Source: an uncultured Eubacteriales bacterium (GTDB taxonomy: Bacteria; Bacillota; Clostridia; Christensenellales; Aristaeellaceae). Taken from it: a stretch of 36,444 nucleotides of DNA. The notes under the pieces were generated by a model. That model was given only the letters and a program-made list of their open reading frames with translations, did no database searches and was not told the origin of the DNA. The DNA is taken from NCBI GenBank assembly GCA_902790525.1, contig CADASI010000015.1, positions 1 through 36,444 of the forward strand. The letters are read 5' to 3'. Numbering within the stretch: position 1 is the first letter of the stretch; each line of letters begins with the position of its first letter. Shown in pieces: positions 1 to 36,444 of this stretch. A program made the position numbers and the translations under genes.

Positions 1-75
1 CTTCGCTAAGCCTTCGGCAACGGATTCCAGCGCGGGCTGGTCGCGCCTGCCTTCGGCAGTGGCGCGACTGCTATT
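1..75. other. Left-edge spacer with a hairpin
   Basis: No gene is seen. Positions 41-67 can fold into a GC-rich hairpin in which TCGCGCC pairs with GGCGCGA around an inner TGCC/GGCA stem. There is no T-run after it, so a terminator is unlikely. It directly abuts the MITE-like repeat at 76 and may be interior sequence of a longer related element that continues beyond the window. Confidence 0.3.
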
Positions 76-159
76 GCCCCACTAAGCCTGCGGAAAATCA
101 CCTTGAAATGCAGCCAAATCCGCTCGAAACTGCATCTCCCGGCATTTAGAAACACACTC
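76..159 (-). repeat. Incomplete MITE-like copy, inverted relative to the copy at 1679-1797
   Basis: This stretch is the reverse complement of about 1679-1762, with one mismatch seen in roughly 84 bp. It ends in the same terminal sequence (AGAAACACACTC) followed by TA at 160-161. The other terminus, about 35 bp in the intact copy, is absent and the sequence changes abruptly at 75/76. It is therefore either truncated or one end of a longer element. With the second copy it brackets nagA in opposite orientation. Confidence 0.75.
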
Positions 160-207
160 TAGTGGAAAAAAGGAGGATCGGTCGGACAAAAAAGGAGGAT
201 TAGTCGT

Positions 208-243
208 ATGAAACCGCTTGAACCCGACGTAAGAACGTGGTAA
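208..243 (+). CDS. Possible 11-codon leader or gene-start remnant
   Basis: A short frame starting with ATG at 208 encodes MKPLEPDVRTW and stops with TAA. It is preceded by a strong AGGAGG sequence about 9 nt upstream. The AAAAAAGGAGGAT block occurs twice, 22 bp apart (166-184 and 188-206). It could be a leader peptide, or the relic of a gene cut off by the neighbouring repeat. The predicted nagA promoter (218-246) lies inside it, so both cannot be read simply as one transcript leader. No homologue is recognised. Confidence 0.15.
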   Translation: MKPLEPDVRTW

Positions 244-246
244 AAT
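218..246 (+). promoter_or_regulatory. Predicted sigmaA promoter for nagA
   Basis: TTGAAC (218-223) and TAAAAT (241-246) are separated by 17 bp, with a TG extended -10 dinucleotide at 238-239. A start near 252 would leave a short leader before the nagA ribosome binding site. Confidence 0.6.
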
Positions 247-273
247 AAGGGGGGATACAAAGGGGGATTCGCC

Positions 274-1419
274 ATGAAGAGCATCGTCAACGGACGGATA
301 CTGATCCCTGACGGCGTCATTGACCAAAAGGTGCTCACGTTTGACCAGCGCATCGCGGAGATCGCGTCGGAGCCGCCGGAGGAGGCGGAGATCATCGACG
401 CCAAGGGCTGCTACGTGGCCCCGGGGCTGATCGACGTTCACTGTCACGGCTTTATGGGGTGGGATACCTCCCGCGCCGACCTCTCCGACCTGAGAAACAT
501 GTGCGCCCACCTGGTCCGCAACGGCGTGACGAGCTGGCTGCCCACCACGCTGACCCTGCCCTGGCCCGAGCTGGAGAAGTGCTTCACGGCCATCCGCGAG
601 GTCATGCGGGAGAGCGCCCTGCCCGAGTGGCGCGGCGGCGCGCAGGTGCTGGGCTGCCACGCGGAGGGCCCGTTCATCAGCCCCAGGCGCAAGGGCGCCC
701 AGCGCGAGGAGTACATCCAGCGCCCGGACCCCCGCAGGATCAAGCCCTGGGCGAGCGTCATCCGGCTGATCACCGTCGCCCCCGAGGTGGACGGCGCGCT
801 GGACTTCATACGCGCGGCCAGGCGGATGGGCATCGCGGTGTCCATGGGCCACAGCGACGCCACCGCGGAGCAGGCCTTCGCCGCCATCGAGGCCGGGGTC
901 ACCCACGTGACCCACACCTTCAACGCCATGGCCCCGCTGAACCACCACAACCCCGGCCTGGTGGGCGCGGCGCTCAACGACGACCGGGTGTACTGCGAGC
1001 TCATCGCCGACGGCCTGCACGTCAGTCCCCTGATGCTCCCCCTGATGGCGCGGCTCAAGCTGCACCGGCTGGTGCTGATCACCGATTCCATACAGTCCGC
1101 CGGGATGCCCGAGGGCGTGTACGACCAGCTGGGCGTGCAGATCCGCATGGAGGGCGAATACTGCCGACTGATGGACGGCACCCTCGCCGGCAGCACGCTG
1201 ACGATGGACAAGGCCGTGCGCAACTTCGTGCGCTTCTCCGGCATACCGATGTGGCGCGCCGTCAACATGGCCTCCCTCTACCCCGCCCGCGCCATCGGCA
1301 TGGACAACCGCAAGGGCGCGCTGCAGCGCGGCAAGGACGCCGATATCGTCATCGCCGACCGGCACTTCAACGTCCGCGCCACCTTCGTGGGCGGCGCGTG
1401 CGTGTACAAGGCGCAGTAA
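274..1419 (+). CDS. nagA: N-acetylglucosamine-6-phosphate deacetylase
   Basis: Cytoplasmic amidohydrolase that converts GlcNAc-6-phosphate to glucosamine-6-phosphate plus acetate, feeding amino-sugar recycling or catabolism. The 381-aa length is normal for the family. Visible motifs are the metal-site HCH at residues 56-58 (GLIDVHCHG), the ligand Glu131 in HAEGPFIS, His193 in MGHSDAT, His214 in THTFNAMAPL, the substrate-contacting ADGLHVSP segment, and catalytic Asp271 in LITDSI. The ATG at 274 is chosen because GGGGG lies 7 nt upstream and family homology begins at once. The usual partner nagB is not in the window. The gene stands alone, flanked by inverted copies of a MITE-like repeat, and no regulator is adjacent. 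Confidence 0.95.
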   Translation: MKSIVNGRILIPDGVIDQKVLTFDQRIAEIASEPPEEAEIIDAKGCYVAPGLIDVHCHGFMGWDTSRADLSDLRNMCAHLVRNGVTSWLPTTLTLPWPELEKCFTAIREVMRESALPEWRGGAQVLGCHAEGPFISPRRKGAQREEYIQRPDPRRIKPWASVIRLITVAPEVDGALDFIRAARRMGIAVSMGHSDATAEQAFAAIEAGVTHVTHTFNAMAPLNHHNPGLVGAALNDDRVYCELIADGLHVSPLMLPLMARLKLHRLVLITDSIQSAGMPEGVYDQLGVQIRMEGEYCRLMDGTLAGSTLTMDKAVRNFVRFSGIPMWRAVNMASLYPARAIGMDNRKGALQRGKDADIVIADRHFNVRATFVGGACVYKAQ

Positions 1420-1463
1420 CGGGATAAATGTTGTTCTATTGATTGTTGACTTGGATTCGGCTT

Positions 1464-1494
1464 GAGAGTGCAGAGTGGAGAGTGCAGAGTGCAG
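1464..1494 (+). repeat. Heptad array, left arm of locus A
   Basis: About four and a half units of GAGAGTG/CAGAGTG lie 44 bp after the nagA stop codon. They are complementary to the CACTCTG-type units at 1855-1950, so the two arrays face each other across the spacer. Confidence 0.8.
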
Positions 1495-1566
1495 TTTTGG
1501 TTCAAATCCCTTCGGGATTTGTCCGATTGAAAAGAGTTGACTCTTCATGGAAACTTGTGGGATATC

Positions 1567-1675
1567 CCCCCTCATCAGTCACCTGCGGTGACAGCTTCCC
1601 CCCAGGGGGAAGCCTTCCCGTCAAGCCTCCAAAAGCCTTCCCCTTCAGGGGAAGGTAGATTAATGCCGTCAGGCA
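1567..1675. repeat. Palindromic intergenic repeats
   Basis: The segment contains GTCACCTGCGGTGAC (1580-1594), a CTTCCCC/GGGGAAG hairpin, a second CCCCTTCAGGGG hairpin near 1640-1655, and TTAATGCC/GGCATTA. The CCTTCAGGGGAAGG and GACGGAAGAGGTCGT modules also occur at 6507-6570, so this is a dispersed family within the window. Confidence 0.6.
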
Positions 1676-1678
1676 TTA

Positions 1679-1797
1679 GAGTGTGTTTCTAAATGCCGGG
1701 AGATGCAGTTTCGAGCGGATTTGGCTGCATTTCAAGGCGATTTTCCGCAGGCTTAGTGGGGCTAAGTCAAGGGTTCAGGCATTTTAGAAACACACTC
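1679..1797 (+). mobile_element. MITE-like element with TA flanks
   Basis: A 119-bp element with terminal inverted repeats: GAGTGTGTTTCTAAA at the left and its complement at the right. It is flanked by TA on both sides (1677-1678 and 1798-1799). Removing the element plus one TA restores the uninterrupted palindrome TTAATGCC-GTCA-GGCATTAA of the surrounding repeat, as expected for insertion at a TA target. TA duplication is typical of IS630/Tc1-mariner-type elements. No transposase is present, so it would have to be mobilised in trans. Confidence 0.7.
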
Positions 1798-1854
1798 TAA
1801 GACGGAAGAGGTCGTCCCCGTTTGCGACGGACGCCATGAATGGCGTCCCTACGG

Positions 1855-1950
1855 CTCTGCACTCTGTACTCTGCACTCTGCACTCTGTACTCTGCACTCT
1901 GCACTCTGTACTCTGCACTCTGCACTCTGTACTCTCCACTCTCCACTCTG
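1855..1950 (-). repeat. Heptad array, right arm of locus A, with 21-bp higher-order period
   Basis: About 14 consecutive 7-bp units of the ACTCTGC/ACTCTGT type. Units alternate C, C, T at the seventh base, giving a 21-bp period repeated about four times, and end with ACTCTCC variants. The array stops 10 bp before the ribosome binding site of the glycosyltransferase gene. Confidence 0.85.
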
Positions 1951-1972
1951 AAAAAAGGTAAGGATCTCTTAG

Positions 1973-3115
1973 ATGCGCATCATCCAATTCTGCGACACCT
2001 TCCTGCCCATCATGGACGGGGTGGGCAACGTGGTGTATCAATACGCCCGGAACATGGGGCTCAAGGGCCACGAGAGCTACGTGGTCGCGCCCCAGGCGAA
2101 CACGGGCTACCGGGGCAACTTCCCCTTTGAGATCGTGGACTACATCGGCGTGCCGCTTCTGAAGCTCAAGAGCTACAAGGTGGGCACGCCGCTGTTGGAC
2201 GTGCACTGCCAAAACCGCTTAAACCACATCCACGCCGACATCGTGCACGCCCACTCGCCCTTCGTGGCCGGCCACGCGGGCCTGTCCTACGCCCGCAAGC
2301 AGGGCTGCCCCATCGTGGGCACGTTCCACTCCAAGTATTACGACGACTTTTTGCAGGTCACCGGCGTCGGCGCGCTGGCCGCGCTGGGCACGAAGTACGT
2401 GGTGAACTTCTACGAGAAGTGCGACGAGGTCTGGGCCGTGAACGAGTCCTCCGCGCAGACCCTGCGGGACTACGGCTTTAGCGGGGACATCCGCGTGGTG
2501 TACAACGGCACCGACATCGCGGCGGTGGACGACCGGGCGCTCCGGGCGGCGTCGGAGCAGTACGCCCCCGACGGCGCGCCGGTTCTGCTGTTCGTGGGCC
2601 AGATGAACTGGAAGAAGAACCTGCGCTGCGTGCTGGAGGCCTGCGCGAAGCTGCGCCGCCCCTTCCGGCTGGTGCTGGCGGGGCAGGGCCCCCACGAGAA
2701 GGACATCGCGAAGCTGGCGAAGGCGCTGGGCATCGACGACCGGGTGCGGATGACCGGCCACATGACGGACCGGGACCTGCTGAACGCGCTGTACAAGCGC
2801 GCGTCGCTGTTTTTGTTCCCCTCCGTCTACGACAACTCCCCGCTGGTGGTGCGGGAGGCCGCCGCCATGGGCACCCCCGCCGTGGTGGTGCGCAAAAGCT
2901 CGGCCTCGGAGGGCATGCGCGACGGCTTCAACGGCTTTCTGTGCGACGACGACCCCGCCGACCTGGCCCGCGTGATCGAGCGCGCGCTTTCCGACCCGGA
3001 GGCGCTGGAGGAGATCGGCGAAAACGCCCGCAAGACCATCCCCATCCCCTGGTCTGTGCTGGTGGATGAGGTGCTGGAGCACTACGGACAGATTATCCAT
3101 CAAAAGAGAAAGTGA
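1973..3115 (+). CDS. Family 4 glycosyltransferase (GT-B fold)
   Basis: A 380-aa retaining GT4-type enzyme, expected to transfer a sugar from a nucleotide sugar at the cytoplasmic membrane face. The N-terminal Rossmann half begins MRIIQFCDTFLPIMDGVGNVV (the usual glycine-containing acceptor-side loop). HSPFVAG and GTFHSKYYDDF resemble diacylglycerol glucosyltransferases and related lipid glycosyltransferases. The C-terminal half has LLFVGQMNWKKN and the nucleotide-binding stretch at about 286-300. There the first acid of the E-x7-E motif is Asp (DNSPLVVREA). The start at 1973 has AAGGA 8 nt upstream. The stop overlaps the start of a thioesterase gene, hinting at a lipid-related role, but the acceptor cannot be read from sequence. 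Confidence 0.8.
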   Translation: MRIIQFCDTFLPIMDGVGNVVYQYARNMGLKGHESYVVAPQANTGYRGNFPFEIVDYIGVPLLKLKSYKVGTPLLDVHCQNRLNHIHADIVHAHSPFVAGHAGLSYARKQGCPIVGTFHSKYYDDFLQVTGVGALAALGTKYVVNFYEKCDEVWAVNESSAQTLRDYGFSGDIRVVYNGTDIAAVDDRALRAASEQYAPDGAPVLLFVGQMNWKKNLRCVLEACAKLRRPFRLVLAGQGPHEKDIAKLAKALGIDDRVRMTGHMTDRDLLNALYKRASLFLFPSVYDNSPLVVREAAAMGTPAVVVRKSSASEGMRDGFNGFLCDDDPADLARVIERALSDPEALEEIGENARKTIPIPWSVLVDEVLEHYGQIIHQKRK

Positions 3116-3849
3116 AACCCATGCAGGGATACTACGAGCGCGCGCTGACCATACTGCCCAGCATGTGCGACGCCACGGCGAAGCTGGGCGTGCCCAACGC
3201 CTTTGCGCTGTTCATGGACCTGGCCACCGAGCACGCCGAGCGGCTGGGCGTGGGCATGAACGGCCTGATGAAGCAGGGGCTTTTCTGGCTGACCGTGCGC
3301 ACGCGCATACGCTTTTACGACTGCCCGGCCCTCACCGAGACCGTGACCCTGCGCACCTGGCCCGAGGCCCCGGAGCGCTCCCGCTGCAACCGCGATTACG
3401 CCATACTGCGGGGCGGGGAGGTCATCGTCGCGGGCAAGACCGAGTGGATGATCATGGATTTGAAGACCCACCGGCTGCATCCCGTGGACGGCGTGTTCCC
3501 GGAGGACCTGGAGCTTCTGGAGGACCGGGTGCTGCCGGAGCCCTTCGCGCGGCTGACCGACGATTTTTCCGACGCCGAAAGCCTCGGCCAATACACCGTG
3601 CGCTCCACCGACATCGACCTGGGCGGCCACATGAACAACGCCGCCTATGTGCGGGCCATCGCCGGGGCGTTCTCCTCGAAGGACTGGAGCGACCTGCGCA
3701 TCCGCGAGATGGAGGTCGCCTTCCGAAGTCCCTGCTTCGAGGGCGAGACGCTGGATATCCACCGGCGTCACGCCGACGGGGGCACGGAGATCCGCCTCTC
3801 CCGGGAAGGAAAGACCATCGCGCTGGCGCGGATCGTCGGCGGAGAATGA
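3112..3849 (+). CDS. Acyl-ACP thioesterase (double hotdog)
   Basis: A 245-aa protein with two hotdog domains in the FatA/FatB-like acyl-ACP thioesterase family (PF01643). It would hydrolyse acyl-ACP to free fatty acid in the cytoplasm. The N-terminal domain has the AFALFMDLATEHAERLG helix and the IRFYDCPALTETV strand. The second domain carries the conserved DIDLGGHMNNAAYVR stretch near residues 166-180, matching the Asn/His-containing active-site region of the family. A GTG start at 3112 overlaps the glycosyltransferase stop (GTGA). An ATG at 3121 is an alternative three codons in. Either way translation is likely coupled to the upstream gene. Bacterial members often occur in Clostridia, where they adjust membrane fatty acid pools. 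Confidence 0.85.
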   Translation: MKPMQGYYERALTILPSMCDATAKLGVPNAFALFMDLATEHAERLGVGMNGLMKQGLFWLTVRTRIRFYDCPALTETVTLRTWPEAPERSRCNRDYAILRGGEVIVAGKTEWMIMDLKTHRLHPVDGVFPEDLELLEDRVLPEPFARLTDDFSDAESLGQYTVRSTDIDLGGHMNNAAYVRAIAGAFSSKDWSDLRIREMEVAFRSPCFEGETLDIHRRHADGGTEIRLSREGKTIALARIVGGE

Positions 3850-3889
3850 AACAGCGGCGGGGGCGCCGCCCCTACAACGTGCGCGCACT

Positions 3890-4050
3890 TTGAGACAGCG
3901 CCTGCCAGACCGATGAGAAACCCGCAAGACAAGGAAGAACGGCTTGCAGATGAGGGAGCTTACCCGGTCGTAAGTGACCGATTCTGCAAGCCGTTCTGAC
4001 GCAGTAAGCAAAAAACTCTACCGATTCTTTCCGGTCGGTAGAGTTTTTTG
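3890..4050 (+). ncRNA. Candidate structured RNA with its own terminator
   Basis: The gap between two genes holds a long hairpin: arm GAACGGCTTGCAGA (3937-3950) pairs perfectly over 14 bp with 3983-3996. The inner part can form CTTAC/GTAAG (3959-3963 with 3970-3974) with loop CCGGTC. The loop segment CGGTC (3965-3969) could instead pair with GACCG at 3976-3980, or with GACCG upstream at 3908-3912 as a pseudoknot. A strong rho-independent terminator follows directly. I do not recognise an Rfam family, the 5' boundary is a guess, and no promoter was identified. Confidence 0.35.
4010..4049. terminator. Bidirectional rho-independent terminator
   Basis: AAAAAACTCTACCGA (4010-4024) and TCGGTAGAGTTTTTT (4035-4049) form a 15-bp stem including A/T tracts on both sides. 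It can therefore stop transcription from the thioesterase side and from the minus-strand transglutaminase gene. Confidence 0.9.
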
Positions 4051-4077
4051 CGGTTGCGGGATTTATCAGCGGTCTGG

Positions 4078-6450
4078 TTACGGGATGATTTCAAAGTCCC
4101 CCAATCCCCTGATCACCCGCGTCAGTATGAACCGCGCGCGCTCCATGGGCCGCATGCCCTTTTCAAACCGGGCGTAGGCCCGCAGGCCGGTCTGCACGTC
4201 GTCGCGCCGGACGGGCTTGCCGGCGTAGCGTGCGAGCGTCACAGCGCGGCTGAACGCCTCGAAGTCGGGGTTGTCCAGCTCCTTCGCCACCCGCTGGGCG
4301 AAGGCCTCCGGGCTCTCGCCGCTCTGGGGATACTGCCCCAGGTGCGCAAGCAGCGTCAGGTTGGCGCGATAGGCGATCATGGCCCCCTGGGAAGCCCGCC
4401 GGGTCTTCTTGCACAGCAGCGCCGGGTCGGCGCTCTGGAGCCGACGCCGCACCCACCAGATCAAAAGCGCAATCAGCGCCAGTATCAGCAGCACGATCAG
4501 CGCGCCCCACGCCCCGCCGCCCGCGGCGGCCTCGGGACGGTCCTCGGGTTGGTCCTCCGGGGGGAAGTCGTCCGGGTCGGGGGTGTCGTCGTCCTGCGGG
4601 TCGTCCTCCGGCTCGTCGAAGGGATGCCCCTCCGGCTCCGGCGAGGGCGTGGGCTCCTGCTGGGTGTTGTCGTTCAGGCCCGTCTGCCCGTCGTCCACGC
4701 CGTCGGCGGCCTTGGAGGAATCGTCCTCCGGCGGCACCGTGTTCCCCGGCTGATCCTCCGGGCTGTTCGCGGCGTAGCCGTACTGTTCCTCGCCCGGATC
4801 ATTGCCGGCGCCCGCCTCGCCGCCGGCGTTCGGCCCTCCGTTGGTGGCGTCAAAGGGGATCCAGCCCAGCCCCTTGAAGTACACCTCCGCCCAGGCGTGG
4901 GCTTCCATGCCGGTCAGCGTGACGGTTCCGTCCACACCGGGCCGGGCATAGTAGCCCTCGACGTAGCGCGTGGGCAGCCCCGCGATGCGCCCCATCACCG
5001 CCATGGCCGAGGCGTAGTAGCTGCAATAGCCCTGCCTGCTGTCCAGCACGAACCAGGACACGAAGTCCCTGCCCCGGGGCGGATATTCCACCTCCAGCTT
5101 ATAGCGCATGTTCTTGCGCAGGTAGTCGGCGATGGCCGCGGCGCGCTCGTAGGGATTGCGGGCGTCGGCGGTGATCTCCATGGTCAGGGCGTAGAGCCCG
5201 TCCTCGATGCCGTCGGGCAGCTGGCTGTGGGCCGAGAGGATGGGGCCGTACCGGTCGTCGTCGTCCGTCTCACCCCACAGCGCCGCCTGCATCAGCGCTT
5301 CGCCGTGCACGGGGTTCAGCGCCTCCAGGGCGTAGCTGTCCCCGCGCTCGGCCACGCGGGCCATGAACATCTCGCCCGAGGAGTTGTAGTACACCGCGTT
5401 GGACAGGGCCATGTCGAAGTCCTTCATCCTGCCGGGCACGAACAGCGTGCTGGTGCCGGAATCCAGCAGCTCCACCGACGCCCTGACCGTCTGAAACGCC
5501 TCCTCGGGGCTGTCGAAGCGCAGATCGAACACCCGCTCCCGCACCAGGCGGTGGGTGACATCGTAGTACAGATACCGGTTCTTGGGGGTGACGTCCACCC
5601 AGGAATAGCCGGTGTAGGTGGCGCGTATGGTGCCCCGCAGCAGTATGGGGGCGTCGGACGTCACACGCATCACCGCCTTGGGATCGGGATTCGCCGGGCC
5701 GCCCAGCATGGCCACGGGCTGGCCGTCCACCTCGCCGCCGTGGTTGTAGCCCTCCTCCGCGATGGAGAACGCGATGCGCTCGTGGGTGAAGTTGAAGTAC
5801 TGCTCAAACACGCTGCGCACCCGGGCGGCCAGGTTCTCCATGGGTTCCCAGGTCACCCGGCCCGCGGGCATCAGCGCGAGCGCCACGGCCACCGCCAGCG
5901 CCGAGGGCAGCAGCACCCGCAGCGCCGGGCGGTCCCGCTGCACGCCGTCGGACAGCGCAAACGCCGCCGCCCCGGCGATCAGCCCCGGCACCGACGCGGC
6001 GATGGAGGCCTGCTGGGACATGCCGTGGCTGAACACCAGCATGGCCCCGAGGATCAGTATCGCCATGGACGTGCCGCCGCGCTTATAGAGCATCAGGAAA
6101 AACAGCGCGCCGAACACCAGCGCCGCGCACACCAAAAGCGCCTGCGCGCCCGCGACGGCCTCCGCGCCCGGGGCGGCGTCCATGAGCGCGGGGACGGCCC
6201 GCAGCCGGTCCAGGTGGGTCAGCGTCCAGCCGCCGGTCATCACCGCCAGCGCCGCCAGACCGATCACCGCGCCCGCCGTGGAGTACGCCGCCAGGCCGCC
6301 GAGCAGCGCCGACAAGAGCGCCGCCAGCCACGCCCGCAGGCCCGGCGCCGCGTTGAGCGCCGTGCCGATGGTCGTCAGAGCGCTGCCCGCGAACGCCGCC
6401 GCCAGCAGCGCCGTGAGCGCGATGCGATGGAGTTTGGTATTGTTGTTCAT
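4078..6450 (-). CDS. Membrane-bound transglutaminase-like protein (TgpA-type)
   Basis: A 790-aa membrane protein in the TgpA/YebA layout. The N-terminal 200 residues hold about six hydrophobic segments. An extracytoplasmic region (200-440) precedes a transglutaminase core with catalytic triad Cys476 (RQGYCSYYA), His518 (MEAHAWAEV) and Asp534 (IPFDATNG). An acidic Pro/Asp/Glu-rich linker (about 540-640) leads to a last membrane helix (ALIVLLILALIALLIWW) and a cytoplasmic DUF4129-like tail. Such proteins typically sit with MoxR and DUF58 genes, as here on the same strand, and are thought to process or crosslink surface proteins. The substrate is unknown. ATG at 6450 has AAGG a few bases upstream. 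It is separated from DUF58 by a heptad-repeat spacer. Confidence 0.9.
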   Translation of the reverse strand: MNNNTKLHRIALTALLAAAFAGSALTTIGTALNAAPGLRAWLAALLSALLGGLAAYSTAGAVIGLAALAVMTGGWTLTHLDRLRAVPALMDAAPGAEAVAGAQALLVCAALVFGALFFLMLYKRGGTSMAILILGAMLVFSHGMSQQASIAASVPGLIAGAAAFALSDGVQRDRPALRVLLPSALAVAVALALMPAGRVTWEPMENLAARVRSVFEQYFNFTHERIAFSIAEEGYNHGGEVDGQPVAMLGGPANPDPKAVMRVTSDAPILLRGTIRATYTGYSWVDVTPKNRYLYYDVTHRLVRERVFDLRFDSPEEAFQTVRASVELLDSGTSTLFVPGRMKDFDMALSNAVYYNSSGEMFMARVAERGDSYALEALNPVHGEALMQAALWGETDDDDRYGPILSAHSQLPDGIEDGLYALTMEITADARNPYERAAAIADYLRKNMRYKLEVEYPPRGRDFVSWFVLDSRQGYCSYYASAMAVMGRIAGLPTRYVEGYYARPGVDGTVTLTGMEAHAWAEVYFKGLGWIPFDATNGGPNAGGEAGAGNDPGEEQYGYAANSPEDQPGNTVPPEDDSSKAADGVDDGQTGLNDNTQQEPTPSPEPEGHPFDEPEDDPQDDDTPDPDDFPPEDQPEDRPEAAAGGGAWGALIVLLILALIALLIWWVRRRLQSADPALLCKKTRRASQGAMIAYRANLTLLAHLGQYPQSGESPEAFAQRVAKELDNPDFEAFSRAVTLARYAGKPVRRDDVQTGLRAYARFEKGMRPMERARFILTRVIRGLGDFEIIP

Positions 6451-6468
6451 TGCGTAACCTTGCTTGAA

Positions 6469-6615
6469 TTAGTTAGGAGTTAGGAGATAGGAATTAGGAA
6501 TTGATGACGACCTCTTCCGCCCCTTCAGGGGAAGGTGGCATTTGCGAAGCAAATGACGGAAGAGGTCGTAGCCCCAATTCCTAATTCCTAATTCCTCATT
6601 CCTAATTCCTCATTC
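6469..6615. repeat. Composite inverted heptad element, locus B
   Basis: The left arm (6469-6503) consists of GGAATTA-like units and the right arm (6575-6615) of TAATTCC/TCATTCC units. By eye 29 of the 36 innermost positions pair. The core is nested and palindromic: ACGACCTCTTCCG (6507-6519) with CGGAAGAGGTCGT (6558-6570), enclosing CCCCTTCAGGGG and ATTTGCGAAGCAAAT. Read on the minus strand, it starts at the TGA stop of the DUF58 gene, and that TGA is itself part of a heptad. Confidence 0.85.
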
Positions 6616-7839
6616 TGCGTCATACTCATCCTCATAGTCCGCCTTACCTGTCGCATGCTCGCCGCCCTCAAAGCTCCACGGGTCGCGCCTTTGCGCCTCC
6701 ACGTGGCCCATGCGCAGGCGCTCCAGCATGGTCAGCGTCTCCTCGCGGGCATCGTCGGACACCCACACCAGCCGGGTGGTGATGCCGGACTGCTGCATCC
6801 TCAGCGCCATGTCGGCGATGCGGGTGGTGAGCCGCGCGGTGACGAGCACCGCGCCGCCGGTGCGCTGCAACCGCCCCATCATCAGCATGAGCACGCGCTC
6901 ATAGTCGTAGGGGCTGTCGAAGGCCACCTTCAGCATGGCGTCGGCGAAGGCGGGAAAATCCGCCGGGAACTGCCCCGCCACCTCGCCGGGGTGGGCGTTG
7001 GTCAGCGGCATGCGCACGGGATAGCCCGCCTCGAGCTGGGCCTTGGCGGCGTCCAGGCTGGCCTCGCACACGCAGTCCTCGATGGACAGCTGCTGGTCCC
7101 TGAGCGTGGTCACGCGCTGCAGATCGGGGATGATCAGCGTGTCGGGCCGGGCGCTCTCCTCGTAGGTGCGCACCATCAGCTCGCGCTTGCGCAGGCTGAG
7201 CTTCCAGTGCACCTTCTTGAGCTCGTCGCCGTCCTGCCACTTGCGCACGTCCGAGGGCGAGGCGGTGTCCTCGGTGGCGGTGGAGCGAAACTCCGGCCCC
7301 ATGTCCGCGTTTTTCAGAAGCATCGGCGCGATGTCGGTCACCCTCGGGCACACCTCCATCCGCGCCAGCTTCGTCCCCGGCCGTCGGGACAGGCAGATCA
7401 TGCCGAACACGTCCTCGACGCTGATCTTCGTGATCCCGGCCTCGTACACCCCGCGGTGGGGGCATTGCAGCACCTGCCGGAAGGTGCGGGACACAAAGGG
7501 CGGGGTGGTGACGTTCACCGTCTGCGCGGCGGAATAGCCTGAGGGCACGCTCAGTTGCACCCGTATAGCCGACACCGGCAAAAGCGAGGCGTGGCGCACG
7601 GAGAACACCGTCATCAGCCTGTCGCCCCGGGTCACCCGCGCCTTGACGCCCTTCAATTCCAGTTTCACCGTGAAGAGCGTCCACGCCACCGATATCAGGC
7701 CCAGCAAGAGCATCGCCAGCATCATGTAGAACGCCAGGTAGTACAGCCGCGTGCCCGTGGAAAGCCCCGCCGAGAGCAGCGCCGCCATGCACAGCGCGTA
7801 GCCGACGCGGCGCGCGTTGAGTATGTTCATGGCGCTCAT
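6610..7839 (-). CDS. DUF58 domain membrane protein
   Basis: A 409-aa protein with two hydrophobic segments near residues 13-57, then a beta-rich region and the DUF58 signature at about 199-226 (VRKWQDGDELKKVHWK, then LMVRTYEE). DUF58 proteins are von Willebrand A-like and regularly accompany MoxR ATPases and transglutaminases. They are thought to be clients or partners of the ATPase. The ATG overlaps the MoxR stop by 4 bp (ATGA), showing operon structure and translational coupling. The C-terminus is strongly acidic. The stop codon coincides with the first unit of the downstream heptad array. Confidence 0.9.
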   Translation of the reverse strand: MSAMNILNARRVGYALCMAALLSAGLSTGTRLYYLAFYMMLAMLLLGLISVAWTLFTVKLELKGVKARVTRGDRLMTVFSVRHASLLPVSAIRVQLSVPSGYSAAQTVNVTTPPFVSRTFRQVLQCPHRGVYEAGITKISVEDVFGMICLSRRPGTKLARMEVCPRVTDIAPMLLKNADMGPEFRSTATEDTASPSDVRKWQDGDELKKVHWKLSLRKRELMVRTYEESARPDTLIIPDLQRVTTLRDQQLSIEDCVCEASLDAAKAQLEAGYPVRMPLTNAHPGEVAGQFPADFPAFADAMLKVAFDSPYDYERVLMLMMGRLQRTGGAVLVTARLTTRIADMALRMQQSGITTRLVWVSDDAREETLTMLERLRMGHVEAQRRDPWSFEGGEHATGKADYEDEYDAE

Positions 7840-8783
7840 TTCGCCTTGACCGGCACCTGCACCGATCCCATAACGTTGTTGAGCACCCGCTGGGCGGTCA
7901 TGTTGCGCATGCGGGCCTCGGGGGAGAGCACCAGCCGGTGGGCCAGCACGGGCTCGGCCATGGCCTGCACGTCCTCGGGCTTGACGTAATCGCGCCCGTC
8001 CAGCAGCGCGTGGGCCTGTGATGCACGCACCAGCGATATGGCCGCGCGGGTGGACACGCCCAGCTGCAACGCCCCGCTCTTTCGGGAGGCCGCCGCGATG
8101 CCGGACACGTACACCCTAATCTCCTTGGCGGCGTAGACCTTCTCCACCTCCTGCTGAAGCCGCACGATGTCGGAGCTTGTGCAGATGGGCTTTAAATCCT
8201 CCATGGGCCGGGCGGAGCCGGTGTAGCGCTCCAGTATGTCGGCCTCCTCCTCGGCGGTGGGATAGCCAATGGCGATGCGCATGAAGAAGCGGTCCAGCTG
8301 CGCCTCCGGCAGCGGGTAGGTACCCACGAAGTCCACCGGGTTCTGGGTCGCCAACACGATGAAGGGCCGGGGCATCTGGTAGGTCACGCCGTCCACGGAC
8401 ACCTGGCCCTCCTCCATGACCTCCAGAAGCGAGGACTGGGTCTTGGGCGAGGTGCGGTTGATCTCGTCGGCCAGCACGATCTGGCTCATGATCATGCCCG
8501 GGCGGTACTCCAGCTCGCCGGTCTTGAAGTTGGCCAGGGAAAAGCCGGTGATATCGGAGGGCGTGATGTCCGGAGTGAACTGTATCCGCTTGAACGAGCA
8601 GTCCAGCGACCGCGCCAGCGCGCTGGCCAGCGTGGTCTTGCCCACGCCGGGCACGTCCTCGATCAACACGTGGCCGCGGCACAGAAGCGCGATCATCATC
8701 AGCGCCACCGCGTCCTCCTTGCCCACGATCACCTTGCCCACGTTTTTCTTGAGCAGCTGCGCAAAGCGCTGTGTCACCTGCAT
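7836..8783 (-). CDS. MoxR-family AAA+ ATPase
   Basis: A cytoplasmic AAA+ ATPase, 315 aa from the chosen start. It has Walker A (VPGVGKTTL, Lys49), Walker B (IVLADEIN, Asp106-Glu107), sensor 1 in ATQNPVDF (Asn148), and an arginine finger candidate in LDRFFMR (Arg165). MoxR proteins act as chaperone-like ATPases for neighbouring von Willebrand A-type proteins; here DUF58 overlaps it by 4 bp. An in-frame TTG at 8816 would add 11 residues, but it falls at the predicted transcription start. The ATG at 8783 lies 7 nt after AAGGAGA, so it is preferred. ATG 8789 is too close to that site. Confidence 0.92.
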   Translation of the reverse strand: MQVTQRFAQLLKKNVGKVIVGKEDAVALMMIALLCRGHVLIEDVPGVGKTTLASALARSLDCSFKRIQFTPDITPSDITGFSLANFKTGELEYRPGMIMSQIVLADEINRTSPKTQSSLLEVMEEGQVSVDGVTYQMPRPFIVLATQNPVDFVGTYPLPEAQLDRFFMRIAIGYPTAEEEADILERYTGSARPMEDLKPICTSSDIVRLQQEVEKVYAAKEIRVYVSGIAAASRKSGALQLGVSTRAAISLVRASQAHALLDGRDYVKPEDVQAMAEPVLAHRLVLSPEARMRNMTAQRVLNNVMGSVQVPVKAK

Positions 8784-8820
8784 AGCCATGTCTCCTTGCA
8801 ACTCAAACTGATCCAACCTA

Positions 8821-8849
8821 AGTATACATTTTCATCCCGGGAAACACAA
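8821..8849 (-). promoter_or_regulatory. Predicted promoter of the MoxR-DUF58-transglutaminase cluster
   Basis: On the minus strand TTGTGT (8849-8844) and TATACT (8826-8821) are 17 bp apart. Transcription would start near 8814, consistent with translation from 8783. Confidence 0.5.
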
Positions 8850-8856
8850 GGAAATC

Positions 8857-8885
8857 TGTGCAAAACCGCAAACCTGTGCTATAAT
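8857..8885 (+). promoter_or_regulatory. Predicted acpS promoter
   Basis: A consensus TATAAT (8880-8885) carries the extended -10 dinucleotide TG at 8877-8878. The -35 candidate TGTGCA (8857-8862), 17 bp upstream, is weak. It is back-to-back with the MoxR promoter. Confidence 0.6.
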
Positions 8886-8931
8886 ATTAAAAAACGTGTC
8901 TTATTTGGGCCAAATTGTGGGGGGATTGTCG

Positions 8932-9327
8932 GTGATTTTGGGCATCGGACTTGACCTGTGCGACATCGGGCGCATCGAGAAGGCCATCGAAAAGGAGCAC
9001 TTTCTCGAGAGGGTGTTCACCGAGTGCGAGCGGGCGCGCATACTGGCCGCCCGGGGCGCGCGCCGGGGCGAGATCGCCGCGGGCATGTTCGCCGCGAAGG
9101 AGGCCGTGGCGAAGGCCCTGGGCACGGGCTTCGCGGGCTTCGGCCCCGACGCCGTAGAGATCCTGCCCGACGAAAACGGCCGCCCCGCCTGCACGCTGTA
9201 TAAACACGCCCTTGCGCTCGCGGGAGACGCCCGCGTGCACGTCACCGTCACCCACGAGTCCGGCTTCGCCGCCGCGACGGCGATAATTGAGAGTGGAGAG
9301 TGCAGAGTGGAGAGTGGAGATTTATAG
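8932..9327 (+). CDS. acpS: Holo-[acyl-carrier-protein] synthase
   Basis: Transfers the 4'-phosphopantetheine arm from CoA to apo-ACP, needed for fatty acid synthesis. It is 131 aa from a GTG at 8932, with GGGGGG about 7 nt upstream. A farther GTG at 8896 sits at the predicted transcription start and is disfavoured. Family motifs are the N-terminal [12 protein letters not shown] (Mg2+-binding Asp) and [15 protein letters not shown] (catalytic Glu/Lys region). [17 protein letters not shown] forms the last strands. The protein should end about there. The final residues ([11 protein letters not shown]) and stop are encoded by GAGAGTG heptads of the downstream repeat. It precedes the NAD(P)HX repair gene, a common Firmicute neighbourhood. 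Confidence 0.92.
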
Positions 9328-9433
9328 TGCCTGGGAACGGCATCGCTTCGCGGGAACAGCGCTATGGTTCCCACAAGACATCTGTGCGCGGCTGACTGTA
9401 TCTCCACTCTCCACTCTCAACTCTCCACACTCC
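9289..9433. repeat. Composite inverted heptad element, locus C
   Basis: The left arm of GAGAGTG/CAGAGTG units (9289-9320) overlaps the 3' end of acpS. The right arm of CCACTCT/CAACTCT units (9401-9433) ends at the ribosome binding site of the next gene. The core between them contains the inverted pair TGGGAAC (9332-9338) and GTTCCCA (9367-9373). It has the same plan as loci A, B and D, in the GAGAGTG family. Confidence 0.8.
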
Positions 9434-9446
9434 AAAGGAGGTTCCA

Positions 9447-10928
9447 ATGATCCCACTCATCACCCCCGCCGACATGCGGGACATGGAGCGGCGCTACTTC
9501 GGGGCGACCGGTACGGCGTCCATCGCGCTGATGGAGGTCGCCGCCCGGGCGCTTTGCGACGCGCTCCTCGCGCGCTACGGCGCGGACCGGACGTATTGCT
9601 TCGCCTGCGGCCCCGGCGGCAACGGCGGCGACGGCTACGCCTGCGCCCGGATGATTCGGCAGGCGGGCGGGCGGGCGGCCGTCGTGTCCGCGGCGGAGCC
9701 GACCTCCCCGGACGCCGCGGAGAACCTGCGCCGCGCCCGGGAAACCGGCGTGCCCGAGGCCCCCGATGGCCGCCCGGACGTCTGGGTGGACGCGCTGTAC
9801 GGCACGGGCCTGTCCCGCGCGCCCGCCGGCCCCGCCGCCGACCTCATCCGGCGCATCAACGCCGACCGCGCGCGGGGCAGCGCCGTGGTGGCGGTGGACA
9901 TCCCCTCCGGGCTGAACGGGCTGACCGGCGTGGCGTATGACCCCTGCGTCGTCGCCGACGTGACCGTCGCCTTCCAGTACGCCAAGCCCGGCTGCTTCCT
10001 AGCGGACGGCCTGGACGCTTCGGGGGAGGTCGTGACGCCGGACATCGGCATCCCCGCGTCCTTTTACCCCGCGGGAAGCCCCGCGCTTGCGGAGGACGCC
10101 GACGCCCGTGCCGCTCTGCCGAAGCGCCCCCGCAACTTCCACAAGGGCATGGCGGGGCACCTGCTGATCGTGGCCGGCAGCTTCGGCATGGCGGGCGCGG
10201 CGGCGATGTGCGCGCAGTCGGCCCTGCGCACCGGGGCGGGGCTGACCACCGTGGCCTGTCCCGCCTCCGTCGTGCCGATATTGCAGACCCTCGCCCCCTG
10301 CGCCATGTGCGTGCCCCTGTCCGAGCGGGACGGCGCCCTGGCCCCGGAGGCCGCGGCGGTGCTTCGGGACCTGCTGCCCGGCAAGAGCGCCGTCGTGTGC
10401 GGGTGCGGGCTTTCCCGGCGGGCCGCGCCGGAGGTGATCGACGTCCTGCTGAACGGCGGCGCGCCCACGCTGTTCGACGCCGACGCGCTGAACCTGATCG
10501 CCGAGCATCCCAACCTCAAGGCGTCCCTGCGCCCGCGCCACCTGCTGACCCCCCACCCCGGCGAGGCCCGGCGGCTGCTTAACCACCCGCTGACCGATCC
10601 CCTCGCCGACGCCCGGGCGCTGGCCGGGCTGGGCGCGCGGGCGCTTCTGAAGGGCGCGGCCACCGTGATCATGGCGGAGGATGGGCCGGTGATCTCCGCA
10701 AAGGGGACCAGCGGCATGGCCAAGGGCGGCAGCGGCGACTGCCTGTCCGGCATCATCGGGGCGCTGATGGCCCAGAACCCCTCCCTCGACCCCGCCGAAT
10801 GCGCCGTGGCGGGCTGCCTGCTGCACGGCGCGGCGGGCGAGCTGGCCCGCGCGCGCAGGGGGGTGCGCGGCATGACCCCCGCGGATTTGATTGACGCGCT
10901 GCCGGAGGTCCTGAGGCGCTATGAATGA
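9447..10928 (+). CDS. nnr: Bifunctional NAD(P)HX epimerase / ADP-dependent dehydratase
   Basis: A 493-aa fusion that repairs damaged hydrated NAD(P)H. The N-terminal YjeF_N epimerase domain (1-210) shows CGPGGNGGDGYACARM, VDALYGTGLSR and VDIPSGLNGLTG. The C-terminal carbohydrate-kinase-like dehydratase domain (about 230-490) shows HKGMAGHLLIVAGS, LRTGAGLTTVACP, the LTPHPGEARR motif near 367-375 and the nucleotide-binding GMAKGGSGDCLSG near 420-432. The start has a perfect AAAGGAGG 5 nt upstream (9434-9441). It ends inside the next gene (8-bp overlap), so the three downstream-linked genes form a tight cluster. Length and domain order match typical bacterial fusions. Confidence 0.95.
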   Translation: MIPLITPADMRDMERRYFGATGTASIALMEVAARALCDALLARYGADRTYCFACGPGGNGGDGYACARMIRQAGGRAAVVSAAEPTSPDAAENLRRARETGVPEAPDGRPDVWVDALYGTGLSRAPAGPAADLIRRINADRARGSAVVAVDIPSGLNGLTGVAYDPCVVADVTVAFQYAKPGCFLADGLDASGEVVTPDIGIPASFYPAGSPALAEDADARAALPKRPRNFHKGMAGHLLIVAGSFGMAGAAAMCAQSALRTGAGLTTVACPASVVPILQTLAPCAMCVPLSERDGALAPEAAAVLRDLLPGKSAVVCGCGLSRRAAPEVIDVLLNGGAPTLFDADALNLIAEHPNLKASLRPRHLLTPHPGEARRLLNHPLTDPLADARALAGLGARALLKGAATVIMAEDGPVISAKGTSGMAKGGSGDCLSGIIGALMAQNPSLDPAECAVAGCLLHGAAGELARARRGVRGMTPADLIDALPEVLRRYE

Positions 10929-11382
10929 CTTCGCGCGCAGGCTCCGCGACGCCGCCCGCGCCCGGCTGCCGGAGGGCGCGTTCCTGCGGCGGGACCGGGG
11001 CGACGCCCTGTACGTCACCGACGCCCCCCTGCGGGGCGGGAAGGTCGACTGGGCCGCGGCGGGGTTCATCTGCCGGGAAGCGGAGGGCCTCGCCCGGCTG
11101 ACCCCGTCGGCGGTGTGGCTTGCCCGGCTGGAGGCGCGCTACCCCGAGCCTCCCGACCCCCTGTGCCGCGCCCTCCGGCGGTTCTCCGGTCCCCCGGACG
11201 CCGCCGTCCTTGAGCTGTTCGCCCGGGCCGTGAAGCAGCTGGACGGCGGCGAACGCGACCCCCGGTATTCCCGCGACCTGCGGCAGCGCGCTGCCGTGTG
11301 CCTGCGAGAGCACATCCCTGGCGGCGGGCTGTACGCCTGCGCGCTGGCGAACTATCTGATTGAAAAGGAGCGAGGACTATGA
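10921..11382 (+). CDS. Hypothetical protein, 153 aa
   Basis: Not recognised. The protein is soluble-looking, Arg- and Ala-rich, with no signal peptide or membrane segment. Features are an N-terminal charged helix (NDFARRLRDAARARLPEG), a central AAGFICREAEGLARLTPSAVWL stretch that could form helices, and a C-terminal helix ending YACALANYLIEKERGL. It overlaps the upstream nnr gene by 8 bp and the downstream hydrolase gene by 4 bp (ATGA). It must therefore be translated with them, which supports a real gene despite strong GC bias producing open frames on both strands. A role linked to cofactor repair or the hydrolase would be guesswork. Confidence 0.65.
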   Translation: MNDFARRLRDAARARLPEGAFLRRDRGDALYVTDAPLRGGKVDWAAAGFICREAEGLARLTPSAVWLARLEARYPEPPDPLCRALRRFSGPPDAAVLELFARAVKQLDGGERDPRYSRDLRQRAAVCLREHIPGGGLYACALANYLIEKERGL

Positions 11383-12002
11383 AACTTCAATGGCTGGGAC
11401 ACGCCTGCTTTGCCATCACGCTGAGCGACGGCCGCGTGATCGTCACCGACCCCTACGACGATTCGGTGGGCTATCCCCCGCTGCACGTCAGGGCCGACAT
11501 CGTGCTGTCGAGTCACGACCACTTTGACCACAACTACTTTGCCGCCGTGGCGGGCGAGCCGGAGATCATCAACAAGCCCGGCGTGTACGCGCGCGGCGGC
11601 GCGACCATCACCGGCGTGGCCAGCTTCCACGACGAGGTCCGCGGCGCGAAGCGGGGCGACAACGTGATATTTGCCGTGCAGGACGGGGACATGAAGCTCG
11701 TCCACCTGGGCGATTTGGGCCACCAGCCCGACACCGACGCCCAGAAGGCGATACTGCGCGACGTGGACGTGCTGCTCATCCCCATCGGCGGCACCTTCAC
11801 CCTCACCACCGCGGAGGCGCTTGAGCTCATAAAGACCTATAAGCCCCGCGCCGCCGTCGCCATGCACTACCGCAACAAGTACTGCCACTTCACCGTCGCC
11901 GACTGCGCCGAGTTCGTCGCCGCCACCCATGCCCAGACCCTGCCCAACGCCGTGACACTGTCCAAGGGCGCGTTGGAGGGGTGCTATGTGATGGAGATTT
12001 AA
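11379..12002 (+). CDS. Metallo-beta-lactamase-fold metal-dependent hydrolase
   Basis: A 207-aa cytoplasmic protein of the UlaG/YtkL-like branch (COG2220) of the metallo-beta-lactamase fold. The HxHxDH signature is present as His46, His48, Asp50, His51 (SSHDHFDHN). A second metal-ligand region is seen in VHLGDLGHQP, and AVAMHYRNKY supplies a C-terminal His. It starts with MKLQWLGHACFAI, the standard beginning of this group. The ATG overlaps the upstream stop by 4 bp. Substrate is not predictable; members include L-ascorbate-6-phosphate lactonase and many uncharacterised hydrolases. A terminator follows. Confidence 0.88.
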   Translation: MKLQWLGHACFAITLSDGRVIVTDPYDDSVGYPPLHVRADIVLSSHDHFDHNYFAAVAGEPEIINKPGVYARGGATITGVASFHDEVRGAKRGDNVIFAVQDGDMKLVHLGDLGHQPDTDAQKAILRDVDVLLIPIGGTFTLTTAEALELIKTYKPRAAVAMHYRNKYCHFTVADCAEFVAATHAQTLPNAVTLSKGALEGCYVMEI

Positions 12003-12013
12003 TCTGCGAGAAT

Positions 12014-12057
12014 AACCCGGGCCCGCCCGCGCTTCGTGGGCAAAACCCGGGTTTTTC
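12014..12057 (+). terminator. Rho-independent terminator after the acpS cluster
   Basis: AACCCGGG (12014-12021) pairs with CCCGGGTT (12046-12053). An inner GCCC/GGGC stem lies around a TTCG-containing loop, followed by a T-run. Confidence 0.85.
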
Positions 12058-12090
12058 TGTGTCATACGCCGTTCGTAACCGAATGGTATC

Positions 12091-12119
12091 TTGTTCCAGC
12101 CGCGAAATCCTGCTATAAT
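12091..12119 (+). promoter_or_regulatory. Predicted promoter of the transglutaminase-domain surface protein
   Basis: TTGTTC (12091-12096) and consensus TATAAT (12114-12119) are 17 bp apart, with an extended TG at 12111-12112. Confidence 0.75.
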
Positions 12120-12169
12120 ATGTACGGAATGACAAATTCTGCATTGACTGTTATCAGGAGGAAACGACT

Positions 12170-15100
12170 GTGAAATATACCGTCAAGCGGGCCCTGGCGC
12201 TGCTGATCGCGCTGCTGCTGGCCCTGCCGGCGCTCGCGTCCGCGGAGGACGTGGCCCTCCCCGCCGGGGAGGCGCCCGTCGAGGACGTCCCGGCGGATCA
12301 GGATTTCGCGGAAACGGCGGATCCGGTCGTCACGGAGCCCGCGGCGTTCGGGGAGGCCGCCGAGGAAACCGCCTGGGAGGAAGCCGGGGAGGCCGCCGAA
12401 CCGGCGGACGATGTGGCGGACGATGCGCCGGACGATGCGGCAAACGACGAACCCGCCGAAGAAACCGCCGACGAACCCGTCGCCGAAGCCAACCCCGAAC
12501 CCACCGAAGAAACCGCCGAAGAAGCCGCCGAAGAAACCGCCGACGAAGGCTTCGACGAGGCCGACGACGAAGTCATCGTCACGGCGCCCGCCGAGCCGGA
12601 GGTGGCGGAGGCCCCCGAGCTGGAGCTCGCGGAGGAAACAGAGGAGGCCGACGGCCAGGTCCTGTGGGAGAGCGGCGAGGAGCTGCCCGGGGAAGCGCCC
12701 CTGCTGACGGCCGAGCTGCCCTCCGAGCCGGAGGTCGTCAGCTCAGCCTGGGACGACGGGGACAACGACGCGCTGCTGGACGCCTACGTGCAGCGGATGA
12801 TCGACGACTCCCTGGGCATTTCCGCGCCGATGCCGCTGCCCGAGGCCGGCACGGTGCTGACGGGCATGGACAGCGTCGTCTACGACATTCTGAAATCCGA
12901 GGTCACCCGGGTGGCCGCGGGCGAGCTGTCGAGCAGCGTATTCATCATCTCCGAGGAAACGCTGCGGGCGAAGGGCGTCGATCTCGGCCCATGGACGGCG
13001 GAATCGCTTCATGTGAGCCAGGTCATCTACAACGATAATGGAATTACCAGAATTACCAGGGAGGCGATGGACGCCATCTCGAAGATCACGGTTTTCAATC
13101 TCAGCAATGTGATCTACGCCCTCCTGGCGGATTGCCCCAGCGAGCTGTACTGGTACAACAAGACCAAGGGGATTATCAGCCAAAAACCCACGGGCATGAC
13201 CGTGGGCGGCAGGACGGTGGGGGGAGAATACCAACTGTACTACACGACCTCCTACAGCATCACGCTTTCCATGTCGGTTTCGGTGGATTACCAAGCCTCC
13301 GGCGAGTACACCGTCAACGCGGATAAGGTCACCACCGCCAAGAGAGCGCTCGAAAACGCCGCGCAAATCGTGGAGAGCAACCAGACGGGCAGCGTCCGCG
13401 ACCGCCTGACCGCGTACAAAAATGCAATCTGCGAAAGGGTCACCTACGATCACGCCGCCATTAACAACAACGCGCCCTACGGCGATCCCTGGCAGCTGAT
13501 CCACGTCTTTGACGGCGACCCCAATACCAACGTGGTGTGCGAGGGCTATTCCAAGGCGTTCAAGTACCTTTTCGACCTCTCCGGTTTCGACGATCCCTAC
13601 GACTGCCTGCTCGTCGTCGGCAAGATGAACGGCGGCAATCACATGTGGAACATCGTCCACATGGAGGACGGCGGGAACTACCTCGTCGACGTGACCAACT
13701 GCGACGTAGGCTCCGTGGGCGATCCGGACAAGCTGTTCATGGTACACAACGGCACCGGCTCCGCGGACCAAGGCTATACGTTCCATGTGGGTGGGAAGGA
13801 TGTCGTCTATCTGTACAACGACACTATCCGCAATACCTTCAGCGACGCCCAGCTGACCCTGTCCACCCATGCGTACGACGCCGTTAAATCGGCTGTCAGC
13901 ATTCGCGACGGCATCGAGCACGGCACGGTGTCCGCGAGTCCGACCGAGGCCTACGCGGGCGAGATCGTCACGCTGACGTTCACGCCAGATAAGGGCTACG
14001 AGCCGGATCCGGACAGCCTGACGTTCAGCTACGACGACGGCGCGACACAGACCCGGGCCATCAGCAGCAACCACCGCTTCTTCATGCCCGCCTACCCGGT
14101 CACCGTCAACGCCGCGTTCCGGTTGATCCCCGCGACCGTTCCGACCTTCAGCGCACAGCCGCAGGGCCTGAGCCTGACCTACGGCGGCGCCCAGAGCGCC
14201 GCGCTGCACGTGGACGTGAACCCCATCGACGGCCACGAACTGTCGTACCAGTGGTATGTCAACGGGACCAACAGCGCTACGGGCGGCACGGCCATCGACG
14301 GCGCGACCGCCGCCGACCTCACGATCGTGGACCTGGGCATGGGGACGAAGTATTACTACTGTACCGTGACCGCCACGCGCCTTGACAACGGCCTGACGGC
14401 GACCGCGACGACCGCGCCGACGCCGGTCAGCGTCGCCAGGGCGTCCCTGACCGTGACGGCGAAGCCCCACGCCATCACCTACGGCGACGACCCGGCGAAC
14501 GGCGGTGTCGCTTTCTACGGCTTTGTCAACGACGAGAACGAGAGCGCGCTGAACGGCACGCTGGCGTATGAATACAGCTACGCCCGCTACGGCGACGTCG
14601 GCGAGTACGCCATCACCCCCAAGGGGCTGACCTCGAACAACTATGACATCACCTTCGTCTCCGGCGCGCTGACCGTCAACCCGAAGACGCTGACCGTGAA
14701 CTGGTCCGAGACGCCGCTGGTCTTCAATGGCGCGCCCCAGGCGCCGGAAGCCACCCTCTCCGGGATCGTGAACGGGGACGCCGTGGCCGTCGCCGTGGCC
14801 GGGAGCCGGACCGACGCCGGGACGGGCTACACCGCCACCGCGTCGCTGACGGGCGACAAGGCGGGCAACTACGCGCTGCCCGCGAACGCCGGGATGACCT
14901 TCTCCATCGGCAAGGCGGCGGCTCGGAGCCTCGGGAATGTGGCGCTGGTCAGAACCTATGCCGCCACCGCCATCGAGGCGACCGTCGCCGGACAGATGCC
15001 CGACAACGCCGGGGCGCTGAGCTACGCGAAGGGCACGAAGAGCACGTCCGGCAGCGTCGTCATCGGTTCGTGGAGCGTCGACGCCGCCACCGGCGCGGTG

Positions 15101-16531
15101 ACCGCCACGATCTCCGGCGGCAAGGCGGGCGATACCTTCGCCCTGCCGGTGATCATCTCCTCGACCAACTACGCGGATTCCACGATCACACTGGCCGTGA
15201 CGCTCGTCGACAAGGCCGACGCGGGCGTGACGATCGCCCAGGGCGCGTCCCTGACCGCCACCTACGGCGACGCGCTGAACCTCAGCGCCACCGCCGCCAA
15301 CCCCGACGGCGGCGCATGGACGTGGAGCAGCAGCAATCCGAACATCCCCGTATCCGACACCGGCGCGGTCACCCCCGGGCGCACGGGCAGCGCGGCCATC
15401 ACGGCGCGCTACTCCTCCGACAGCGTCGAGGGCTCCGCCACGCTGGTGCTGACGGTCCGCCCGAGGTCCATCGCCGGCGGGACCCTTTCGCTCAGTCAAA
15501 CCCGCATCGCCTATGACGGCACACAGAAGCGCGTCGACGCCGCCGTGACGCTGGACGGAAAGGCGCTGACCGACGCGGACTACGACCTCACCGGCGACCT
15601 CACCGGCACGGCGGTGAAGCTCTACACCGTCACCGTCACCGGCAAGGGCAACTACGCCGACAGCCTCAGCGCCACCTGGTCCATCGCCGACGTCATGGAC
15701 CCCGCCGCGCTGACCCCGGCCCAGAAGCCCACGGCCAAAAAGTGCCAATACACCGGCGCTGCCCAGGCGCTGCTGACGCCCCCCGCCGCGCGGCCCGCGG
15801 GCTACGCGCAGGTGCTGTACAGCCTGGACGACGGCGCGACCTGGTCGGCCGCCGTCCCCACCGCCACCGCGCCGGGCGACTACGCCATACGGGTCCGGTA
15901 CGTGGGCGACGCGCTGCACATGGATTTCGACGGGGCGCGCATCGTGGCCAGCATACAGCGCGCCGCCAGCGCGCCCGCCGCCGATCCGCCGGCCCCTACC
16001 GGCGGCAGTGCGCCCGCGCCCGCCGTGGAAGCGCCCGCCCCGGAGCCGGCGGTGCTTCCGATCGCCGCGACGGGCAACGTCAAGGCCCCGGCGCAGGTGG
16101 GCAAGACCTATCAGATCAACACCGGCGGCAAGGCGGTCAAGGGCTTCAAATCCTCCAACAAAAAGGTGGCCACCGTGAACGCCGACGGCGTCGTGATCCC
16201 GAAGAAGCCGGGCAAGGTGAAGATCACCTTCAAGGTCGGCAAGAAGAAGCGCACCGTGACCCTCACCGTGACGGACCCCACCATCCCGAAGCGCATCGCG
16301 CTGACGGCCAACGGACCCCTCACCGGCAAGAAGGGCGGGACCGTGCAGCTCATCGCCACGCTCCCCGAGAACACCACCAGCGCCATCAAGTGGACCTCCA
16401 GCAATAAAAAGGTCGCCACCGTGAACGCCAGCGGCGTCGTGACCTTCAAAAAGCCGGGCAAGGCCACCATCACCGCCACCTGTAAGCGGGGCGGGAAGAA
16501 GGCGAAAATGAAGGTCAGGGTGACCAAATAG
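12170..16531 (+). CDS. Large secreted multidomain protein with transglutaminase-like, MBG and Big_2 domains
   Basis: 1453 aa with a Sec signal peptide (ALALLIALLLALPALASA, cleavage near 25). Residues 26-190 are acidic Glu/Ala/Pro repeats. A transglutaminase/protease-like domain (about 400-520) has Cys457 (VCEGYSKAFKYL), His491 (GNHMWNIVH) and Asp507 (YLVDVTNCD). Then come a divergent InlB-type repeat (about 580-650), an Ig-like segment, MBG-type units (ITYGDDP, YDITFVSGALTVNPK), further beta-repeats, and two C-terminal Big_2-type domains (about 1300-1453) with SSNKKVATVNA. The end is very lysine-rich. There is no LPXTG or membrane anchor. The GTG at 12170 follows AGGAGG by 8 nt. It is probably a surface or matrix protein; the substrate of the transglutaminase-like domain is unknown. 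It is monocistronic, with its own promoter and terminator. Confidence 0.85.
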   Translation: MKYTVKRALALLIALLLALPALASAEDVALPAGEAPVEDVPADQDFAETADPVVTEPAAFGEAAEETAWEEAGEAAEPADDVADDAPDDAANDEPAEETADEPVAEANPEPTEETAEEAAEETADEGFDEADDEVIVTAPAEPEVAEAPELELAEETEEADGQVLWESGEELPGEAPLLTAELPSEPEVVSSAWDDGDNDALLDAYVQRMIDDSLGISAPMPLPEAGTVLTGMDSVVYDILKSEVTRVAAGELSSSVFIISEETLRAKGVDLGPWTAESLHVSQVIYNDNGITRITREAMDAISKITVFNLSNVIYALLADCPSELYWYNKTKGIISQKPTGMTVGGRTVGGEYQLYYTTSYSITLSMSVSVDYQASGEYTVNADKVTTAKRALENAAQIVESNQTGSVRDRLTAYKNAICERVTYDHAAINNNAPYGDPWQLIHVFDGDPNTNVVCEGYSKAFKYLFDLSGFDDPYDCLLVVGKMNGGNHMWNIVHMEDGGNYLVDVTNCDVGSVGDPDKLFMVHNGTGSADQGYTFHVGGKDVVYLYNDTIRNTFSDAQLTLSTHAYDAVKSAVSIRDGIEHGTVSASPTEAYAGEIVTLTFTPDKGYEPDPDSLTFSYDDGATQTRAISSNHRFFMPAYPVTVNAAFRLIPATVPTFSAQPQGLSLTYGGAQSAALHVDVNPIDGHELSYQWYVNGTNSATGGTAIDGATAADLTIVDLGMGTKYYYCTVTATRLDNGLTATATTAPTPVSVARASLTVTAKPHAITYGDDPANGGVAFYGFVNDENESALNGTLAYEYSYARYGDVGEYAITPKGLTSNNYDITFVSGALTVNPKTLTVNWSETPLVFNGAPQAPEATLSGIVNGDAVAVAVAGSRTDAGTGYTATASLTGDKAGNYALPANAGMTFSIGKAAARSLGNVALVRTYAATAIEATVAGQMPDNAGALSYAKGTKSTSGSVVIGSWSVDAATGAVTATISGGKAGDTFALPVIISSTNYADSTITLAVTLVDKADAGVTIAQGASLTATYGDALNLSATAANPDGGAWTWSSSNPNIPVSDTGAVTPGRTGSAAITARYSSDSVEGSATLVLTVRPRSIAGGTLSLSQTRIAYDGTQKRVDAAVTLDGKALTDADYDLTGDLTGTAVKLYTVTVTGKGNYADSLSATWSIADVMDPAALTPAQKPTAKKCQYTGAAQALLTPPAARPAGYAQVLYSLDDGATWSAAVPTATAPGDYAIRVRYVGDALHMDFDGARIVASIQRAASAPAADPPAPTGGSAPAPAVEAPAPEPAVLPIAATGNVKAPAQVGKTYQINTGGKAVKGFKSSNKKVATVNADGVVIPKKPGKVKITFKVGKKKRTVTLTVTDPTIPKRIALTANGPLTGKKGGTVQLIATLPENTTSAIKWTSSNKKVATVNASGVVTFKKPGKATITATCKRGGKKAKMKVRVTK

Positions 16532-16563
16532 CGGGCGTCTGAAAGGCATCGCCCACGGCAAAT

Positions 16564-16602
16564 GTTACGCGGTCGATTACACGGCCGCGTAACTTATTTG
16601 TT
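16564..16602 (+). terminator. Rho-independent terminator
   Basis: GTTACGCGG (16564-16572) pairs with CCGCGTAAC (16585-16593), followed by TTATTTGTT. The T-run is imperfect. Confidence 0.7.
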
Positions 16603-16619
16603 AAAAATATGTCATAAAC

Positions 16620-16649
16620 TTGACCCCCTCTCCCGCAATACTTTATAAT
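16620..16649 (+). promoter_or_regulatory. Predicted promoter of the LRR protein
   Basis: TTGACC (16620-16625) and TATAAT (16644-16649) are separated by 18 bp. A start near 16656 rules out translation from the in-frame ATG at 16651. Confidence 0.75.
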
Positions 16650-16683
16650 AATGCTACCTATCATCATAAGGAGGATGGAGAAG

Positions 16684-18690
16684 ATGAAGAACCTGTGGAC
16701 CAAGCTGCTGGCCGCGCTGCTCATTGCGACACTGCTGACCCCCGTGGCGATGATGGAGGAATTTGACGATGCTCCGACCATGGCATCGGAGGAAACCGCG
16801 TCAGACGCCGTCGCAGAACCGGACCGCGAACCCGAAGAAGAGGCATCTGCCGTGACCGACGGAGAAGATTCCGACACAGAACCGACCAACGAATCCGGCG
16901 GAGAAGAAACTACCAGTACCGACGGGGATAATGTCGACAATACTGTCGAAGAAGAAACCAATGAACCCGAGATTGAAATCGTGCTCGTAGCGGTGGATGC
17001 GGTCGTAGCGGAAGCGGAAGACGTCGATCTTTCCATGCTTGAAGCTCAAATTGACGGCATTGAACTCGATCTTGAAACAATAGAGGAAACTTCCAGTATG
17101 GCTACCGATTCGCCTGCGATGCTCCTGGCGGAGGGTGATGTCAGCATTGAAAACAGCTTCGGTGACTCTATCTTTCGACAGTTTATTAAGGATTCAGGTA
17201 TAGACAGCGACGGAAACGGCAGTCTGTCCGATGAGGAACTGGCAAAAGTTGAATCGATTAATGTAAGTGGCCTTGGAATAGAACATCTGATGGGAATAGA
17301 ATTGTTTCCGAATTTGACTACGCTTGATATCAGCGGTTGTACTAATCTGAGTGCTTTGGGTTGCTTCGATCAAAAACTGACTTCTCTTAATGCCAGTGGT
17401 TGTTCTAATTTGACTAGTTTATATTGTTTAAATAATAGACTGACTACACTTGATGTCAGCGGTTGTTCTAGTTTGAAAAATCTACAGTGTTACGACAATC
17501 AACTGACTGCGCTTGATGTCAGCGATTGTTATAATCTGACTGATTTGGGTTGCAATAATAACAAACTAACTACGCTCAATATCAGTGGTTGTTCCAATCT
17601 GACTGGGTTGTACTGTTACGAAAACCAACTGACTACGCTTGATGTCAGCGATTGTTCTAATCTAACTGAGTTGGATTGTAGTGATAATCATATAACTTCG
17701 CTTAATGTTAACAATTTTTCTAATTTGACGTATTTAAATAGTGCAAATAATGAACTGACTGCGCTTGATGTCAGCGGTTGTTCTAATTTGACTGACCTAT
17801 ATTGCTGGAACAATCAAGTGACTACCCTTGATGTCAGTAGTTGTTCAAATCTGACTGAGTTGCAATGTGAAGTAAACCAACTGACTGCGCTCAATGTCAG
17901 TGGTTGTTCTAATCTGACTGAGTTGCGTTGTGATGAAAACCAACTGACTGCGCTCAATGTCAGTGGTTGTTCTAATCTGACTGAGTTGCATTGTGATGAA
18001 AACCAACTGACTGCGCTCAATGTCAGTGGTTGTTCTAATATGACCAGCTTGCATTGTTACAACAATCAACTGACTGCGCTTAATGCCAGTGGTTGCACTG
18101 CTCTGAGTATACTGGTTTGTAGTTACAATCAACTGACTACACTTGATGTCAGCCACTGTACTGGTCTGACCCTTTTGGAATGTTGGAAAAACAAACTGAC
18201 TACGCTTGATGTCAGCCGTTGTACTAAGCTGACTGAATTGTATTGTGATGCAAATGTGCAGATCATAAAAGCTAAACCAACCGACAATACATTGAAGCCT
18301 GCGCAGGACAATCCGTCAGCTACTGTAACCGCCCCCGCCGCCGTCTCCGCGCCTGCCGAGCCCGCGATCACCATCTCCAAGGCTCCGGCCAGTGTCAAGG
18401 CCAAAGCCGCGAAGAAGGGCAAGGTGACGCTGTCCTGGAAGAAGCTCAAGAAGAACAAGAAAAACAAGGCGCTGCTCAAGAAGATCAAGGGCATCGAGGT
18501 ACAGTATTCCACCGACCCGACCTTCGCCACCAACGTCCAGACCAAAAGGCTCGGCAAGAAGAAGACCAAGGTCACCCTCAAGGGCCTCCAGAAAAAGACG
18601 GTCTACTACATCCGTGTCCGCTATATCGACGGCGCGGGCGGCGTGTCCGACTGGAGCGCCACCAGGCAGGTCAAGACGAAGAAGAAGTAA
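16684..18690 (+). CDS. Secreted Cys-ladder leucine-rich-repeat protein with EF-hand-like motif and FN3 domain
   Basis: 668 aa from ATG 16684, 9 nt after AAGGAGG. It has a signal peptide (LWTKLLAALLIATLLTPVA), then an acidic low-complexity region (about 20-140). A calcium-binding EF-hand-like loop at 174-185 reads DSDGNGSLSDEE. Fifteen 21-residue repeats follow (nucleotides 17314-18258), consensus LTTLDVSGCSNLTELYCxxNQ. They resemble the cysteine-ladder repeats of Listeria InlJ. Repeat 7 lacks both cysteines. A linker leads to a lysine-rich FN3-like domain (about 560-668) ending in KTKKK. There is no sortase motif. A ligand-binding surface role is likely; the partner is unknown. The repeat block is much more AT-rich than the flanking signal and FN3 coding. 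Confidence 0.87.
   Translation: MKNLWTKLLAALLIATLLTPVAMMEEFDDAPTMASEETASDAVAEPDREPEEEASAVTDGEDSDTEPTNESGGEETTSTDGDNVDNTVEEETNEPEIEIVLVAVDAVVAEAEDVDLSMLEAQIDGIELDLETIEETSSMATDSPAMLLAEGDVSIENSFGDSIFRQFIKDSGIDSDGNGSLSDEELAKVESINVSGLGIEHLMGIELFPNLTTLDISGCTNLSALGCFDQKLTSLNASGCSNLTSLYCLNNRLTTLDVSGCSSLKNLQCYDNQLTALDVSDCYNLTDLGCNNNKLTTLNISGCSNLTGLYCYENQLTTLDVSDCSNLTELDCSDNHITSLNVNNFSNLTYLNSANNELTALDVSGCSNLTDLYCWNNQVTTLDVSSCSNLTELQCEVNQLTALNVSGCSNLTELRCDENQLTALNVSGCSNLTELHCDENQLTALNVSGCSNMTSLHCYNNQLTALNASGCTALSILVCSYNQLTTLDVSHCTGLTLLECWKNKLTTLDVSRCTKLTELYCDANVQIIKAKPTDNTLKPAQDNPSATVTAPAAVSAPAEPAITISKAPASVKAKAAKKGKVTLSWKKLKKNKKNKALLKKIKGIEVQYSTDPTFATNVQTKRLGKKKTKVTLKGLQKKTVYYIRVRYIDGAGGVSDWSATRQVKTKKK
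17314..18258 (+). repeat. Fifteen 63-bp LRR coding units
   Basis: Tandem 63-bp units encode the 21-aa repeats. Units 9-12 (about 17818-18069) are nearly identical at DNA level, pointing to recent expansion. The block is visibly AT-richer than neighbouring genes. Confidence 0.9.
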
Positions 18691-18704
18691 AGCGCTCTGC
18701 ATCG

Positions 18705-18738
18705 CCGCTCCCCTTTCACCGGGGGAGCGGTTTTCGTT
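18705..18738 (+). terminator. Rho-independent terminator
   Basis: CCGCTCCCC (18705-18713) pairs with GGGGAGCGG, followed by TTTTCGTTT. Confidence 0.85.
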
Positions 18739-18766
18739 TGCATTCTGCGCGGAATTGGTATACAAT
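18738..18766 (+). promoter_or_regulatory. Predicted ltaE promoter
   Basis: TTGCAT (18738-18743) and TACAAT (18761-18766) are 17 bp apart, immediately after the preceding terminator. Confidence 0.6.
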
Positions 18767-18803
18767 GGACCCATCAATGACGAAAACCTAAGGGAGGATA
18801 CAC

Positions 18804-19865
18804 ATGGATCACGAAAAGCTGTTCTTCGCGTCGGACTACATGGAAGGCGCGCATCCCGAGATAATGCGGCGTCTTGCGGAGACAAACCTGGAGAAGTCCG
18901 CGGGCTACGGCACGGACGCCTATTCGGAGGCCGCGCGCTCGAAAATCCGCGCCGCCTGCCGCGCCCCGGAGGCGGAGATCCACTTCCTGGTGGGCGGCAC
19001 GCAGGCCAACGCCACGGTGATCGACGCCATGCTGCGGCCCTGGCAGGGCGTGATCGCCGCCCGCACCGGCCACATCAGCGTGCACGAGGCGGGGGCGATA
19101 GAGTTCGGCGGCCACAAGGTGCTTGAGCTCGAGCCGGAGAACGGCAAGCTCACCGCGGCGCGGGTGCGGCAGTGCTTCGAGGCCTGGCGTGACGACGCCA
19201 ACCGCGACCACATGGTCATGCCGGGGCTTGTATACATCTCCCAGCCCACCGAGTGCGGCACGCTGTACTCCCTCGGGGAGCTTGAGGCATTGAGCGACGC
19301 CTGCCGCGCGGCGGGCATGGGGCTTTACCTGGACGGCGCGCGGCTGGCCTACGCCCTCGCCTGCCCGCAAAACGACGCGACGCTTCCCGACATCGCCCGG
19401 CTGTGCGACGCCTTCTACATCGGCGGTACCAAGTGCGGCGCGCTGTTCGGGGAGGCCGTGGTGTTCCCGAGGCCCGGCATCGCGCCTCACTTCTTCACCA
19501 TCGTCAAGCAGCACGGGGCGCTGCTGGCCAAGGGGCGCATCGCGGGCGTACAGTTCGACGCGCTGTTCACCGACGATCTCTACGGCGAGATCGGCCGCAC
19601 GGCCATCGGGGCGGCGGACCGCATCCGCGCAGCGCTTTTGAAGATGGGCTATGCCCTCGCCTTCGACAGCCCGACCAACCAAATTTTCCTGTTGTTGGAT
19701 AAAGAAAGGGCCGCCGCCCTCTCCGAGAAGCTCGAAATGAGCTTCTGGGAGCATACGGACGACGGCCGCGTGATCATGCGCATCGCCACCAGTTGGGCGA
19801 CGACGCGGGAGGATGTGGATAAGTTGATAGACTTGATGAATCAGGAGATAGGAATTAGGAGATAG
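18804..19865 (+). CDS. ltaE: Low-specificity L-threonine aldolase
   Basis: A PLP-dependent fold-type I enzyme cleaving L-threonine/allo-threonine to glycine and acetaldehyde. It is 353 aa. Motifs are the N-terminal FASDYMEGAHPEIM and GYGTDAYSEAA, cofactor region VGGTQANATVID, substrate/cofactor-contacting LDGARLAYAL, and the Schiff-base lysine near residue 210 in IGGTKCGALFGE. The ATG at 18804 follows GGGAGG by 6 nt. The last residues (QEIGIRR) and the TAG stop are encoded by GGAATTAGG-type heptads of the following repeat element, so the natural C-terminus has been replaced or extended. It is probably monocistronic and converges on the DUF4317 gene. Confidence 0.92.
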   Translation: MDHEKLFFASDYMEGAHPEIMRRLAETNLEKSAGYGTDAYSEAARSKIRAACRAPEAEIHFLVGGTQANATVIDAMLRPWQGVIAARTGHISVHEAGAIEFGGHKVLELEPENGKLTAARVRQCFEAWRDDANRDHMVMPGLVYISQPTECGTLYSLGELEALSDACRAAGMGLYLDGARLAYALACPQNDATLPDIARLCDAFYIGGTKCGALFGEAVVFPRPGIAPHFFTIVKQHGALLAKGRIAGVQFDALFTDDLYGEIGRTAIGAADRIRAALLKMGYALAFDSPTNQIFLLLDKERAAALSEKLEMSFWEHTDDGRVIMRIATSWATTREDVDKLIDLMNQEIGIRR

Positions 19866-20011
19866 GAATTAGGAATTCGGAGTGACGGGGTATAGATTTA
19901 GCTGTAACACGTAGTAGGGGCGATGCCCTCATCGCCCCTCGGATGCCCTCATCGCCCACGGATGCCCGCAGGACTGAATTCCTAATTCCTAATTCCTAAT
20001 TCCTATCTCCT
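19843..20011. repeat. Composite inverted heptad element, locus D
   Basis: The left arm (19843-19878) and right arm (19976-20011) are 36-bp inverted repeats differing at two positions by eye. Both are built from GGAATTA/GGAGATA heptads. The core (19879-19975) contains CGATGCCCTCATCGCCC-type palindromes of the CGTAGGGGCG family. The left arm is inside the end of ltaE, and the right arm ends 4 bp from the stop of the convergent DUF4317 gene. Confidence 0.9.
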
Positions 20012-20014
20012 ACC

Positions 20015-21121
20015 TTAATTTACAGATACCCCGTTGACGGTCACGTCGCCCTCGACGCGGATGACGACGCAGCGCGCGCCGTCGATCTTTTTGATCTCCA
20101 CCAGGTCGCTGCGCCCGGGGTCGACGCTGATCTTCGCCGTTTCGGTCTCGATCTCGAAGCGCTTCTGCTCGGCGATGGCGGCGGCCTCGATGCCCACCGC
20201 GCCGAACTGCTCCAGATACTCGTTTTCAAAGGCCTGCCGCTGGGCTTCGGGCACGTCGCAGGCGGAGAGCAGGCTGGAGATCTCCTTGCGGCTCACCTGT
20301 AGCGGGGCCGCATCCTTTTTACGCTCCGAGAGCTGGGCGGTGAGGTTCTCGTGTATGGCCTGCACCACGTCGAAGGTCAGGCCGCTGTCCAGCGAATCGT
20401 CCAGCACGTCGTAGAAGGTCTGCTTCCGGTCGGCGGCGCTCTCGGGGGTCTGGGCGGCGAACACGCCGTCGATGAAGTCGGCGTGCAGGTTCTCGGCGTC
20501 CTTCGTGTAGTAGAACGCCGCGCCCAGGTCGGCCCCGCCGTCGTCAAAGGCCGGGTACATGAAGCCCAGCGCCGGGGAGGCCACGGCCAGGTCCGGCTCC
20601 ACGGTGTGGAAGTCCCGGTCGTCGTTGAAGAAGGTCAACAGGGGCTTGGTGAGCTTCACCGGGCACACGGACACCATGATGTAGCTGAACACGTTGTCGG
20701 ACAGGTCCGGCGCGTCGGTGTGGATTTCGGCGTTCTTCCGCGGGATGGGGAACACGTCGTGCATCATCAGTATCAGGTAGTTGTCCTCGATCTCAAGGTG
20801 GTCGATGATCGCCCGGCACAGGTCGTTCACGGCGGCCTCGTCCGTCAGCGCCGAGGTCTGCAGCCGCCTGAGCAGCTGGCCGCTGGGGTCGTCGGCGTGG
20901 ACGGGAATGTCGTACTGGTTGCGCCCGGCGGCCCCGCCCAGCGTCTTTTTGAAGGTGGCCAGGTAGTGCTCGGCCTCGGAGGTCGGGAGGGAGAGGGGCG
21001 ACTTGGCGAAGGTGGAGACGATCTCCTTCTTCTCGTTGACGTAGCACCCCCGGATGACGGAAATGTCGTTTTTCTCCGCATTGAAGCGGCGTCGGATCTG
21101 CGCGATATCCCTTCGATTCAT
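20015..21121 (-). CDS. DUF4317 family protein
   Basis: 368 aa, cytoplasmic, recognised by the family's characteristic start MNRRDIAQIRRRFN and the nearby ISVIRGCYVNEKKEIV, followed by FPIPRKNA and GFMYPAFDDGGADL. DUF4317 is common in Clostridia and has no established function. The ATG at 21121 is chosen because family homology begins there and AAAGGA is just upstream. The frame stays open upstream but runs into the neighbouring gene. It lies 31 bp after the diguanylate cyclase gene on the same strand, so co-transcription is likely. The stop is followed almost at once by a heptad array. Confidence 0.9.
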   Translation of the reverse strand: MNRRDIAQIRRRFNAEKNDISVIRGCYVNEKKEIVSTFAKSPLSLPTSEAEHYLATFKKTLGGAAGRNQYDIPVHADDPSGQLLRRLQTSALTDEAAVNDLCRAIIDHLEIEDNYLILMMHDVFPIPRKNAEIHTDAPDLSDNVFSYIMVSVCPVKLTKPLLTFFNDDRDFHTVEPDLAVASPALGFMYPAFDDGGADLGAAFYYTKDAENLHADFIDGVFAAQTPESAADRKQTFYDVLDDSLDSGLTFDVVQAIHENLTAQLSERKKDAAPLQVSRKEISSLLSACDVPEAQRQAFENEYLEQFGAVGIEAAAIAEQKRFEIETETAKISVDPGRSDLVEIKKIDGARCVVIRVEGDVTVNGVSVN

Positions 21122-21152
21122 GTTTTTTCCTTTCAGTCTGCGTTTTTGTGGT

Positions 21153-22229
21153 TTATATGACAACCTGGTCACGCCCGTGGACCTTGCCCATGTAGAGCTT
21201 GCGGTCCGCGCGGTCCAGTATCGCCTCGGTGGTGGACCTGAAATCGTACTCCTCCACGCCGATGGTGATGGTGATGGAATAGTCGATCTCGCCAAAGCGC
21301 AGGGGCATCTTGCGCACCGCCGCGTGGACGTCCTGCATCACCGCCCCGGCCTGGTCCAGGTTCAGCCCCGGCAGGAAGAAGCAGAACTCCTCGCCGCCCC
21401 AGCGGCACACGGTGTACTTGCCCGCGGACTGCTCCAGGAACAGCCGGGAGAGCTCCTTGAGCGTGTAGTCGCCGCAGTTGTGGCCGTAGGTGTCGTTGAC
21501 CTTCTTGAAGAAGTCGATGTCCGCGATGGCGATGCCGAACTGCTCGTCCGGGTTGTTGCGGCGGTAGACCTCGATCACGTCCAGCAGGGCGCGGCGGTTC
21601 GGCAGGCCCGTCAGGGGATCGGTGCCGGCCTCCTTGTGCAGCTCCTGGTTGTTGATGGTCAAGAGCCGCTCGCTGGCCTGTATGCTGGAGCTGAACAGCA
21701 CGTAGTTGACGGCCAGGATCAACAGCGGCACCACGCTGTTGACGACCTGGAAGATGAGGTTGACCGGGTGCTCCAGCGTCCCCAGGACCGGGTGCCTGAG
21801 CGTGTAGGCGAACAGCGCCACCCGGAAGACCACCAGCGCCAGGAAGTAGCCGATCTTGCCCAGCGGCGGCTCATAGATGTTGAAGAAGGCCAGCGAGAGT
21901 ATCGGCGCCAGTATGTTCGGGCTGCCGACGCCCCAGCCGTACCGGTGCACAAACCATGCCAGCCACACCCAGATGATCGCGGCATACAGCAAGAGGTTCA
22001 GCCGCGGGCCGAGGCGGTCGATGCACAGCAGGCAGGCGACCGTCGCCGCCAGCACGACGGCGGGCAGCCACAGCCATTGTCCGGCGGCAAAGCGCAGCAG
22101 CACCACGCTCACCAGAAAGTAGGCGGCGAGTATCACTTCGCTGATGAACAGCGCCCTGCGGTAGTATGCGGGCATGGTCTTGCCCGATTTGGGGACCTCC
22201 TGATGGAGGAATTCATGCAGAAAATTCAT
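21153..22229 (-). CDS. Membrane diguanylate cyclase (GGDEF)
   Basis: About 358 aa. The N-terminal half has roughly six hydrophobic segments (for example AYFLVSVVLLRF, LYAAIIWVWLAWF, VVPLLILAVNYVLF). The C-terminal GGDEF domain shows DPLTGLPNRRAL, DIDFFKKVNDTYGHNCGD and an intact GGEEF active site, so c-di-GMP synthesis is expected. The inhibitory I-site (RxxD just upstream of GGEEF) is absent: the aligned residues read AGKY. The membrane part resembles a sensor module without a recognised ligand domain. The start at 22229 has GGGG 8 nt upstream; an in-frame ATG at 22253 has no visible ribosome site. It is followed by the DUF4317 gene. No matching c-di-GMP phosphodiesterase is in the window. 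Confidence 0.88.
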   Translation of the reverse strand: MNFLHEFLHQEVPKSGKTMPAYYRRALFISEVILAAYFLVSVVLLRFAAGQWLWLPAVVLAATVACLLCIDRLGPRLNLLLYAAIIWVWLAWFVHRYGWGVGSPNILAPILSLAFFNIYEPPLGKIGYFLALVVFRVALFAYTLRHPVLGTLEHPVNLIFQVVNSVVPLLILAVNYVLFSSSIQASERLLTINNQELHKEAGTDPLTGLPNRRALLDVIEVYRRNNPDEQFGIAIADIDFFKKVNDTYGHNCGDYTLKELSRLFLEQSAGKYTVCRWGGEEFCFFLPGLNLDQAGAVMQDVHAAVRKMPLRFGEIDYSITITIGVEEYDFRSTTEAILDRADRKLYMGKVHGRDQVVI

Positions 22230-22323
22230 GGTGTCAGCCCCAGCCCTCAGCATATATCATCGCGCCAATATCCGCCGAACGCGCGATATGGCGCAGTCAT
22301 CCAATGTAAAACCTTCCGATAAC

Positions 22324-22352
22324 ATTCTACCATAGATTCCCGCCGCGGGCAA
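22324..22352 (-). promoter_or_regulatory. Predicted promoter of the diguanylate cyclase gene
   Basis: On the minus strand TTGCCC (22352-22347) and TAGAAT (22329-22324) are 17 bp apart, with TGG just before the -10. It is back-to-back with the HAD gene promoter. Confidence 0.55.
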
Positions 22353-22368
22353 CCCCCAAATCTCCCCC

Positions 22369-22397
22369 TTGCCTCATTTTGCCGTCCCTGCTATAAT
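22369..22397 (+). promoter_or_regulatory. Predicted promoter of the HAD gene
   Basis: TTGCCT (22369-22374) and TATAAT (22392-22397) are 17 bp apart, with an extended TG at 22389-22390. Confidence 0.75.
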
Positions 22398-22433
22398 GGG
22401 GACAGACCAGTCTACCGGGAGGGGAGAAGCGTT

Positions 22434-23084
22434 ATGAAGCGTTACACAGGGGTGATCTTCGACATGGACGGCGTGCTGTTCGACACGGAGCGCGTCTATC
22501 AGGAGAGCTGGCACGAGATCGCCAACGGCATGGGCGTCACGCTGGGGGACGGCTGGATCGAGGCCATCTCCGGCACCAACGGCGAGGTGATGTGCCGGGC
22601 TATCGAAAAGTTCTACCACGTCCCGGACGGCGCGGACATCATGAACGCCTGCAAGCGCCTGGTGCGCGAAAAGCTGTCCTGCCACGTGCCGGTCAAGGCG
22701 GGCGTTAAGGAGATACTGGATTTCTTCCGCAATAAGGGCCTGCGCATGGCCCTGGCCAGCAGCAGCACCCGCGCGCAGATACTGTCCAACCTGGAGCTCT
22801 CGGGGATTGGCCCCTTCGACGCCGTCATCAGCGGCGAGGAGGTCGCCGTCGGCAAGCCGGACCCGGAGATCTTCCTGCGGGCCGCGCAGGCGCTCGGCTG
22901 CCCGCCGGACGAATGCCTGGTGTTCGAGGACAGCAAAAGCGGCGTCCGGGCCGGGCACGCCGCCGGGTGCGACACCGTGATGGTGCCGGACCTCATCGCC
23001 CCCTCCCCCGACATCGTCCCCCTGTGCTTTCGCATCTGCGACGATATGACCGCCGCCCTGGCAAAGCTGCGTGAGATCGTATAA
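22434..23084 (+). CDS. HAD-superfamily phosphatase / beta-phosphoglucomutase-like
   Basis: A 216-aa cytoplasmic HAD hydrolase with a small helical cap. The catalytic DxD is Asp10/Asp12 in IFDMDGVLFDTE. Motif II is LASSSTR, motif III Lys lies in VGKPDPEIF (near 141), and the motif IV acids are in VFEDSKSGVRAG. The set matches the beta-phosphoglucomutase/phosphatase group, which acts on phosphorylated sugars or related metabolites. The exact substrate is not readable from sequence. The start has GGAGGGGAG about 6 nt upstream. It is monocistronic, between its own promoter and a strong terminator. Confidence 0.88.
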   Translation: MKRYTGVIFDMDGVLFDTERVYQESWHEIANGMGVTLGDGWIEAISGTNGEVMCRAIEKFYHVPDGADIMNACKRLVREKLSCHVPVKAGVKEILDFFRNKGLRMALASSSTRAQILSNLELSGIGPFDAVISGEEVAVGKPDPEIFLRAAQALGCPPDECLVFEDSKSGVRAGHAAGCDTVMVPDLIAPSPDIVPLCFRICDDMTAALAKLREIV

Positions 23085-23088
23085 AGAA

Positions 23089-23120
23089 GCCCCCGGCATC
23101 GCGCGATGCCGGGGGCTCTT
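23089..23120. terminator. Strong terminator between convergent genes
   Basis: A perfect 28-bp palindrome (GCCCCCGGCATCGC and its complement, 23089-23116) is followed by TCTTT on the plus strand and TTCTTTAT on the minus strand. It can serve both the HAD gene and the convergent NlpC/P60 gene. Confidence 0.88.
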
Positions 23121-23135
23121 TCATACGGCCAGGGA

Positions 23136-25886
23136 TCACTGCAATATGCGGCGTCCCCAGCTGAAATTGCGCTTGTAGTAGTCGCTGTTTTTGGTCTCAA
23201 ACTGGCTGACCATGACCTTTTTGCCGGCGGAGGAGGCGTGGATGAAGTACCCCTTGCCCAGGTAGATGCCGGTGTGGTCGCTCAGGTCGTCTTTGTCGCT
23301 CTCGTCCTGGTCCGTATTGAAGCACACCACGTCGCCGCGCTTGAGCTCTTCAATGCGGACCACCTTGGTGTAGCTTTTGTCGTAGCCCTGCTTGTGGGCA
23401 CTGTCCTCCAGCTTGACCTTGATCTTGCCGAAGCTCCAGTACACCAGGCCGCTGCAATCGAAGCCGTCTGGGTTCGACCCGCCGCTGTAGCCGCCGCCGT
23501 AAGTGTAGGGCTTGCCCAGCTGGTTCTGCGCGTTGTAGATCACGTGCTCCAGCTTCTGCTCGTTGCTCAGGTTGGCGTTGTACTCGCTCTGGTAGGACGC
23601 GATGCCCAGCTTCTTCATGGATTCGGGCACCTTCACATCGGGCTTCGGGTCGGGGGCCTTGCCGGTCACGGTCAGGGTGGCCTTGGCGGTCTTGCCGTTG
23701 TAGGTGGTGACGCTGATGGTGGTCGTGCCCGCGGCGACGGCCTTCGCCAGGCCGTTGGCGTCCACGGTGGCGACGCCGGTGTTGCTGCTGGCGTAGTTGT
23801 ACGCACCCGCGGAGTCCTTGGGCAGCTTGACGGCGTACTGCATCGTGCCGCCCGCCTCGACGGACTTGTCGCCGGGGCTGAGGCTCACCTTTTTGGGGGC
23901 CTTTTTGACCTTCACCCGGCACCTGGCCTTCAGGCCGTTGGTGGTCTTGGCCACGATGGTGGCGGTGCCCTTCCTGACGGCCTGTATGGCGCCGGTGTTG
24001 GGATCGACCTTGACCACCTTCTTGTTCGTGGACTTCCAGGTGACCGTCGCGGTGCAGTTCTGGTCCCCCGCCTCGGACACCATGGTCAGGGGCAGCGCGC
24101 CCCGGCTCTCCTTGACGCCGATGGCAAGGGTGGCCGGCAGCGCGATCGACACCGGCGCCGGCGTGGGATACACGGTCACCTTGCAGGTGGCCTTCTTCTT
24201 GTTATAGGTCGTCGCCGTGATCACGGCGGTGCCCGCGCTCTTCGCGGTCAGCATGCCGTTGGCGTCCACGGAGGCCACGGCGTCGTTGCTGGACACGTAG
24301 GCGGTACCGGCGCTGGCCCCGCCCTTGCCCAGCTTGAGCTTGAGCTGCACCGGCGCGGTTCCCGCGCCCAGCCTCAGCTTCTTCGGCTTGAACACGGCCT
24401 TCTTGGGGGCGTTTTTGACCGTCACCACGACGCTGGCGGTAGCCCCGCCGCAGGTAGCCGTGACGGTGGCCTTGCCCTTCTTCAGGCCCTTGATGACGCC
24501 CGTGGCGGCGTTCACCCGCACGATCTTCTTGTTGCTGGAAGTCCAGGTGACGCTCCCCGAGCCGCCCGTGGCCGACAGGCCGCGGTAGGTCTCCTTGAGG
24601 CCCAGCGCGCACTGGGCCATGTTGAGATGGAAGGCGGCCTCCGCCGCGTTGGCCTGCGCCGCCGCGGTCTCCTCGGCCCCGACGGCCTCAGCCCCGGCGT
24701 CACTCTGCGCCGTCTCCCCGGACGGGCGCTCCGACGCGCCCGCCTCCATGGCAGCGGCGGCATCCTTCGACGCCACGGCGTCCGTCGCATCGTCCTTCAC
24801 GGCTTCCGTCGCATCGTCCTTCACGGCTTCCGTCGCATCGTCCTTCACGGCTTCCGTCGCTTCGTCCTTCGCGGCGTCCGCCGCATCGTCCTTCGCGGCA
24901 TCTTCCGCGCCCTCGGCGGCGTCCGCGTCCCCGTCCGTCGCACCGTCCGTCGCATCCCCGGCGGTCTCTTCACCGTCGGCGGTGTCGGGTGTATCATCGG
25001 GGGAATTGTCTTCGTCGTCGATAATCTCCGGGGCAGTCGCCTCGCCCGCGGGCGCATCGCCCGTTTCGGCGGCGTCCTGCGCGTCCCCGTCCTGCCCGGC
25101 GGGCGCTTCGGGTGTTTCCTCCGCGTCCTCATCCTGCCCGGCGGGCGCTTCGGGTGTTTCCTCCGCGTCCTCATCCTGCCCGGCGGGCGCCTCGGGTGTA
25201 TCCTCCGCGTCCCCGTCCTGCCCGGCAGGGGTCTCAGTCTCAGCCCCGGCGTCCGCAAAGGCGCACGCCACCGGCCCCAGCGGCCGATTGAGGTCGCCGT
25301 CGTACAGCGTCACCGCGCCGCTCGCCGCCAGCGCGTCCAGATAGGCCGCGGTCTCGTCGGCGTCCAGCGCGCGCAGGCCCTCGGCGGCCACGCAGCCGGT
25401 CACGACGCCCCGCTCGGTGCAGAAGGCCACGCCGAGCCAGTCCGCCGCGGCGTCCCCCAGCACCAGCACGGTGCAGTCCGCGCCCAGCGCCGCGATCGCC
25501 GCACCGTCGACGGCGTCCAGCACCGCCACGTCCGCCCGTACGGTGCGCGCATAGCGCGGCGCATCGGCGGCCTGCGCCCCGTCGGCCTCGACCGGCACGG
25601 TCTCCACCGTCAGCGCGGATTCCTCCGCCGCTACGTCCTCGCCCAGGGTCAGCTCGTACTCCGCCGGGACGGATTGCGCCCCGTCCGCGGCGTCCTCCTC
25701 CGGCAGCGTCGCGACGATGACGATCTCCTCCTCCGCCGCGTCCCCGTCGGACACGTCCTCCGGACTTTGCTCGATCAGCGCGCTGACCACCGCCTCATCC
25801 GCATCCCCGGAGGCAAGGGCAAGACTGCCCTGCGCGCACGAGAATGTGATGATAAACGCCATCGCGCCGCTGACCCATCGTTTCAT
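23136..25886 (-). CDS. Secreted NlpC/P60 peptidoglycan hydrolase with Ig-like repeats
   Basis: 916 aa with a signal peptide (WVSGAMAFIITFSCAQGSLALA). An N-terminal domain (about 60-210) may be SH3-like but is not clearly recognised. A long acidic Ala/Asp/Glu low-complexity region (about 220-420) follows, with exact DNA repeats. Four or so Big_2-type Ig-like domains (about 430-750) carry signatures such as SSNKKIVRVNA and STNKKVVKVDP. The C-terminal NlpC/P60 endopeptidase domain (about 780-916) has Cys near 809 (DGFDCSGLVYW), His near 870 (SDHTGIYLG) and a second His in YFIHASS. It would cut peptide stems in peptidoglycan outside the membrane. ATG 25886 has GGAGG 6 nt upstream. The Big_2 modules are close in style to those of the protein at 12170. 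Confidence 0.92.
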   Translation of the reverse strand: MKRWVSGAMAFIITFSCAQGSLALASGDADEAVVSALIEQSPEDVSDGDAAEEEIVIVATLPEEDAADGAQSVPAEYELTLGEDVAAEESALTVETVPVEADGAQAADAPRYARTVRADVAVLDAVDGAAIAALGADCTVLVLGDAAADWLGVAFCTERGVVTGCVAAEGLRALDADETAAYLDALAASGAVTLYDGDLNRPLGPVACAFADAGAETETPAGQDGDAEDTPEAPAGQDEDAEETPEAPAGQDEDAEETPEAPAGQDGDAQDAAETGDAPAGEATAPEIIDDEDNSPDDTPDTADGEETAGDATDGATDGDADAAEGAEDAAKDDAADAAKDEATEAVKDDATEAVKDDATEAVKDDATDAVASKDAAAAMEAGASERPSGETAQSDAGAEAVGAEETAAAQANAAEAAFHLNMAQCALGLKETYRGLSATGGSGSVTWTSSNKKIVRVNAATGVIKGLKKGKATVTATCGGATASVVVTVKNAPKKAVFKPKKLRLGAGTAPVQLKLKLGKGGASAGTAYVSSNDAVASVDANGMLTAKSAGTAVITATTYNKKKATCKVTVYPTPAPVSIALPATLAIGVKESRGALPLTMVSEAGDQNCTATVTWKSTNKKVVKVDPNTGAIQAVRKGTATIVAKTTNGLKARCRVKVKKAPKKVSLSPGDKSVEAGGTMQYAVKLPKDSAGAYNYASSNTGVATVDANGLAKAVAAGTTTISVTTYNGKTAKATLTVTGKAPDPKPDVKVPESMKKLGIASYQSEYNANLSNEQKLEHVIYNAQNQLGKPYTYGGGYSGGSNPDGFDCSGLVYWSFGKIKVKLEDSAHKQGYDKSYTKVVRIEELKRGDVVCFNTDQDESDKDDLSDHTGIYLGKGYFIHASSAGKKVMVSQFETKNSDYYKRNFSWGRRILQ
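24781..24900 (-). repeat. Five 24-bp tandem coding repeats
   Basis: Five consecutive 24-bp units encode KDDATEAV-like octapeptides in the acidic region of the NlpC/P60 protein. The first three units are identical. Length change by whole units would keep the frame. Confidence 0.9.
25090..25229 (-). repeat. 42-bp tandem coding repeats
   Basis: Three full 42-bp units and a partial fourth (unit starts 25090, 25132, 25174, 25216) encode PAGQDEDAEETPEA-type repeats. As with the 24-bp repeats, unit number could vary without a frameshift. Confidence 0.9.
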
Positions 25887-25944
25887 AGCAATCCTCCGGA
25901 ATTATGCGTAATATCGCACCATGTTATTTCATAGTATATCATAT

Positions 25945-25973
25945 ATTTTACCACATAACACAGATTGCGTCAA
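25945..25973 (-). promoter_or_regulatory. Predicted promoter of the NlpC/P60 gene
   Basis: On the minus strand TTGACG (25973-25968) and TAAAAT (25950-25945) are 17 bp apart, with TGG before the -10. The region is AT-rich, unlike its surroundings. Confidence 0.75.
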
Positions 25974-26055
25974 CGTTTCGTAACAAATGGTTGTGGCATT
26001 TCTGTGTCAAGTCGGGTTTATTTTGGGTGTTTCGTGGTAAAAATCCCAATATTGA

Positions 26056-26125
26056 ATGGGACGCCCCGCGGGGCGTCCCATCGGTGAGGGTGCGATGCGT
26101 GCGGACGCCAGGAATGGCGTCCCTA
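26056..26125. repeat. Two palindromes of the GGACGCC family
   Basis: A perfect 26-bp palindrome (26056-26081, core GACGCCCCGCGGGGCGTC) is followed by GGACGCCA-GGAA-TGGCGTCC (26103-26122) and CTACG. The second module matches 1829-1848. Confidence 0.7.
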
Positions 26126-26149
26126 CGATGGGGTATGTACCAACATAAC

Positions 26150-26170
26150 CCCTACTCCCTACTCCCTAAA
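26150..26170 (-). repeat. Short heptad array at the 3' end of gltX, locus E
   Basis: About three units of GGGAGTA on the minus strand, overlapping the last codons of gltX. No inverted partner array was found here. Confidence 0.7.
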
Positions 26171-27687
26171 TCCATCCGCTCGATCGCGGCGTTCAGGCGA
26201 CGCAGCGTCTCCTCCCTGCCCAGCAGGTAAGCGATTTCAAACGCCCCGCCGGGGGTGGACATCTGGCCGGAGATGGCGATGCGCATGGGCCAGAGCACCT
26301 GGCCGTTCTTCATGCCCAGTCCGGGGATGGCTTCCATCACCCGATCGTGAAGCTCCGCCTCGGTCCAGTCGCCGATGCCCTCCAGTATGGGCCTGACGGC
26401 GTTGAGCGCGGTCGCGGCGCTCTCCAGCGTGGACTTCTGCTTCTTGTTGACGTAGAAATCGGCGGGGTATTCGGGCATTTCCGCGAGGAAGCGCACCATG
26501 TCCGGCAGCTGGCTGAACACCTCGGTGCGACCCTGCAGAAGCTCCGCGAGGCGCTTGAAGTCGAAGCGCGCGGGGTCGAGGACCTTCTGAAGCCAGGGCG
26601 TGGCGAGCTCGAGGTACCGCTCCGGGGACAGCTTGCGGATGTACTCGGCGTTGAACCAGTTGAGCTTCTGCATGTCGAAGAAGGAGGGCGACTTGGACAG
26701 GCCCTCGAGGTCAAAGACCTCCTCCAGCTCCTTGAGCGTATAGAACTCCCGCTCGCCGCGGGGGCTCCAGCCCAGCAGCACCAGGTAGTTGATCACGGCC
26801 TCCACGAGATAGCCCCCGGCCAGCAGGTCCTCGAAGGACGGGTCGCCCTGCGACTTCGACATCTTGCGCTTGACGATGGCCTTCACGGGGTTGCCGTTTT
26901 CGTCGGTGGTCATCTGGTACTCGCCGGTCTTCTTGTCGCGGTAGGTGCCCTCGACCATCACGGGGGTGAGGTGCACGTAGGTGGGCGGGGTCCAGCCCAG
27001 CGCCTCGTAGAGCAGGTTGTACTTGGGCGCGGAGGACAGGTACTCGTTGCCGCGCATCACATGGGTGATGCCCATCAGGTGGTCGTCGATCACGTTGGCG
27101 AAGTTGTAGGTGGGCAGGCCGTCGGCCTTGATGAGCACGTTGTCGTCCAGCGTGTCGCAGTCCACCTCCACGTGGCCGTAGATCACGTCGTCAAAGCCCG
27201 CCTTGCCCGTGGTCGGGATGTTCTGGCGGATGACATACGGCTCCCCGGCGTCCAGCTTCGCCCGGATCTCCTCCTTGGTGAGGTGCAGGCAGTGCTTGTC
27301 GTACTTGAAGCCCTCGCCCTTCGCCTCGGCCGCGGCGCGGGCTTCCTCCAGCCGCTCCTTGGTGCAGAAGCAGTAGTAGGCGTGGCCGGACGCGATCAGC
27401 TGCTTCGCGTAGGGCAGGTAGGTGTCCTTGCGCTGGGACTGTATGTAGGGGCCGCAGGGGCCGCCCACGTCCGGGCCCTCGTCGTGCGTGAGGCCCGCGA
27501 TCCTCAGCGAATTGTAGATCACGTCGATGGCCCCGGGCACCTCGCGCTCCTGGTCGGTGTCCTCGATGCGCAGTATGAACTTGCCGCCCTTCCGCCGGGC
27601 CCACAGGTAGGTGTACAGCGCCGTCCGAAGGTTGCCCAGGTGCATGTAGCCCGTCGGGCTCGGCGCAAAGCGTGTTCTGACTTCCAT
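26152..27687 (-). CDS. gltX: Glutamyl-tRNA synthetase
   Basis: Charges tRNA-Glu (and, in many Clostridia, tRNA-Gln before amidation). It is 511 aa from ATG 27687, normal for the family. It has class I signature HLGN (residues 16-19) within [23 protein letters not shown], the [18 protein letters not shown] region, and KMSKS near residue 275 ([13 protein letters not shown]), then the anticodon-binding helical half. In-frame TTGs at 27693 and 27708 are alternatives; the TTG at 27693 is well spaced from AAGGAAAG, so the true start is uncertain by a few codons. The last residues (GSRE) and TAG stop are encoded by GGGAGTA heptads. It lies 126 bp after galM on the same strand, perhaps co-transcribed. 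Confidence 0.95.
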
Positions 27688-27724
27688 TTCCAATGTCTTT
27701 CCTTCCAACTGTATCTGATTTCAG

Positions 27725-27807
27725 AGGGAATAGGAAATGCGGCTGCCGTGCTTCCTGTTGGAAGGAACGGCGGCAGCAGCTATTCCTAATCCCTAATCCC
27801 TAATCCC
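27725..27807. repeat. Composite inverted heptad element, locus F
   Basis: The short left arm GGGAATAGGAA (27726-27736) faces a right arm of TAATCCC heptads (27781-27807). The core pairs GCTGCCG with CGGCAGC and GCTTCC with GGAAGG around a TGTT loop. It starts (minus strand) a few bases after the galM stop. Confidence 0.65.
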
Positions 27808-27813
27808 TTTATT

Positions 27814-28896
27814 TTACTCCTCTTCGCCCACCACATCAAACGCGAAGATGGTGGTATAATCATACTTCTCCCCCGCGCGGAGCACGGAATCGATGAACTC
27901 GGGGTGGTTGATGGAATCCGGGGCGTACTGGGTCTCGAGGCAGAAGCCCTCGTGGGGGCCGTACACGCGGCCGGAGCGCCCGGGGTTCTTGCCGTGGAGG
28001 TTGTTGGCAGCGTAGAACTGCACGGCGGGCATGTCGGTGAACACGTCCATCACGCGGCCGGACTCGGGATCGGAGACCTCGGCGGCGAAGCGCAGGCCGG
28101 CCTCGAAGTCGTTGATGTTGAAGTTGTGGTCGATGCCGGTGCCGAAGCGGAGCTGCTCGTCGTTCGGGGTCATGTCGAGGCGGTCGCCGACGCGGGTGGG
28201 CGCACGGAAGTCGAACGGCGTGCCGGTGACGTCCCGCTGCTCGCCGGTGGGAATGCAGCGTTCGTCGACGACGGTGAAGGTGTCGCAGTTCATCTCAAAC
28301 ACGTGGTCCACGATCTTCTTGCCGCTGGCCTCGCCGCACAGGTTGAAATAGGTGTGGTTGGTCAGGTTGCACAGCGTGTCCCTGTCGGACACGGCCTCGT
28401 AGCGGATCATCAGCTCGTTGTCGTCGGTGAAGGTGTAGGTGACCATCACCCTCAGCGTGCCGGGGTAACCCTCCTCGCCGTCGGGGCTCGTGTATTTCAG
28501 TATGAGCTGGTCCTGGCAGATGCCCTCGATGGGAGTGACGTCCCACAGCTTGAGGTTGAAGCCCACGTTGCCGCCGTGCAGGTGGGTGACGCCCTTTTCG
28601 TTCTTGGCAAGCGTCAGCTTCTGGCCGTTCAGCACGCACTCGCCGTTGGCGATGCGGTTGCCCACGCGGCCGATCAGCGCGCCGAGGTATCCCACGGTGG
28701 GCACGTAGCCATTGACGTCGTTGTAGCCCAGCACCACGCTGTCCAGCCTGCCGTCCTTGTCCGGCACGTTGATGGCGCGGATGATGCCGCCGTAGTTGGT
28801 GATTTCGACTGACGCGCCGGAGGCGTTGGTCAGGATGTACAGATCGGCCTGGCGACCGTCCGCCAGCGTCCCGAAGCTCTTCTTCACGATACTCAT
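27814..28896 (-). CDS. galM: Aldose 1-epimerase (mutarotase)
   Basis: Interconverts alpha and beta anomers of glucose/galactose in the cytoplasm. It is 360 aa. Motifs are NYGGIIRAINVPDKDG, VVLGYNDVNGY, the GRVGNRIANG signature, THLHGGNVGFNLKLWDV, the catalytic His in TNHTYFNLCG, PFDFRAPTRVGD, GIDHNF and the catalytic Glu in FCLETQYAPDSINHPEF. The ATG at 28896 has AAAGGCGG upstream. It has its own promoter and no other galactose genes nearby. A heptad element follows the stop, then gltX. Confidence 0.95.
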   Translation of the reverse strand: MSIVKKSFGTLADGRQADLYILTNASGASVEITNYGGIIRAINVPDKDGRLDSVVLGYNDVNGYVPTVGYLGALIGRVGNRIANGECVLNGQKLTLAKNEKGVTHLHGGNVGFNLKLWDVTPIEGICQDQLILKYTSPDGEEGYPGTLRVMVTYTFTDDNELMIRYEAVSDRDTLCNLTNHTYFNLCGEASGKKIVDHVFEMNCDTFTVVDERCIPTGEQRDVTGTPFDFRAPTRVGDRLDMTPNDEQLRFGTGIDHNFNINDFEAGLRFAAEVSDPESGRVMDVFTDMPAVQFYAANNLHGKNPGRSGRVYGPHEGFCLETQYAPDSINHPEFIDSVLRAGEKYDYTTIFAFDVVGEEE

Positions 28897-28932
28897 GGAA
28901 AATACCGCCTTTCAGGTTTATTTACCGTTACT

Positions 28933-28961
28933 ATAATACATGGTTTTGGGGCGATTTTCAA
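28933..28961 (-). promoter_or_regulatory. Predicted galM promoter
   Basis: On the minus strand TTGAAA (28961-28956) and TATTAT (28938-28933) are 17 bp apart. Confidence 0.65.
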
Positions 28962-29008
28962 GGGGGAAATCCGCGGGGGAGGGTAAATTGGGAATTGCGG
29001 AAACCATG

Positions 29009-29133
29009 TCGTAGGGGCGATGCCCCCATCGCCCGCAGGAACCCCATCGCCGTCGTAGGGGCGGCGATGCGCCGCCCGCCCGAACGGAACCATGGATTCG
29101 CATTGGGCGGGCGCCGCATCGGCGCCCCTACGA
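29009..29133. repeat. Modular palindromic repeat (copy 1)
   Basis: A short CGATGCCCCCATCGCCCG palindromic module is followed by an ~80-bp element (29054-29133). The element has imperfect terminal inverted repeats, CGTAGGGGCGGCGATGCGCC at the left facing GGCGCCCCTACG at the right, around ACCATGGATTC. The same module order recurs at 36150-36265. No gene is seen here. Confidence 0.85.
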
Positions 29134-29154
29134 CTGCGCAGATCCAATCCCCAC

Positions 29155-29544
29155 TTACCTCTTCTTCCCTCCCAGCCGAATACGTATCGGCTTCGCGGCG
29201 GTTTTCGCCGCCTCGGGCCGGGGCGCGAACACTGGCACGGGGGGAATGTCCCTATCCGGGGCGGGAGCCTCGGCGGGGACAGGGGGCGCGGCGGGGGCGG
29301 GTTCCTCGGCGGGAGCGGGTTTCTCAACCGGTACGGGTACAGCGGGCGCGGGCGGTGCGACCGGCGTCGGCTCCTCCAGCACCGCGTCGCCGTTCATGCC
29401 GGCGGCCTCGCGGATCATCTGGATCTCCCGCGCCTTCATCTTCCTGCCGTTGAGCAGGTCATACAGCACGGGCACCACGAACAGCGTCATCAGCGTGGCG
29501 TAGGTCAGTCCGCCGATGGACACCACCGCCATGGGCTGCATCAT
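29155..29544 (-). pseudogene. Displaced C-terminal part of the RND permease
   Basis: This frame encodes the expected continuation of the permease: the last membrane segment ([24 protein letters not shown]) and a Pro/Ala/Glu-rich tail ending RIRLGGKKR. It has no ribosome binding site of its own. The family normally keeps this helix in one chain with the upstream gene. It is out of frame only because of the exact 43-bp tandem duplication at 29519-29604. If one copy is removed, both parts join into a protein of about 1860 residues. Confidence 0.8.
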
Positions 29545-32500
29545 CTCCGCGCCGGTGCCCTGACACCACCGCCATGGGCTGCATCATCTCCGCGCCGGTG
29601 CCCTTGCCCATCGCCATGGTGGACATGCCCAGTATGGTGGTCAGGGCGGTCATGAGGATGGGGCGGAGGCGCTGCCGCCCGGCCTCGACCAGCGCGTCGC
29701 GCTTCTCCCATCCGGCGATGCGCAATTGGTTTACACAGTCGATGAACACGATGCCGTTGTTGACCACCACGCCGGAGAGCACCAAAAAGCCGATCATGGC
29801 CACGATGGACAGGTCCATGCCGGTGATGATCAGCGCCAGCAGGCCGCCGGTGAAGGCCAGCGGTATGGTGAACATGACGATGATCGGGGACTTGAAGGAC
29901 TGGAACTGGGCCACCATGATCAGGAAGATCAGCAGCACGGCCACCAGTATCATCCACACCAGATCCTCCATGATGCCCATGACCGTCTCGTTTTCGCCGG
30001 ACAGCTCGGCCCGGTAGCCGTCGGGCAGCGCGTAGGCGCGCAGATTCGCCTCGAAGGCGTCGCTGACCAGGTTGGCGGAGTAGCCCTCCGCGGTGTCGAA
30101 GGTCACGCTCACCATGCGGCGCTGGTCGGCGCGGTTGATGGTGGACAGGCTCTGGGTGTCGCGGATCTCGGAGATGTCCCCGATGCGCACCATCACGTCC
30201 TCCTCTTCCTTCTCCACCTCGATCTCGAGGTCCTCGATGTCCCCGGGCTTCAACCCCCGGTTGCGGCCCTCGATGAGCTGTATCTTCATCTCCTTGCCGC
30301 TCAGGGTGACCTTGCCCACCTCGGTCTTCTCCATGAGCTTCTGGGCGACGAACTGGTAGACCTGCGCGGTGGTCAGGCTCTGGTCGATGGCTTTCTCCTT
30401 GTCCACCACGATCCGAAGCTCCGGCACGGCGTCCTCCAGGCCGTCGTTGACGTCGACGATGCCCTCGGTGCTCCGCGCGAGGTCCGCCACGTCCCTGGCG
30501 ATGCGCTGCAATTCGTCGATGTCGTCGCCGGTGATCTCCACGGTGATGCCGCTACCGGTCATCATGGAGATGTCCATGGTGGTGGCCTGGGCGACGAGGT
30601 CCGCGTTGTACCGGTCGCCGATGGCGTCGATCTGCCGGGCCAGCTCCACGTTTTTCACCCCGGCGGTCTCGTCGACGATGATGTAGTACGAATACCCGCC
30701 GGAGGAGGTCAGTATGGAGCTCGAGCCATCCATGAGGCCGATGGATTCTATCCCCTTGAGCGCCATGATGTCGGTCATGATCTGGGTGGCCTGGGCCTTC
30801 TGCTCCGCGTCGGACATGTCATTGTCCGGGGTCAGCGTGGCGCTCATCTGCCGGGAGTTGACCTCCGGCATGAAGGAGATGCCCATCCTGGTCACCTGCA
30901 TGCCCGAGAATACGAGCAGCGCCAGCGCCATCAAGAGCACCAGCGGCTTGACCCGCAGCGCGCCGCGCAATACCGCGCCGTAGGCGGTCTGGAACTTCGA
31001 GAACAACCTGTGCCTCCTGGGCTTTGACCGGCGCATCAGGAAGGAGCACATCATCGGCACCACGGTCATGGCCACCAGCAGGCTGGCCAGCAGCGAGTAG
31101 GCGATGGTCAGGCCCATGTCGGCAAACAGGTCCCGCGCCATGCCCTGCACGAACACGATGGGCAAAAACACGCAGATCGTGGTCAGCGTGGAGGCAAACA
31201 GCGCCCCGGACACCGTCCTGACGCCCTCCACGCAGGAGCGAAGCAGCGGCAGGCGCGCCTCGTCGTGCAGGCGGTAGATGTTCTCGATGGACACGATGGA
31301 GTTGTCCACCAGCATGCCGATGCCCAGCGCCAGGCCGGACAGCGACAGCACGTTCAACGTGATGCCGCTGAAATACATGGCCACAAAGGCCACCACCACG
31401 CTGACGGGGATGGAGAAGGCCACCGTGAGGGTGGGCCGCCAGTCCAGCAGGAACAGCAAAAGTATCAGTATGGCCAGGCCGCCGCCGATGAGCAGGTTGT
31501 CCAGCACGGAGCTGACCACGATGTCGATGTACTCGCCCTGGTTCATCAGGTCCACGATGTGCAGGTTGGGGTCGGCGGCCTGCATCTCCCGGACCTTCTT
31601 CATCACCGTGTCGGCCACGTCCGCCGTGGAATAGGTGGACTGCTTCTGCACCGACAGCAGTATGCCGTCGCGCCCGTCCAGCTTGGTGAACACGTCTTCG
31701 CGGTTGTCCGCCAGCCTGACGCTGGCCACGTCCAGCAGGCGCACCTCGTCGATGGTGTCCATGTCGAGGTTGAACAGCTTCATGCGCTTCAGTTCCTCGA
31801 TGGAGCCGAACTTGTCCCCCACGCGCACCAGCACCCGGTCGTCCTCCAGGTCGCGCACGTAGCCCGCGGGCATGGAAAAGTTCTGCCCGCCGATGATCTG
31901 GGCCACCATCTGCACGGTGATCACGCCGTCCAGGCCGGCCTCCTTGAAGGCGTCCTCCCGCTTTTCGTTGAACTCCTTGCGGGCCTTCGCCAGCTGCTTG
32001 CTCGCCTTGGCCAGCGCGCTCTCCGCCTTGGAGAAGGCGCTCTCCAGCTTCGAGCGGGCCTTCTTGAGCTTGTCCTCGGCGTCGGAGAGTTTGGTATCCT
32101 TGTCGATGCCGTCGATGTAGCCGCCGGGGATGATGCCCTGGTTCAGCTTGTCGATGTTGGCGTTGAGCGTCGCGATGCCCTTGTCCAGCTCGTCGAGGCC
32201 CGATTTGGCCTCCCTGTACCGGGCCTTGAGCTGCCCGGGGTCGCCGACGAGCGCCGCGGCCTGCTCCACGCCCGCGTCCTCCAGGGCGCGGATCTGATCC
32301 TCCATCACCGCGAGCTGACCGGCGATGACGCTCGCGTCGCCCTGCCCGGAGGCCAGGGCGCTGTCCATGGCCGCGATCTGCCGGTCCAGCGCGGCGACGC
32401 TCTCGTCGATGGACGCGATGCGGGCCTCCGCCTCGGCGACGCGGGCCTCGATGTTCTCGTTCGCGTCCGTCAGCGTGTCCAGCGCCCGCTGTTTGACGTC

Positions 32501-34777
32501 GCGCTCACGCTCCATATCCGCGATGCCCCGCGACTGCTCCGCGATCTCGCCCTCGCCGGTGGCGATCTTGCCCTCGATCTCGTCGAGCTGCGCCCGGACC
32601 GTGTTCAGTTGGGCCCGCAGCGCCGCCACGTCCTCCCCCTCCGCCAGCGCGCGGCCGACGGACAGCCGGGCGACCGGGACCTCCGCCGGGATCTCCGCCG
32701 GGGCGGCCTCCGCCGCGGGCGCGGGCTCGGGCTCCGGCTGGGGCTCCGGCTTCGGCTCCGGCTGGGGCTCCGGCTTCGGCTCGGGTTGGGGCTCCGGCTG
32801 GGGTTCGGGCTTGGGTTCAGGCTTGGGCTCCGGCTTCGGCTCCGGTTCGGATTTCGGCTCGGACTTCGGTTCCGGTTCGGATTTCGGCTCCGGCTTGGGT
32901 TCCGGCTTCGGTTCGGATTTCGGCTCAGACTTCGGCTCCGGCTTGCTCTCGCTCTTTTTTCCCTCCGCGGGTTCGGACTTCTTCTCCTCCGCGGGTTCGG
33001 ACTTCTTCTCCTCCGCGGGTTCGGACTTCTTCTCCTCCGCGGGCTCGGACTTCTTCTCCTCCGCGGGCCTGGATGCGTCCCCCGTCTCCGGGGCGGCGTC
33101 CGTGCCCGCATCGGCGGGTTCGTCGGCGTCGGGCTCTGCGGCGTCATCACTTGCGCGGGGCGCGTCGTGTTCGTCCTTCGCGCCCTGCTCCGGGGCGTTG
33201 TCCTCCGCATGATCGGCAGTATCACCGGCGTCGCCGTCGGGCGTGGCGTCCGACGCGGCATCCTCCCCGGCGGGCACATCATCCTCGTCGGACATATCAT
33301 TCCCTTCGGGCACAGCCTCCCCGTCGGACACGTCTTCCCCGTCGGGTACATCCTCCCCGGCGGGCGTCTCTTCCTCCGAAGGCCGGACCGCCCCGTCGGC
33401 GGCATCCTCACCGCCGGGAATATCCTCCCCGCCGGGCACGTCTTCCCCGTCGGGCACACTCTCCCCGTCGGGCGCGGTTTCCGCGGCGTCGGCGGCCTCC
33501 ACGGCAGCGGCCTCCGCCGCCCCGCCGCCCTCCGCCGCGGCGATGCGCGCCTCCAGCGCCTCCGCCTCGCCCTTGAGCTCGCTCTGCCGGGCCTTGAGCT
33601 CGGCAAGCGACGCCTTCGCGGCGTCCAGCCGGGTCTCCGCGGCGTCGATCTCGCCGTCGAGCCGGGCGATCTCCGCGTTGAGGCCCTCGGCGTCCATCAG
33701 CGTGAGGTCTTCGATGTACGCGCGCTGGTCCTCCCGCTCGGCGATCAGGCTGTCCCGCTGGGCCTGGGCGGCCTGCCGCTGCCCGAGCAGCGCCGAAGCG
33801 TCCATCCCCTCGCCGGACTCGAGCGCCGCGAGCTGCTTCTCCAGCGCGGCCTTCTGCTGCCTGAGCAGCGCCAGGTTTTCGGCGGCCTTCAGCACGTCGG
33901 CCTTCTGCTCGTCGCTCATGCCGTCCGCGGCCTCCAGTGCCGACACCGCCGCGGCCACCTGCTCCCGCTGCTGCAACAGGCCGTCCCGCTGGGCGGTCAT
34001 CTGTTCGATGGCGGGCGTGATCTTCTTCTCGCCCTTTTTCAGCGCGTTCTCGGCTTGCCTGAGCTTCTCATAGGCCATGGCCTTGCCGTTGGCCAGCTGA
34101 CGCCTGCCGTCGGCCAGCTGGGCCTGGCCTTCGTTCAGCTTGCGCTCGACCTTGGCGAGCTCCCTGTCGATCTCTTTGAGGATGGCGGAATTGACCACGT
34201 CGATGCGGCTCTGCTCGATGGTCACGTCGATCTCCTGCTCGATGACGCCGCTGGCGTCGGCGGAGGCCACGCCGTTCAGGCCCTCGAAGGCGGGCACGAG
34301 CTCGTCGGTCACGTAGTCGGACAGCGCCAGTATGTCCATGTCGTCCCGGGTGACGGAGAGTATCGCCACCGGCAGCATGTCCGGGTTCAGCTTGAGCGCC
34401 ACCGGCGCGCCCACGTCGTCGTCCCAGGTGCCCTTGAGCTGGTCAAGCTGGGCGGAGATCTCGATCAGCGCCGTGTCCATGTTCGCGCCGTCGTTGAACT
34501 GCATGATGACCACGGACACGTTGTCCCTGGACTGGGAGGTGACCTTTTTGATGTCCGTCAGCGTGGCGAAGGCGGCCTCCATGGGCCGGGTGACCTCGCC
34601 CTCCACCTGCTCGGGCGTTGCGCCGGGATACTGCGTGTACACCACCACGTAGGGCAGGTTCATGCTGGGCAGCAGGTCGGTGGACATGTGCTGGAAGGAT
34701 ATGTAGCCCAGCACGATCACCAGTATGATGCCCACGATCACGGTATAGGGCTTTTTGACGGACGATTTCGACAGCAT
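29459..34777 (-). CDS. Giant RND-family permease, frameshifted near the C-terminus
   Basis: About 1772 aa as it stands. The AcrB/HAE-type core is clear: TM1 ([19 protein letters not shown]), porter start [19 protein letters not shown], then TM block from about 1090 with [34 protein letters not shown], and the second half with [18 protein letters not shown] and [17 protein letters not shown]. Residues about 200-965 are extra: a coiled coil (200-420), an acidic then KSEP/KPEP-rich segment (430-715), and a second coiled coil (715-960). They sit where the docking domain begins in AcrB. Transport of lipids, drugs or surface material powered by proton motive force is likely; cargo is unknown. ATG 34777 has GGGAGG 7 nt upstream. 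The last residues after [12 protein letters not shown] are frameshift product. Confidence 0.88.
29519..29604. repeat. Exact 43-bp tandem duplication inside the RND gene
   Basis: Positions 29519-29561 and 29562-29604 are identical over 43 bp. Because 43 is not a multiple of three, the second copy shifts the frame of the permease. Confidence 0.95.
32972..33067 (-). repeat. Four 24-bp tandem coding repeats (KSEPAEEK)
   Basis: Four nearly identical 24-bp units encode KSEPAEEK in the low-complexity insert of the RND permease. A more degenerate Lys-Pro-Glu region made of 6-bp steps lies next to it (about 32715-32950). Confidence 0.9.
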
Positions 34778-34859
34778 GGCGCGGCCTCCCGGCATCGATC
34801 ATGATTCCCTGTATATGATATCATTCCGATATGAATGGAAAATAAACAATTCCCTTTTT

Positions 34860-34888
34860 ATAATATTATTGTTGATACGCCCTGTCAA
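34860..34888 (-). promoter_or_regulatory. Predicted promoter of the RND permease
   Basis: On the minus strand consensus TTGACA (34888-34883) and TATTAT (34865-34860) are 17 bp apart. The leader of about 75 nt contains an inverted pair CATTC/GAATG that could be an operator, but this is weak. Confidence 0.75.
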
Positions 34889-35001
34889 CGCCGGATTGTC
34901 GCATTTTTGACGATATTCAAAAAAACTACCGGAAATGGAACATATTGAGAATGCGCTCCGTCAAAGTCACAGGGATATTGAAAAAGGAGGCATTGATCGC
35001 C

Positions 35002-36060
35002 ATGAAAAAGAGAATCGGCGCATGGATATTGATCTTTACATTGATCGTCGGCGCGCTGGCCGTGCCGGCGGGCCTGGCGGAGGCAGCGCGCTACACCGCC
35101 AGCACGCCGCTTGAGGGGGCCAGCAGCAACAACCGCAGGAACATCGAGCGCGCCGCCGCGTCCATCAACGGCGCGCGGGTGGACTCCGGCGGGCGCTTCT
35201 CCTTCAACGCGACCGTGGGGCCCCGCACCAAGGCCAACGGCTATGTGCCCGCGGAGAACGCCCGGGGCGTCGACGTCACCGGCGGCGGCGTGTCCCAGGT
35301 GGCCACCACGCTGTACCTGGCGCTTTTGCGGCTGGGGAAAAAGGTCGAGTTTACCCAGCTCTCCACCTATGGCTCCCGCTTTCAGGGCAACTACGTGTCC
35401 GACGGCAGCAAGGCCGTGATCACCGATTACAGCGGCGGCACGGACTTTGAGTTCGTCAACCACACCGGGGACATGGTGATTGAGATGTGGGTCAGCGCCA
35501 CCGCGCTGAACTGCGTGGTCACCGTCGCTGAAAACGGCGGCGGCACCGGCAACTGGTTCGACAATCCGGGCAACGGCGGCAACACGACCCCCGCCCCCAC
35601 CGCCGTCCCTGCCACTATCATCGCCTCCGCCAGCATCCCCTGCGGCGGCGGCAAGGGCACGCTCAAGAACGTCAAGCGCGCCGCCAAGAGCATCAACGGC
35701 ACCACCCTGGGCACCGACGAGCTGTTCTCCTTCAACAAGGTCGTCGGCGCGCGCTCCAAGAAGCGCGGCTACGGCGCCGGCATCAACGGGCGCGGCAAGA
35801 AGGTGACCGGCGGCGGCGTGGCCCAGGTGGCCAGCGTCATCTGGCTGGCGGTCAAGCAGATGGACAGCATCTCGATCGTCGAAAAGTCCACCTACGGCAA
35901 GCGCTATAACCAGAATTACGTCCAGCGCTCCGCCGATGCCATACTCACCGACTATAAGTCCGATAAGGATTTCTCCTTCCGCTATAAGGGCCCCGGCCGC
36001 ATCGTCATCTATACCACCGTCACCGATAATAACCTCCGGTGCGATATCGGCTACCAATAA
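35002..36060 (+). CDS. Secreted protein with two VanW-like domains
   Basis: 352 aa from ATG 35002. A signal peptide (RIGAWILIFTLIVGALAVPAGLAEA) leads to two related domains. The first (about 60-165) has GGRFSFNATVGPRTKANGY and VTGGGVSQVATTLYLALL. A Gly/Asn/Thr/Pro linker follows, then the second (about 213-352) with ELFSFNKVVGARSKKRGY and VTGGGVAQVASVIWLAV. Both match the VanW core pattern FSFN..G.R....GY...GGGV.QV, so the gene arose by internal duplication. VanW-like domains are found in envelope proteins; a biochemical role is not established. An in-frame TTG at 34945 would hide the signal peptide, and AGGAGG lies 11 nt before 35002. It is divergent from the RND permease. No clear promoter was found. 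Confidence 0.85.
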   Translation: MKKRIGAWILIFTLIVGALAVPAGLAEAARYTASTPLEGASSNNRRNIERAAASINGARVDSGGRFSFNATVGPRTKANGYVPAENARGVDVTGGGVSQVATTLYLALLRLGKKVEFTQLSTYGSRFQGNYVSDGSKAVITDYSGGTDFEFVNHTGDMVIEMWVSATALNCVVTVAENGGGTGNWFDNPGNGGNTTPAPTAVPATIIASASIPCGGGKGTLKNVKRAAKSINGTTLGTDELFSFNKVVGARSKKRGYGAGINGRGKKVTGGGVAQVASVIWLAVKQMDSISIVEKSTYGKRYNQNYVQRSADAILTDYKSDKDFSFRYKGPGRIVIYTTVTDNNLRCDIGYQ

Positions 36061-36066
36061 TCGTCA

Positions 36067-36265
36067 ACTACATACGGGCGATGCCCTCATCGCCCCTATG
36101 AAATCAACCCCCGTAGGGACGCCATTCATGGGGTCCGCAAATACCAACCCCCGTAGGGGCGATGCCCCCATCGCCCGTAATCCCATCGTAGGGGCGGCGA
36201 TGCGCCGCCCGCCCGACATGAACCATGGATTCCGACTGGGCGGGCGCCGCATCGGCGCCCCTACC
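36067..36265. repeat. Modular palindromic repeats (copy 2)
   Basis: Three modules lie in a row: GGGCGATGCCCTCATCGCCC (36075-36094), a degenerate GGACGCCATTCATGGGGTCC (about 36117), and the CGATGCCCCCATCGCCCG unit followed by the ~80-bp element (36187-36265) with GGGCGG-type inverted ends. The last two repeat the arrangement at 29009-29133 with few differences. Short frames in these repeats are not genes. Confidence 0.85.
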
Positions 36266-36325
36266 GATTTCGCTGCCAAAAGACTGGGGGAGTCCTCCCG
36301 CGTTCCGACAATCAACACACTGCAC

Positions 36326-36356
36326 AAAAAAAGAGACCATCCAATCGGATGATCTC
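36326..36356 (-). terminator. Terminator of the rRNA operon
   Basis: On the minus strand GAGATCATCC pairs with GGATGGTCTC (one G-T pair) around GATT, followed by seven T. It lies directly after the 5S rRNA. Confidence 0.88.
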
Positions 36357-36361
36357 ATTGA

Positions 36362-36444
36362 ATCCGGCGACGACCTACCCTACCGGGCCGTTTCCAGCCA
36401 AGTACTATCAGCGTGCTGAGGCTTAACTTCTGTGTTCGGGATGG
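36362..36444 (-). rRNA. rrf: 5S ribosomal RNA (3' part, cut by window edge)
   Basis: On the minus strand the sequence reads CCATCCCGAACACAGAAGTT, the invariant 5S loop region, then GATAGTACTTGG and a 3' end near GTCGCCGG. About 35 nt of the 5' part lies outside the window. 5S is usually last in an rRNA operon, so 23S and 16S should lie to the right. Confidence 0.93.

Follow-up and report, generated by a model that had tools for sequence, protein, structure and literature searches.

Matched inverted heptad arrays around palindromic cores that come and go in the gene spacers of rumen bacteria

Cyanobacteria are said to carry STRR, and Elhai reportedly wrote on small dispersed repeats in 2008. 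In the available account of Xanthomonas, two genomes carry 70 and 75 convergent inverted pairs of GGGAATC arrays, whose heptamers come most often as four units, are mostly intergenic, lie near the upstream gene, are under-represented between divergent genes and occur in more conserved gene neighbourhoods, generally without association with mobile elements (PMC4692102). Similar GGGGA(C/T)T heptamers, with few pairs, occur in Nostoc, and the available text leaves the role of both sets of arrays open (PMC4692102). Direct repeats of TAACTGA appear in the available text of a further report (PMC4679880). The arrays considered here lie scattered in the gene spacers of rumen bacteria, where the heptad elements come and go between close relatives. 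Compared by published description, they share with the Xanthomonas pairs the tandem heptads, mostly in fours, the intergenic position behind an upstream gene, the scarcity between divergent genes and the convergent arrangement with purine strands reading inward, but they differ in that Xanthomonas has one heptad type, with no family matching or core families in the description available, whereas here there are many heptads, matched arms, recurring cores and fast turnover (PMC4692102). The original prediction knew of no description of paired, inverted, family-matched arrays; paired inverted heptads prove to be in print already, in the available text of PMC4692102, while the matching of arm families was indeed not found described. 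Beyond that paper the literature searched, mainly titles and abstract openings with few subscription journals, held no paired, family-matched heptad arrays; nor did it hold arm family matching, core classes with jointly switching arms or element-like gain and loss, which are the features new here relative to that literature. The heptad arrays here appear to resolve into the ends of discrete elements whose gains and losses can be counted between sister species, which makes them testable.

Other palindromic repeats bear a partial likeness to these elements. Bacterial MITEs, as characterised in the text available, are likewise short, non-coding, dispersed and intergenic and have inverted ends, whereas here there is no target duplication, no autonomous partner was found and the terminal repeats are heptad arrays (PMC10969869). 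The BrickBuilt MITE is described as having internal tandem repeats of 23 nt (PMC4596501). Because MITE finders are reported typically to remove low-complexity ends, heptad elements may be missed, and more heptad-ended elements may be hidden (PMC10969869). Tetris foldback elements share inverted ends of tandem subrepeats and a middle variable in content and size, and their mover has likewise not been found, but in the published outline they are eukaryotic, with tandem units of about 220 bp and with target duplications of 8–10 bp, which the pairs here lack (PMC4079207). REPINs also combine two inverted palindromes as one extragenic unit and are described with RAYT transposases (PMC3116915), whereas here no Y1 transposase was found in the genomes G000, G002 and G025, and several RAYT loci of the genus carry palindromes of the GGGGACGGTTC type. 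Rickettsia palindromic elements are tolerated in frame in genes, as are arrays in phage genes here, but are about 150 bp long, and the available text mentions no heptad arrays in them (PMC10969869).

The window, that is, the whole stretch of 36,444 nucleotides that was analysed, belongs to contig C15 of genome G000 (3.75 Mb; 3,748,196 bases in 199 contigs), and its glutamyl-tRNA synthetase shares 94% identity with those of two Clostridia MAGs from the ruminant gut, Christensenella and further Clostridia coming lower in the list. At locus D the two predicted 36-bp inverted arms with two mismatches (34 of 36 positions identical) enclose the predicted 97-bp palindromic core: the left arm (19843–19878, plus strand) is the purine strand, with GGAATTA/GGAGATA heptads, the core (19879–19975) has REP-like palindromes (GTAGGGGCGATGCCCTCATCGCCCC) and the right arm (19976–20011, minus strand) is pyrimidine-rich on the plus strand, with AATTCCT heptads. 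No promoter-like site was found in the region round D, the D element had no match in plasmid records, and at the Rfam gathering threshold 5S rRNA was the sole match in the window. A beta-eliminating-lyase-like gene (18804–19865) enters the D array and ends inside it at 19865; in G002, without the D element, this protein has a different end.

The same plan recurs, as had been predicted, at A, B and C. Locus A has a left arm of AGAGTGC heptads (1465–1494, plus), a core (1495–1854) that by reading starts with an E1-type end (TTTTGGTTCAAATCC..GGATTTG, 1495–1530) and holds more nested repeats, and a right arm of 13.7 copies of CTCTGCA (1855–1949, minus). Locus B has AGTTAGG/AATTAGG heptads on the left (6471–6502, plus), a core with the palindromic module ACGACCTCTTCCG..CGGAAGAGGTCGT (6503–6575) and AATTCCT heptads on the right (6576–6615, minus). 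At C, GAGAGTG heptads (9289–9320, plus) and TCTCCAC heptads (9401–9434, minus) flank a core (9321–9400) that by reading is E2-like (TATAGTGCC..TGTGCGCGGCTGACTGTA), and the right arm stops directly before the AAAGGAGG of the following gene. Locus F is weaker, again as foreseen, with one good arm, a clear array of CCTAATC heptads (27785–27808, minus), opposite a short, degenerate GGGAATAGGAAAT stretch (27725–27738, plus) whose partner score is only 7.5; its core (27739–27784) is E3-like on the minus strand (GCTGCTGCCGCC..GGCAGCCGCA), and the orthologous spacer of L081 has an alike core. The heptad families assigned to each locus also stand: GAGAGTG/GTGCAGA at A and C, GGAATTA at B and D and GGGATTA at F. 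A one-armed GGGAGTA (CCCTACT) array lies at the 3' end of the glutamyl-tRNA synthetase gene (26150–26168, minus). Within the A core, window positions 1677–1773 hold a 97-bp element with inverted ends (TTAGAGTGTGTTTCTAAATGCC) that has dozens of matches in G001 and G002, many of them 97–100% identical and many at contig ends, and that looks like a recently active MITE or a repeat end. The G001 spacer orthologous to window positions 3850–4077 contains a palindromic element with ends GGGCTGTCTCAAAACGCAT and REP-like repeats between them; G000 and G002 differ there.

The heptad arrays are real and abundant, and are no artefact of one window. In 436 kb, comprising 20 sampled 20-kb stretches and the window and scanned with a cut of at least 14 matches, period 7 gave 37 arrays and periods 4, 5, 8, 10, 11 and 13 gave none; the codon-multiple periods 6, 9 and 12 gave 1, 1 and 10, and the harmonic period 14 gave 18. 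The main scan, with a cut of at least 12 matches, covered 834,082 bases of G000 and 1,134,532 of the about 2.9 Mb of its relative G001 (median identity 94% over 126 reciprocal gene pairs), a non-random sample of 1.97 Mb made up of the first parts of contigs and of contigs appearing in hits; the genomes analysed are, as far as shown, fragmented MAGs. Inverted heptad arrays, which the original prediction had proposed to seek throughout the genome and its relatives, are general in this sample, with 253 period-7 arrays (69 in G000 and 184 in G001) as against two or fewer per genome for the control periods 4, 5, 8, 10, 11 and 13.

A lower cut of 10 matches was used for pairing and gave 291 arrays in G000 and G001, of which two with ambiguous purine content were discarded; neighbours were defined as arrays less than 600 bp apart, and pairing was made without sequence similarity. 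A purine arm was followed by a pyrimidine arm in 106 of the 113 neighbours, the others being three purine–purine, three pyrimidine–pyrimidine and one pyrimidine–purine. Two arms were taken to match when their consensus heptads agreed at 6 or 7 of 7 positions, and this was so in 93 of the 106 purine-to-pyrimidine pairs, the heptads being mismatched in 13, whereas reshuffled right arms gave a mean of 27.4 and a maximum of 42 in 2,000 shuffles. With coarser family labels 88 of the 106 pairs match, against a permutation mean of 25.7 and a maximum of 40. The proposal that arms share a family beyond random pairing is thus borne out, and it holds also within one core class. In G025, purine-to-pyrimidine order was found in 27 of 30 neighbours (two pyrimidine–pyrimidine, one purine–purine), and in an extra set of 20 RAYT loci and eight small regions all 11 pairs had this order and matched at six or more of seven positions, although eight of these came from regions picked by pattern hits (five in another genus) and three from RAYT loci. 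Single arrays made up 77 of the remaining total of 289, five of them at contig edges; among the 72 testable ones a weak partner lay on the expected inner side of 21, no partner was found for 51 and none had a partner on the outer side.

Paired arms have a length peak at 30–33 bp (112 of 212), about four heptads; smaller peaks lie one heptad below (31 at 23–26 bp) and one above (11 at 37–40 bp), and the elements measure roughly 70–530 bp, commonly 100–250. Aligned E1 copies have sharp limits at the arms, with four heptads and two bases followed by the core end. Clustering of cores under a 60% coverage rule gave groups of 16 (E1), 8 (E2) and 6, six pairs and 64 singletons. Three classes of core end, with motifs picked after the cores had been seen, are nnAAATCC..GGATTT (E1), TATAG/TAAAG..GCC (E2) and AATAGyGGCTGCCGC (E3); among 133 pairs (106 plus 27 from G025), 26 have E1 at both ends, 17 E3 and 6 E2, while 34 have neither end motif and 50 have a motif at one end only or differing motifs. 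The same core class occurs with different heptad words, yet both ends carry one word. E1 elements use the arm types GAGTG, AATKGAG and AATTRGG, and their arms match in 25 of 26 (within-class reshuffling gave 11.4, maximum 20); E3 arms match in 16 of 17 (expected 8.7, maximum 15). The six matches among six E2 elements are uninformative because this class has a single arm type. The matching of E1 and E3 arms across differing words indicates that arms and cores are separable, and arms from each other much less so.

Arms and core disperse as a unit. Among 164 full-length pairs of elements (the alignment covering 85% or more of the longer one), 152 have both 60-nt flanks unrelated, their likeness not exceeding that of 99% of random flanks, which agrees with the earlier suggestion of an element that copies its ends. 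The best identity with unrelated flanks is 92.0% and the next 90.6%; copies of higher identity comprise an orthologous pair at 99.2%, a pair at 98.8% alike on one flank, and E2 copies at 93.6–95.3%, which also share flanks and so spread inside a larger repeat. In the aligned E3 pair, at 89.9%, some bases are common beyond one arm.

Elements are also present in one close relative and absent from another. Comparison of orthologous spacers, as had been proposed, covered 55 spacers of at least 40 bp in G000 and G001: 36 are array-free, seven are occupied in both genomes and 12 in just one, so that 12 of the 19 spacers with arrays differ in occupancy, and the 12 empty partners have no array even at six matches. 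Occupancy is nevertheless correlated between the genomes (Fisher p = 0.005), which indicates that some spacers are reused. G002 has an empty site at D, its gene stopping sooner with hardly any spacer left; between G000 and G001 the middle of the D core is replaced and both arms keep their family. At B the core and left arm differ between G000 and G001, and at C, G001 differs in the core and both arms while G002 has the arm family of G000 with another core. In the gltX spacer, L081 has an F-like core with GGGAACA arms (GGGATTA in the window; left in gene order), L084 has a small GGGAACA palindrome, and L082 and L117 are almost without a spacer. A search for empty sites by joined flanks gave a junction-spanning match for 10 of 130 elements, mostly untidy, D in G002 being the cleanest; sites with and without the element frequently diverge across tens of surrounding bases, and few events are clean for that reason. 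In one nested case, in G025, the arm families are ordered A-B-B-A.

We think it probable, though by no means firmly so, that the elements form several related families of mobile DNA, short, palindromic and non-autonomous, of MITE or REP-like kind and with heptad-built ends. At each end stand some four heptads (about 30 bp) whose purine-rich strand reads inward, and in many elements a class-specific core end comes next. A putative trans-acting machine would read the heptads and require both ends to be of one family, and the arms would match for that reason. Copies may persist mainly in spacers directly behind stop codons, where insertion would be cheapest; later, slippage may alter arm length and cores may gather further insertions. 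Several results weigh against this reading: the lack of target duplication and, in the samples scanned, of an autonomous copy, the failure of both candidate mover families to track abundance, the many single arrays, the 13 mismatched pairs, the bare array in a phage portal gene, the flanks shared by the most alike E2 copies and by one E3 pair, and the scarcity of clean events.

A serious rival, though one to which we give only limited credence, dispenses with a transposase: template-switching or break repair would paste hairpin-prone pieces (an arm, an arm with its core, or a REP module) into breaks or spacers with few bases lost, and families would spread because donors are common. Such copying accords with the lack of target duplication, since in the 133 pairs the longest direct match within 20 nt is 3.57 against a null of 3.63, with no excess, and it accords with the many single arms and the nested mixtures of modules. 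In viral contigs the E1 core word had no match, while the word GGGAACAGGGAACAGGAATAGC matched four IMG/VR contigs, with one-armed or stacked arrays. Phage portal, major head, minor head and terminase families are matched by four proteins of L297 and tail tape measure families by one of L296; the two proteins tested in L298 match uncharacterised phage families. The portal gene of L297 has, in a short variable stretch, a bare in-frame array of 30 bp without core or partner arm; it is present in four near-identical contigs (L299–L302) and absent from six relatives (L303–L308), the contigs with the array being 18 bases longer in the aligned stretch than five array-free relatives, while L308 has a different repeat-like module at the site. 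On this alignment the portal case is an insertion in which about 12 target bases were lost (net gain 18), with neither a target duplication nor a partner arm; it accords with transposase-free copying, as does the differing module of L308, and such a bare array is hard to reconcile with a two-ended transposon. By itself, however, transposase-free copying explains neither the strict purine-to-pyrimidine polarity (106 against one in the reverse order), nor the arm-length peak and the matched arms within a core class, nor the near absence of arrays from some species. In L298 (5863–7269), an uncharacterised phage gene has an in-frame array followed by AATAGCC and an in-frame CCTTCCCC..GGGGAAGG hairpin module.

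It is conceivable, if doubtful, that the arrays belong to an undescribed class of mobile DNA in which a putative trans-acting machine reads four-heptad ends in many words but requires the two ends to agree, carries any core without target duplication and can also paste a bare end, even in frame into phage genes, and that the Xanthomonas and perhaps the cyanobacterial arrays are of the same class. If such a machine read heptads whatever the word, its recognition of ends would, to our knowledge, be unlike that of known transposon ends.

Concerted evolution in place is an improbable explanation. Slippage would build arms round a hairpin, and copying of arm onto arm through cruciform or hairpin repair would keep them alike, which fits the varying copy number of arms, the orthologous F spacer with its alike core and arms of GGGATTA in the window but GGGAACA in L081, and locus C, where the arms on both sides differ in family between G000/G002 and G001 (the core differing too). 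It also fits the coarse families, in which arms within an element are more alike than arms between elements (0.75 vs 0.68; 0 of 5,000 permutations; 87 elements), mostly in the GAGTG and AATTGGG groups. In fine heptad families this excess is gone: for elements that share their left consensus heptad, likeness is 0.707 within and 0.709 between elements (p = 0.55, 92 elements), and with both heptads equal there is again no within-element excess (p = 0.87, 67 elements), in a test that is conservative because it is conditioned on the consensus heptad. In-place evolution is further opposed by the occurrence of the same core and arms, up to 92.0% alike, at unrelated loci. Copying of one arm onto the other is accordingly not favoured by the fine test, though the coarse test shows an excess, and we read the fine-family result as subfamily matching, with ends inherited within an element family.

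With genes called and codons modelled by an author-written script rather than a published caller, element edges lie a median of 9 bp from gene 3' ends (58 of 185 overlapping) and 60 bp from gene starts, and at D and several GGGAGTA/GGGAACA singles the array extends to the stop codon or seems to provide it. Of 183 elements, 173 were classified as lying in tandem (117), convergent (34) or divergent (22) spacers, three were inside genes and seven at contig edges; spacer length predicts 103, 27 and 43.5 (chi-square against spacer counts, p = 0.012). The claim that none lies in a divergent region holds inside the window but fails in this larger sample, where the 22 of 173 are about half the expectation. 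This depletion and the proximity to gene 3' ends, together with the folding of D as RNA at −91.5 kcal/mol (z −10.1, as expected of a 36-bp inverted pair), would suit a selected RNA hairpin acting as terminator or stabiliser of mRNA 3' ends, as the original prediction had entertained, but this is very improbable given that in fine families the arms of one element are as unlike as those of different elements (p = 0.55), that T-runs occur within 16 nt outside only 5 of 265 arms (1.9%, against 3.9% of random spacer windows), that no terminator-like site was found round D, that orthologous spacers differ in presence and absence, and that some species of the same genus are almost array-free. An intrinsic terminator was discarded on the same T-run count and the lack of a terminator-like site round D.

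Species within a single genus differ widely in their arrays, some being saturated and others almost devoid of them. Exact matches to one heptad pattern number from 0 to 922 per genome, with 23 of the 28 genus genomes positive, as are 17 of 272 other family members sampled; a second pattern is found in 15 of the 28. A direct scan of G025 found 71 arrays in 190 kb, whereas scans of 100 kb each in G022 and G024 found one array apiece, that of G022 being neither purine- nor pyrimidine-rich, and neither of these two genomes has a genome-wide match to either pattern.

Two families of candidate mover were tested, Y1 (RAYT) transposases and reverse transcriptases, and neither tracks array abundance. 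No Y1 transposase was found in G000, G002 or G025 (MAGs 95, 76 and 95% complete), while 16 of the 28 genus genomes have one, including the near-array-free G024; heptad arrays occur in two of 20 RAYT loci, none nearer than 800 bp. RAYT was set aside as mover since it was not found in these three genomes and no heptad array adjoins a RAYT gene in the 20 loci. Reverse transcriptase, which a retroelement-driven repeat should have wherever elements abound, was set aside likewise, RVT_1 having no match in G001, G002, G010 and G025 and three matches in G000. As to an autonomous copy, no two single matching arms lie 600–6,000 bp apart in the 1.97 Mb of G000 and G001, and the 190 kb of G025 hold two doubtful long purine-to-pyrimidine spans (L247, 133–5145; L254, 12177–14064). 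Several of the RAYT-like Y1 genes in L267–L286 are flanked by GGGGACGGTTC / GGGACAGGTTCC palindromes, and these are apparently ordinary REP-RAYT systems.

Two further arrangements were noted. In L296 (1298–1389 and 8163–8260, minus strand) two heptad modules of like orientation come one after the other, with AATAGCC behind each, and stacking of this kind occurs also in C19 of G000 and in C1 and C8 of G001; it suggests stepwise addition of modules. Inside E1 cores of L249 (about 2380–2590) and L254 (about 5075–5325) lies an element with ends GTAACTGTTCAG..CTGAACAGATAC or CTGAATAGATAC, flanked, on reading, by 8-bp direct repeats (CCGCAAGG; GAAATCCG), an ordinary target-duplicating MITE alongside the heptad elements.
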